Source of the DNA: Bifiguratus adelaidae
Lineage: Eukaryota > Mucoromycota > Endogonomycetes > Endogonales
Direction: 5' to 3'
Length of the DNA stretch: 64,000 bases
NCBI GenBank assembly: GCA_002261195.1
Contig: MVBO01000010.1
Coordinates: forward strand, 186,001-250,000
Under the pieces are notes generated by a model. That model worked only from the letters and a program-made list of their open reading frames with translations. It ran no database searches and was not told the origin of the DNA. A program made the translations under genes and the position numbers. Shown here piece by piece: positions 1-64,000 of this stretch; the first letter of the stretch is position 1, and each line of letters begins with the position of its first letter.

Positions 1-321
1 CGGTATGCAGTGTTTGAAGGAATTCTTCGTTCTCTTGATAGTTTTCAGGGATAGTGGATGGAAGCGACGTGTTTCCAAGCTGTCATAAGTGCATCGTGAG
101 TATACGCGTAGACAAGCGTGTCGTCGCACGACCAAACCTACCTCTGCAGCCGTGTGTACTAAAGCAGGCCATTCAAGCTTGCTGACAATATTGGCCATAA
201 ACTCTGCGTTATATTCTGTCTCTACCATTTCAACCTCCACATCAGAGAACCGCAGAGGGAAGTTGTTGGCATTGCAGCCTTTTGCATGGCATTGAAGCAT
301 ATTGTGTGTGATGAGCCGCAT
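1..321 (-). CDS. TRM112: Trm112-type methyltransferase activator subunit (3' end outside window)
   Basis: Trm112 is the small zinc-binding partner that stabilises and activates methyltransferases acting on tRNA, rRNA and release factor eRF1. The first exon (321 to 142) reads MRLITHNMLQCHAKGC and continues with the family pattern FPLRFSDVEVEMVETEYNAE and a KLEWPALV segment, very close to animal TRMT112. A 62 nt intron (141 to 80, GTAGGT...ATGACAG) is followed by exon 2 with the typical YQENEEFLQTLH stretch, after which the window ends. The ATG at 321 is the natural family start. The gene lies tail-first 87 bp from the stop of adenylate cyclase on the same strand. The C-terminal part is not visible. 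Identification is by eye but the match is strong. Confidence 0.9.
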   Translation of the reverse strand, partial: MRLITHNMLQCHAKGCNANNFPLRFSDVEVEMVETEYNAEFMANIVSKLEWPALVHTAAEVGLVVRRHACLRVYSRCTYDSLETRRFHPLSLKTIKRTKNSFKHCIP

Positions 322-408
322 CCTGAACGAGCCTTGGCCGTCAAAAAGCAAAAAGTCGAAAATCACGTCACAAGCCACAGAGAAGTGTTCCATTATATAC
401 AAGCATGA

Positions 409-3400
409 TTACAATTGGGTTGCAATAGTATACATTTGCAACGCCCGGACAATATGTATTGGATCAATATCCAACGCTTCGCCCAGTCTACCAAGAGAGG
501 ATGAAAATCCTCCGACACGGTAGAGATAGAGGGCATTAACAGCATTCTGTCAGGGATATGATGAGCTGAATGCCGTGAAGTCCAGGTCACCTTTCTCTTC
601 CTTACCTCTATCCGGGTGACCAAATGCTCAATCAAGCCAAACAACTCCATTTCGCTAGCATGTTCCGGTATATCAAAGGTGAGCAATCTAGTCTGGATAA
701 TACGGCGGGTGTCAGGTTGTAGATCGTCTGATTGATGTATGGTATTGGCGACAGCTCGTTCGATGCGTATGGTCAAGATACCGAGAGATCGAATGAGTAT
801 CTTATCACTGGCGCGTGATGTTCCGCGGATCACATGATGATCCTTCGAGTGATCAAAGCAAACAATCGTCTCGAGCGTTTCTTGCATTGCGCCCTGTTGC
901 CTGGCGAGTGTGACAATCGTCTTGTCGAATTGGCAGCGATCCGCGAGCCTAGCGGGAAAGATCATGTGGAGAACTTCGGGAGTTTCAAGGCCCTTGAGCT
1001 TCCGGCCACCAATGGTCATGACGCCGTACTTGAGCTCATCCAGCTCATCCAGTTGTCGGCCTTGGTCACCAATGTGTGGATTAGGCGGTTGTAGACCACT
1101 CCGTTCGCTTTGGACTAGACCTCGCACTTGGTCCAACGCTACCAAGACGTCAGATGATACAAAAATCTGTCCACCATCCGCTGCCGATGAGATTCGACTG
1201 CCTCGATTGACCATTGGGCCGTAGTAATCCATGCGTTGGGTGATGGGGTCAATCTCGTAAACAGGGGTACCAAAATGAACTCCCATACGCACGGATAATC
1301 CACGATAAAGGACGCGATCGTGCAGAACAATTTCTTGACATTCGGTCGTCTCGAGTATTTCCTTTGGCCAATCTGCATCCAATAGTTCAATCTGGACCGT
1401 CAGACACCAAAGCAGAGCTGCAGTGATGGTTTGAAAGCACACCATGAACGCGTCGCCCTCGGTTCGGATCTCATAGCCACCAAGACTGCGCAATTGCTTC
1501 CGGAGAATCGTATTATGTACTCGCATACTGACTTGCATAGCCTCCGGAACCGTTTCCCATAGTAAAGTTGAATTGCGTATGTCAGAGAAGCACATGGCTA
1601 CCTCGCCAATGGGTGGAGGAACCTCTTTGGGCAATTGATCTACTGTGTCAGCTCCGAGATCCGAACGACCACCTCGCCTTGTGAGAGCAGCAACACTGGC
1701 CTGCGCTGATTCGGCAAATGGGCCGGTGTCACTGTTCCGACTACTTGAGCTACCGCCACGGGGAGTTCGGAACTTTTTGTCCCGCTTATCAAAAAGATCG
1801 CTGACACCGACGATCATGATCATCAAACTATCTTCAGTGCCGTATGTGATGGCGAAGTCTCGCACTTTCTGAGCAGCGAGCATCAGATCGTCTTTTTCGG
1901 TGCTGATGATGTCAATAACCGTCTGATGAGACATCTTGTCCCACAGAACCCGACTGGCAATCACCAAAAACTCGTCTTCGTCTGATAACTCGACTTCGAC
2001 AATATGTGGACTGGCGTTCATGGCCGGAAGATGATCCCAGAATCCAAAGCACTTGGATACTGGTATGTCGTTATCGAGCATTCCTGACGTCGAAACGTAG
2101 CCGTACCTGGCTTTGATGCGTCTGATCTCAGTAGGATCGAGTGGGAGATGCCTTTTTGTCAGCTTGACTGACTGTCCATTAGTTCTCGCCATGACTGCCA
2201 TGGAGTCTCCTACATTGGTAACACAAAGCCTGGTACCTGACAAATACGCAACGACCGCTGAGGATCCCGTCATGGATTCCTTTGGAAGCTGAAGGCCCAT
2301 GTCCTTCTCCAAGCCTAAAAAGGTCCTGCGCATTGCTACTGAAATACCTTCCCCTGGTCTAACGTATTTCAATTCAGAGGTGAGGGCGGTGGCGAAGTTC
2401 ATGTTGAGGTGATGAGCAATTTTGCAACCAGACTTGGATCCACCGCGACTCTCAAACATCCCAAACAAACATTCATCTTCACGATCGCGGAATCTTGGAA
2501 CCACCAAGTCCCAGGTTGACAGATGTTCGTTCAGACCGAGATAATCGGCCATACCATATGCAGTGCTGTTCACCTCAGACGTTGACGTACGTATACGGCG
2601 GTCTTCACTTTCGTCCGGAACCGTGACCAGTAGAGTTACATCCATCAATCCCAAAACACGTAGCCGTGTCAAAACACCAAAGTCGGACAGATTGCGATCA
2701 GCTGGTGGACGCTGTGTTTGATGACTCTTTTTGATTTCCAGCTTTGTGTTGCCTGAGAAGTTTAGGTATTTGAGCTCCAAATTCCAGTTCCTAAAGCATG
2801 TTTCAGCTTAGAAAGCATTGAAAAGTTCGCAACTTACCAATTCCAATCGTACAACCAATTGGAAATGTTGTACTTTAAAGTATTGTTTCCAACATCCAGT
2901 ACCAGTAATTTCCGCAACTTGCCTAGCTCCGCAGGCAATGTCTGCAACTTGTTTCCATTGAGATGCAGCACTCTGAGAAACGTCAATTTCTCTATATCTT
3001 CCGCCGGAACCGATGTGAGATGATTGCCGGATAGATACAGCTCAAAGAGATGAGGATGACAGAGGCCACCTTGGGGAATATCGTAAACTCGATTGAAGCT
3101 GAGATTGAGGATTCGAAGTTCAGTAAAAAGACTGAGAGGTTCAAAGACATCCTCGGTCAGCCGATTGTCGCCGAGACAGAGACATTTCAAAGAGTATGAC
3201 ATTGGATGCTGCTTTCGAGATGAATTGAACATGGTTGATCCCTTGAAGCCAGACACTTGCACGGAATCAAATTCGTACGAGTCTGCTGGAATTGACTGGT
3301 TCATATGGTCGGTAGTTGCGACTGGTTCCATTGGCGAGCTCGTAACCGTATTTGCATCGGGAAAAGTGTTGAGCAAATTAGACGAACAATTTAGGGTAAC

Positions 3401-6081
3401 CAGCGCTGCGCATAGCCAAATCTCTATTGGTAGACTCATGAGATTGTTTTGCTGCACATCAAGCATTTTGAGTTGTGTCAGGCGACCGATTTGAGGAGGC
3501 AATTGCTGCAGTTGATTGTTTTTGACGCTCAACTGAAACAGACTACGCAGACCGCCGATGGAAGCTGGCAAGCCGTTGAGAAGATTATTATCGAGGATGA
3601 GAACCTTAATTCCAACGACATGATCAAACACGTCCTCGGGTAGTGTACTAAGTTTACAGTTGGAAATATTGACATCGGTGAGGCTACTGGAGAGTGAAGT
3701 ATGATCGCCTAGGCTTCGTGTTGGACTGAGGTTGAATTGAGTGAGGTTGTTTTTAGACATCTTTAGCTGCTTGAGGTATCGGAATCGACAATCCACCACC
3801 GAGACGGCGTTATAGTCCACCTGCAATAGCTCCAAGTACGGCAGTTGCGAGACGCATTCCAGATCAGTAATGGCATTCTGTCGCAAATCGAGCTCCTTCA
3901 AGTTTCGCAGTTCCGCGAATGAAGGAGGTAATTCACCTTGAAGGTGGTTGGCTAGAGCATTGAACCGTTCAAGCTTTGTGAGATTGCCAATATTAGCAGG
4001 TAGCGATTCGATGTCGTTGAAGCTGATATCGAGATCCTTGAGGGATATCATCTCACACAGGAGGATGGGAAGCTCTCGAAGATTGTTGTTGCTGAGATTG
4101 AGGGTATGTAGACGATTGAAATATGCAAAATACGTGGGTAGATCGGTTAGCTGATTGCTGCAGAAGTTGATGGCCTCCAATTGCTGCATATTATCCAATG
4201 GGCCATCCTCAACATCCTCAAGCCGATTACACGACAAGTCGAGGCGCCGAAGACTTGAAAGGTGACGTAGACTTGATGGTATCGCGGACATGTCATTGCC
4301 AGACAAGCGCAATTCAGTGAGGGATGTGCAAAGCTGAATAAAGTCGTTCGGCAACTCGATATGCAGATTCTTGGACAGATCCAAGATTTGGATCATGCCG
4401 GCCCGCTTATATAACGATATGGGAACCGCTGGAAGATTGCGATTGTGAAGACCGACATATGTGAAATCTCCAAATTGATCAAGGTCATCAATCGAGTTTG
4501 GCACAGGCGCGTCAGAGAAGGTGAACCGGATCAAGTATGAATGATCCTCCCTGCCAACATCCTCTAAGCGATCCTGTAGATTGTAGCCCATTTTCTCCAA
4601 CAAGTCTATCTGTATGACCAGCGGTCGCTCGCTGGGATCCAATAAGCGTCTTAGGCGTCCACGCTGAAGAAAGATGGCGTAGCTGTGAGGCATTCCTTTC
4701 TTGAGCCATAGCTTTTTATGCATCATCTGTACTAGTTCGCCAGCAGTTGTTTGCGGTGAGCAAGACAAAGTTGCAAATGTACCGTCTGGTCGAAATATCC
4801 GAATGCAATAATCTGGTCGCCGCTTACTAGAGGTTGTGAGCGAACTAGTGTGCTCCATGATGTGTCCAGCGGAGGATTTGCGTGAGGAGGAAGTAGAATC
4901 CTCACCCGAAGGGTAAGTGTGGCGAGTTGGGGACAAAACTGCCCATGATTCCGGGGGTTGCCAACTTTCGTACGGTTCCTTGGACGCCTGTAGCAGAGGT
5001 AAGACGGAGGGTCGCCTTTGGTTCAAATTTGACTCGTCTGCGAAAGGTGCAATGTCTCTGATTCGAGCGGGATTAAGCGTATCTAATGTGCCGCCATCGG
5101 TGAGATTGAGAAATGGTATGGCAGGAGCTGAGTACGGTTGATTGGCGTGACGATCTCGCAGCTGATCTTGCTGAGCTTGAATCTTTTTGAGATGTTGCGC
5201 CAATTCAACAATGGAAGGACCGGTGGCGACGGCGTTAGGATATACGTCAGGGAGGGATTGATTGGACATGTCCGTTCTATCGAGAGGGCTGATTGAATGG
5301 ATATCATCGTAGGCTTTGATGATACCGTCCATATCGTTCAGATTTGGGTCAATGTAAGTCGGCCAAGCGCCGTTTTCTGATGAGTTGCTGATATTTGCTC
5401 TTGCATCTGTGCCGTCAAGACTGTGATCCCGCCGTGGCGGCGTACTAGGCTCTCGCCGCCTGGCTACTTGATTGCCAAAGAGAATCTTTCCTCCTCCAAA
5501 CATGTGAGCGCTCATTAAGGGGTAGTCATCGGGGTAGTACTGTTCTGGTTGTGGAGTGGATGAAGGAGTAGGAAATTGCGTGTCAATCGTGTCTTGACTG
5601 CCCTTGCGATAGGTCCAGTCTGGCGGCCGTAAATCTAGCGCAAAGTGGTCAACTTGCGGTATAACCACATGGCTGGACAGAATCAACACTTACTGTCTGT
5701 AAGGGCGACTGCCGGATCCTTCTCCTTGCTTCTATTGCGCTTGAACCCAAAGATGTTGCGCCGATGATCCTTTTCTTTCTCCACAACGTCCGTTTCGTGT
5801 CCACTACGCGTCGTCGATGTTGACGATGGCGCTTGACTTGTTCCAGCCTTTCTGATGGCTGGCGTCCCATCTCGCGATGGTACCGCATCATATTGAGCGA
5901 ACGGCGACGGGTTCTTGCCATAGCTATGGTCGTAGTACCGTTGCTTGCTAGAATGCGGGGATGTTGTGGCAGGGGACGCGTTGGATGAAGCGTTGTCCTT
6001 CATACCAAGCTCTGGCACGGAACGCGCACTCTTCAATCTGTGCGCCACCTCTTCTTCCTCTCCCTCGTTCGACTCACCCAT
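409..6081 (-). CDS. CYR1: Fungal adenylate cyclase (RA, LRR, PP2C-like and cyclase domains)
   Basis: Makes cAMP from ATP and is the Ras-controlled source of cAMP for PKA signalling in fungi. Four exons: 6081-5694, 5652-2838, 2790-606 and 546-409, giving about 1841 aa. In order there is a low-complexity N-terminus, a Ras-associating domain near residues 400-495, a long leucine-rich repeat array near 530-1080 ending in the fungal signature YDWNWNWNLELKYLNFSG across the exon 2/3 junction, a PP2C-like domain near 1130-1400, and the class III cyclase domain near 1460-1650 with the metal-binding Asp in CFSDIRNSTLLWE and a second Asp in IRTEGDAFMVCF. Removing the last intron (547-605) gives a C-terminal extension ending IATQL. 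In-frame ATGs lie at 6138 and 6081; I chose 6081, so the start is uncertain. It faces the M24 peptidase ATG at 6084. Confidence 0.93.
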
Positions 6082-6083
6082 GC

Positions 6084-7535
6084 ATGGACTTAGAAATGAA
6101 AGTGGAATTGCCAGAGAAAGGAATGGTGAGTGTGACATTTGGGTTGCATTGACTGACTTTTGCTCAGACAAGCTACCTTCCTGTGGTAGCTATTGGCTCA
6201 TTTCTGCTGGCGATCAGACTCTGTGTAGGAAACAGTTTTGAATTTGGCGCATTCACGCCCTCAAACACCGTAACTAATGCAGCATCTTCCATCCCCGACT
6301 TTTCACACCTGCAAGGTTTCTGCGCTCACGTTCCGCGGATAAAAGCCAGAGAGTACCTTGAGCGACAACAGCGTTTGGCCAAAACGCTCAAAGCACTCGG
6401 TGCATCTGCATTTATTGTAGAACCTGGTGCGAGTATGATTTACTACACGAACGTCGAGTGGGCCTTGAGCGAACGTCCTTTTGTGGCCATCATTCGACCG
6501 GATGACAGCAACAGCCAAGGTGTCAATGTCAGTTTTGTCTCACCATACTTTGAAGCCGATCGAGCGCGCCTGGTGATCAAGAATGCCAATCTCGGGAACC
6601 AAGTAGGCTTGTACGAATGGCAAGAGCATCTCTCTCCCTACGACACAATTCTCCAGGCCATAGTCGACGGTTTGGATGCAAACGCTGATCATTCGACGGG
6701 TCCTCAAGTACATTTGGATCGGACCATGCGACTTTTTCTCGCCTCCGGTATCACGGAAAAGCTGAAAGAATACAGCATTTCTTCGGCCATTGCAGCACCA
6801 GAGGTTCAAATTCTACGGACTATCAAATCGCCGGCAGAGATCGAGATCATGAGATGCGCAAACACAGGCACCGTTCGAGCACTACGCGAAGTGCGAAACC
6901 ACATCAAAGCTGGTCAGAGTGAATCGGACATTGCCGCCATGATCCACGCTGCCCTGAAAAATATCGGCTTGGTGGAAACCTGGGTGTTGGCATTAATTGG
7001 ACCTAGTGCTGCACTGCCTCACGGTGAGGCAGGTACCAATCGAGTGGTAGACGGAATCAATATCCTCATGGACGCAGGCGGCCGTCTGCATGGTTACGAG
7101 TCGGACATCACTCGAACTATCTTTTACCGGAAAACACCCTGGTCTCCCGTCAATCAAACCCATGTCAACTCTTGGTACGATGTAAAGGAGGCCCAAACAC
7201 GCGCCATGTTGGAAATCACATTGCCGAATCGTACCTGTGCCGATGTCGACCTGGCAGCTCGGGGTGCTCTGGCCAAGGATGGATTAGCGCGTTATTTTAC
7301 GCACCGCTTGGGCCATGGTATAGGCTTGGAGGGTCACGAGGAGCCCTACTTGAATCAAGGAAACCCTCAAGCACTCCAAGCAGGCATGGTGTTTAGTATA
7401 GAGCCGGGCGTGTATGTCCTAGGTGAATACGGCATTCGTCTAGAGGATATTGTTGTCGTGACTTTGGAATCTGACGGATCACTTGGTGTCGATTTGCTAA
7501 GCGGCGGTCTCGCCAAAGATCCCTATGATTTCTAG
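6084..7535 (+). CDS. M24-family metallopeptidase (Xaa-Pro dipeptidase-like), membrane-anchored or secreted
   Basis: Pita-bread-fold metallopeptidase of the aminopeptidase P/prolidase family, expected to cleave Xaa-Pro bonds. I read a short first exon from ATG 6084 (MDLEMKVELPEKGM), a 42 nt intron (6126-6167, GTGAGT...TTGCTCAG) and a long second exon, 469 aa in all. The junction creates a hydrophobic stretch TSYLPVVAIGSFLLAIRLCV that would act as signal anchor or signal peptide. All five dinuclear metal ligands are visible: Asp in LMDAGG, Asp in YESDITRT, His in HRLGHGIGLEGH, Glu in SIEPGVY and Glu in RLEDIV (about residues 314-440). An N-terminal creatinase-like domain precedes the catalytic one. 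Its stop lies 14 bp from the stop of the convergent ThrRS gene. The exon 1 call depends on the splice model; without it the frame has no ATG upstream of the domain. Confidence 0.87.
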
Positions 7536-7549
7536 TGTACAATAGCAGT

Positions 7550-9029
7550 CTACATGTAGGATCTCGTATCGTGTCTAAACATGTCCAAAACTTGTTCCAT
7601 GGTGCGTGTACCCAAGACTTGGCCTTCGCGCGTCCTCACATTGACGCTGCCGTCGTCCATTTCTTTTTGACCTACGACCATGATATAATTATATTGATCG
7701 AGTTGAGCCCGTCGAATCATCTTGTTGAGTCGATCGCGCGGTGAGGTGTCTATATCCACGTAAAAATGATCCACATCGGAATGACCTCGAACTAGGTCTT
7801 CTGATTCCGTAAGGGTATTTTGCGATAACTTGTACGCCACTTGCGCAGCATAATCGTGAAATTGGGGTGCCACTGGTATGACAATGCCTTGCCGAGGACT
7901 TAACCAGAATGGCCACTTGCCGCCCGTGTGTTCAATCAAGATGGCCATCATGCGTTCGATGCTGCCAAGAATCGCGCGATGAACAATGACTGGGGTTTTG
8001 ATTGACTCATCCTTGTCGGTATACGTGAGCTTGAAGCGGCGCGGTAGTTGGAAGTCTAGCTGAATGGTCGCAGTTTGGTGAGCCCTGCCATGCGCGTCTT
8101 TTACCATGATATCAATCTTGGGACCGTAAAACGCGCCATCGTGCTCCTTGATGGTCCAGGGTCGTCCACTGGCATCCAAGGCCGCTTTCAAGGCATTCTC
8201 GGCGCGATCCCATTCTTCAATGCTCCCGATATAATGTGACTCTGGCCGTGTGGAGAGCGTGAGCTGATACTCGGGAAATGCAAATACGCGATAGACAAAA
8301 TCGACAAAGGAGAGGCATGAGGTGATTTCGGGCAAGATTTGATCGTCTGCGCAAAAGATGTGAGCGTCATCTTGATGGAAACGTCGAACACGTGTTAGGC
8401 CTGTCAAGGCACCTGATGCTTCGTTCCTACCACCAAAGCATGAATATAAAACCACTCTCTCTTGTCATGCACTATTATCATTCCACCCACCGATGCAATG
8501 GACTGAAATCGGCCAAACGGACCGGCAGATCCCGCCATGATTTGGGTGTGCTATCAAAGATCAAACAATGACCGGGGCAATTCATGGGCTTTAGTCCAAA
8601 GAATCCTTCACCATCCTTGTCTCCATGCTCTATAGCCCCATGCTGCCCCCCATGCACTGTATACATGTCATCCTTGTAGTTTTCCCAATGCCCACTCTGT
8701 TCCCATAGATCCTTGCGATACAACAAGGGGGTCATCACTTCCCGATAGCCATACTGCGTATATTGTTCTCGTATAAAGTTGACAAGACGGGAAACAATGC
8801 GCGTGCCATGAGGCAGCATAAAGATCGACCCTGGACTTGTCGGGTGAGTGAGAAAGAGTGATTGTGCCTTCCCAATGGTCCGATGATCAATCTCGGGAGT
8901 AACGGGTGCTACAAGTTGCGCGTTGTCAGAGTAATTCCATGACCCTGCTGCTTCTTCCCTACCTGTATACCATCTCACACCTAATCGCGCTGTCACTGTT
9001 CTCCTTGTCAACACGCGCAGAGCCATCAT
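7550..9029 (-). CDS. MST1: Threonyl-tRNA synthetase, mitochondrial type
   Basis: Class II synthetase charging mitochondrial tRNA-Thr. Two exons (9029-8491 and 8426-7550) separated by a 64 nt intron give 471 aa, close to the length of yeast Mst1 and lacking the N-terminal TGS and editing domains of cytosolic ThrRS. The N-terminus (MMALRVLTRRTVTARLG) is Arg-rich and amphipathic as in a mitochondrial presequence. The catalytic core has GLKPMNCPGHC with the zinc-binding Cys, motif 2 around TRVRRFHQDDAHIFC and motif 3 GSIERMMAILIEH. A C-terminal anticodon-binding domain starts near IVIPVAPQFHDYA. Two ATGs (9029, 9026) precede the leader. The start is 29 bp from that of the divergent SF3A2 gene, so the two must share a promoter. 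Confidence 0.93.
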
Positions 9030-9058
9030 CAATTTGTCTTACTCTTTGCACTCGACAC

Positions 9059-9733
9059 ATGGACTTTCAACATCGGGTGGGTAGCAAGACGGGAGGTGGT
9101 GGCGTGGCTGGCCATGCGGAGTCAAACGTTGATCGGCGCGAACGGCTACGGAAACTCGCTCTAGAAACGATCGACATTACCAAGGATCCATACTTTATGA
9201 AGAATCACTTGGGATCCTATGAATGCAAGCTCTGTCTAACATTACACACCAATGAAGGATCTTATCTGGCACATACGCAAGGTAAAAAGCATCAGTCCAA
9301 CTTGGCGCGACGAGCAGCCAAAGAAGCAGCGGAACAAGCCATCGTTCAACCGGTGGCTAAAGTGGTAGGGCCGAAGCGAAATATCATCAAGATTGGACGA
9401 CCTGGATACAAGGTAGCCAAGGTACGGGATCCTATTTCACGACAACTTGGTCTATTGTATCAAGTACAGTATCCAGAGATTGGTGTGGAGGTGTTACCTC
9501 GACATCGCTTCATGTCGGCCTATGAACAAAAAGTAGAAGCGCCCAACAAGGCGTACCAGTATTTGATCTTTGCCGCCGAACCTTACGAAAACATTGCCTT
9601 CAAGATCCAGAGCAAGGAAATTGATAGGACTGAGGGCAAGTTTTGGTCGCATTGGGATCCCGACTCGCGAACCTATAGCTTGCAATTCTTTTATCGAAAC
9701 GATCGACCAACGGCATTCGAAGGCGTGGCATAA
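9059..9733 (+). CDS. SF3A2: Splicing factor 3A subunit 2 (Prp11 homologue)
   Basis: Subunit of the SF3A complex of U2 snRNP, needed for branch-site recognition and pre-spliceosome assembly. An intronless frame of 224 aa begins MDFQHRVGSKTGGGGVAGHA and contains the nearly invariant block DPYFMKNHLGSYECKLCLTL, the C2H2-type zinc finger (YECKLC with HTQGKKHQ) and the ESNVDRRERLRKLALETIDI helix. The conserved C-terminal domain (PRHRFMSAYEQK, AAEPYENIAFKI, EGKFWSHWDPDSRTYSLQF) ends the protein at PTAFEGVA. The long proline-rich C-terminal repeats of animal SF3A2 are absent, as in other short fungal forms. ATG 9059 is the family start. It is one of the few intronless genes here, which is curious for a splicing factor. 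Confidence 0.95.
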   Translation: MDFQHRVGSKTGGGGVAGHAESNVDRRERLRKLALETIDITKDPYFMKNHLGSYECKLCLTLHTNEGSYLAHTQGKKHQSNLARRAAKEAAEQAIVQPVAKVVGPKRNIIKIGRPGYKVAKVRDPISRQLGLLYQVQYPEIGVEVLPRHRFMSAYEQKVEAPNKAYQYLIFAAEPYENIAFKIQSKEIDRTEGKFWSHWDPDSRTYSLQFFYRNDRPTAFEGVA

Positions 9734-9862
9734 GGGGTGGCTTTTCCTTGGAGACAGCTGGTTGCGGTATATATCTCTTTTTGTTTGACAACGATCAGGA
9801 CATCTACACATCTACACACTTTTCTGTTTTGTACTATAGACCTCAATGGAACCATGTTATAA

Positions 9863-11691
9863 TTAACATGCTTTGCCGTGACATGCTTCCCATCCATTCA
9901 AGATGACGCTGAGACGACTCGATTTGCCTTTGCCGTGCGTGTTGTTGGTGCTTGCGGTCAATCCATTTACGTACCATCCACGTCCATTGGCGGTTGTGTC
10001 TGTTGAATATTTGAATCTTACCCCCTTGGCTCCAGCAGGCACCTGAATGTTCTCCTCGATCCAGCCAGCGCTATAGTTGGTATAGGGAGTCGTGGCTCGC
10101 ACCCATGTGGTGTTGTCGCCGGATGTTTCCACATAACCGTAATCGCAATCCGGTTCGGTATTGTACCAGGTGAAGTAGCTCAGGCTAGCTGCATCGGCGG
10201 GTAGGCTAGCGACCATACTACGGTTCAAAAGATTGCCGAATCCGGAAAAGTAGGTCGAGTCAAGGTGAGGAAGGGCAAGAGAAATGGCGGAAGCAAAGGT
10301 TTGGGAAGCGGATAGACGAGCTGGATTGGTAGATGGACCTGTGCGTGTTGGATGAACGCGGTTGGTCAGCAACAGCGAAACGGCTTGGTTTCGGAAGTCT
10401 ATGCTGACATAAGTACCGGTGTATCCAGTATGACCAAGAGTCCGCTCAGAACTGAATGCATCCATGTACCATTGTTGGTCAATCTCGAATCCAAGACCGT
10501 GATGATTGCCCGGAAAAGCCCAATTGTAATCGACACGCATGACCTGCACCGTTGACTCTTTCAAAACCCGTACGCCATTGTATGCACCTCCACGAAGATA
10601 CATCTCAAAGAATATTGCAAGATCATGAGCCGTCGAAAAGACTCCAGCGTGTCCGGCCACGCCGTCCAAGAACCATGCGTTTTCATCATGCACGGTACCC
10701 CAGACCAAACCACGGTTGGTGGGTGTGCCCTGAAATTCGGTAGCAGCAATGCGGGGTTTGAGGGTCATGGAATGATTGAGTGGATTGTAAATGGTATCCT
10801 TGAGACCAAGAGGACCTGTGATGACCTTTTGCATATACTCGTCCTGACGCATGCCCGTCCATCGCTCAATGAGGATACCCAGGGTAATGAGATTGACATC
10901 AGAGTAGAGATAGACCTGTCCAGGAGGATTTTGTAGTTTGCCGAGAAGGGTATTGTTGAGCCGAGTTGCTCGATCAGGGCCCAGGTCTTGCATGGCATAA
11001 TCTGGAGGAAAGCCTATCGAGAAGGCATAAGCACGCAACGACGCAATCGACTACAGAGGACCGACTTACCTGATGTATGCGTGAGTAACATGCGGATTGT
11101 AATGTTGCCTTTGCCGTTGACCGCAAATTCCGGTATATGGGATGCCACGGTATCTTCAATATTAAAGTATCCCTTGTCATATAGCGTCTACATATTGACA
11201 CATCAGGTGATGATGCCATTCCGTACCAAATTATCCACTCACCATAGCCATTGTCGTCGTAAATAACTTGGACATGGAGGCCAAATCCCAAATCGTCTCG
11301 GTGGTCGCCTGGATGGGATCAGCAGCCTTTGTAAAGTTACCGTCCGTGTAGAGATAAGAGTATCCATAAGCGTCATTCTTGACAATCTTGCCACTACGCG
11401 AGTAGCTCACTTGCGCACCCGGAACTATCGCGCAGCCATCAAAAACACGGACGCAAATTAGTTACCAATATCCTACTTACAGTATCGACCTTCAAGGTAT
11501 CCAGGCATCCAACTCTCCACTTGTCCCAGCTTCCCACTGACCACACCCACATCTTCTGGCCGACCGGTGGTCAGCGGCCCTCGCCCAATCACACCTTCGG
11601 CCCAAGCATTCTTGCTCTGCGATGCGCTTGGGGCAGCGTGAACTGCCAAGGCAGTAGCGATAAGCCCAAGAACGCTAGATTTGACCATCAT
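9863..11691 (-). CDS. Secreted serine beta-lactamase-related hydrolase (S12/class C fold)
   Basis: Serine hydrolase with the penicillin-binding/beta-lactamase fold; fungal members are usually esterases or peptidases of unknown substrate, so no antibiotic role is implied. Four exons (11691-11481, 11424-11243, 11187-11070, 11013-9863) give 553 aa. Exon 1 encodes a signal peptide (MMVKSSVLGLIATALAVHAA). The catalytic SxxK motif is in DLASMSKLFTTT on exon 2, the YxN-equivalent is YSD in VYLYSDVNLI, and the third motif is HTG in RTLGHTGYTGTYV. A C-terminal all-beta module of about 110 aa (WYNTEPDCDYGYVETSGDN) follows the lactamase domain. Asn-X-Ser/Thr sites are common, consistent with secretion. 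A TATA box lies 35 bp upstream of the ATG. Substrate cannot be told from sequence. Confidence 0.88.
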
Positions 11692-11725
11692 GTAGGAGCT
11701 GTAAGACCCATATTATGTTGGTGCG

Positions 11726-11732
11726 TTTTATA
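11726..11732 (-). promoter_or_regulatory. TATA box of the beta-lactamase-like gene
   Basis: The minus-strand heptamer TATAAAA lies 35 nt upstream of the ATG at 11691. This fits a short 5' UTR. Function is inferred from position only. Confidence 0.45.
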
Positions 11733-11947
11733 GACAGCAAAGACAAGGCTTCCATGACCGCGGATTTTCCATCCACGGCGGACTTTCAATCCGCAGGGTC
11801 AAATTGCCAATCTGATCCATGCCATTTGTGTGACAATCGCACGGTTGACTGGTCCTTGGACGCTTTGTTGCCACTCGAATAATTTACAACGACTCTAGAG
11901 ATATCCCAGCGGAATACTTATGTACATGCAAAGAGAGAGAAGGAGCA

Positions 11948-14645
11948 TTAAGCCTCAATCTCCTCTACCGACACCAGAAATTCATCCATGTCCTCTTTGC
12001 GGCAATCCACAGGTGCGTAGTGAAATTGCGGTGCAGGATAGGGCGGCACAATAAGCTGGTCTTGGGGTAGATTTAGGGCTGAGGCAACGCCAGACATCAT
12101 GTACCCGCCGCATTGATTAGCCGATCGCGAGACAAGCGGTTGTACTGGCATGGGATTTGGGCCATACCCATAAGTCGTTGAAAGGTAGCGCATGTACAAC
12201 TCATCGCCCTCGTAATAATCACAGTTGGGGACTGGACTTTGATCCACAAGTGAATCGGGTGCCATTTGAGTTGGTACATTTGTTGTATCCGAAACAGACC
12301 CTTTCCGGTAAGCCGTGACATCCACGCGCTTGAGCGAGGAGTTGCGCGGTCTGTTGGGCATGAATCGCAATCTGTAGGCGTCCAAAGCACGCTGCAATAG
12401 AAGACGCTTGTTTGCGAGTTTTTGTGGGTTTGCCCACGCCTATTGATATGTGAGCATATATACAGCGTGGTACTGCCTATCTGATGACTTACCAACTTCC
12501 ATCCCATTATATTAATTTCCATTTCGACCCCCCTGCGCTGTGAGTTTTGATATTTTTCAGATTTTTTGGACAATTCATGATATGCTCGAGGATAAACGCA
12601 ATTGGTGCGGCGAAATTCTTCGTGAATGTTGGACACTTTGATATCATCTAAGTCTGCAATCTTGAGGCGAATACGAGAAGTTGCTCCGAATCTGTGGGAT
12701 TCTATTGTGAGGAAGCGCGGCGCATTCTTTCCACTAGTACGAATATTGGCCGCCGGGGGATCATTTTGCATTGCCGTGCTCGTGTCTTTGGTTGTAATCA
12801 CGGGCGCACTCGCTGGGGATTTCATGCTGTTGCTACGCTTCCTCGCACCCAGATAGCTGTCGATGGTCATTGACCTTGTTGTCGCAGAAAGACCGTCAGT
12901 CATTGAATGATCAACCACATCTTGCATTACGCTTGTGGAAGCACGACGAAATTTCGTGATGGGGTCATCCATGTGATTTGGCATGTCTGAGATGAAGCTT
13001 TCGAGATAGGAAGGTGCGTGCAAGCGTTTTTGATCGGTAATCAGCTCCTCGAGGCCACCACAAGGATAATCGAACGTATGGAAGGTGTCGAGAGAAAGAG
13101 TCCGCGAATCTTCGACAGATGATTGGCCGAGAATTAACGTAGGAGAAAAATCGTCGACTCCCATGAGATCATCCATACCCTCCTGCTTGGCCCATAGATG
13201 ATTTGATGCGACATCCGGTTCTCGCATTAACGTGTTGATGGGGTTCAACTCCGTAAACGCTTCTTTCAGCGACATGGTTGGTGACGGCGATCGCACAAGC
13301 GACTGTGAACCACTCGAGGAGGTCGTGTCGGCTCCGACGGAATCCAAATCAGGCACGGCTTCATCGGTGCTAGGTTGCGAGCTGCTTGACGATATTCGAG
13401 CCTTCTTCTTTCTGGATCTTTGCTGCGCCGCATGTGCCAACTTTGCTTGCGCCTCTTCCTCCTCTTGCGTATCGTGATCACGGCTGTACCGCTTGCGTAA
13501 TGTGCCATTCATGAGTTTCTCTTGTCGGACAACACGTCGACTGCGCATGGTAGGATACCGATTCCTATAGCTATCCACAGCGCGTTGTAAGAGACCACGC
13601 TTGCCAACAAGATCCCCAGCATTTAACCAGGCGAGCTTCCAGCCTAGGTAATTGCAGTCCGTTTCATAATGATATCGGTTTCCCGTGTATTCGCTTTCAG
13701 GAACATGCGCTCTCGGATAAAGACAATTCTTGGCTTTGAACTCTGGCGGTATCGAGTCTAGACTGACATCAGTAATGTCCGTACGAATGGTGTACGTCTT
13801 GTTCAAGCCTTTGACCGAATAAGTAAACGTGACGTGTTCCACACCGTTGAGAATGGAGGTTAGCGGGGTTGTGGCTGGTAACGCATGTGCAGGTGTCAGA
13901 CTCTGCATGGAACCATCGGAGGCTCTCAAAGGATGAGCTGGTCCTTGTGTCGAGGCTGACGTCCCGGATGTGTCTCGGTGGGAAGCATTAGCGTTGGCAG
14001 ATCGAGGAGATAAGACGCCGTCACTGCGATCTTCGCCAAAATTTAGCGAAGACGGCGAGCTGGCAGATTGGGGAGGTGATATCTGAGGTTCTGAATTAGA
14101 CGGTATGGTCACCGTCAAGCCTTGTACTGCTGATGATCGGCGTCCAGATGGGTTTTCGTTGGCTGCTAATGAAGAAAGTTCGGCGTGAGTATTAGCAGTC
14201 ACAGGAAAATTGGATGCCTTGATTGGTGCATAACGCCTCTTGCCAAGTGTACGGAAATCAACGCCAACTCACCTTCACCATCGAGAAATAGATTGGGAAC
14301 GTTTTCCAGGCTGCTGCCCGCGGACTGACTTCCATGAGGTGGGGTGGGTGGTAAAACAATGCGACTCGTAGACTCATGGCGTCGAGTATTCTTTTGCCGC
14401 AAAGATTCTGCATGCGTACTGGTTCTCGTACGCAGCGTCATGGCCGTTTCAGAGTCGGTCTGTCCACGCAGAACTGGCATATCGGCAGCAATGCCACAAA
14501 TCGTTTGGCAAAGACGCGATTCGTCGTCGGGTGCAAGTTGATGACGAGGATTTCGGGTTGTTACGCGTTTGCTCGACGACAACGGACGAGAAGCGCAAGC
14601 AGGCGAGGCGTGTGAAGTAGGAGTAAAAGCAACGATGTCACGAAA
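11948..14645 (-). CDS. Putative regulator with two DUF8032-like domains (5' end unresolved)
   Basis: Large, mostly disordered protein of about 850 aa with two copies of one domain, which I recognise as DUF8032, a family spread through Mucoromycota and other fungi and of unknown function. Copy 1 is near 13520-13830 (KTYTIRTDITDVSLDSIP, KNCLYPRAHVPESEY, LGWKLAWLNAGDLVGKRGLL, then an Arg-rich helix). Copy 2 spans the last intron (RIRLKIADLDDIKVSNIH, NCVYPRAYHE, MGWKL joined to AWANPQKLANKRLLLQ). Basic patches, Ser-rich runs and a nuclear-type sequence RSRKKKARISSSSS suggest nuclear work. Introns: 12440-12492 and 14163/14166-14272, the latter ending in a tandem TAGCAG acceptor. The first exon is open to a TTTTTTAG acceptor at 14646, so an upstream exon with the ATG is likely; the first internal ATG is at 14480. 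Function unknown. Confidence 0.75.
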
Positions 14646-15568
14646 CTAAAAAATGGAAATTAAGCGCTGAGTCGAGAACAAAATGACAAAGAGTACAAAT
14701 AGAAACGTAATCACGCCAAAAAATAGGTCTGGCTGATGGCCGAAAAGATAACGTAGCAAATTAACCCAGTGGAAGTCCACGGACGTTATGTATGCAGACA
14801 CTTGCCGGAGACGTCGAGCGGAAACGCCAATGTGGAAATATGCGGTCGCTCAAAAGACGAGCGTTGCCGAAGAGTTAGCCGAGACGGACAAAAAGGTGGA
14901 TAAAATTTGAAACAAAATCGCCGCCGCCCGTGCTTGTCCGAAATCGACAGCGGATCACACGATGCTTATGCCAAGAAGTCTCAAAATCAATGTCTTGAAC
15001 TCTGCAAGAGATATATGGGGACGTGTCTGCAATGCAAGCGCTGATCCAGTAGGTGACCCGAACCAGTGACTGTTTATCCCAAATAAGGTCACGTCGTGCT
15101 GGCTCGTTACCCAATGTCTTCATGCAAGCCACAACTCCAAGAGCTCGGGTCTGCTTGTTTGCACGCCAAACAATCAATGGTGTCTGCTTTATTGCAGTTT
15201 ATGCAATCTCTCAATAGATCTGCCCCATGCATTTGGACGAAAATTGGGTTGGTTGCTAGGGTTTCACCTTGGTTAAGGACAGTACTTTCTAGCCAGGAAG
15301 GTAGCGATTTCCAAAAGTGACTAGTGACGACAAAGAATGACGGATTAGATACGATACCTACGGTTACACAAATTCCAATGAATTCGATCACTGTCTAAAA
15401 CATGAGCTGTTCGTTGTTCCACTCTACGTACATGTGTTCTACGGATGGGAAAATTTGCGTCACGCCTTAGTTGCTGGATTTGCATGTGGACAAATTATGC
15501 GTAATTGAGGGGAAGCAGGTTCCTTGAGTAGAAGGATCTGGCGTGTAAGACATACTCTATTAAGGTGT
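14646..15568. other. Intergenic: 5' region of the DUF8032 gene and 3' flank of GlyRS
   Basis: About 920 bp without a supported gene. It should hold the promoter and probably an upstream exon of the DUF8032-like gene, since that gene's first visible exon starts at a good acceptor. I could not identify the missing exon. Open frames here are short and lack family features. Confidence 0.5.
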
Positions 15569-17293
15569 TCAAGTATCTATCGCTGATTGGATCCAGGAGA
15601 CAACTTCTCCAATGTGGATGCGAATTTGTTCCCCGGTATCTCGCATACGGATCGTCACCTTTTTGTCGTTGGGAGTATCAAAATCTATTGTGACGCAGAA
15701 TGGTGTACCAATCTCGTCATGTCGATAGTAGCGCTTTCCTATCTTTAGGTTCTGTGTTTCGACAGCAATAGGGATTCGCCGAGCACGGAAAGCTGAAGCT
15801 AGTCGTTGGACATACGGAGTTAGTTCCGGTTTGGGTATGAGGGGCATTATTGCCACTTTAAGTGGAGCTAGGCGGGGGTGAAGCTTAAGAATGATTCGTG
15901 GTCCTTCTCTGGGGCCGTCCGTTGTGACTTCCGTAAATGCATCGTCCAAAAAGGCTAATAGTGCTCGGTTGAGACCACACGAGGCTTCTATGACATGAGG
16001 AATGTAAATGGTGGGCGTGGCGGGTATGTCTTGGGTTTGGACAACGTCAGAGGGAATTCGCGGGTTTGGTTGCGGCTTGTCGTCCAGGAATTCCAGGTGT
16101 TCGTTACTGGACTGACTATGCTGCCGTAAGTCATAATCGCCTCGATGAGCCACGCCCTCGACTTCCCCCCATCCCCATGGGAATTCGTATTCCACATCCA
16201 TGCATCCTCGTGCATAATGAGCTAATTCGTGGTTCTCGTGAGGTCTTGTGCGAAATTTTGATGGTGTATTTGCGTAAGTGAGCCACCAGGTCAAGCGATT
16301 ATTTTTCCAGTAATCAAACCAGTATGAGCTTTCCCAGGGTGCCGTGAAGTATTCTAACTCCATTTGTTCGAATTCCGGTGTGCGAAAGATGGCATGCTCG
16401 AGCCGGATCTCGTTACGAAAAGATTTGCCCATCTGCGCGATGCCGAAAGGTGGACGTGTTCGCATCGTTCGGAGAATGTTGTGAAAATTGATAAAGACAC
16501 CTTGGGCTGTTTCTGGTCTCAGGAATACCGTGGAAGGACGCAGCACTTCGTCTACGTTAGCGCGTAGCGTCTGTGCCGACGATTGGCTGTCTTGAGTCAG
16601 CGATCTGGACGTGGTGTCGATCACGCGATCGATTGGATCTACCGGATCAAGGAATGTTTTGAACATGAGGTTGAAAGGGCGGGACGGAGTAAGGAATGGC
16701 GAATTGCTGTTCGGTTCAACATATCCGTGGTATGGCAGGGTGACTGTGTTTTCAGTTTCAGTCGCCAGTTGCAGTGATCCGGCCTTGAGAAGCTGGCCAT
16801 CTGATGAAAAGGTTGGTTCCACGAATTCGCGGAGCTTCACTTGCAGTCGTCGGCCTTCCCGTTTGATCAATGCACCTGGCGCTAGTTGTACTTTGATTTG
16901 ACTTTCCCATTTCTTTGCCGTTTGTTTGTCTGGAGCGTCAAGTGGAACGTAATCCTTGTTTTTCGACAGCGTCAAAGTCGGCGCTTTGTCAGGCCTAAAG
17001 CGCTCTTTGGATAACAGACAATCCACCAATTCATCGGTAAATTCATCGACATGTCCAGACGCTTTTAGCACCTTGTAAGGTGTGATGATACTCGTGTCAA
17101 GTGCAAAAACGTCGTCCCTCTGGTAAACGCTCTGATTCCACCATTCGTTGGCCAGGTTCTTCTTCAACTCGACACCGAGTGGTCCATAATCATATGCGCC
17201 TCTTAGACCGCCATATATTTCCGCAGACGAGAACAAAAACCCGCGACGTTTACATAGATCGAGCAAAGCTCGAAACCGATTTCCTGTCGCCAT
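15569..17293 (-). CDS. Glycyl-tRNA synthetase of the bacterial alpha2 type, probably mitochondrial
   Basis: Charges tRNA-Gly. The single exon from ATG 17293 gives 574 aa. Class II motifs are clear: motif 1 near IYGGLRGAYDYGPLGVELKK, motif 2 region FRNEIRLEHAIFRTPEFEQM and the LEYF block, and motif 3 near HVIEASCGLNRALLAFLDD; the C-terminal anticodon-binding domain starts near KVAIMPLIPK. The sequence FRTPEFEQMELEYF and WGEVEGVAHRGDYDLRQH are the bacterial alpha2 form (compare EFEQMELE and WGIADRTDYDLKQH) and not the eukaryotic Grs1 form with VREFxMAEIEHF. The SGHVDEFTDELVDCLLSKER stretch also resembles the bacterial zinc-knuckle region, although without its Cys pairs. Fungi usually use one dual-targeted eukaryotic GlyRS, so this is probably an organellar enzyme of bacterial origin. 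A presequence is not obvious; an upstream exon is possible. Confidence 0.9.
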   Translation of the reverse strand: MATGNRFRALLDLCKRRGFLFSSAEIYGGLRGAYDYGPLGVELKKNLANEWWNQSVYQRDDVFALDTSIITPYKVLKASGHVDEFTDELVDCLLSKERFRPDKAPTLTLSKNKDYVPLDAPDKQTAKKWESQIKVQLAPGALIKREGRRLQVKLREFVEPTFSSDGQLLKAGSLQLATETENTVTLPYHGYVEPNSNSPFLTPSRPFNLMFKTFLDPVDPIDRVIDTTSRSLTQDSQSSAQTLRANVDEVLRPSTVFLRPETAQGVFINFHNILRTMRTRPPFGIAQMGKSFRNEIRLEHAIFRTPEFEQMELEYFTAPWESSYWFDYWKNNRLTWWLTYANTPSKFRTRPHENHELAHYARGCMDVEYEFPWGWGEVEGVAHRGDYDLRQHSQSSNEHLEFLDDKPQPNPRIPSDVVQTQDIPATPTIYIPHVIEASCGLNRALLAFLDDAFTEVTTDGPREGPRIILKLHPRLAPLKVAIMPLIPKPELTPYVQRLASAFRARRIPIAVETQNLKIGKRYYRHDEIGTPFCVTIDFDTPNDKKVTIRMRDTGEQIRIHIGEVVSWIQSAIDT

Positions 17294-17898
17294 GCTGTTT
17301 GGCAAGCCCGCGCGCTGTCGAAGAGTCAAATATTGTCACGTGACGTGGAGAATCGTTCACGCTGTATTATACCAGGCGTTTGAGCCCTCCACAACTACAT
17401 TCACCCTCTACAGCTGTGCTAAAACTCATGAGGCTTGCACCGTCATTACGCTGACAAAATGCTAAAGATACGCTGTTCAGCTGAACCTATTAACTGACTG
17501 AGAAAGTACAGTGTCCCAACAAGAAGAAGCTACCTCACATAGGTTCACCCATGGAGCTATATTGATACCAATGCATTACAATGGCTTCTATGAACACCTT
17601 GGCCCCATGCGTTTGCCACAATTCGAATATTTGGCGTACGAAGTTCAATGGATATTTACTCCACCTCGTGTTTGACCAATCAGATTTCATCGTTCGTTTC
17701 ATTTCCTCAAAATTACTATTGTTGGTGCGAACGCGTTTCCATACAGACTAGAATTCTGGTACCGGCTAGCTAGTGAGACGTTCTCAACACTATTCGATCC
17801 AGTTCAGGCGAGTGAAACCACGGAGGGGAATCCATGACCTTTTTGAAGAATAGTATTACCCCCACCACCCCTTAGTTGGCAAACGTAACCACTGAGAT
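17294..17898. other. Intergenic divergent promoter region (GlyRS / GH17)
   Basis: About 600 bp between two divergently read genes. No supported frame or RNA gene was seen; presumed promoters for both. Confidence 0.5.
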
Positions 17899-19346
17899 AT
17901 GCTGGACAGCAAGGTTCATGTCGTGGACACCGCTGCCGGCGACAGAGAGAAATTTGCCTTAGGTGAATACGAGCATGGCACAACACAAAATATCACGGGC
18001 ATCAAGGATCGTTTCAAAGGCGTACCATGGTCTCCTCAAACCATTCTGTATGGACTTGCCATCGCGTTGCTGCTTGTACTTTCTGGCTTGGCTGGCGGTT
18101 TAGGCTACTATTTCTCGCATCGTAACACACAACTTGACGCAAACGGTGCAAACTCTCTTTTATCATCATCTCCCAGTAGCGGTGGCTTGAGCTTCGAGGA
18201 GGATCCTCGATATACGCGTTCGTTCTGGGGAATAGATTACACATCGCTTAATGCGCAGATGGATTCAGGGTGTGGTGTGATACAGCAGGATGTCATTGAG
18301 GATCTCAAAGTCCTCTATCAACTCACGCCGCGCATTCGATTATACGGTATGGATTGTCAGTAAGGTGAGTTCGTACTCAATGGATTGAAGATGCTCAATA
18401 TCGACATGGGAGTCGTGCTTACGGTTTGGGTGGACAACAATGAGGCCACATATAATCGACAGACTCAACTGTTCTGGGACGCGATCAATAAGCATGGTTG
18501 GGATCACATTATCGGTGTATCTGTTGGTAACGAAGGTAGGATGTCAGATGTCATCAATAGATAGAACCACACTAAGGGTGCTCGATAGCCATTTATCGTA
18601 AAGACGTTATGGCTGCTCAACTAGGTCAAAAACTGGGGGAAATGCGCGCGAACGTCACTGCGGCTGGTCATCCGGAGATTCCCGTATATACCACCGATAA
18701 CACCGATTTCCCTACCCTGTTGTCGCTTCCCGATGATTGTCTCATGGACAATGTCCATCCATTCTTCGCGCCTGTTCCTGCATCCCAAGGAGCCAACTGG
18801 AAGTTCAAGTACTTTTACGATACGGACCAATCGCTAGCAAGCCAGCCCAAGTACAACAAGATAGTGGCAATTAGCGAAATCGGTTGGCCAACCCAGCCAA
18901 CCGATCAGCCTAATTTGACCGCGGTTCCTTCCATCCGCAACCTAAATACGTTACTGAGTACATTTGTGTGCCAAGCGAATGCTATAGGTTTGCCTTACTT
19001 TTGGTTCGAGTTCATGGACGAACCTTGGAAACTGGTCGCTTTCAATTCTGTACGTGAGGCGAATTGGGGTATATTTGACCAAAATCGTAACCTTAAACCC
19101 GGTGTGACATTGCCCAATTGCCCAATTCCTCCGTTCACTATTGGTGATGTTAAGGTAGGTAGGACGGGGTACATCTCCTTGCGTTGCGACTCTTAGCTTC
19201 TTTTATAGTTCCCTCAACCACCTCCTTATCTCAATGGAGCTTACCAGATCATTCAGCCCGTAAATGCCACCGATTTTTCAAAGTCGTTCACCTTGCATGC
19301 CTTTTGGGCCGCGACCAAACATAATAGCAAAACAACCGGGAAATGA
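17899..19346 (+). CDS. Membrane-anchored GH17 endo-beta-1,3-glucanase-like protein, interrupted by an in-frame TAA
   Basis: Cell-wall glucanase/transglucosylase-type protein. Exons 17899-18535, 18589-19154 and 19209-19346 sum to 447 codons. The N-terminus is cytosolic, followed by one membrane segment (TILYGLAIALLLVLSGLAGG) and an outside GH17 barrel: FWGIDYTSLNAQMDSGCGVI, IRLYGMDCQ, the acid Glu in SVGNEAIYRKDV created across intron 1, and the nucleophile Glu in ISEIGWPTQ. Reading is continuous in one frame except for a TAA at 18361-18363, right after GMDCQ and before GEFVLNGLKMLNIDMG. In the family this position is usually Gln or Asn (DCNQ), so CAA to TAA is the simplest change. No intron that fits frame and length removes it. 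Either the copy is dead, the stop is read through, or the base is wrong. Confidence 0.78.
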
Positions 19347-19446
19347 TGTATGATACATGTCTTGCTACCTGTAGACAATGTAATATAGTGGTTCTAGTTG
19401 TTCTGTACATGGGCTATCTGACTGTCGATGAATAATCTTGTGCATG

Positions 19447-21886
19447 CTACAATTCGTACAATCCCAGAGTTATGGCCTTCATCAAAAGTAATCGTACACG
19501 CTCCTCCGAAGCAGACACTTCGGTCCTTGGTTCAAGGTCCCATATGCGGACGTAACCTGGGGTATCGGGGGGTAGTATGATGGAAGTTGTGTGGTCGTAT
19601 GCATCTGCCTTGATTGTTAATTCATCTTCCGACACGCCGAGCTGTGAGGTTTGTCTATGAGACCTCGTCGTCATGTTGCTGTACATTTCCAATTACCTTG
19701 TCCAGATTACGCAGTAACTTGTCGATATCTACGCTTGATCCCCAAAGATATCGGTCATTACACAAATTAACAGCGTCAAATTCGTTGTGAGTCTTGAGTT
19801 GTTCCAGGAACGGTTTATCGTCGCGAAAAGTGAGGACGCCTTGCACTTTGGTCACGAACTTATCCTTTAACATGGATGCCATTGACAACGAATTTCTCTG
19901 CATGGATGGTACCAAAGCGCCGGCAAACTTCAGATGGTAGTTTGGATAGGCGCGTTATCGATATGGTGCTAATGGGAGCAACTGCGACTTACCTTCGATG
20001 CTAACTTGGTGCGATCCCATGCATGATGTAAGGGGATCTTGACGATATGATTGGCACCAAGAAAATGAAAGTTTGACGATGCAGACGCATCGAGCGCAAG
20101 GGAGTTGGCGTCTCTTGTTGTTACCAGATGCTTAGGAGACACTTTGAGGCCAGAAAGTATCGACAGGAACTCGGGCAATGTCAGCTTTTGCTCGATTGGA
20201 TCTTCAATGACTTCAATCTTGGAGGTAGCGCGACAAAGTCGCACCAACTCTGGGGTATATGAATCATTGTCTGCAGATTTCGTGGTAGATTCCCGGTTAC
20301 GAAACGAACGCAGCACTCAAACATATGACAATACCTGTGAATATGCAAACGTAACGCGCCGGATCAGACCATTGCTGTAAGAACCAAGTCAGTGGACCGT
20401 GGGAGAGAGAACGATGGTCGCCAGTAAGAACGACGCAAGGCTCTTTCAAGGTATCACCGGCAACACTATAGTCCGTTGAAGGTAAAGTAAGCAATGAACG
20501 CGCTCCCTCCTCCATCATGGTAACATGAGCAAAAGATGGCTTGCCCTCCAACGTTTTCTCCTTGATGGCGTCTTGTGCCCTACCCAAGGTTAGAAGGGGA
20601 ATTCCGGAAACGCGGGTATATTGGTCGGCTTACCATTCGCCAAAAATGGTAGCATGTTTCATACTGGCTTGTGCTTGCGGACTAATGACATAAATCTTTC
20701 CATTGACAGTTGCTAAGGATGGCACTTGACTCGAGATGCGAGATAGCACATCGTATATGAGCCCAACTGTGCTCATGGGAATAAGTACACTCCTTCCGCC
20801 TTTAATGTTCCAATCTGCAAGAGGGCGGTCAGTTCTTGATTGGATGCAAAATTGGACGATAGGACTGACGTACCAATGAGGGCGCAAAGAACATCCAACG
20901 GTGACTCCAACGGAGTTGGTCCGCTAATGGCGGGTGGTTGCGTCCAAAGAGGACGTCCGAAATCACTTGCAATCACCGCCGTGGCATCTTCAAAGACACT
21001 GACATCCAAGTTTGAAGGATGATATTCGGCATGAAGAGAACAGCTCGAGCAAGCAACAATCTAAAGAGGTAAATGGAATGTCGCTGTGGCAAGCATCGCT
21101 CGTACCTTCTCGTAACCGACTCGGATCTCCCAAATCGCACTGCCCAAGCAATATCCGGCGCTATGCGCCTTGAAAGTCAAAGTGTTGTAAGACCTCTATG
21201 GCAACGTCAGTTTCATCGCATCATACCCACTCTCCCAACCTACCAACTCCTCCCGATAGCGAACTGGTACAATCTTTCTAATGCATGACTCAATATCTTG
21301 CTTAGTATATATGGGTCCCCAATTGGATATCCATCGCTTCATACGGGAGCCACGCGCCAATGCATCGAAATCCTCTTCCAAACGCGTTGTATGCCAATGT
21401 ACCAGTTCTTGCATGATTTGCCTAGAAAAACAGCGTTACAACGCTGTTATGACTCGACGACAGCCACACTGACCTTGTGTATGCAATGACAGGCTCTGTC
21501 GCATAGATGATTCCATCAAAGTCCGTATACTCTGTCAGAAAGGGTAGAGCCAATGCCTTGTCTGGATTTGAGATTAAGAGAATATCAATGGCAGCAACAT
21601 CCACCAGAGTGAAGTCAGGCCCACGAAAGAGAATCGTCGTTTGCTTGACCTCCTTCCCGTCAGTTTTCCAACCAAGGCTCTCGCTGGCGCCATTCTCGTT
21701 CGAATCAGCTTCACGTAGGAAGCCAAACAACACCTGGTCCATAGACGCGTCTTGTACATTCTCCTCGTGAACCAACGGTGGACATTTCCAAGATAGTGGA
21801 CAGTCAATAAGAAACGACGTTTGTCTCAGCTTGAGAAGAAAGCAAGCAGGAGAATCACTGTCTTCTTGTAGACTTCGCACCTTCAT
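19447..21886 (-). CDS. INTS9: Integrator complex subunit 9
   Basis: INTS9 is the catalytically inactive metallo-beta-lactamase/beta-CASP partner of INTS11 in Integrator, which cleaves nascent snRNA and other Pol II transcripts. Nine exons (21886-21474, 21421-21206, 21160-21106, 21060-20874, 20814-20634, 20579-20335, 20270-19993, 19927-19697, 19641-19447) sum to 667 codons, giving 666 aa against 658 in human. Colinear matches include ATEPVIAYTRQIMQELVHW, the TAGYCLGSAIWEIRVGYEK strand, VLIPMSTVGLIYDVLSRI, KEPCVVLTGDHRSLSHG and a C-terminal RVRLLLMKAITLGLYEL helix. The HxHxDH zinc motif of active enzymes is absent, as expected for INTS9. One donor (21205, GTTGCC) is weak. Dikaryotic yeasts lack Integrator, so its presence dates the lineage. 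The start is 28 bp from that of CTK3 on the other strand. Confidence 0.93.
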
Positions 21887-21914
21887 ATCTCCATTGTCTA
21901 ATATTTACGCGTTC

Positions 21915-23166
21915 ATGGAAGACGAAGTGGATCCATTCGAAGCCAGATTGACCTTCCTTGGGCTACTCTCTCGGCTTAATGCTTCACAAAACTCTATTCA
22001 CAAGGTCTCTGGGTATGCGATGCGGAATAGGCATTTGGCGGACGACTTGTATAGCTGCATATTCGAAGAGTTGGAACAGGTAAGCGATTATAGCTCATGC
22101 GATGTAGTGGACGAGAGTCTTTGCGGCAGAAGCAAATCAGAGCAAGCTTCTCAACGTATTCTCCTGTAGGCGTCCATAAACTCTCGGCTCAACATTCTTT
22201 ACGTGTTCGACGCCTTGTGCTCGGCAGCGCAAAAATACAACTTCACTGCCTACATCGATTGCATACGGCGGGATCTTCCGCGCATATTGAAACTTGTAGT
22301 CCCGGATGACCAGAAGGGATCGGTCAACCTATTGAGTACAAGAAAGGTAAGTTGACTGGAATCCAACTGCTCAACATACTGACGATGACAGATCCTGGAT
22401 CATTGGAGGGCCTGCAAAATCTTCCCAGAGGAGGAGATTGAGAAGGCTGAGAAGCCTTTGCTTTCACGAGAAGTTGCCTACGTTCGGTAATAAGCTTTGT
22501 CATATATCTATTAACCTCTGGTATACTCACGTAGCATTAGTGCATCAGCTTCCGAAGACGACTTTTCTAAGGATGACATTCTGCGTCGAATGGAGGAAGA
22601 CCGGGAGAGGGTACGTCAAGCGGCCTTCTGAAGGCTTTCGTGTATGACTGACCGTTCTATAGCACAAGAAATTGCGTGAAAATATATGGATACGGCCGTC
22701 TGATGAATCGCCTGCAGAAGAATTTGAACAGCTATGGCAGCTGACCGGTCCTTTGAGCGCAGCTGATGAGGAAATCATAATGGCGGAAAATTCGAAATAC
22801 TTACACGGTTACGATTGGCCAGCATACCTTACACTTGATATATTAGATTCCACCCCATCACCTCAACAACCACAGGACTCTACCGGTCCAAAGGATCATC
22901 GTGAAGAAGCAACAATAGCTGCAAAAAGACAGTTGAATGAAGATGAGAATGAAAACGGTTCAAAACGACAGCGATTAGCTGATGAATCTCAAGTTGACAC
23001 TGGCAAGGCGGTTCGCGACGCTGGCATCGGCAATGGCAATGCAAATACGCTCCAGCTTTCGCCAAACATTCAGGAGGCTGAAACAGCCGTCGATGGAAAA
23101 GAGCAACCTCCGTATAACGAAACCCAGAAAATGACCGCATCAGAAGGTAATATCTCGACCCACTGA
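21915..23166 (+). CDS. CTK3: CTD-kinase subunit gamma-like protein (CID domain), possibly continuous with the next feature
   Basis: Ctk3 is the CID-fold subunit of the CTDK-I kinase that phosphorylates Ser2 of the RNA polymerase II tail. Five exons (21915-22079, 22170-22346, 22392-22486, 22535-22610, 22663 onward). The N-terminal fungal Ctk3 block is plain: DPFEARLTFLGLLSRLNASQ, YAMRNRHLADDLYSCIFEEL, INSRLNILYVFDALC and RRDLPRILKLVVPDD, followed by STRKILDHWRACKIFPEEE. A helical segment (ILRRMEEDRERHKKLRENIW) matches the Ctk3 C-terminus, then a disordered tail. If exon 5 is read through, the protein stops at TGA 23164-23166 (338 aa). If the 47 nt intron 23147-23193 is spliced, the frame continues into the Eyes-absent-like domain for a 614 aa fusion. 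Both models keep frame. Confidence 0.88.
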
Positions 23167-23177
23167 ATGTGCTCTTA

Positions 23178-24294
23178 ATGTCTCCTGCACAAGACGAAGA
23201 CAAAGAGGCGGCCTCAACGGTGGGGCAAACTCGAATATCTCCTGAACACGCAAAATTTCGATTGCTGAATCCGGTTGTTGGTCGCAAAATAGTGATATGG
23301 AATCTGGACGAAACCCTCATAGGTAGATATAAAGCGACGTTATGCTAGATTCTCCCCTCACTGTGCTTTTGCAGTGTATAACGCATTATATGATGGTGAC
23401 TACGAGGATCTGGATATCGCCAAGGTCAGTTTACACCGTGCTAAAGCTAGCACAATCTCACAACAGCTATAGCACGGCAAACAGGGGAAAGCTATCGCAA
23501 GGGAAATGAAAGTTTTAGGAAAGGAGATGGAATACATCATTTTTGCCGTCATTGATTCCCACTTTGCTTTTGCCAAATTTGAAGAGAACGACCAACCGCA
23601 TACCAATGCCTTAGAAGGGGCCGTGAATTACGCGGAACTTAACAACACTGACCGCGCGTGCAAGCTTTTAGAGTTGGCGAAATTACTTCAAGCGAAAAGA
23701 ACCTTGTATGATACCCCTGGCGCTTTGGAAGGTAAGTCTATGAAGTACCCGCGCAACCATTCACTCATAGCTTCCACGTAGAGCTCCTGTCAGACCCAGA
23801 GAAGGCACGAATAGCCAACATTTACAAAGACATTGATGATTTGACCGAGGGCTATCTAAGGTTTGCAAGAAGCCTCGTTGAGAAGAGCTCCAGAAGGTAT
23901 GCGCATCAACATGCCCTAACCGAAATCAAATTGACTGTTGCATGTGCAGCGATAACATCAACGTCCTGGTGACCGCCGGCCACCTGATACCCACACTGGC
24001 AAAATGTTTTATTTTTCGATTGCAAGACTTGTTCCCCAGTGATCGAATTTGGAGCTCGCATCTATACGGTGAGTGTTTATGCACTTGATATGCCGCATGC
24101 TTAATGAAAGTTGCAAAGGCAAGGAATGGTGCTTCGAAAAGATTCAATCGTGCTATGGCCAAGGAAATACCTTTATTGCGATTGGTGACGGTGATGAGGA
24201 AGAGGATGCAGCCAATCACATTGGTGCAGCATTTGAGCTCATAGAAGGCCGGAAAAGTCTAGCAGCGTTGTACCATCGTCTCTTTGATCAATGA
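23178..24294 (+). CDS. Eyes-absent-like HAD domain protein, nucleophile Asp replaced by Asn
   Basis: Resembles the conserved EYA domain, a HAD-family Tyr phosphatase and transcription cofactor in animals and plants. Six exons: 23178 (or 23194)-23322, 23375-23424, 23473-23731, 23782-23896, 23950-24068, 24119-24294; 287 aa if it starts at ATG 23178. Matches: GRKIVIWNLDETLI (EYA: VWDLDET), LVTAGHLIPTLAK with the motif II Thr, IWSSHLYGKEWCFEKI with the motif III Lys, IAIGDGDEEEDAA with the acidic motif, and a C-terminal SLAALYHRLF helix. The first Asp of DxDxT, the nucleophile, is Asn (AAT) here, while the other catalytic residues remain. A pseudo-phosphatase or binding role is likely if the base is right. 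It sits directly after CTK3 and may be its C-terminal part. EYA is unusual in fungi. Confidence 0.85.
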
Positions 24295-24379
24295 CAGGTG
24301 GAGAGCCAAGAGTGATCCACGTCGTGTGACTCGCATTCTCACATATTTAAAGAAATCCGGGGAAGTGTTCAGGTCTTCT

Positions 24380-26187
24380 ATGGACTCGCAGCAGCCTTCG
24401 TTCTTCATATTCTCCGGCGGTTCTGCATGCAACAGCATCGTCAAAGCATTTCAGTCACTGAGCACAGATACCTGTTACATCTTGGGTGTATCTGATAATG
24501 GCGGCTCTACAGTAGGTGGAAGCATCTTGGGAGTTGATCGGCGCCATACTCACTGTTACTGGTATGCATAGAGCGAGCTTTTGAGAGTACTGGGAGGTCC
24601 GAGTATTGGTGATCTCAGGTCTAGGCTTACGCGGCTTATCAACACCGATGCTAAGGAGCGACTGGCCATCAAGGACCTTCTTTCCTACAGATTACCAGCT
24701 GGTGGCGATGAGCGAGCCATCAAGGAAGAGTGGGCTGATATCGTTGAAGGACGACACAGGTTAGCATTAAGTGGATGCCTTAAAACTCGCTAAACGCCGC
24801 TAGACTCTGGCGGTCTATTCCCGAAGAGAAGAAGGAGACCATCCGAGGATTTCTCACTTACTTCGATTTTGAGATCCTGAAGCGCGCACACAAGCGATTC
24901 AACTTTCGCAACGGAAGTATTGGCAACTTCTTTCTGACTGGAGCGAGATTGTTTTTCGGATCGTTGGAAGCCGCTATCTTTCTGTTCTCCGCGATCACTG
25001 GCATCACTGACCTCACAACAGTCATACCGGTCATTAACACAAATCACACTGCGACTATCGCAGCCGTATTGGAGAATGGACAGACGCTGGTTGGCCAATG
25101 TGAGATTTCTCATCCTTCCGCCAATCCTCCCAAGAACAACATTAGAGTGAATCCGATAGACGCCTTCTCTTACTTTGCGTCACCTGCGTCACCTGTCAAT
25201 ATGTTCAACGAGAATAGCAAGCACCTTCAAGTCATTTTGAATGACGAAGAAGAACAAGAGCCATTCGAAAGTGATATCAATAGCAATCTCGTCTTTTCAA
25301 AATTTAGCACCTCTCAATTGTCGGCTAGAATCTCGCGAATATTCTACATCAATGAGTACGGTCAAGAGATCTATCCATACCCAAATCCAAAGATATTGAA
25401 GCAGCTCAACACCAAAAAGGTCTTGATCTATTCCATCGGATCTTTGTACACTTCAATCATGCCGTGTCTCATTTTGCGTTCAGTCGCGAAATCAATCGTC
25501 AACTCGTCCTCGTTAACTCACAAAATTCTCATACTCAATGCCTATCCCGACAGGGAAACGCCAAAATACACAGCTGTGGAATTCGTGCAAGCAATCACCG
25601 ATGGTCTCAATTCATCCTTGTTTATCGATGTCCGCAGACAATACTACCATCAGATGGAAAGCTATGTCAAGGAGCACGATGACGTGGACGGCCATGCCCC
25701 CAAATTGTCTACACCTTCCATTATCTCACTTGTTCCATACAAATTGGCAACGGCAACGAAACCAATGGTGATACCCATGGCATCGTCGCGCACCTCACAA
25801 TTACGATCGTCATCTCCTGGCTTCTTTTCACAAGATAGTTCACCTTTAGCGCTACATCCCCATGAGCCTCCAGAAGTGTGCGATTATAGGCCAACGATAC
25901 ACGGGCCATTAGATCAGCATGCCCCACCTCCCTCCTTGCCTGGGACGCCGCCGACTTTCCCTACATTTCCGCAACATATGTTCTCTCCGAAACCGCCGAA
26001 TGCATACATTACACATCTGATCTACCTGAGTAACGGTGGCATGGATGTCGATGTGTCCAAGATCAATGAGTTTGGCATTCAATGTTGTCCTATCGAAGGC
26101 AAATTACAAAAAGATGAAGCTGGAGAAATGAAAGCCATGTTTGACGATCAATCACTGGCCATTGTATTGAAGCAGATTCTGGGCTAA
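24380..26187 (+). CDS. CofD/YvcK-like protein (UPF0052, yeast YNL011C family)
   Basis: Member of the fungal branch of the 2-phospho-L-lactate transferase CofD/YvcK family, whose bacterial members bind UDP-sugars and steer cell-wall and carbon metabolism; the fungal role is unknown. Three exons (24380-24511, 24572-24759, 24804-26187) give 567 aa. The N-terminus has the Rossmann-like strand and loop FFIFSGGSACNSIVKAF with LGVSDNGGST, then PSIGDLRSRLTRL, FNFRNGSIGNFFLTGARLFF, and the C-terminal half with VLIYSIGSLYTSIMPCLILR and KILILNAYPDRET. A proline-rich insertion near 25840-25990 precedes the last strands. It starts 85 bp after the EYA stop on the same strand. Confidence 0.85.
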
Positions 26188-26641
26188 CATTACTGTACAA
26201 CATCATCAATAGATTGTGACGTTTGTTCCAAGAAAAGCTTTCAGGGATGATTCGGGCGTCCATTTTTGCGTGCTTGCCATGGCCTATTCCTAACCTTGAA
26301 ACCTTATTTTATAGCTCCAGATGCTGATAAACCCCCCGGCATATCATGTGCTGTACCACCAGTATTAAGGACCGCGTGTCTCCTTGTACATCGCACCAGC
26401 ATGGTATGGTCGATAACCCCCTTTTCACAAATGAACGCAATAATATGTGTCGATGAGGGGTGTTGCGCCCCTTTTTGCCTCCTTTTCCGTTACAGATGAA
26501 TTTTACGGGCCAGAGCGACGCGGCCATTGCGAATTACCTGGTATGGAAGGTATATCGTGGTGCAACACATAGTTTATGTCGCGCCCCTTTGTCTTGCACT
26601 TGCATCTCTCTTTCTGTCGTGTCGTCTAAGGCTTCAAACCT
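26188..26641. other. Intergenic: promoter region of the GATA/PHD gene
   Basis: About 450 bp with overlapping short frames in several phases but nothing I can support as a gene. Presumed terminator of the CofD-like gene and promoter of the next. Confidence 0.5.
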
Positions 26642-28047
26642 ATGGCAATATCTGCGACACCTTCTGTTGCTTCCCAACATCAACTTGCCGCTCACATTGG
26701 CTGCATGGAGAAGGTGTCTAATAATACCACATTTACGCTCACGGGAATGGACCACGTGTCACCACTACATCTCACGCATGACCGTTACACCCGGTTATCC
26801 TTGTCCCCTCCGTATTCGCGAGAAGACAGTATCCACATGCATCAGGTCTCTCCTCTTCACAGCACGTTCAGCAATGCCTTCATATCGCTCCTCGGCGATC
26901 ACGTTGGGGAGCCCACCAAAAGCATTGTAAAGGACGTTTTCTTTTCTGCGGCCGCGGACGATGATCCTATCTGTCTTGAATTGCCACATTTCGATTCGGG
27001 CCATGATGCGCACATTGAACCACCCAAGGAAGAACAATCGTCTTTGGAATCCGATAACTTGCACCTCTTTGCCAGTCCGGAAATATCGGAACCACTGTTG
27101 GATTGGTCCAAGATCTCGCTAGCAGAGTCCCAAGACATGGAGAAGGCGACTTTGGGTCCGCCAGAAGAGATTCCTACAAAGAAGCGACCGCGTGTAGACT
27201 GTTCGCCTCTGGAGGCGTTTGTCACCGCACTGGCTTCACCTTCATTCACCGACACCGGCAGCGACGACGACGTATTCCCGGATGACGGCGATAGGGAGTT
27301 GTTTTTGGGTCCAGAGGTTCTCACACCGCCTACTTCTCCACCTCAACTTAAGCGCAGGCGCTTAGGTACTCCCGAGAAACGCGAGAAAGCTCGGCCTGTC
27401 ATTGTTTCTTGCCAATTGCGAGATGCATCACCAGTCTTGTTGTCGTCGTCGTCATCGTCGTCACGTGTTCTTCGACGAAGCCAGCGACATGCATCAGCGT
27501 CGGAGAACTTGATCAATCCTAGTTTGCTATTACAGATACGGGACCGTGGCTTTGCTCGAGAAACCGCGCGGCCCACTATGTACGAAATGTATACACAAGC
27601 CAATGTTCCGTGGTGCAGATACTGTGGAACTACGGAAGGCGTCAATTGGCGGCCGGGCCCCTGGGGCAAGCGAACGCTTTGCAAGTAAGTCAGTTTGATC
27701 ATCTTGTTTCAGAGCCATAGATGCTCACATCTCCTAGCAAACATGGATGCGACTACAAAGGCTATGGGTTTGCGTCCAAAACACCGCGACTCGACTTGGG
27801 CGCATTCAAGGGCGAGGGCATTGATGATCGCGAAAGGCCCGTGGTACAATTGTCCTGTAGCCTTTGCTCGAATGATACCTCGCTGATCGACAATCGGGTT
27901 GTCTACTGTGAGGGATGTCCCAAATCCTATCATGAAGCCTGTTGGAAGGCGGAGCATGGCTTTGACATACCAGATGAGCAGTGGTTTTGCGGAACCCATT
28001 GCAGGCATAACTTTGAGAAGGCGGCTAAACACAGTCATCAGCGTTGA
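26642..28047 (+). CDS. Putative chromatin/transcription factor with GATA-like finger and PHD finger
   Basis: Two exons (26642-27684, 27738-28047) give 450 aa. The first 320 residues are disordered, with Ser/Asp-rich stretches, a KRRR basic motif and an eight-Ser run. A GATA-like zinc finger straddles the intron: CRYCGTTEGVNWRPGPWG then TLCNKHGCDYKGYG. The usual fourth Cys (CNAC) is His here (CNKH), giving a Cys3-His set, with an additional Cys two residues later. A C-terminal C4HC3 PHD finger follows: CSLC, CEGC, YHEAC and CGTHC. PHD fingers read histone tails; GATA fingers bind DNA or protein. The combination suggests a nuclear regulator, but the targets are unknown. Confidence 0.82.
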
Positions 28048-28290
28048 TCCAATGTACATAAGTTCAATTTGATCATAGAAGCAGGATAGAACGCAATTGT
28101 TGGGTGCTCAGTCTTCATCTTGACCATTAGGAGCGGCTAGAGCATATCTGCTAGCTTACCTTGTACGACATGCCACAGGACACTTGGGTCATCCAAGCAA
28201 AAAGAACAATAGCTGGCAAGTCGGGAAGCTCTCCAACCTTCTAGAAATTTGGACGGATGCTTAAAGTGTGAGGCTTTCACACCGAAGCGC

Positions 28291-28764
28291 ATGCTTTCGC
28301 GAAGCGTCTTTTACAAGTTGATTCCCACCCGCATCCGTACACGATCCTCGCTACGATTGTATACGACCATGTCTGGCAACGGACAACCCACGAATAAGGA
28401 AATCGAGCAAAAGCAACCGCTTGCCTTAACTTCCAGTGGTGACTCTAAGAATGAGCAGGTTCAACTCGGCGAATCTCACAAACTGGAGGTAAGAGTGAAG
28501 TGCGCTCATTGTATCAAGGCTGACTCTATTGCGCATGTAGGATTTAGGCCCCGTTGTCGTTAACGAAGACGGTACGATAAGTCTTATCAACAATTGGTGA
28601 GCGGAAAGCTGGCTTTTGTCCCAGCGTGTCACAGACTCACTGTTCTCTTCGTCTCTAGGCAAGAAATGGCAGAGATTGAGAAGGCAAACGTTAGGCGGAT
28701 ACTGCTAAAAAGGAATGAAGAGCGACTCGCTAGACTACGGGCACAACAACAAGAGCAACAATAG
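28291..28764 (+). CDS. Small conserved fungal protein, probably mitochondrial
   Basis: Three exons (28291-28488, 28541-28596, 28659-28764) give 119 aa. The N-terminus MLSRSVFYKLIPTRIRTRSS is basic and free of acidic residues, as in a mitochondrial presequence. The core DLGPVVVNEDGTISLINNW followed by QEMAEIEKANVRRIL and a KRNEERLARLR helix is a motif I have seen in small uncharacterised proteins of many fungi, but I cannot name a function. The frame upstream of 28291 stays open without an ATG, so this is the first credible start. The C-terminus is a Gln-rich charged helix. Confidence 0.7.
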
Positions 28765-28966
28765 CTTTCGATCAATTGCAGACGGTCGCATGGCTCTCAC
28801 ACGTGTACTTTTTTTTCACTTTCAGCATGTATAGGTAGAAATAGATGTATAATGGAGAGTGATCGACAGAGCTTCAATACCAGGCAACAAAAGTATTATT
28901 CTAATCTCTATAGAGCATCCTTATGATACATTATCCGATCGAGGGGTAGACCAAGATGGATCAGCT

Positions 28967-31541
28967 TTACATGGGTGATGACGATGAGCGCTCTTGTTGC
29001 AACTGAGCGACGTAATCAGTCATCATGTTGAGCTGTGATTGATAGTTTGATTCGGTGGTGGCGAGATCATCCTGCGCAGTAATTGAGTCAGTCATCGCTC
29101 AAACACTTGGTTCCGCTCTCACCTTGATTTTGGCGACTTCGTTCAATAGGTCGTCACGTTCTCGAAGTACCGCGGCCTTTTCAAGCTCCAGCGTGCGACA
29201 CTTGTTTTTGAAAATCTTTAACGCGTTATTAAAGCGGACATTTTTGCTGTCGACGAGTTGCAATGCTTCCACAAGTTGATTGATTTTGGCCTCGTAATGT
29301 CGCTTTATAAGTATCTCCCTTGTGTAATCTGGTTTCATGAGGTGGCTCGCATCAGATCCTTCAGTAAATTCATAACGGTCTTGCATGACGACCTGAGATG
29401 CACCCTTATCCATGTCTGCTTTCGCCATCGAAAAGGACACCGTGGTGGATCCGAGCGTTGGCGAGACTACTCGAACAATGTTTAACGGGGATGAATGAGT
29501 TGGACTCGCCGTCTATAAGGGTATCGTTAGCAAGCAACAGGCGCTGACCCCAAATCCAATCATGTATACCTTTTCAGCAGCATCCAATGTCTCCGGGCTG
29601 GTAGCCCGTGAGTTTCTATCTGCATGCTCATCTTGCAGACTATCTTGAGCCATTATAACGTCTGCTCTGGGAAGTCCGACAGGGATGGGTTGGACGATGG
29701 TATCATTAGTAGCGTCGGTTGTAACGTCCACGTTGTTAACTTGTTGTGGTATTGGTGATGCGGTATCATTGTCTTGTACAGAGGTATGCGGTTGGGGTGA
29801 TGAGCGTTGGGACGATTTTCCGGAAGCTGGATACCTCGCTGATTCTCCCTCCTTCGCTTCTGTCACAGATTTGAGACGCAGTATCTCTTTCTGAAGGTCT
29901 TCGAAAGCTAGGGTTGTCGGTCTTCGCTCTAACTCATCTGTGGCTGCTTTGAGATCTTGTTGCTGTTGGCGAATCTGTTCATTCAGTTGCTTAACTTCAG
30001 CAGTCAGTTCTCGCGCGCGATCAATGGCGGAATGACTTTCGAGTTGCGACTTGAGAGAGCCAATTTCTGATTCCAATCGCTTGACTTGCTTGCGAGCATC
30101 CTCCTTCTCAGAATCCTTTTGCGTGCAGGTAATTTTGAGCAAACTGAGCTCACCCTGAGCAGCGTCCAGCTTTTGTAGCATTACTAGGTATTGCGATGCC
30201 CATGTTTCAGTCGCTGCGTCCAACTCCTTGACCTTTTCCATTGTGAAAGCAGACATAGGATGTTCGCTGTTACCTTCTGTCAGTAATGAGCTCAGGTACT
30301 CGCGAGCAGCGTCTTCCAATTGGCGAAGCGCATTGACCGAATCCACCAAGACTTCATCCGAGATCTAGTATGGAAATTGTGAGATCGTCGACAGTAGGCA
30401 GTGACACGCACCTTTTTGGTCTTTTCTGTCAATTGAGCCGACTCTTGGGCATCACTGAGCTTTTTACTTAAAATATCTCTTAATATTGACAATTCTTGCT
30501 GCATCATTTGGTTCTTCTGGCGCGCTGCTTCTTCGCTTAGTTTGAGCTTCTCTTCGGTCCTGTACAGATAGCAATGAGAAGGGATCAGCAAGATGCGCTC
30601 ACACTCACTGTTGCAATTGTGATTTCAGCTCATCTAATCGAACATCAAGCTCTAGATCTACTTGCTTCCCAACTTCGCCATCGCTTTTACCATTGCCGTT
30701 CGGTGCTATGAGGGATTGCTTCGACTCCAACTCCATAATCTCCGCCTGCAGCCGGTTGATGTGGTTGGTGTACATTGTATTGATTTCGAAGATTTCTTGA
30801 TGAAGCCGTTCTGAAATATGATTAGGGCTACAGGTCGATCAAGCATACATTGCGGATCACTCACCATTCTCTTCAATCTTCTGTTCGAGGTCTAGATGTG
30901 TTGCTTTCAATGCTTCTTGAGATTGCGCACTACCTTTGCGTGCACCGGAACCGAAGAGACCAAAGGAAGCCGAATTCTATTCAGAGAGTGCAACGTTAAA
31001 AGGCGCAGTCTGACACACCTGAAATACCGACATTTTTCTCATCCTGCAACAATTGTATTCTTTTCGCTAATCGATCGTTGTGGAAGTTTAGAACATCCAG
31101 CTCTTCTTTGGCCTAAACTTCTTCAGCGTCATCCTACATATGGGCAACTTCCAGACCTTTCGTAACTCTTTTTCTTTTTGGTTGGCTTTGCTCTGCAGCT
31201 CCTCGTTGACAGCTTGTTCCTGCTTAGTGTCAGCACCTGCGTGACTACATCGTACTTCAAACTCTTCTCGTACCTTCAGGATAGCCTTCTTTAAAACCGT
31301 GTGCTGCGCTTTTATCCTGTGCGTGTTCCGCACGTTGAGTGCGTGTCAGTAATTTATCTGCCTTAAACACCAACCTAGAGTATTCTTGGAAAAGCCTTTG
31401 ATATTTGTGTGCCAACTCCTCGGCGGAGGTTGGGATTCCTCCTAACAACTCGCTCGTCAACTAGGCTCCTACATAGGTTTTCGTCTTCGTCTCACCGGAG
31501 TTAACCGAGCCATAGCGTGTAGCAGACGCGCCCTCGCTCAT
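28967..31541 (-). CDS. PPP1R21: PPP1R21-like coiled-coil protein (KLRAQ domain)
   Basis: PPP1R21 is a coiled-coil protein found on early endosomes and is a subunit of the animal FERRY Rab5 effector. Eleven exons sum to 689 codons (688 aa against 780 in human): 31541-31496, 31441-31375, 31316-31274, 31219-31157, 31112-31017, 30976-30865, 30810-30609, 30559-30412, 30364-29570, 29512-29123, 29071-28967. The N-terminal KLRAQ region reads AEELAHKYQRLFQEYSRIKA then QHTVLKKAI, followed by LNFHNDRLAKRIQLLQDE as in human. The middle is coiled coil with a KQNEQIRQQQQ-like heptad region. The C-terminus matches closely: ILIKRHYEAKINQLVEALQL, VDSKNVRF, then YQSQLNMMTDYVAQLQQE. Short or AG-poor exon ends near 31017 are uncertain by 2 nt. 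Partners of the complex are not in this window. Confidence 0.88.
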
Positions 31542-32251
31542 GTGTAGTGATATAATTTGATCCAAAAACTACAGCGAGCAGGACGGTTGTGCATTACCAG
31601 CCCTAAGATACCTGAACTCGCTTCCTTACACAAGGTTGAGGCACGTTGGTGTGACTTCCGCCAAGTAAGAATTCCACGTGACTTTGAGTTGCGGTTTAAT
31701 TCATCAATTTTGAAAGCGTTAAAACCAATACACAATGGGCGCTGCCTCGACAATTGCAATTGAATCTCCTAGACATCCCGTATCTTGCTACTAAAAGAGT
31801 TATGGTTTCAATTTGGACTCGAGACGAAGAGATTTGACATATCAAACGCTTGGCAGACAAGGGAACCTACTAAAACATCGATATACGAGGTTTCATGTAA
31901 CAAACAAATAACCTCCCACACTTAATGTCTCAATATCAGCCCAAAACCATCGCGGAAGGGTAAAATTCAATTTCACTGAAACTTGACGGATTCAGCGCTC
32001 GCGACGTACGCTCAGCGTACTCCATGATGGCTAGTCCCCACATTTCGGATCATCAAGGCAATTTACGACCTCTATCGATACACTTTGAAACCCATTGTTT
32101 GTTTGCGATATGATGTGAACAAACACTCATCCCATTTACTTGCGTCTTTCGTTCTTACGTATTGTCTGCTAGTATCGGTCAAAAAGCATTCAATCTTCGC
32201 GGCGCAAGCCGTGACATGGTTCAGTAAACTGGATTTAACAATTTACATACG
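31542..32251. other. Intergenic region between divergent PPP1R21 and PA-RING genes
   Basis: About 710 bp, the widest divergent spacer near here. No frame with family features, no tRNA-like fold noticed. A stop in frame just before ATG 32252 rules out a simple upstream extension of the PA-RING protein. Confidence 0.5.
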
Positions 32252-34060
32252 ATGGCGTCTAATAGTATTGCCTACAATCTCCGGGTCGATACTATCAAGT
32301 GCGAAGTCCAACATCCTTGCTTGATTGTGAGCACGTTCAATACTATGGATGTGTCTGTCCTTCAACGGAACATGAGCATGCCATTGCCTCTTTCGGGAGT
32401 CCAAGGCGTTCTCGTAGATGCAAGTGATGCCTGTGCAGACAAGCCCCACTTCAATACTCTGGAGTTGGATCAGCCATGGATCGGTCTCATCTCCTCAACG
32501 TCCCAATGTCCGGTATCCAAGCAGATCTCCGGATTGCAAGCATCATCTGCGGCCGCCGTTATCCTCCACCCTACGCAACAATGGTTGCTCAACACGGCTC
32601 AGGATACAGGCTATATCGCTACTCTTGAAGCTCCGGTTGCCTTGTGTGATGCCAGCACGATGGCATACCTATATCGCCAAATGACACTTACCGAGAATGC
32701 ATTTGAATCCCCCCCTAAGCGAGCCAACGTCACCGAAACCATGGTGACTATTCAATACAATGGTTCGGATTCCACACCTTTCAATTCTGATGGTTCGAAT
32801 GCCCGGGCAGGAAGCGGGCCTGGTGTCAATAACTTTTTGGTCTATGGTAAGTTCCGCTTTTTTGTCTGATGCCATTCCGAGCAATCTCCAGGTATCGTCA
32901 TTGTGCTCGTTATGGTGATCTTCATCTATGTAAGTCGCAAGATGCAGGCGTGGACCACTGCATTGACCGGTGACTATCAGATACTTATTGTCTACGTGAT
33001 TCGGCCATTGGTACGCCGCAACTTTCAAGCGACCAGTCGCAGTTATCCATTGGATCTATCTCCATTTTCCGAAGCCGATGCATCCAGTCGCCGACCGACT
33101 CGCGGAAAAATCAGTCAACACCTGATCAACACACTACCTGTTCGAACCTTTCGCGAGGAAGAGTTTCGGGAGCTATGGAAGTCAAAGCCTGCAGTGCTAC
33201 AAGTTCAGGACGGAGACGAGAGTCCTGCGGGTAGGGAGAACGCTTCCAGTATCATGAGTGAAGAGGAGCTCCATGAGGACGCTCGTGCCGTCAAGGACGA
33301 TGATCAAAGCTCTACTCGACGAAGTGGGATGATTACACATCGGAAATCCTTGGCAAATGGAAAAGGAGAAGTATGTCCCATCTGTCTGGAGCAATTGAAG
33401 GATTGCAAAGATCAAGTGCGAGTGCTACCTTGGTAAGTATCTGTTTGCCGAAAGTTATATCTATTCTCAAATGCCGATATTAGTTGTCACTACTTTCATG
33501 TTCACTGTATCGACGTTTGGTTGCGCAAGTCAAACATGGCAATTTGTCCATTGTGCAAAGCCGACGTTTTCGATGGTCGATCCATGAAGAAAGCCAACGA
33601 ATCGGCACGGGGACAGATGCTCGATTATCAACAGCGTCATGCTGGACGAAGATATCGTTTCGACGAGATATTTTCCACATTTTACATGAGTCATTCTCAC
33701 AGCGAACCACTGCTCTCTGTCAGACATACCAGTATTCCACTCTTGCATCGAAGACCGCGGTCTGAAGGAGTAGTCGTTCCAATGGCGACTCATTCTCGCT
33801 CAACCAGACAGAGTTCTACGTCATTACCGCCAGACTGCGACGCATTGCGTAGCGTCGTGATTGATGATCAATGTCAGACCCGTTCATCAGATGGACGGAG
33901 CACTGTTGGCAATTTTGAATGGCCATCCTGGTTGTCAGTGCCATGGCATACGGTCCGTATAGAAGAGCAAGCACCCAATCCTCCGACGTCTCCTCGGACG
34001 CTTGCTCCTCTTCCCCGCAGAGGAATGGAAATGAATCGAAATGACGGTACTGTAGTATAA
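32252..34060 (+). CDS. PA-TM-RING type E3 ubiquitin ligase
   Basis: Three exons (32252-32846, 32892-33432, 33484-34060) give 570 aa. The N-terminal half looks like a lumenal protease-associated domain (GVQGVLVDASDACADKP, PWIGLISSTSQCPVSKQI, ASSAAAVILH). One membrane helix, IVIVLVMVIFIYVS, follows directly after intron 1. The cytosolic part carries a RING-H2 finger, VCPICLEQLKDCKDQVRVLP then CCHHYFHVHCIDVWLRKSNM and CPLC, with the second-half Cys codon formed across intron 2. A disordered Ser/Arg-rich tail ends the protein. Such ligases (RNF13/RNF167-like) act on endosome or vacuole membranes. A cleavable signal peptide is not evident from ATG 32252, so the true start may be missed. Confidence 0.85.
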
Positions 34061-34589
34061 ATGTTGCTTTGCTTAATGGATGCCTATTTCGAATAACAAA
34101 AATGTCTGAACTACCGACCCTCTCCATCAGAACGAGCCTGATGCAGACAGGTACTAAGATGTCCAAGCACGATCTTTGCTGTATATTGACGGTCAAGCTA
34201 AAACTATGGAGCGCAAAGAGTTCGCGACCAACACATACGCATTCAATTGTCTGCCGCACAGAAGACAATTGTGGTCAAAGGAAACAACATTGCAGTCACG
34301 TGGCAAATATAATGCAGACATGAAAATTATGGGATTGTTCTTGCAAACCAAGCATGCACTGATATGCAGAGGGCTCAAGTTGCAATAGCTGCACGGTATT
34401 CCATATAACCTTAAAAATTGCGGCAGTAGACGGTAGTAGACACCGCCGCAATAGAGCGATCGCAAACAAGTCCGTGTGCCAATCAAGAATAAAAGGTGCT
34501 GGTAGGATGACGGTCTCAAATTGCCAAAAAGGGAAGGTTACAGCTGTTATGTAAGAGTCTCGATCACCATTCCTCTTTCACTCATAGTC
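34061..34589. other. Intergenic: nothing recognised
   Basis: About 530 bp between two same-strand genes. Only short incoherent frames; presumed terminator and promoter. Confidence 0.5.
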
Positions 34590-35762
34590 ATGAAAGCAGC
34601 CTACGTTACAGCCTATGGTGGTCCTGAGAAGATTGTGGTGGGTGAATGGGACAAGCCTACTGCCACAGCACCCGACCATGTTGTTATCGAAGTGTTTGCA
34701 GCGAGTTTAAACCCTATCGGTAAGTGTCAACTTCTTATGTGTTTACTTTGCTAAGTCGCATTTCTTTACCTAGACTACAAGCGTAATCGTGGCGACATGC
34801 GAATCATGAAGAGCGAGACATTCCCTCATCGCTTTGGATATGATGTATCTGGAATCGTCGCTGAAACCGGCACGGGTGTTACCAACTTCAACGTTGGAGA
34901 CGCTGTTTACGCCAGAGTTGACGAGGAAGAAGCCGGTAAGCGAAACAGCAAATGATCATTGTGCATATTCGAGACATGCTTAACCCATCTCTAGGCACAC
35001 TGGCCGAATATGTTTTGACGACCGAGAGCAAGTGCGCCAAGAAGCCAAGCAACATGAATCACAAGGAAGCAGCTGCTTTACCGCTTGCTGCCATGACTGC
35101 TTTGCAAGCCTTTGAAAGAGCAGGTGTTAAAAACAACAACTTCAAGAAAGCGTTTATCACGGGCGGTGCAGGTGGAGTCGGTCACTATGCCATCCAAATT
35201 ACCAAGAATGTGTTTGGCATCGAGGAAGTCGCAACGACGGTTAGCGAGAAAAAGATGGATCTCATTAAATCACTCGGCGCAGATGTGGTCATTGACTACA
35301 AAAAAGTGTGTGGTGAATTGAAGACACAGCCATCGCTAACAGTATGCTCAGGAGAAATACGTTGAGAAGCTTTCCAATTACGATTTCGTCTTCGATACGA
35401 CTGGTGAAGTGGTCTCAACCTTTCCTATTATTCGTAAAGGGGGACATGCTATCTCTATCGCCACCATTCCTGACGGCGACGAAACAGCTAGACTTATGCC
35501 TATCAATTGGTTCGTGAAAAGCCTGCTCAATGTCATGTCATGGAACACACGACGGTTAGCCAAGGTGGCGAATGTGAATTATCAGTACATCTTTCTGCGA
35601 GCGAGTGGAGCCGAACTTGAGAGAATTCGCCAATGGGTGGAGGAAGGCAAGATCAAGTCTGTGATTGATAGCATTTACTCCCTTGATCAATCCGCAGAGG
35701 CGATGCAAAAGATCATGGATGGCCATGCGACAGGCAAAATCGTTGTGGAAGTCAAGGCTTAA
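34590..35762 (+). CDS. Zinc-independent MDR oxidoreductase (quinone oxidoreductase-like)
   Basis: Medium-chain dehydrogenase/reductase using NAD(P)H, probably on quinones or enones. Four exons (34590-34719, 34774-34935, 34995-35305, 35352-35762) give 337 aa. Visible are the N-terminal GroES-like part (MKAAYVTAYGGPEKIVVGEW, NPIDYKRNRGDMR, RFGYDVSGIVAETG, NFNVGDAVYA), the AAALPLAAMTALQAFERA helix and the nucleotide-binding motif FITGGAGGVGHYAIQI. The structural-zinc Cys cluster and catalytic-zinc ligands of alcohol dehydrogenases are missing, which places it in the quinone oxidoreductase branch. The C-terminus AEAMQKIMDGHATGKIVV is typical. The exact substrate is unknown. Confidence 0.9.
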
Positions 35763-35826
35763 ATTGTCTACGTCACCCGTTCTTTAATAAAAGCTCATTG
35801 GCAAGGAAGACCACTGACCGTGTAGC

Positions 35827-37702
35827 ATGGCGTTTACGTTTGGTAAGGTTGCTCTACTGCATAAGGCGCCAACGATCTAACACAAAACTTGCCTGCCATT
35901 AGGTGCCGCGTCAACGTCACAAGCGCCGTTCTGTAAGTTGAAAGAGAGCCTCATGAATGTCATGTAATCCTTTTGGTGTCAAACAGCGTTTGGAGGCACG
36001 AATACCTCAACGGCACCAAGTTCGACAGGTTTCGGTACTGGCTTTGGTTCCAATGCGTCGACCTCTACGCCCTTTGGAGCTACAAGTACAAGCTCGGCTC
36101 CGTCAACTGGTTTCAACTTTGGATCTAGCGCCCCTTCGAGCTCAGCCGGTCTGCTGTTTGGGCAGGGAACAAGCTCAGCGACGACATCGACTTCCAATCC
36201 TACAGCTGGCACAGGCTTGTTTGGTAGCACAGGCACGGCTCCAACGCTAAGTTTTGGCGGTCAATCATCCACAGGAGGGTTGTTTGGAGGTCAGGGCACA
36301 ACGTCGACCGCGCCTAGTTCAACAGGCACAGGTCTTTTTGGAGGAGCAACGTCTACGCCTGCTTTTAGTTTTGGTGCCACATCTACAGCTCCAACAGGCG
36401 GTCTTTTCGGAAGTACGAGTACAGCTGGATCCACAGGAGGATTGTTTGGTGGAAGTTCCACGTTTGGCGCCAAGCCCCCCGGAACAACTGGCACTGGATT
36501 TGGCTTCGGTACCGGCAGTACAACACAGCAGACGTCACTATTCGGTGCGCAAACACAGCCACAAACTGGCTTGTTTGGCAGTCAAATGCAGCAACAACCA
36601 TTACAACAATCGCAAATGCAATGTGAGTTATATCTGTCTTCCTTCTATGATCGGCCCGCTCATGTCATCTCAGTCCCCTCTCAGAGTATACCAGCAAACC
36701 AATGGGAGCAGCTCATGGCTATCAAGCAGCTATGGAACCCACAATCCCCTAATTGTCCCTTCAAGGTAAAAGCCTTATCCTACGATTGGAGTCAAAATCA
36801 CTAATTCATCCCAGCATTACTTTTATAACCTTGTTCATCCATCCGATGTGCAATATTACGTCAAACCACAAGATGCCGATCCGCAACTGTACATACAAGC
36901 TCAGCAAAATAATCCCGATCCAACCTGGTAAGTGCTCTCAACAAGGGTCAGCACCATTTCAAGGCAAAGGCTAATGCCAATATAGTATGGTACCCGCTCT
37001 TGCCGTAGGATTCGACGATGTAAAGAAGCGGATAGACCTACAAAATCAAACCTGCTCCATGCATGCAGCCAAAGTGAATGTGAGTGAACGGAACAGGCTG
37101 TTGTGGCCTGTGCTGACATCAAGTAGGAAACTGCCAAGAAAATAGATGATCTTGCCAACAAGCATCGTCTGCAAAATGAATCCAAGCTGGATGAGCTAAG
37201 GCAGAAGCAAATGAATCTGGTACAAAGAGTCTTGGAGGTAAGACAATGATTAAGCGATCCGAACCAACGTTGACGACCATACTTGCTAATACAGCTGATG
37301 GCCAAGATCCAAGTGCTACAGAACAAAGGAACGCCTTTACGACCGGAAGAGGAAGCCCTAAAAGCCAAACTGGAAGGCCTGCTGTTACAAATACAAAAGC
37401 CGAATGAATACAGGGCAAAGGTCAATGAGTTGAAGGCACAGCTTAGCATTCTCAAGGAGAGTCGAAGGCTTTACGGGAAAATCTCTCTGGATTATGCTGC
37501 TTGGAACGCTCCTGACGAAGAGCAAATGAAGATTATCACGCGGGTACGTTGCGAACCGAGTCATGTGTGCGCTCTTGCTCACTGTTTGCTATAGGTTCTC
37601 GAAAACCAACAGACCGGATTGAATCATGTGATCACGACCGTGAAAGAGGATCTCGAAGATCTCCGCGAGATAGACCGTGGATTTATCATTAAAAAGAACT
37701 AG
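35827..37702 (+). CDS. NUP54: FG nucleoporin Nup54 (yeast Nup57)
   Basis: Part of the Nup62-Nup58-Nup54 central channel complex of the nuclear pore. Nine exons (35827-35842, 35903-35932, 35987-36622, 36674-36765, 36815-36927, 36986-37079, 37127-37237, 37295-37543, 37595-37702) give 482 aa. The first exon is only 16 nt (MAFTF). Residues 1-220 are an FG/GLFG repeat domain low in charge (GTGLFGST, GGLFGG, TGGLFGGSS). The structured part is Nup54-specific: PANQWEQLMAIKQLWNPQSP, HYFYNLVHPSDVQYYVKPQ, MVPALAVGFDDVKKRI, then coiled coil (LANKHRLQNESKLDELRQKQ). It ends 54 bp from the stop of convergent MGM101. Confidence 0.93.
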
Positions 37703-37756
37703 ATTGCAACATGTAGTCTACATGACTTGTATTGTACACGAACGCATTAGCAACCA

Positions 37757-38788
37757 TTAGGACGTCTCTTTGTAGGGATACTCTACGAGAACGTTACGAC
37801 AATGACCAAAATAACCAATGGCATGACAGGACTTACCGAATTCAGCATCCTTTCGTCTCCATAGCTTGCGCTTCTTCTTTGTGGTCACATGCTCAGCCCA
37901 AGCTTCAACACAATGTTCCTTTTTGAACCTACGAATGAAGGTGGGATCCCTGGAAACCCCCGTTTGAGTGATTTTCGGTATATATGGACGTTCAACCTAC
38001 CATAACTCGGAGGCAATCCCTAAATCTTTGCAGCATCGCATGAGCGCATTGCTCTTACATCCTTCAGCAGCGGTGGGAAAGTTACTCGGATCGAAATAGT
38101 CTTGTTCACCACGTGCTTGCGATACGAATCTGAGCTAGAGTCAATGCCAGACTTGTTGATTTGGGCACATACACTGCTTACCTGCCATGACAGACCAACG
38201 CGTACTCTCGTGAAATGTTGCGCTCGTTCATGTGGTGTTCGCCTCGTGGTGCCAGTCCCCATCCACCAGGTCCAAAAGCTCGGTTCAGGATCCTTCTATA
38301 CTTTATCTCGGGAAGGTAAAGCAGGCCATCTGCGCATGGAATGTCAGAGGTTGTCTTGTCTTGTCCTGCCATCATGGTGATGACCCATGGACGTACCTGG
38401 CTTGATTTCGATATCCTCAGGCGGTATAGGCTCCATCAACACTTGAGCGACTTCCTTGGGAAACGGCTCCACACTCAAACCATGAAACGATCGAGACCAA
38501 TTCCGCGACTGCTCTGGTTCATTCAAATCGATGGGCTCCTCGCGTGTCGCAAACTGGATAGGTTCAAAGGTGGGCGCAGCCATCGGTTTAGCTTTCGGCG
38601 CTGAAGTTGGGGTTGCGTTTGACTCTCTTGCTTCGGCTGCTTTAGCTGCGCGTATCGGACGAGTACTCGTGGCGAGACATTGTACTAATCTCAAAGACCG
38701 ACCGGGTGACTGAGAATCGTTGGCTTAATCATCTGCCATGTACGCATTTCACAACCCTTACCAACTTTCGCGTAACCTGCGTCCACAT
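37757..38788 (-). CDS. MGM101: Mitochondrial genome maintenance protein Mgm101
   Basis: Rad52-like single-strand annealing protein of mitochondrial nucleoids, needed for mtDNA repair and upkeep. Six exons (38788-38762, 38709-38397, 38329-38182, 38129-38001, 37949-37837, 37782-37757) sum to 252 codons. The 27 nt first exon plus exon 2 gives the presequence [20 protein letters not shown], strongly basic; the second exon alone has no in-frame ATG. The core matches yeast Mgm101: [78 protein letters not shown] and [16 protein letters not shown], with the final YPYK motif split by the last intron. A (CT)n tract lies in the 5' UTR just upstream of the ATG. Confidence 0.95.
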
Positions 38789-38794
38789 ACCGCA

Positions 38795-38815
38795 AGAGAG
38801 AGAGAGAGAGAGAGA
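38795..38815. repeat. (AG)n dinucleotide microsatellite in the MGM101 leader
   Basis: Twenty-one bases of alternating A and G on the plus strand (CT on the MGM101 sense strand), 7 bp upstream of its ATG. Pyrimidine tracts of this kind are common in fungal 5' leaders. Length is likely polymorphic. Confidence 0.9.
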
Positions 38816-38868
38816 AGGCAGAGTGAGCGCAGACGCACCTTTATTCGGGAGCTCGATTTGGGAATATT

Positions 38869-39621
38869 CTAACATCCAGTGGGAGCAGGAACGGTGATAA
38901 GCTTAACGACACCATCAGTGCCAATGCCATGATTGTAGCCACTTCCATCATTTGGAGCGACCAAGTTGGTAATGTCCTCAACGGTAGCAGGGCCAAAAAC
39001 ACATCCATCGAAGCCGGTTCCACCCTTGACGGCATTGTTGGCGACATAGTTTCTGCCGAGATCATAGCCATTGGGAACGATATTGTGGTTCTGGGAAGCA
39101 GATTCTTCCTGACTGGCAGCGATGAACCAAGCACCGGAGGTGGATTGGTAGAAGCCACGGACGTGTTGACCGCCAATAAGGGACTCGGTGCAGGAGCCAA
39201 CGCCGGAGGGATCATTGTAATTCTCGCGATAGATGAAGGTTTGATTCTGGAAACCGCGTCCGTCACCGCTGTCAAAGCCGTCATAGCCACCAGCGTGGAG
39301 ATTAAAGCACTCATGGTCAAAGTTGATCGCTTGGAACCAGGAAAGGATGCCTCCCTTGACGCTATCATCAGGATTGGATACGGAACCTCCGGAGAGACCA
39401 CTGATCGAAGGAGTCAGATATCGATGTAATCTATACGCCGCCGTATCTTACCTGATGATGACATTGACAGGCTCGTAATTGGTAGTGCCCAAGGGATATT
39501 CCTTCATGTTAGTAGCACCGGTGTTGGGATTGTAGTAAGCGGCAGAACCTCTCTTGATGGCGGCAGCATTGGCGGCAGCTGCCAACAAGGCAATTTGGAC
39601 GATACGGAAAGTGATTTGCAT
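38869..39621 (-). CDS. Small secreted protein of a conserved fungal family
   Basis: Two exons (39621-39452, 39400-38869) give 233 aa. Exon 1 has a clean signal peptide (MQITFRIVQIALLAAAANAA) followed by a KR site. The mature part begins AAYYNPNTGATNMKEYPLGT and has IISGLSGGSVSNPD, FDHECFNLHAGGYDGFD, SCTESLIGGQHVRGF, PNGYDLGRNYVANNAV and NHGIGTDGVVKLITV. I recognise this LHAG...GGNHFR-like pattern from abundant secreted proteins of unknown function in many fungi. Exon 2 contains no Met at all, so simple ATG-based searches miss it; long frames on both strands overlap it as shadows. A TATAAG element lies at 39674-39679 on the same strand, about 53 nt upstream. Cys are few, and no catalytic motif is recognisable. 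Confidence 0.82.
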
Positions 39622-40265
39622 ATCAAAGGTAGGAACGCTCCACGCACTTGCCTGCTAGGTCACATTGGCGCTACTTATACCTTGTCATCGCCGAGAACGC
39701 GCTCTAGGTACATCCAATCAATGCCATCCGCGTGTAGGCAATCGTGAGAGCTGTCACTGAGCAATCAACATGGACACCGTTGCAGTCTGGTTGTGCACCA
39801 AAAATTTGGCCGGGTGTAGCACAACGGTTGGAAAAGGGATGTTGTTGCTGCTGAGCTATCCTTCATTCGGAACCCTGGGATCGCTTCCTTATTCATTCCT
39901 GGTTGAATACGCGTCTGCCATTTGGAAGCCAATGGAATGCGAAAATGGCACACGGCAAATGCTGTCTGGGCACTATTAGCATTATGCCAATACATCCTTC
40001 TATCCTTATCTCAGTGGCTCACAGCTTTGCTCTCACTCTTCTCGGCATTTTGCCGTTTGCCGATCAATGACAGGGTCCTTATTCCACACACCTGGATTGG
40101 GTAACCATCATGTGGATCTTTGCGTCGGACAGGTATCTGTAAATCAAGAGAATGACAGCCAATGGTCAAGGAAACGTGCTAACAAGGGCACAGAGCACGC
40201 GCGTGGAATGTCGCGCTTCATCGACGAAAGTGGAACGCGCCAAATTGGGAATTGAGCTTTTCGGC
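39622..40265. other. Divergent intergenic region (secreted protein / SHQ1)
   Basis: About 640 bp. Holds the TATAAG element of the secreted-protein gene (39674-39679, minus). On the SHQ1 side an in-frame ATG at 40152 could extend that protein by 38 residues, but the family start is at 40266. Nothing else supported. Confidence 0.5.
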
Positions 40266-41925
40266 ATGATTACGCCGACGTTCAAGATCACACAGGACAG
40301 TGACTTTGTGACGATATACATCAACGTGCCTCATGCTCGAGCGCAAGACGTAGACACATTTGTTGATGGTACAGAGTTCCGATTCCACCTTAATCCGTAC
40401 TTTCTTCGTCTTTATTTCCCTGCACGACTGATTGAGGACGATCGGGCCGAAGCTTCCTATGACATCAACACTGGTGTCTTTACGTTCAAAATCGCCAAAG
40501 AAACGCCCGGAGAACAGTTTGAGGATCTTGACCTCTTGTCAACATTACTTGCTCGCAAGGGGGAAACCAAGGAAAATACCGCGAAGAAACCATTGATCGA
40601 AGTGTTGTCATCGACTGACGAGCCTGACGCAGAGGAGATACACACGTCTGATCCAAGCATACGTGAAGCTGCGCAATTCAATTGGGAGCTATTTCAACAA
40701 CTACCCGATGAAGATGCACAGCTGCGCACGAGTGCGACATCGCGGTATGGATTCGCGAATCAATATAGCGGATACTTTACGCATTGGCGGGAGACTGCCA
40801 ATGAAGTCATGGATATCTCTGATCCGGAGCATATGACCTCGGTGGAGCGACGCCAAGAACGCACAAGGAATGAAGATGAAAAGTTTGATGAGGATTACTA
40901 CGTGTAAGTGTCATTCACCTGCCGTAGATAGGATGCGTTAACATTGCACAGAGCGGATTTCTTGAATGCAAAAGATATAGAGCATCTCATCAAGTTTGAG
41001 ACTATTTTTCACAAGGAATTGCAACGGGTTGAGAAGGACACAAAGCCAAAGCCTTTGATTCAGGAAGTCTCACCAGCGACGACCTCTGCCTCGAACACTC
41101 ATCCGGTTGTAAGCGACAGTGCGACTTTAACAGGCCCTGCGCAGGGTGAAAATCGTTCTCTCATCAAATTGACAGAAGACGACGAACACCTCCTTCTCAG
41201 CTTAGCGAGAAAAGAATGCAAGTAGGCAATTGAAACTGTGCTGTAAGATCCTAACAGGTTCTCTATTCCCTTCTACAGACTTGCGCGATCACGAACGAAG
41301 TCTATACATTGGTCTTGTCGATCTACTGTTCGCGTATTGCTATGATCAGCGGGTTAATGAAGGTGAAAGTAATGTGGAAAGCTGTTGGAACATTGGCAAG
41401 CTCAGCGCATGCATGGCCGGTTTGGAAGATCCCGAGTCCTTTCGACCCGTGCTTGTCACCTCCTTTCGACGGGCATTAGCCTATCCCCTCTACCGACAAT
41501 TCGACTTGTGTCGCAAAGTTCAAGAGGATGTGTGCGTCATTATGCGATTGGGAAAGCGGGCGGTCCTGAAGGCACTATTGCAACTGAAGCGATTGTTTGA
41601 TCACCACGATATCTACTACGTTTACTCCAAGATTTGGCTAGACGATTATTGCGTATGGATTCAAGGCACAAAGTGAGTAGGCGTTGGGCGTAGTACGGTG
41701 ACAACTTAAGTTGATTTTGTACAGAGATGAGGTGCTCAGGGTCCTTGCCAATGAGGTCCAAAAATGTACCATCCAAAAAGAGGAACTGGGTTGGGATCTG
41801 CCGGAACTTGAACAAGTAAGTCGTCCATCATGTGTAGAGGAAGCGAGCACAAAACTGATGCTGTTTAGCTTGCGAAGACCATGGCGGAAGAGATGCATGG
41901 CGACATGAACGATCATGAAGCGTAG
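40266..41925 (+). CDS. SHQ1: H/ACA snoRNP assembly chaperone Shq1
   Basis: Shq1 holds dyskerin/Cbf5 during H/ACA snoRNP and telomerase assembly. Five exons (40266-40903, 40952-41217, 41279-41672, 41725-41815, 41869-41925) give 481 aa. The N-terminal CS domain starts at MITPTFKITQDSDFVTIYIN and includes LRLYFPARLIEDDRAEASYD. The Shq1 helical domain reads YLRDHERSLYIGLVDLLFAY, SCWNIGKLSACMAGLEDPES, RALAYPLYRQFDLC and DIYYVYSKIWLDDY. Intron 2 (41218-41278) has a GC donor (GCAAGT) and TTCTACAG acceptor; it is the only boundary that keeps the frame. ATG 40266 matches the family start although an upstream in-frame ATG exists at 40152. Confidence 0.93.
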
Positions 41926-42003
41926 AATCGCATTCTGTTCTGCGTAAGCTGTGCAGACAAGTATATAATGTACAATATAATACCATCCTCGCGCAGACGA
42001 CAT

Positions 42004-43621
42004 CTATATACCTTTTATAGTCATCACTTTCTTGATCACACCCATTAACTCTAATCCACGGAAACGTCCCAAAGCACCCTGTCTTGCGGAGATTTCATCA
42101 AAACAAGTGACGTGATCGCAGGTCATTGACATTTCCACTGGATTTGCGGACAGTCTTGCCATGGTCACAGGCACAGGTTCGTAAGAATGATCCCCATACA
42201 AGACGGGTGTTGAGTGATCTCCTGTAAGTGTGATGACTACGGGTACCTGCATCTGCTCTAGCTGTTTGACGACTCGACCGAGCACATGATCAATCTCTTG
42301 AAGGAAATGGATTTTGCGATGAACGTCCTTGTCGTGTCCAGCATCGTCTACAGCCTTGATATGGACAAAGCAAAAGTCGTAACCTGTAGAAAAATAGAGA
42401 ACAAAGACGATGAGAACGTCGCAATGATTTCGGCTGGGTCAAGGATGGCTTACCGGAGGATGTAATAGCAGCCACGGCAGCATCACCTTTTGCTTGCAAA
42501 TTGGTCTGATAGTCGCCTGTGGCGCCCGGTACAGTGAGCACATCTATCAAAGCATGAGAACGGCCATAACTGACAGTTTGGCAAGCACATACCCATACCA
42601 ATAGACATACCCAGTCCCGCAATGATACATGTCGGAGCAATCATGGACGCTCTAAGACCATGCAGCTCCTGTATCGTCGGTACCTGTTCCTATATGGTCA
42701 ATGCCTGTCGCACTGATTCAATGGTAGCAATATTCACCTCAATGCGAGATCCTGCTCCCCGAAGCAAAACACAGTTAGCTACAGTCTTTCCGGCTGCTTT
42801 TCGTTCTGCATTGACGGGATGGTTCGTCAAAATGCGCTGAATTTCGCGTGATAGCTCATTGATGACAGCGCAGGTCCTTTGTGCCTCAGGGCTCGGCGCA
42901 TTGGATGATGGAAGACACTCTATTAGGGGCAAGCTGCAAGGGAAAAAGGATGAGATGAATGTCCGACGATAGACATCAATTTCTGCATACTTGTCGCGCA
43001 AGGGATCCGTTCCTGTAATTTCATCCGAGAGACCTTGACCACGAACACGTACCCCACACCGATGCTCCGTGGCGTACTTGACGGCAATTTCAACATCCGG
43101 AAAGGAAGGTAGGTTTCATACTATCCAATGCTTGACACAGAATAGGACCTTCAAGCTCAAAGTGACGCGACGCACGACGCCGTAGCACAATGTTTGTGCC
43201 TTGATCCAGAGTGGCAAAGTTGGATTTAAAGGCGATATCTCCGTGTATCATGGGTAAGCCGGCACCCATGGACTCAAACGCTCCTCTACCACGATAATAT
43301 CTGATAAAGAAGGTCAGAAAAACATGCTAACCTCACCAACCCTTTGCCCTACTTTCGTGGATCGTAACCAAGAATGGACATGTGCGCTGTATCGGATCCG
43401 CAAGCTAGACCTGGCTCCACAGGATCCATGAGACCCGATAGACCGCATGCTGGAAACATTAGGCAATACTCATCAAAAAGTCAAGCTAAACGCATCGTAC
43501 CTGCGAGCGCATCCATATGAGGAGTATTTGCATATTGTAGGGGTGTTTTGTGATCTAGTTCTGGTATAGCAACGTCTCCCAAGCCGTCGACAAGGAAGAA
43601 GAGCAATTTGCATGTCGACAT
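42004..43621 (-). CDS. apgM: 2,3-bisphosphoglycerate-independent phosphoglycerate mutase, archaeal (ApgM) type, with a frameshift
   Basis: Alkaline-phosphatase superfamily enzyme interconverting 3- and 2-phosphoglycerate, or a related phosphonate-type function. Exons 43621-43501, 43449-43353, 43300-42738, 42689-42593, 42543-42454 and 42383-42004. Family blocks are clear: [20 protein letters not shown] with the nucleophile-side Asp, [113 protein letters not shown] and [16 protein letters not shown]. Between LCQALDSMK and [10 protein letters not shown] the frame changes: exon 3 carries one base too many near 43110-43118, and the summed exons are one over a multiple of three. Downstream coding is intact to [14 protein letters not shown]. 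Either a fresh frameshift or a sequence error. Confidence 0.85.
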
Positions 43622-43846
43622 GCCGCAAATTAGGAGTGCGAAGAAAACTTGGCTGTGGGTGTGTGAAGGTTAACTGTTGTCAATCACTGCATGGTGACAG
43701 AGTGATTCACTCTGAACGCGCAAGTTAGGGAAGAACTCATCCTCCCTGAACTGACATTGCGGCGACGAGGGTCAGCAGGTGTGCATGCCTAGGTAATCCA
43801 AGAGTATTCGCGTCTATTATATGGCCCATCCTAGTCTACGATACAT

Positions 43847-45083
43847 CTACCAGAACGTATACCGTTCCTTCTCTTGCCCGTCTATGAGCACTTTCTCAAA
43901 GTGCATTGTTTGGCCTTTGCGTCCGCCTGGAATTCTGCCTGTCCACGAATCTTCAGCCTTGACCAGCTTGCTCACGATGCCTTCGATATGGGAACCATTG
44001 TGCCAGTACACAACATTACAGTGGATCTGCGACCTTTTCTCTGAATCGGACAAAATCTTGTCCGTCAGTGTTCTGTCGATGCGAGCGAATAGGATATCTG
44101 TTGGCGCAAGCCGCGTTGCTGGACAAAAGTCGTTCTAAATGGGCATCAAGTTTCCTGTGAAGACCGACATTGATAAGTGACATACCGCTCCATCTCCCAC
44201 ATACGTGATGGCGTTGTACCTATCGGCATGCTGAGCCAAAACCTTGTCCAACACTTGGCCTGAATCATTGTCAACCATTGCTCAATGCAATGAATACACT
44301 ATCCGTCCATACCTTTGCAAATGTTTGGCGCACAGGGAAATCGACATCCATGAGGGGTGTTACTTTCTCTGATATAGCGCTCTATCCGCAAGCGCTCCGT
44401 CGTGCCATCCTTCTCCCAGGATCCTCTATTCGTTATTACATTGACCTCGCCTTCATCTTGATGGATTCGGAAGAGATGCCGTATCTTGTAACTGCGAAGA
44501 ATGCGATCAATGAAGGCAGTATTGGCATCTGAGAGAATAAACAAATCTGCTGGTGGTGTCATGGATGAAAGAAGCTCTACTGTTTTTAGCAGACCTGGAT
44601 GCTACGATAGTGTTAGATAACTCCCTTCATCCGTGCCATATGGCCGGCGAAATTGTAGCACTTACGACGGGAACATCATCCAAGCGCTGCTCGATCTGTT
44701 CACGTGTGATACCAAGCTGGTGCATACGACCAAGAGCTCGATCCCTGCAGAACAAACGCTTGTGTATGAGTCACCGCTGATCAGAGAGTGGGAAATTATC
44801 ACACTTACATTAAATCCGTCCATTGCCCACCTGCTTGAGATAGCGCATGCGTCTCTTCCCATACTTCTGGAGCAAGCCCATTTACAACCCAATAGTCGCT
44901 ATCATGATTGATCAATGACCTAGAAGGGATTTGTCAACATGCCAAACAAAAAACGATTTGCATATCAAACTCAATAGCTGAAAGAACACCCATCCGCAAA
45001 GAGACAGACACTGCAACCCAACCTTACCAATCGAAATCAAAGACGGCCAGCACTCTGGGAAGCTTATCAACCGCCGCTGGCAT
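43847..45083 (-). CDS. PHOSPHO-type HAD phosphatase
   Basis: HAD-superfamily phosphatase related to animal PHOSPHO1/PHOSPHO2 (phosphocholine/phosphoethanolamine or pyridoxal phosphate phosphatases) and plant PS2-type enzymes; substrate not assignable here. Six exons (45083-45028, 44919-44809, 44744-44666, 44601-44313, 44259-44186, 44134-43847) give 298 aa. Motif I is VFDFDWSLINHDSDYWV with the DxD pair, formed across intron 1. Motif II is in DLFILSDANT, and the PHOSPHO signature CPNICK-like CAPNICKG follows at the end of exon 4. Motif IV is YVGDGANDFCPATRL, split by the last intron. The N-terminus MPAAVDKLPRVLAV has no targeting signal. Confidence 0.9.
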
Positions 45084-45176
45084 GTTTCCGAGCAAGTTCG
45101 GGTACAAGGTGTGATGAGTGTTTCTTCAACTTTAAATTGACGCACGTGCGCACATTGCCTTGTCACGCGTGATCCA

Positions 45177-46867
45177 ATGTTGGCACTGGGATACGTCTGC
45201 CGGAGTTGTCTCCATGGCGCACTCAGGACAGGCGGTTCTCGTTTACGGGGGAGCGGTCGACGATTCGTCTCGGCGGCTGTGCGACAAATACAGCGTCCCG
45301 ATCGGAAATCGTCGAGTTCGTCACTGGCACAATACAACAAACACCTAGGGCTATTAAGGAGGAAACCCGGTGTTGCGGGTGAGGATCTGTTGCAGCAGAC
45401 TCTGAAGGAATGTACGAGTATCAAGCGAGCGGGATTACAACCCGATCTCTCCACATACGAGAGCCTTATTGCCATCTTTTGCAAAGTGGGCTCAGTCCGG
45501 GAAGGCATGAAAACATTGGAAGAAATGCTGCAGTTCAGCATTGAGCCGTCCGTTAGCATCTTCGACACATTATTAAGGGTATGTAAGAGTATGCATCTGC
45601 CATTCATAAGCGGTACGACTGACGTTTCGTGTCCAGGCAGCTGCAAGTCAGGACATGATGAACGAATACAATCAACTTCTTTTGCTCTTACAAACCAATT
45701 GTCAGAGCAAGATCACCCCAGCTATATACCAGCATATCATTCAAGTCATGTGTCAGCATGGTGACTATGAGCGCGCACTCAACACGCTTCATGCAGCCAT
45801 CGATCAGGGTATCATACCAACACTAGCTACTTTTGTACAAGTCATTCGAGCAAGTATCGACAACATGGAGCACAAGGAGGCATATGCTCTGCTTTTGAAG
45901 GCAGAAAAGCTAGTCGATCTAAGTGAATACCCCAAAATCTACCTGGAATGCTTGAGAAGTGCAGCCGATGATCTTTCCGTAAGTTGTTACGTGGCAACAT
46001 GAACATCTCCAGGTAACCATGACGCCAAATTAGCACGAAGCAACGCAATCCTGCTGGAAGCAGACTGTTACTGTATATCAGATTGAACCGGACGAAGGCA
46101 CCTGTATGAAAGTGCTCCACGTGGCAGGCCAGAATGGAGACGTTGAACTGGCAAACGCAGTGATCGATTATTATGTGACAAACGGCTTCGACGTCGGCGA
46201 ACCTCATTTTGCACCGCTGCTACAAGCTTACGCCAAGTCCGGACAGATCAAGAGTGCTTTCGAACTACTGGCTTTCATGCGTGAGAAAGGTGTTCCTCCA
46301 CTGAAAGAGACTGCAGTGCCCATATACCATCAGATCCGCAATGATCCCTCAGCTATCGACGGCGCCTTCAGGATTCTTGAAGAATTACATAGAGACGGAA
46401 AAGATGTCGATGTTACGGCTCTCAATATTATCATACACGCTTGTGCAAAGGCCGGTGATGTCCAGAAAGCCATGGAGGTGTATCACGGAGCGCGCGACAT
46501 TGGCGTGATACCGAATCGAGATACCTACAACTCTGTCTTGGATGCTTGCATAGCCGCAAAGCAGCCCTACGAAGCCAAAGTTATTATCGACGATATGCAC
46601 TCGGCTGGTGTATCACCTGACGTGGTGACCTACGGGAAAATGGTTGTGGTGGAATGCACACGTAGCGACTACGAAAACGCCTTCAATTATCTTTCCGAGA
46701 TGAAGAGACGACGAATGGTACCATTGGAAGGATGCTATCTAACCCTAATCCGTCATATGATACGCCATGACGACGCACGTGTACATAGGATTGTCCGCGA
46801 AATGACTAGGCATGGTTATGCATTGGATCATCGACTGGCTGATCAACAAAAACATGTACAATACTGA
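45177..46867 (+). CDS. Pentatricopeptide repeat protein, probably mitochondrial
   Basis: RNA-binding helical-repeat protein expected to act on mitochondrial transcripts. Three exons (45177-45578, 45637-45978, 46034-46867) give 525 aa. The N-terminus has many Arg and Ser with no Asp or Glu for about 40 residues, fitting a presequence. PPR motifs recur through the protein, for example PDLSTYESLIAIFCKVGSVR, VTALNIIIHACAKAGDVQKA, PNRDTYNSVLDACIAAKQ and PDVVTYGKMVVVECTRSDYE. At least eight repeats can be counted, clearest in the C-terminal half. No added catalytic domain is seen. The stop is only 29 bp upstream of the next same-strand ATG. Confidence 0.87.
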
Positions 46868-46896
46868 AAAATAGAATTAATTAGGCAAATGCGTCG

Positions 46897-48082
46897 ATGA
46901 TGAGTAAAGACAGCGTTGAAGCTCAAATAGGTGCCTTGAGCTTGCATTCGGGTGATGCTGCAAATGGCGCTACCACTACAAAGGACGAGCTTTCCAAAGA
47001 GACGGCATTGCATTCCAAAAGGGGCAAAACCAAGTCTAGTAATGGTGCAACGAGGGCTAGACCTTCTCTTGAACTCGTCAAGGAACGCATCAAGTGTCTT
47101 GGAAAGAATCCCGAGCAAAGTAAGCAAAGTCTAGCAAAGTCGCTCCTTGGCACTCGTGCGTGCTGAAAATATTGACGTCTAGGCATCCTGAACGTCATCA
47201 AGCTAGCTTGCTACTCCACATTGTCCTCACCCAGCTATGAAACGACCTTACAATCCATCAAAGCCGCCTTTTATCAACGCGACTACCTCTCCATCTTTTC
47301 GAATCCCTCCAACCTTCCCGTATACACAGCAGCCTATATACCTGGTCGCGCACTCTGTTACTATCACATTTTCAAGGATGAACCGAACCTTCGACGTCTT
47401 TTAGCTGGCCAGACGCGCATCTTTCTACCTGGCTCTGGATCAGGGTCAGAGCTCATTGGTATCAGCGCAGCGATGTTGTGGGCATCTTCCCCCGATCAGC
47501 AGATTTCATTACACATGCAGGATATTGGGGAATGGGATGGTGTCCTGCAGGATCTAGAGAAAGCGGCCAGAAGTTCGTGGAATCTGCAGGACCAGATCAC
47601 ATGCACATTTGAGCAGGGCGATATCCTGGAGCCGACAGATCAACGCAAGAGCGAGATACAACAGGCCAAAATGATTACCTTTATGTTTGTGCTGAATGAA
47701 CTCTTCAAGGATAAAAGTAGGGCTATACGTTTGATCCAGGATGTGATCAAGGATATGGCCAGAGGCTCTTATTTGCTGGTAGGTTCACGGTTTCAGACCC
47801 TGATTGCTTTTACTCAATCAATTCAGGTGGTCGATTCCGCAGGATCATTCTCACATTTGCAGATCGGTGGAAAGCAGTACATGGTATACTTTTTGCTGGA
47901 TGCATTAAAGGAACTCGAAACCGTCGTCTCGTATGATGCAAAGTGGTATAGGTGAGCATTGCTAGTCTCAGACCGTCTCAGCATTGGTGACTGACGAGAC
48001 GATTAGATTCCCCGATGACTTGACGTATCCTGTCGATCTTCAAAACATGCGCTACTTTTTGCGCCTGTACCGTAAAATGTAG
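46897..48082 (+). CDS. BMT6: Bmt6-like rRNA uridine methyltransferase
   Basis: SAM-dependent methyltransferase of the family of yeast Bmt6 (YLR063W), which makes m3U in 25S rRNA. Three exons (46897-47119, 47183-47951, 48007-48082) give 355 aa. The core reads LPVYTAAYIPGRALCYYHIF, a SAM-binding motif IFLPGSGSGSELIGISAAML, an acidic position in LHMQDIGEWDGVL, QITCTFEQGDILEP, and MITFMFVLNELFKDKSRAI. The C-terminus is YPVDLQNMRYFLRLYRKM. The first 70 residues are Lys- and Ser-rich, suiting a nucleolar protein. The family call rests on recalled motifs; the exact target base is inferred. Confidence 0.75.
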
Positions 48083-48173
48083 ATTGCAGGCTGGGCAACA
48101 TAGAACTAGTCCACGGGATGGTGTAGATTGACAGTTTATTTTGAGATTTGGTGTATAGGAGGCAAAAGCTAGC

Positions 48174-48835
48174 TTAAGCCTCTGTCAATTCACGAAGACG
48201 ACGGACAGTGGATCGTACGGTGGCAGCAGCAGTGGTGCTAAAGGAAAAGTCCCTCAGTCGATGTTACATGATTCCCAATTCCACTCGACTTACGAGACGG
48301 TCCAGGCACCTCCAGCCATGGTCTTGCGGCAAGCCTTGCACTTCCAGATACCAACAGCTGTACGCTTAACAGAGTCCTGCACAGGAGATAGCACAATGTT
48401 CAGCACAAGCTCTGCTCAACAAGCTCTTGCCAATGAGTGATCCTTACCTTTCCGCAGAAAGTGCATGTGTATTTGGCGTGTTGGGTGATTTCCATCTTCT
48501 TGACTTGCTTTCTAAGGGAAGCACCATAACGAGTACCGTACTTTCCGGTTACTCCGACTATACAAACGCCAAGGTAAGCCAGTATGTTCTCCCTTTGCAA
48601 CACGACAAGCAGTCCACTTACCCTTCTTCGTGCGTTTGGCCTAGATGAACATGGAAAGGGAAGCAAAAGAAAAAGGCAAAAAGCAGGCATTAGTGATCGC
48701 TCATGACCCCCTCATCTCGAGCATGACCTTCAGGTCAGACAACTTTAAAGGCGTAGCATCACTGATGTCCCATCTGGAAAGGGATGCTACGCCCGAGAGC
48801 AGTACACTGCCATGTTTAAGTCTCCCACTTACCAT
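48174..48835 (-). CDS. RPL43: 60S ribosomal protein eL43 (RPL37A)
   Basis: Zinc-ribbon protein of the large ribosomal subunit. Five exons sum to 93 codons, giving exactly the family length of 92 aa: 48835-48833 (ATG alone), 48640-48622, 48557-48448, 48376-48294, 48237-48174. The protein reads [40 protein letters not shown] with FCGK, then [20 protein letters not shown] and [18 protein letters not shown]. The two CxxC pairs of the zinc ribbon are present (CTFC, CKAC). The initiator codon is isolated in its own exon followed by a 192 nt intron (48641-48832), the usual layout of ribosomal protein genes, and this intron holds a strong hairpin. Confidence 0.96.
48750..48793 (-). repeat. Perfect 11 bp inverted repeat in the first intron of RPL43
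   Basis: GGCGTAGCATC at 48750-48760 pairs with GATGCTACGCC at 48783-48793, with a 22 nt loop. In the intron RNA this forms an 11 bp stem in the middle of the 192 nt intron. A snoRNA or an autoregulatory element is possible; I saw no full C/D boxes or ACA tail. Confidence 0.7.
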
Positions 48836-49458
48836 GACTGATCGATGGATGCAAACTAAGAGGAGGAATCCTTAATCTGCTGCAGCGCAACAAGGTCATC
48901 CAGGATCGACGTCACTGCTAAGCCACTCGCACTTTATAAGGGTGGCGCTTTCGCAACGCATTTGTCTTCTTGTTTGTAGAAGGTATGTACAGGACACTGG
49001 TTGGAACAAGGCCCTATCGAAGCTTTGAAAGGCTCACGACAAGTGACGTGTCTCTCAAAGTCAATATGTTGGCCAAGATTCTGAATGCACAGTGACTTTA
49101 TACGGGAGCTCATGATGTTTGCCTTGTGGACTCGATCGCTCACGCGCGTACATTTTCTTTCAGGACTCAGATTGGTTCGCTTTTCAAGAGCAAGCAAGAT
49201 CTTTGATCTCTGAGTGTAAGTATCAAACCATCGTGGATCATCAATGATGGTTCACTTTATATATATGTTAGACTTCCGACGCAACGTCTGAAGACATTCT
49301 TCTGGACTGAGATGAATATGCCATGCATATTTGACGTGTCGATGTTCTCTCGTGTTGGATCACCATAGTAACCGTTGCATTTGTAGGCATTGTATAGCAC
49401 ATGTTCTAAGGTAAAACTAGCGCGCAGAATAAAAGCCCTTGATCACCAAATTATATGC
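48836..49458. other. Intergenic region upstream of RPL43 and neurochondrin
   Basis: About 620 bp between divergent genes. A minus-strand frame at 48934-49197 has no ATG at its start and no recognised motif. The neurochondrin frame stays open about 70 nt upstream of its ATG. No RNA gene recognised. Confidence 0.5.
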
Positions 49459-51704
49459 ATGGAGCATTGGCAAGAACAACTTACGAGTTGTCTTCAATTG
49501 TTGCATAATGAAGCCTCTGATGAGTCAAAGTTTGTTGCACTGCTCCTGCTGCCACGTATTGTTGATCCTAACAACGAGGCCGCGGTAATGCAAGCCTTCA
49601 ATGGCATGAATTTCAAGTTTCTCGACAGGATGTTGCGAACAGGTAAATGTCACTCACGTTACCCGACGACTCAACAACATTGACGTAGCGCTTTGATAGG
49701 CCACAACCCGAACTCTGATGTATCTGTGGAGCTGCTACATTCAGTGGCGTGCGAGATATTGAAAGCGTTCACAAACTATCAAAAATGCATTTCCTCGGAT
49801 GATATGGTTATGCGAATACCTGCGCTCTTGGACTGTCTCCGTCGATGGTATGCTTTGCGCTGGCATTTGGGAGGCAATTTTGCTTATCGTTGCATAGGGA
49901 AAACCCGGAATTGCAGGATCAATTACTTAATCTCTTGGACGCGCTCGCTTCGATTGATCAAAGTATGGTCATTTTCTTCCGAGCCGACATTATGATACAG
50001 CTGATCCGCCTTTGTGAGTTATCAGATGATGGTGAGGCACTCAGGATGGCATGCCCTTCAATGATTGCTTATGCAAACTACTAGAGCGAGTGCTTGCCTT
50101 GTGGCTCAAAATACATTTGACGGCACTGAGGGTAATCTATCCGAAGCAGCAAGAGACTACAGTTGCGTCCAATGCACCAGCACGGAGCGAACTGGAGTCC
50201 ATCTTTATTCACTCACTCATGGATGACAGCTTATCGTCACTTTCGCACATATTGGCGACCGGCAACAAGACGAAACAATTGCAGGTTCTGGAAAGCTTGA
50301 GCGTCGTTCTAAATAGGGTGGATGTGAGTGTTATTTCCTCCCATCTGATGCGATGAAATTCACTAGTTTACAGATTGCTCCCGTGGAAGACAAAGCAGTT
50401 GATGCGAAGACTATTGCAAATCTTCGATCCGGACTAATGGATATCCTCAGCAGCAAAATTGGTAGGTTCATTGCAAACGCCTGCTCTGTACTAAATCAAA
50501 CTTTAATAGATTCAAAGAGACGCTTCCAAGCGCTTTCCCTCGTTGCTGCAATCATTCGAATTTATGGCTTCAATCGTGTGATGCTTCCAAGTGGAAACGA
50601 CAAAGCAAAGCGCCTTCTCCCGTTGACCATCCAATTGTCCTGCATAGAAGTCAGAGTCGGTCTAGACTTGGTCATGGAAGCGCTAGAAAGTCGAACATTG
50701 AATGAAGGAGGTAAACAAGAGGACGAAAATGCGCAGAGATGCAAGGAGCATTCCACGAGTGAATTAGTGACGGTTTGCTACATGATCATTGAGGAAACTG
50801 TCCAAAACGTGACCGCAGATCATTCCGCAACATCAGCGTCGCTTGATATCGATGCAGTGAAAAACATCCATTCGGCACTCGTAGAGTGTTTCAACAATAT
50901 CTTCGCCTACATTGTCCAAGCTTACGTAAGTTGGTACCAGCCTTTGGGACATTTGTTTGCTCATCAGATACGCAGAGCATTTTCTCTGACCGAGATGATG
51001 TCCTTCCGGAGCCCATAGATTTTGCTTCAGTTCGCATTGCTGCGGTATGGCTAGCTGAAGAGGAAGCCACCAGCAAGGAAATTCATCGATTGCTACCAAT
51101 TTTTGTCCAAATCTACCGGTATGATCACCCGCTACAACCCTGCCCTTCGTTACTGACTTGAACGTGTACCAGATTGGCTAATGCCGACAAGCTGACCGAA
51201 TGGCAACGTCAATTGGACATGAGATCCATCCTGACGCCTGCATTGCTCAATCTCACAACCGACAGCTCTTTCCAAAAGGATTTCGTCGATGCTCAAGGCG
51301 CCAATACCATGATTGAGCGTATCAAGGAATGTTTCAACGCACGGCAGGACGTTTCGAGTTTGGGCGAGGTGGAAGTGCTTGTCAACATTGCTGTATCCGG
51401 TTTTACAACGCAGATCTTGCAGGCTTGCCTTGGTTGGGATCATGCGGAACAATTGTTCGAGCCAGCGCTATCGCGCATCGGGCACTACGTGGCAACCATG
51501 TCCGAGAAAGAAATCCTTTTTGCCGTCAATGCAACCCTTCTCTTACTCCTCTTGGAACGAGCGGCACATGGACGCAATAAGGGTGCGTCATTTTTGAGCA
51601 GAGCGCGAGCCCTCTACGACGCTTGCGAATCACAAAAAGACAAGATACCAGCGGCCGCCTTGGAGGTGACTGCCATTGGAAAACAACTCTTAGATGCTTC
51701 ATAA
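49459..51704 (+). CDS. NCDN: Neurochondrin family protein
   Basis: Armadillo-like helical protein; in animals it is cytosolic and linked to signalling, and its fungal role is unknown. Eight exons (49459-49642, 49700-49847, 49898-50031, 50085-50323, 50374-50461, 50510-50925, 50976-51118, 51173-51704) sum to 628 codons, 627 aa. The N-terminus is typical: LQLLHNEASDESKFVALLLL, PRIVDPNNEAAVMQAFNGM and FLDRMLRTGHNPNSDVSVEL. Later parts include LLNLLDALASIDQSMVIFF, LSLVAAIIRIYGFNRVMLP, and a C-terminal LLLLLLERAAHGRNKGASFL region. Frame is kept through all junctions; intron 3 (50032-50084) is needed to skip a stop. Helices dominate and there is no catalytic motif. Confidence 0.85.
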
Positions 51705-51930
51705 CGAAGCCTTTGCTTTGCATACTGTACATTAGCATTTTACATGGTCTAGAGATTGCTCAAAACACGGGAGAATTCACAATGAATAATCGCTCCTCGT
51801 GCTTTCTAATCCATCGTATAAGTTGGTTGGCGGCGGCGATCATGCTGGACTTTGACACTTGGGGATTGAAGCATGCATACAACTCAAAGGTCGATGTGAT
51901 CTAAGAAAAAGGTCAGATTGGACAATTCAT

Positions 51931-54316
51931 TCATTCACTACGTACCCATCCAAGTAACGTCTCGTCCGAGCTATTGTGGTAGTAAAGTTTAAGAGGTTGG
52001 TTCTTGTTGCACATATGATCCCGCATGTGCTGATAGAGTCGGAACAGCCTGATGGAAAGCATACTTATCAGTCACCAGGATATCCATACCAGTCATTTAC
52101 CTTTTCCTTTCCTCTGTCGTACTATAGGGTTCAACAAGATCTGGGGATGTGAATTGTACGTTTGTTTTTGATTTGAAGACAAAATGGCGTAAAGAAGGTA
52201 TCCCAATCTCGGCTAGTAGGTCCTGTTAGCTTGTTCGCTACCAGGCGAACGCGAACTCACCTAAAGAGTATGATTCTTCCGCCTGCAATTGTAACGTTTG
52301 TACGACATCTTGCCCAATGTTCTACCTTGAAGCGTTAGCAAGTGCATCAGGAATGATCAGCGATTGAAACTCACCTCTACTATATCTTCCTTCCATTCAC
52401 TTAGCTCAAAGAAGCTATCCTTATCTGTGCTAATTAACACAAGGGCCACATCCTGATAAATGTAACAAATATACGCATGTAGGAAGCCTTTGGAATTAAA
52501 TTTTGGCAAGCAAAGAGGAGTCCAGCTTTCAGCGGATCGGAATGTGGTACTACCGGTCAGCATGTTGAACAGTAGATGCAAATCTATCAGGCGAGTGAGT
52601 ACATAAGCCTGCCCCAAGTCAATCCATACTTACCGGATGGATGAAGGCTATGTTTTTTGGGCCGCACTAGGTTTACCAATTTGCCATTGGAAACCACCAT
52701 ACCATAGAGTAGGCTCTTGACGATGCCTGTGGACAACGCTATGCCAACCTTGTCACGGAATTCCCTAGGTACAGCCAAGGCTTGTATAGCTCCCAGCATG
52801 AACCCATGGTTGTTATTGAAACGAGTTGAAAGCGAGTCTAGAAACACCTCGGTGCCTGGTTATGATGTGTTTTGTTAAACGCAAGATATCAGCAATCATT
52901 CGTAGCACTGAACTCACCACCCAGAAGCCGACGTAAATCGAAATTAATTCGCTGCTCAAATATGCGATTTAGTTGATGTGACGTGAGAACGCTGAGAATC
53001 TGATTGTACAGGTAGTATAGCTGTTCCCGTAGCTGTAAGGTTGAATGAGTCAATCGTCCATCAAGGTTTACGTTTGGCATACCTGACCCTCTGATTCTCC
53101 AGTTTTCGCTACAGCCACGAGATAGAGGGGTTCCTTTAGGAGGAACACAAACACTGTGTCGCCGGATTGTATGCATCTGATAATAGCGCGCGTTAAGGGT
53201 ACAGGTAGTTCTATATCAAGTGTATTCCCGAGATATCTTACCTAATGGAATCGTCTCCATCTTGGAAAAAGCTAATAATGGCTTGTATCACGCCCATAAG
53301 CGTCGATATCCGGGATTCGTCGCCATATCTGATTGTAATATGAGTATCTATAAGTTTACCTAGCGTTCCATTGCTTACCGTGTCCATATAGGTTTCCCTG
53401 CATTACTGAGAACGAAGAAATGCTTGCTGTGGGATCGCCAGACAGACGAATCGGCGTCTACAAATCTCCAATCAGTAATCACCGCGCCTTTGTTTCTTTC
53501 TTTACCTTCTTGTGAAGGAGGTTTGTTTAGGTCCAAAGCTTTTAGTCGTGTCACAACCGAGCTACGACTGCCCTGTCGACGTAGCTTATTGATTTGCCTG
53601 GCCTTTTCACTTGGATTGCTCTCATTGCTGGATGAGCTGTCGTAGTCGGATGGTTGTTCGCCTAGAGGTGATGAATTGTCCTGTGAATTGCTCGAAGATG
53701 AGGGTGCTGTGATGGTTACCGTCGGTCGCAATAAGCCAGACGGTGATGACTGATCAACCGACGTTTCTGAGTTGTTATAGGGTACATCTTCGTCTTTCGA
53801 GCTCTCTACAGATCCAAAATCATCGTCATCCCGTAAAAAGCCTCCCCCGCTGTTCTCTTTCCATGCAGGCGCGTGGTTGCCTTGACGAGAGTTGGATCTT
53901 GATTGTGATGCTTCACTTAGGTTTGGAGAGTCAAAGCGAAATGACTGCTGACGCCGATCTTCACGAAATCGATGTAGCGAGTCTACACCGTTGTGAGAGC
54001 TGTGACTCGGCAAGTTGTACCATCCTTACCTCCTCTGCTGCCTTTGAAGGCATATCCGTCTATGCTATCAAGGGCGACTTAGGCGCTTCTGCCATAGTTT
54101 GCCACCTTGTTCCTCGAGCCCTTCTCCGACACCTGAACTCTCTTCCAAAGCGTCTCCCACATCGCTGTTGCTAGCGTAATCGGCAGCATTCTCATATCCT
54201 GGTGTCCTCAGTATAAAGCTTTTGACTGAACTAGAGGCAGATGGAGGGCGATAGGTTTGAGCAGTGTCTTCAGACACCGACACCAGCGTAGGTGCCTTTT
54301 GTTGTGCTGGCTCCAT
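51931..54316 (-). CDS. MON1: Vacuolar fusion protein Mon1
   Basis: Longin-domain subunit of the Mon1-Ccz1 GEF that activates Rab7/Ypt7 in endosome-to-vacuole traffic and autophagy. Exons from 53982 downward: 53982-53379, 53328-53242, 53176-53083, 53032-52918, 52855-52634, 52583-52375, 52321-52261, 52212-52101, 52048-51931. The Mon1 signature is HFFVLSNAGKPIWTRYGDES, then FVFLLKEPLYLVAVAKTGE, REQLYYLYNQILSVLT, LHLLFNMLTGSTTFRSAE, FLHAYICYIYQDVALVLIST and a C-terminal KLYYHNSSDETLLGWV. The N-terminal exon from ATG 54316 (MEPAQQKAPTLVSVSEDTAQ) is phase-compatible only through a weak GTGGCA donor at 54105, or through a frameshift; the join is unresolved. It is 76 bp from divergent NUP85. Confidence 0.9.
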
Positions 54317-54392
54317 CGACTAGATGCTCACCATCGCTTGTGACGGTTAAAAAGATCGTGCTTTTCCTTGAACGCGTGCAAACATTCGTGCC

Positions 54393-57180
54393 ATGTTTGC
54401 CGCTTACCAGGAAGAAGACATTGAAGGGTTTGAAGGTTATGTAGAGGGGGAAGACGACAAAGGCGAAGGGTCGGACGACTACTCTGACATTGAGCCCACG
54501 TTCCTGGAACTGGAAGACGCGCCGATTCCAGAAGGACGCGTTGCGGAATGGGCGGCACAAAATCGCACGCTGGCCGATAGACTGAACCCTGCGAGGCAGG
54601 AGATTGCTTGTTTTGTTACAGCGAAGCAGTCTCGGGAAAAGGTAGGGCCTGTCAATGCTGAGCCCACTGAATTGTGTACATTGTTTTTGTAGATCAGCAA
54701 ACAAGGTACTTTTGAAGAGGATCGGACAGTGCGATTCTGCTCGTGGAGCGACAATTCTCATGAACGCTCACAGGTATGCTGGGTTCTGATCGCAAGGGGT
54801 ATCGTCTTACGGGATTTGCCGTTAATTCCAGTTTATTGGAAGTACACATCGAGTTTTCGCACTCGTGTCCAAGTTTAAAGCTGACAAGAAGGCCAAGTTA
54901 CGCAATACAAAATCATTGTCTATGCCAGTGTAAGTGTTTTAGCTTGTGTGAATTGACATAGTTGTTTACATTGGCAGCAGCGATGATGAAAGTGTGCTGC
55001 CGACTCTACATCAGTTCAGTGTCAAATACCGCGAATGTATAGAAACCTATTTTGAGGAGGTGACAAAGGTATAGCATCTCGCTCGTTGCTCGGGCGCGGT
55101 GATTGACGCGCGTGATATTTTAGGACGACGACGCTGCCGAAAATGACACTGCGGTTGTTGCGAGGAGCATGCTGTCTATTTGGCATCTTGCTGAGATTGT
55201 GTATTTTCCAAAATCCTTGCAAGAATCGGTGGGACCATTGCTCATGGACTGGCTGAATATGGACGACCCAGGTACGGAAGAGCAATGCTCGGCAATTCAT
55301 CAGGATTGACAAGGTTTGTAGCTCCGTCCAAGGAAGAGGGAGACGAGATAGCTAGAATGATGAATACCCATGAACATCCGCAATACTGGAACTACTTGCA
55401 AAAGTGAGAGTTATTTACGAGTATGTGCTTGCATCATCCCTTTCTTAACATCCCTTTCCGCAGATGTTTGATTCGAGATCATAGGGTAGCTGCCAAGCGA
55501 CTCATGGAGTGTTTTGTCGAAGATTCGGATCACTCTGCGGCAGTCAATGCCATGAAGACGTTGCTCTCGGTTTATGAGACCATGCCACAAGTTCGGAAAT
55601 TCGATTCGATGCGCGCTTTCGAAGGGGACCGAATGCAATGGAAAATGAAAGCTACACAAAAGCGAAACGCGCTCTATCTTGGAGCTCATGAAAAGTCCCT
55701 AGAAACACAGGAAAACATTGAAATATGTTACGACATCATTCTCGGAGACGACGAAACGTTGGCCAATTTCAGCGATACCTGGCAGGAACACCTAGCTGCT
55801 TTGATGCTCTTCACATACCCATCTGGTGACAAAGAGCGGCTACCGGTTGTGATCGACACTGCGCTCAGAAAGAAGGACTTGGACGAATCGCGATTACTCG
55901 ATACCATTTGCGCAGCCATTATTCGACAAGATTTACATACGGTAAGAGTGCCGAATGTCGTCAAAGTCAATGGACCTTGCCTAACCTGACAAATCTGTAG
56001 GCCATATATTATTGCAGTCAGTTGGATTGGTGGCTGGTATGCCACCTTTGCGATTTGCTAGAGTTCCTCGGTCTTCCAGAAGTCCCTGTACCGCCCGCGG
56101 ACATGGCTATGTCGGATGTATCGGCTCCATCCATAACAAGGACTGACATATCCATGCGTGATTTTCTTGTCATGGCATACGCAGATACACTGGTCGGTTT
56201 GCCCAACCTCTGGAAGCAATGCATAGATTATCTCATCACGGCGGGCACAGCTGGACGCGATGTTGCCAAGGAGGTAAGACCGACGAGCAAATATTGAGGC
56301 GCCTGCTCAATCATTTTACCCACCAGCTTGTGATGCACATACCACTCGAATCAGAAGAGACAGCCGACGGTGTTCTTCAGTTGTGCGAGCGCCATGACAT
56401 GTTTGAAGAATACTTGACATTACACAAGATCCTGGGCGTCAAGGCCATCAGAGACAAACAATACGCCAGAGCCATCAACCACTTTGCCAAAGCGAGGGAT
56501 CCACGGCGCGTGCAAACGATTGCCAATGGTTTGTTTGAAAACATTATCAGTGGTGGTAAGTCATTGTTGCATAGCAAATACGGCAATCTTATGCGTCAAA
56601 TAGGTGATGTATCGTTTGGAAACGTACTAGCCGAACTGGAGCCAATGGAACGCATGTATGAAGACAGAATAAAGTTCCTGTCTTTGTATCAAGAATTCAG
56701 CAACCTATACAAGGTAAGGTAGAGAGCGTGAAGGCTTGGCATCGCGCTTACACCGATTCAGGGCAAGGAATGGGAACAGGCAGCACAAGTATTATTAACC
56801 CTCCTCTCTACCGAGGTCACACCGAAGCAATTCTGGCTCGTCATCCTTTTGGACTGCATTCCCTTGCTAGAAGGTAAGCTCAGTCATGGCTTGTCCAGCA
56901 TTTCAACAACATTAATGGGCGAACAGCCGAACCAAAGTTATTCAATGCCGATACCGTTCACCTTCTCCTGGCAAGGCTTCGAGAGATTGATGGCTCCCCG
57001 CAGCGCAAGAGGTTTCTCTCGTACCTCATTCGTCCAAAAGCAAGTAAATCAATACTCAGCACGCCAAAGAGGGAGGATAGAAAAGCGTCGGTCAACGACG
57101 TCATGGATGCCGAAAAGAAACTCCAGAAACTCCGGGGCATACTGGCAAAGAATCTCGCCAAAAGCATTATGGCCTTTTAG
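54393..57180 (+). CDS. NUP85: Nucleoporin Nup85, with a reading-frame break
   Basis: Scaffold nucleoporin of the Y complex. Exons: 54393-54641, 54693-54773, 54832-54929, 54978-55068, 55124-55271, 55322-55403, 55464-55941, 56001-56555, 56604-56713, 56762-56873, 56927-57180, about 750 aa. Typical Nup85 parts are LSIWHLAEIVYFPKSLQES, WQEHLAALMLFTYPSGDKE, YYCSQLDWWLVCHLCDLLEF, RDFLVMAYADTLVGLPNLWK, LCERHDMFEEYLTLHKIL and KQYARAINHFAKARDP. In exon 8 the frame must change between RDVAKE and QILRRLLNHFTH: 14 nt starting with a donor-like GTAAGAC (56274-56287) sit there, two too many modulo three. The NAGNAG acceptor at 54977/54980 could add or drop one Ser. The last exon lacks an ATG of its own. Confidence 0.87.
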
Positions 57181-57235
57181 GGCTTGCGCAACATGTACAT
57201 GACAATGCTGGATAGGCGATGAGTCTATAATACAA

Positions 57236-58144
57236 TCAAGAGATCATTTGCCTCATTTCTTTTTCCCAATCTTCCATATCGGCGGTCACCTCCACGGATG
57301 GTCCAGCATCGGTCTCATCCACCGTCGACATCACGGGTGAATCCGTTTCCACATCCTTGAGCACATCCAATCCGTTTTTCTCATCATCATCAACATCATG
57401 GTCCATCTCAAAGAGCACATCACCCTCCTCTTCTTCATCCCGTTTCGTGTACACACCCTCGACCTCTTGCGTACTTGACATGACAGCATGCTTGATAAGC
57501 GATACTCGATAAAAGTAATTAGACCAAAACTGTTCTTCCGATACGATGCTAGGCACGAGCATAAATCGCATCTTGCGTAAATGTGGATCCTCACGTAAGG
57601 CAGCAATAGCCGTGGAGGTGTAAAGACGGAAGACCTCCTCTGTCCATGTGGAATCGGCAGGAGGTGGCATGATGAAATTGCGCTTGTTTCTCGAGAGCGC
57701 CAGGACACGGCTCTTTAGCTCTTCTTCATACTCGCCCAAGCCTTGCCATGGAGCCAAGGGTTCTATATACGAGTCAGAGGCCATTGGCTCTACCGCCAAA
57801 CAACTTACCACTGCCTTTGACATGAGCCCGTTCATCCACACGCTTTTCCTTGACAAACGCGTCTCGTTCCTTGTCCAACGCCTTGGGTAGTTCTCCTAGC
57901 TTATACGGCCATTGTTTAGCTTGTTCAGAGAGTTGACGCAAGTTGAGGCCTTTGGCTTGTTGTGACAGATTTGATACAGAAGACGAGACATTGTTGGCAA
58001 GGGAGCTGGTGAATGCGTTGGCGGATGCAAAGAGGGGTGTGGTAGATGACAAGGACGTTTTCCAAGCTATGTCAAGCGTTAGTCCATGCGCACGCGTCTT
58101 TTCACCCACTTGCCTCCAAACAGGGACCGTTGTTCCTCAGCCAT
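57236..58144 (-). CDS. BSD-domain protein (Dos2/BSDC1-like)
   Basis: Three exons (58144-58114, 58066-57809, 57762-57236) give 271 aa. The N-terminus (MAEEQRSLFGAWKTSLSSTT) leads into a helical segment rich in Ser and Ala (NVSSSVSNLSQQAKGLNLRQ). The BSD domain is in the middle: RLYTSTAIAALREDPHLRKM, FMLVPSIVSEEQFWSNYFYR with the conserved FW pair. The C-terminus is very acidic (DEEEEGDVLFEMDHDVDDDE) and ends DWEKEMRQMIS. The first intron (58067-58113) has a GC donor (GCAAGT) and is required to avoid a stop. BSD proteins of this group include yeast Dos2; the cellular role is not established. Confidence 0.85.
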
Positions 58145-58676
58145 GACATTGGCCCCTTCGAAAATGAATTGAATTCATTTCAATGGCAAACAAATGTAAT
58201 CGACAAAGAGGGAGATGAGTAAAGAGATGGGATGATGGGATGCGATCGATAGAGTAGAGTGCATCTCATCCAGTGATGTGCAGTGCATGACACTAGACCC
58301 CAATCCGTGCAGTGTAAAAATAACGCAAATCTTGGCTTCCATTTCAGCCTGCTTCCAAGCAGGGACGAAGTTGCAAAAGAGGAGTAGGAGAAGGATTAAC
58401 CATTGATCCTATGCTTACGTCTTCTGGATGGGCTTGCGTATCTCACTCTCCTGGCGCCTACTCTCACCCTCTTTTTGACCATGCTCATCTATGCACAATC
58501 GCCCCTTCCCTGATATCTCATCTTCTCTCGCATTTCTGCCCCAGGAGATGAAATTTCGGCGTTGAAATGGCTGTGCCAGGGCTTTTGCGTTTTGTGTAAC
58601 ATTCACCACGCTATTTATGGATTGTTTGTGGATGGGCTTCTTTCCTCACTCCTCTCTCTCTCGTCCTCTTTACACC
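58145..58676. other. Divergent promoter region (BSD protein / LRR protein)
   Basis: About 530 bp. A pyrimidine-rich tract (CTCCTCTCTCTCTCGTCCTC) lies directly upstream of the LRR gene ATG. No gene recognised. Confidence 0.5.
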
Positions 58677-60447
58677 ATGCGATTCTCTGCCTCACTCTTG
58701 GTGTTGTTGAGCGCACTTGCTGCATCGGCGCAAAATGGTAGGATGGATTAATTTGTGGATATCTCGACTCATTTTCAATTTCAGGAACCAGCGGCGCGAT
58801 TCCTTCGCCTACGGATACAACGACAAACACGATCACTGCTCCGGGAGTCTCCACACCTGCGCCCACGCCTACACCCTCTGCTTCAAATATGCCCACCGGT
58901 GGTGTCACTGCCAGTGCACCTAGCGCCACTGCCAGCACGGGTCCAATTGCCTCCAATATTCCCGGATTAAACTCGTCTGTTGCCCTTAACGCTAATCAAG
59001 TAGCCACCCTACAGGCTGGCTGTCAGGCTTTGCAACAGATTTATCAGCCTTTGGGTGGTAGTAACTGGATCATGAACACCGGCTGGACTTCTACGGATAT
59101 GATGAGCTGTTGCTCGTGGGTTGGAGTTGGCTGCACGCGCGTTGGTGTTGTTAATAAGCTGTAAGTGTACATGCTCATCGATCTTGGACGCATATCTGAT
59201 GCATCTAACTTGCAGCGAGTTGCCCTACAACAATTTGACTGGATCTATTCCGGATTCCATTTCTTCACTGACTAGCCTACTCAAAATGTGAGGCGAGACG
59301 CAGAGCATGATGAGACGTAATGACTGACATGCCATTTTAGTGATTTTACCGGAAACAAGTTGTCAGGGGCACTTCCCACCACGCTTCCTCAATTGGCCTC
59401 CCTAAAAATTCTGTAAGTGATTGGATCGCCGTGACTCACCGAAACTGCGTTCTCATCATGTGTTGTTCGTAGGACATTGGATGAGAATCAATTTACCGGA
59501 CCCCTTCCCGATGCCCTTACCCAGCTCGTGAATCTGACCGACATGTGAGTACCTTGTGAGATATGCCAACAGCCGAGTGACTGATCTTTGGAATAGCCAC
59601 TTTCGCAACAACTCCTTCTCTGGCGGCATTCCCACAAGCTGGCTGCAATCTTCCATAATAACTACCATTTACCTCAGCAACAACCAACTGTCCGGATCTC
59701 TGCCTGATTTCGGAAACAGTACAGCCTTGGTAACGCTTTATCTTGATGGAAACAAATTCAATGGTAGTATCCCAACTACCATTGGAGGTGCCATTGAGCT
59801 TCAGACACTGTAAGTTTTGACAGACACGCCTTCATCCGACGGTGGCTAATGGACTTGTGTTCTATAGCAACTTGAGAAACAACTCGCTCACCGGAAGTAT
59901 ACCAGACACGATTGGAAACCTTGGCAACCTGCAATCACTCTCACTCGGAAACAACCAACTTACCGGCAACATACCGACATCTTTAGGAAATCTGCACGGT
60001 TTGCAAACTCTCGAACTTACTAATAATCAGCTCACTGGCAATATTCCAACCGAGCTTGGCAATCTCGCCAACATTCAACGCCTTCTTCTATCCTACAATT
60101 CGCTCTACGGACCCATTCCGAACGTATTCGCAAATTTTCAATATGTGCAAATGTTGCAAGTGAACTGGAATCAACTCGACTCTGCCTTCCCCTCATTTTC
60201 TGCGCCACCGAGGTTGGCTTACTGCCGCGTGAGCCAGAATGTGTTCCAAAGTTGTCCACCTGACAACGTATTGAATGACCCCAACAGTTTTGCCTTCCAA
60301 TGTGGATTGAACTGTAACACTCCACCGGCAGGAGCCAATGCCACACAATCCGATGCCGTAGGCGCGAAGGCTCTCGTAGGTGGATCCTACCTTACCTATG
60401 TGTCCGCTTTAGCTACCGTTGCCGTAGTTGCCCTCTGTCAACTATAA
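58677..60447 (+). CDS. Secreted, probably GPI-anchored leucine-rich repeat protein
   Basis: Seven exons (58677-58737, 58785-59160, 59216-59287, 59341-59412, 59473-59544, 59597-59809, 59868-60447) give 481 aa. Exon 1 is a signal peptide (MRFSASLLVLLSALAASAQN). A Ser/Thr/Pro-rich linker precedes a plant-type LRR N-cap (TGWTSTDMMSCCSWVGVGCT). About ten plant-specific LRRs follow with the LxxNxLxGxIP pattern, e.g. ELPYNNLTGSIPDSI, SLGNNQLTGNIPTSLGNLHG, ELTNNQLTGNIPTELGNLAN. Exons 3, 4 and 5 are each exactly 72 nt, one 24-residue repeat per exon, all with phase 2 introns. The C-terminus (VSALATVAVVALCQL after a small-residue stretch) suits a GPI signal. Role may be adhesion or recognition; ligand unknown. 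Confidence 0.9.
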
Positions 60448-60616
60448 TCTCTCTCGCATTCCTGGTGTATTCGTATTTAGACCATTCTTTTTTCGCCTGT
60501 TCTTTGTGCCTTTCACTATTGTGCATGTATACCCTGAACATAAATGCTACTTTAACTCGCATGCTGAACAAGAGACGATTGTCATTTTATGACAGACCGC
60601 GTTCTATGTACAACTG

Positions 60617-61377
60617 TCATCGCCGCTTCATCTCCATCTTTTCCTTGCATGCTTCCACCGCCTTTTTCAAATCAGTCTCCAATACGTGCGCGACCAAGGT
60701 GCCTTCCTCATCAAACCACTTTCCAAAAGATTTGGCAATGATGTGACTATGCTTGTCGGTCACTGATGTAAAACACTCCAACGTGATTTCGTAAACGTCG
60801 GAATACTTTTTGGTGGCCGTCATCACGCGCAAGGTATGCTAACCATGGACCGTAAATCCCGCGCCACCTCAACCACCCCTAAACTCACCTTGGGATCCTC
60901 GGCGTACCCCAAAAAGACACATCCTTTCTCCACAAACCATGCGTGAGCCATCAAGGCGCCGTTCAACAAAAAGTATCCCACCACCGATACCAGCGTCACT
61001 CCCTTGGTCTGCGAAAAGTCTTTGTTGACATAACCGACGTAAGCTCCCCAAGCGGCAATCGCAACGGCCAGGTACCCCACGATAAGCTTAAAGTCGGTGT
61101 ACCGGTGGTCTTGCTTGTAGAGGGTAGAGAGGTACTAGAGATGTAAGCGAGAGCTGGTCGTCAGTATGCCTTACTTTTTGAATGTGGTCGTCGGTGGCTA
61201 TACGTAGTTGAGAGAGATCGCCGTTATTGACGCGTATTTTGGTATCGCCTATGCATGGTGAATGAGTGCCTTGGCAGGTTCATGCAAGGGAATGGCAAAA
61301 GCATCGTGCACAGGGAGCCGTCCCTCTATGCTTTGCCAGGGGCGATACGTACCATTGGCAGGTGCATCAACGGACAT
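60617..61377 (-). CDS. SPC2: Signal peptidase complex subunit 2
   Basis: Spc2/SPCS2 is the two-membrane-span subunit that links signal peptidase to the translocon. Four exons (61377-61353, 61248-61175, 61134-60889, 60838-60617) give 188 aa. The N-terminal cytosolic part reads GDTKIRVNNGDLSQLRIATD then KYLSTLYKQDHRYTDFKLIV, the first span is GYLAVAIAAWGAYVGY, the second GVTLVSVVGYFLLNGALM. The C-terminal domain (HTLRVMTATKKYSDVYEITL, KSFGKWFDEEGTLV) matches the family. The first exon is short (MSVDAPANG). The second intron (61135-61174) is 40 nt, the shortest I found. Confidence 0.92.
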
Positions 61378-61443
61378 GTCGGAAAACTGTCGTCGAACAA
61401 AAGAGAAAAGCGCCCCAACACGTTCAACAGGGGAATTTATTGT

Positions 61444-62659
61444 CTAGGCGATCACTTGCGCTACCTTCTCTTCGCATAGCGCATTCACGCTGATAGGGCC
61501 TTGTTTGATGACACCAGCCTTTCGTAATGTATTCAAGGTACCCTCTAGAGCATGATGGGATATTTGACGAGCGTCTTTGGGATAGCTTACGATTTGAAAC
61601 CAGTCCCTGACATCCTGTTCTGTGTATCCCATTCGCTTCTGGACCAATTCAATCGATCGGCTATGTTTTTCTTGCTCAAAACGAACGCTGGCTTCTGTGA
61701 TGGCCTGTAGGACCTTGCACACCTCCTCGGCATGGTCATCTAGGACGTTGGTGCTGGCAGCGATAGTAAACGCGGGCCACTCTGGCTGTATCTGTCCAAT
61801 GCGCTTCACCTCTCCAGAGTCGTGATAAGGTTTGGTCGTGAAGGTTTCCCACATGAAAAAATCTGAGGTGCCGGCGTTGACCGCGTCTCGCATAGGTTTG
61901 AACGTCTCGAGGACTTGGAATTGAAAGGGTACGTTGGCGCCGTTGGTGGGTTGAGCGGACTCCTTGAGCCATCCTTGGCGATCCGCTAATACATAGGCCA
62001 TGATGTGAGATCCGGAGCCGTAGCGAGAGATAGCTACGGTGGTATCGCGGAGACTGTCAATCGATGTGTGTTCGGAGTTGCTGCCGGCCGAGAGTGCCCA
62101 TACTAGCACAAGAGTTAGTTCATAACGATCCATGTGTCTCTTTGGTTTCACTTACATAGCGGAGACTCGACATAGGTGCCAATCATTTTGTAATGGTCTT
62201 TACCATTGGCCAACCCTAAAGATCATCCGTCAGCATGAATTGGGTATGGGCACGAATCCCTTGCAGCACTTACCAGCGACGAGACCTTCCGTCAAGGCAA
62301 TCGCAATGTCAATAGAGCCATCGGCTAATTTAGCAATCATCTACGCAAGCGACATGTAACCTTAGTCATCAGGCGGCTTATCTCGCGTTTTGCCTCCCTA
62401 CCTCGCCAGTTCCGGCTGGTGTCCCGAAAACAATTAATCAGTCAGGTGCCAATCATTCTGACCGACTCGACTTACCCGGACACAAGACCAACTCGACTTG
62501 CACTCCATACTTGTTAAAGTAGCCTTCCTCAAGCGCCATATATAACGGAGTGGAAAAATGTTCTGGCACTAGGTGAATTACATCGTCAGCTGGATACATT
62601 CAGTGCCTCCATCTCTTACCATGGCCGATCTTAAATACGTGCGAGCTGGCGGATACCAT
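61444..62659 (-). CDS. Periplasmic-binding-protein-like (type II) protein, Ca3427/NMT1-like
   Basis: Intracellular relative of bacterial substrate-binding proteins (Ca3427-like/THI5-NMT1 superfamily); ligand unknown. Six exons (62659-62620, 62568-62476, 62415-62402, 62340-62274, 62215-62156, 62102-61444) give 310 aa. Landmarks: VPEHFSTPLYMALEEGYFNK, YGVQVELVLCPAGTGEMIAK, DGSIDIAIALTEGLVAGLAN, SISRYGSGSHIMAYVLADRQ-like segment, SDFFMWETFTTKPYHDSGEV and YTEQDVRDWFQIVSYPKDA. Exon 3 is a 14 nt microexon encoding AGTGE. No signal peptide is present, unlike bacterial relatives. The start is 120 bp from divergent UCHL5. Confidence 0.85.
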
Positions 62660-62779
62660 CCTGCAGTGAGAAGAAGTGAAGCGCGAAAAAGCCTTTGATC
62701 AACCAGGGCAAGATGTCACGTGAGTTAATTCATTAATATTTACTTTCGTTGAACGCTGCGCGCTGAAGCTTGTCAAGTT

Positions 62780-64000
62780 ATGGCAGGCGACAGTGGCACC
62801 TGGTGCCTTATTGAGAGCGATCCAGGTGAATACAGTATACATGCTGTTTGTCATCATAGATACTTCGCGTACTGACTGTCTGGCTTCTCTAGGTGTCTTC
62901 ACAGAGTTGATTCAGGACCTTGGTGTGAGTGGCGCTCAAGTAGAGGAACTATGGAGCCTCGATGACGGTACGCTGGAACAGTTGGGGTAAGAATTCGCGT
63001 GGCTCTTATAGGCTTTCGAAGGGCACAGTTTTAGAAAGGGTTTGCTCATTGTCGTTGCTCAGACCCGTGTTCGGCCTCATTTTTCTCTTTAAGTGGGAAC
63101 GCGACCAATATACCAATCGACCTGATATACCAAACACCGAGCCGCCCTACGACTTGTTCTTTGCACGTCAAGTCATCAATAATGCCTGCGCAACTCAAGC
63201 TATTCTTAGTATTATCCTGAATTCTCAGGAACGTGGCATTGAATTGGGGGAACAGCTTGCCGAGTTCAAGTCGTTCGTCTCATCGTTTGACCCTGAGGTT
63301 GGTTCACGAAATTCTGCCTTGCTTCCGCGTGCAACTTACCGATTAATTTACGTAGACCAAAGGATATGCCATTTCAAACATGGATTCCATTCGTACCACG
63401 CACAATAGTTTTGCTCAAAACGATCCCTTTGTGAACGAAATGGCGGATCCGGCCTCAAAAGGATCTTCAAAGGATGATCCTTTCCATTTCATCAGCTTCA
63501 TACCCTACCGTGGAAGGCTTTGGGAACTTGACGGTCTTTGGGATCGACCCATTGACCACGGGGAATGCGATGAGACAAATTGGACAGAGAAGGCAAAGCC
63601 AGTCATACAGGAGCGGATGGCGCGGTAAGACTGACTTGGCGTTTAGCGTTGTCTATTGCACTTGCTGACTATACCTTTCAGATATGCTGGCTCTGAGATT
63701 CGATTCAACCTGATGGCCGTGATAAAGAATCGACAAGAGACCATTAACGAACAATTGGAAGAAGTGGAGGCAAAACTCTTATCCTTGCCCGAAGGTAGTC
63801 AACGCGATGGGGAACGATTCCTTCTGGAGGAAGAAAAGAGCGCGCTCGTGACGAGACTGAGCGTCGAGGAAGACAAAATGAGACGATACAAGGTACGTTT
63901 CTATTCAATGCGTTCCAAACTAATCGTGTTTTCCTAGCGCGAAAATACATTGCGGAAACACAATTTCATTCCTATGATTTATACACTGGCAAAGGAATTA
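62780..64000 (+). CDS. UCHL5: Ubiquitin carboxyl-terminal hydrolase UCHL5/UCH37 (3' end outside window)
   Basis: Cysteine deubiquitinase (family C12) that acts at the proteasome lid through Rpn13 and in INO80. Exons seen: 62780-62825, 62893-62986, 63063-63297, 63356-63624, 63682-63892 and 63938 onward. Sequence landmarks: WCLIESDPGVFTELIQDLGV, GPVFGLIFLFKWERD, catalytic Cys in NNACATQAILSIIL, the crossover loop KGYAISNMDSIRTTHNSFAQ, catalytic His in DPFHFISFIPY and Asp in LWELDGL. The C-terminal coiled-coil extension typical of UCH37 (LLSLPEGSQRDGERFLLEEE, then RENTLRKHNFIPMIYTL) runs off the window. Frame is kept at every junction. Confidence 0.95.

Follow-up and report, generated by a model that had tools for sequence, protein, structure and literature searches.

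Does the forward strand of Bifiguratus adelaidae DNA at positions 21915–24294 encode one protein, in which a Ctk3-type subunit of the RNA polymerase II (Pol II) CTD kinase is fused to an Eyes-absent (EYA) domain, or do two neighboring genes lie here end to end? Positions are those of the window, the whole 64,000-nucleotide stretch that was analyzed. We favor a single 11-exon gene for a 612-residue Ctk3-EYA fusion, and we put roughly 85% on this reading taken jointly with an ancestral origin of the fusion, tethering of the EYA-like domain to the kinase complex, and impaired catalysis by that domain.

The gene model and its Ctk3 part

The 11 exons of the model (Table 1) sum to 1839 nt, corresponding to 613 codons including the stop and to 612 amino acids, two codons short of the 615 given in the original prediction. 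The reading frame is open for all 612 residues, with the Ctk3 part (CID and CTK3_C) at the N terminus, an EYA-like HAD domain at the C terminus, and a linker of ~150 residues between them. The sequence features on which the original prediction rested are in place: a GTAATA donor at 23147, a GCACAAG acceptor ending at 23193, an in-frame TGA at 23164–23166, and an in-frame ATG at 23178, 11 bp past that stop. In the joined model, excision of the 47-nt intron 5 makes the Ctk3 frame continuous with the EYA frame, as had been proposed.

Table 1. Exons of the Ctk3-EYA gene model, with intron 5, the intron on which the choice between one gene and two turns (P0001 is the Endogone protein described in the text).
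Feature	Position	Strand	Content
Exon 1	21915–22079	+	Start codon and N-terminal portion of the CID; colinear with Endogone P0001; PF12243 at residues 5–124
Exon 2	22170–22346	+	Ctk3 CID
Exon 3	22392–22486	+	End of Ctk3 CID; identical exon from gene finder
Exon 4	22541–22610	+	Start of CTK3_C; PF12350 at residues 155–211; identical exon from gene finder
Exon 5	22663–23146	+	Remainder of CTK3_C and linker; if unspliced, continues to TGA 23164–23166
Intron 5	23147–23193	+	47 nt, GTAATA...CACAAG; contains the TGA and ATG 23178; TTAAT branch-like site 15 nt before end
Exon 6	23194–23322	+	Start of EYA domain; motif I W-N-L-D-E, Asn codon AAT at 23301–23303
Exon 7	23375–23424	+	EYA domain
Exon 8	23473–23731	+	EYA cap region, reduced in length relative to the aligned animal and Endogone EYAs
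Exon 9	23782–23896	+	EYA domain
Exon 10	23950–24068	+	EYA motif II (LVTAG); YGK (motif III stretch) straddles the exon 10/11 junction
Exon 11	24119–24294	+	EYA motif IV (IGDGDEEE), C terminus, stop; preceded by intron 10, with its terminal AAG at 24118

A Pfam search of the 612-residue protein located three Ctk3-type domains in its N-terminal third, all above their curated cut-offs: CTK3 (PF12243; E = 1.3e-34, 119.4 bits against a cut-off of 23.7), CTK3_C (PF12350; 4.6e-16, 59.3 bits against a cut-off of 25), and CID (2.2e-13). A sequence search with the N-terminal part also matched the solved Ctk3 CID structure 5ce7 at 4.5e-26. By the domain tests run, this part of the predicted protein is Ctk3. 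It resembles Ctk3/Lsg1, the gamma subunit of fungal CTDK-I, in each of these respects and differs in carrying a C-terminal EYA-like domain, a feature found in one of the 27 CTK3 homologues retrieved (a ratio that applies to these 27 alone, which came from candidates of ~337–1071 residues and include at least two, P0007 and P0009, named as partial). When the other 26 were searched with an HMM derived from four animal EYAs, none gave a match at E up to 10. As described in passages of PMC3171476, Lsg1 of S. pombe assembles with CDK and cyclin subunits and supports CTD Ser2 phosphorylation.

One gene or two

One competing explanation is a pair of tandem genes: a CTK3 gene that ends at the TGA (336 aa) and an EYA gene that starts at the ATG (287 aa), their adjacency being conserved and the corresponding Endogone gene model being an annotation merger. 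We compared the two structures with a simple gene finder whose training set was a 200-kb stretch of a different contig, with 284 predicted introns (median length 52, ~5% with AAG acceptors). Applied to the window, the finder splices 23147–23193. When the donor at 23147 was forbidden, the best alternative was indeed two genes, CTK3 to 23166 and EYA from 23178, but this split model scored 2.3 to 8.3 log units lower, and it fell below the fused model whichever of four start penalties, from -1 to -7, was applied. The finder has faults that bear on this comparison. Its division of exons 1 and 2 differs from that of the homology model, and in a run over the entire window it carries the gene on into its downstream neighbor, the CofD-like gene; it therefore leans toward merging, a tendency that favors the fused model and leaves more room for two genes than the scores suggest.

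The splice signals of intron 5 are weak, which is also in keeping with two genes. Among the 284 predicted introns, its donor lies at the 20.1th percentile, its AAG acceptor at the 2.1th, and its total score at the 7.7th. Intron 3 (22487–22540), which has a GTAATA donor, looks weak as well, with a total score at the 8.1th percentile, yet it is required by the homology model. Intron 10 (24069–24118) has an AAG acceptor at the 2.1th percentile, with a TTAAT site 14 nt from the intron's 3' end (15 nt in intron 5), and is needed by the EYA alignment. An intron of equal score leading into one given frame occurred at ~17% of 199 long-ORF ends, where a long ORF was any six-frame ORF of at least 150 codons rather than a verified gene. 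Given this chance rate, a further point for two genes, we rejected the splice site alone as proof of fusion.

The spacing of the two reading frames was considered in the same way. The 11-bp gap from stop to ATG is shorter than any of the 29 gaps that separate predicted genes on the same strand (minimum 32 bp), which speaks against two genes, although this control is biased because the finder tends to merge same-strand neighbors and so hides short gaps. The predicted layout is compact, and convergent and divergent gaps as short as 2–28 bp make close-set genes easier to accept: across the whole window and 200 kb of another contig, the minimum was 14 bp for 23 convergent gaps and 2 bp for 24 divergent gaps. 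With gaps this short, and with the same-strand control biased, the 11-bp gap alone was likewise rejected as proof. The window sequence by itself makes the fusion likely, not certain.

Our confidence in the fusion derives mainly from the recurrence of this architecture in two fungi that have diverged from each other. The single EYA-bearing homologue, P0001 of Endogone sp. FLAS-F59071, is annotated as one protein of 922 aa with Ctk3 followed by EYA, the order seen in the window protein; the annotation is itself a prediction, made on a contig of 5372 bases. It matches CTK3 at 1.5e-36, CTK3_C, and the EYA model TIGR01658 at 1e-47 (163.2 bits, also below the curated cut-off of 195.3), and a scan with the whole protein matched EYA2 at 2.8e-29 and Ctk3 5ce7 at 2.1e-25. 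Unlike the window protein, it has a linker of ~410 residues and keeps W-D-L-D-E in motif I. In-frame Met residues at 516 and 520, ~100 residues ahead of the EYA domain and upstream of W-D-L-D-E at 621, could serve as starts for a separate Endogone EYA gene, but two genes would then require an identical misreading in two genomes. We regard two tandem genes as unlikely. The proposal of a Ctk3-EYA fusion is well supported, chiefly by the Endogone protein, and the outcome that would have counted against it, orthologues always encoded at separate loci, is contradicted by the Endogone gene model.

The original prediction had further suggested that the same DNA yields two products by alternative splicing: the fusion when intron 5 is removed and Ctk3 alone (336 aa) when it is retained. 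A weak donor and an AAG acceptor could lower splicing efficiency and thereby produce such a mixture. However, intron 10 is similar in its acceptor and in the position of its TTAAT site, and it must be spliced for a complete EYA domain. Retention of any intron that contains a stop would truncate Ctk3, and the analysis yielded no positive support for the coexistence of both forms, which we consider improbable.

Returning to the fusion as the sole product, we infer that it probably goes back to a common ancestor of this fungus and Endogone. A CTK3 tree of 25 rows (P0021, P0022, and P0023 were left out beforehand) grouped the window protein, the Endogone protein, and three Umbelopsis proteins with support of 84/17. 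The window protein forms a long branch, the tree is without a window-Endogone pairing (18% of 200 bootstrap trees), and the bootstrap had not settled. In the B. adelaidae assembly, which may be incomplete and was searched exon by exon with the best candidates scored, EYA (three exon matches) and CTK3 (two) were found only at the Ctk3-EYA locus. A further search for EYA proteins, covering 7994 candidates that shared most words with the query and were 0.55 to 1.75 times its length, yielded six, namely the Endogone protein and five from animals. These six include no stand-alone fungal EYA; the 672-aa Piromyces protein named in PMC8069645 is one example of a kind that such a search could miss. The EYA region had no match in a protein database search that missed the Endogone protein too, so that result is no evidence of absence. 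An AlphaFold model of the Endogone protein (15 sequences, mean pLDDT 51.2, confident for the CID only) gave 5ce7 and then EYA2 as the best Foldseek matches, the latter with an rmsd near 11; the EYA2 matches to this model add little beyond the sequence evidence.

An EYA-like domain with an altered nucleophile position

The C-terminal domain of the window protein resembles the EYA HAD phosphatases in comprising an EYA domain of ~250 residues. Its match to the NCBIfam EYA model TIGR01658 had an E-value of 1.5e-39, with a score of 136.4 bits that lies below the curated cut-off. Solved EYA3 (9n0y) and EYA2 (4egc, 3hb0, 3geb) structures were matched at 2e-25 to 5.7e-29, and the HMM from four animal EYAs matched the window protein at 1.7e-40 and the Endogone protein at 3e-38. 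Identity over the EYA domain is 43.4% with Endogone (226 paired columns), compared with 31.1–35.3% for the four animal EYAs; a BLASTP alignment of the window protein with the Endogone EYA contained 98 identities in 283 columns, or 35% with gaps counted.

We examined the catalytic motifs using the definitions found in parts of PMC8069645 (Ser/Thr in motif II, Lys in motif III, acidic residues in motif IV), and the motif III Lys was assigned by reading the alignment. Motifs II, III, and IV align with those of animal EYAs, and the second Asp of motif I is retained. In contrast, the first Asp of motif I, present as W-D-L-D-E in Endogone and in the four animal EYAs, is replaced by Asn in the window protein, a change that the original prediction had overlooked and that is new here. 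According to the same portions of PMC8069645, this first Asp is the nucleophile, and the Figure 2 legend describes both motif I Asp residues as completely conserved across the examples displayed, which come from animals, plants, and fungi. The domain also departs from EYA phosphatases in its shorter cap region, relative to the aligned animal and Endogone EYAs, and in having Ctk3 as its N-terminal partner.

The same substitution has been studied in animals. Drosophila Eya D493N (GAT to AAT) is inactive as a tyrosine phosphatase, and that activity is not needed for development, as reported in sections of PMC3595212. Murine Eya3 with the equivalent change kept measurable activity in the experiments described in parts of PMC5673202, and we therefore prefer to call such a domain strongly impaired rather than dead. 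On the basis of the Asp-to-Asn change and the shortened cap, we predict a strongly impaired phosphatase. Since the nucleophilic Asp is missing, we did not file the domain as an EYA phosphatase; its catalysis in B. adelaidae is probably impaired, and it is probably not a normal member of that family. Alternatively, the Asn could be a sequencing or assembly error in an ordinary active EYA: the residue is seen in one assembly, motifs II–IV are retained, and a single base change would be enough. The shortening of the cap argues against this explanation, which we judge very unlikely. An exon-by-exon search of the genome for SIX1_SD returned no match at E up to 0.1; this search had no eukaryotic positive control, and its one control match, from Thermotoga maritima, fell below the cut-off.

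Possible roles and genomic setting

Gene fusion is a hint that two proteins act together. In the mechanism we propose, one gene would supply Ctk3, the gamma subunit of the Pol II CTD Ser2 kinase, joined to an EYA-like HAD domain. The Ctk3 part (CID and CTK3_C) would, by analogy with its family, dock with the CDK and cyclin subunits of the complex, and the linker would keep the EYA domain close to the kinase, hence close to elongating Pol II. The Endogone EYA, with its catalytic Asp retained, may act there as a phosphatase; we can only guess at its substrate, which might be CTD phospho-Tyr1 or one of the kinase complex's own subunits. The B. adelaidae module, as a strongly impaired phosphatase, would have been retained for binding or scaffolding. 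Such a non-catalytic role is plausible because phosphatase-dead Drosophila Eya supports development (parts of PMC3595212). A bolder version, in which EYA is built into the CTD kinase complex as an active Tyr1 phosphatase in Endogone and as a pseudophosphatase here, for example a reader of CTD phosphotyrosine, is put forward as a speculation that we consider doubtful. Canonical YSPTSPS CTD heptads with Tyr1 are encoded in the genome. The idea that EYA stands in for a missing CTD phosphatase was examined for RPAP2/Rtr1 and Ssu72 and, for these two, rejected, as both have matches in the genome.

In the open literature, as distinct from subscription papers and preprints, we found no paper pairing "eyes absent" with Ctk3, CTD kinase, or Mucoromycota. 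Section 7 of PMC8069645 records EYA in animals, plants, and choanoflagellates, states that the role of early EYA domains is open, and mentions five hypothetical fungal EYA proteins as uncharacterized, with no CTK3 partner named in that section. The Endogone protein is already public and is named for its Ctk3 part only; we count the fusion as a new way of combining two known families. Its presence in two fungal genomes offers a concrete, testable place for a fungal EYA to work, and a natural Asp-to-Asn copy alongside an Asp-bearing relative would let catalytic roles be set against non-catalytic ones. If the bolder version above is true, EYA, best known from animal development, would be tied to the general transcription elongation machinery.

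Two neighboring coding stretches complete the picture of the locus. Directly downstream lies the CofD-like (PF01933) gene at 24381–26187 (+), with a domain match of 1.6e-20 in 24784–26187 and a start at 24381 that was set by eye. On the other side, an Integrator subunit 9-like coding stretch at 21422–21886 (-), matching INTS9 7bfp at 3.3e-10, is arranged head-to-head with the Ctk3-EYA gene. The predicted start codons of the two are 28 bp apart, and therefore these two Pol II regulation genes may share a promoter.
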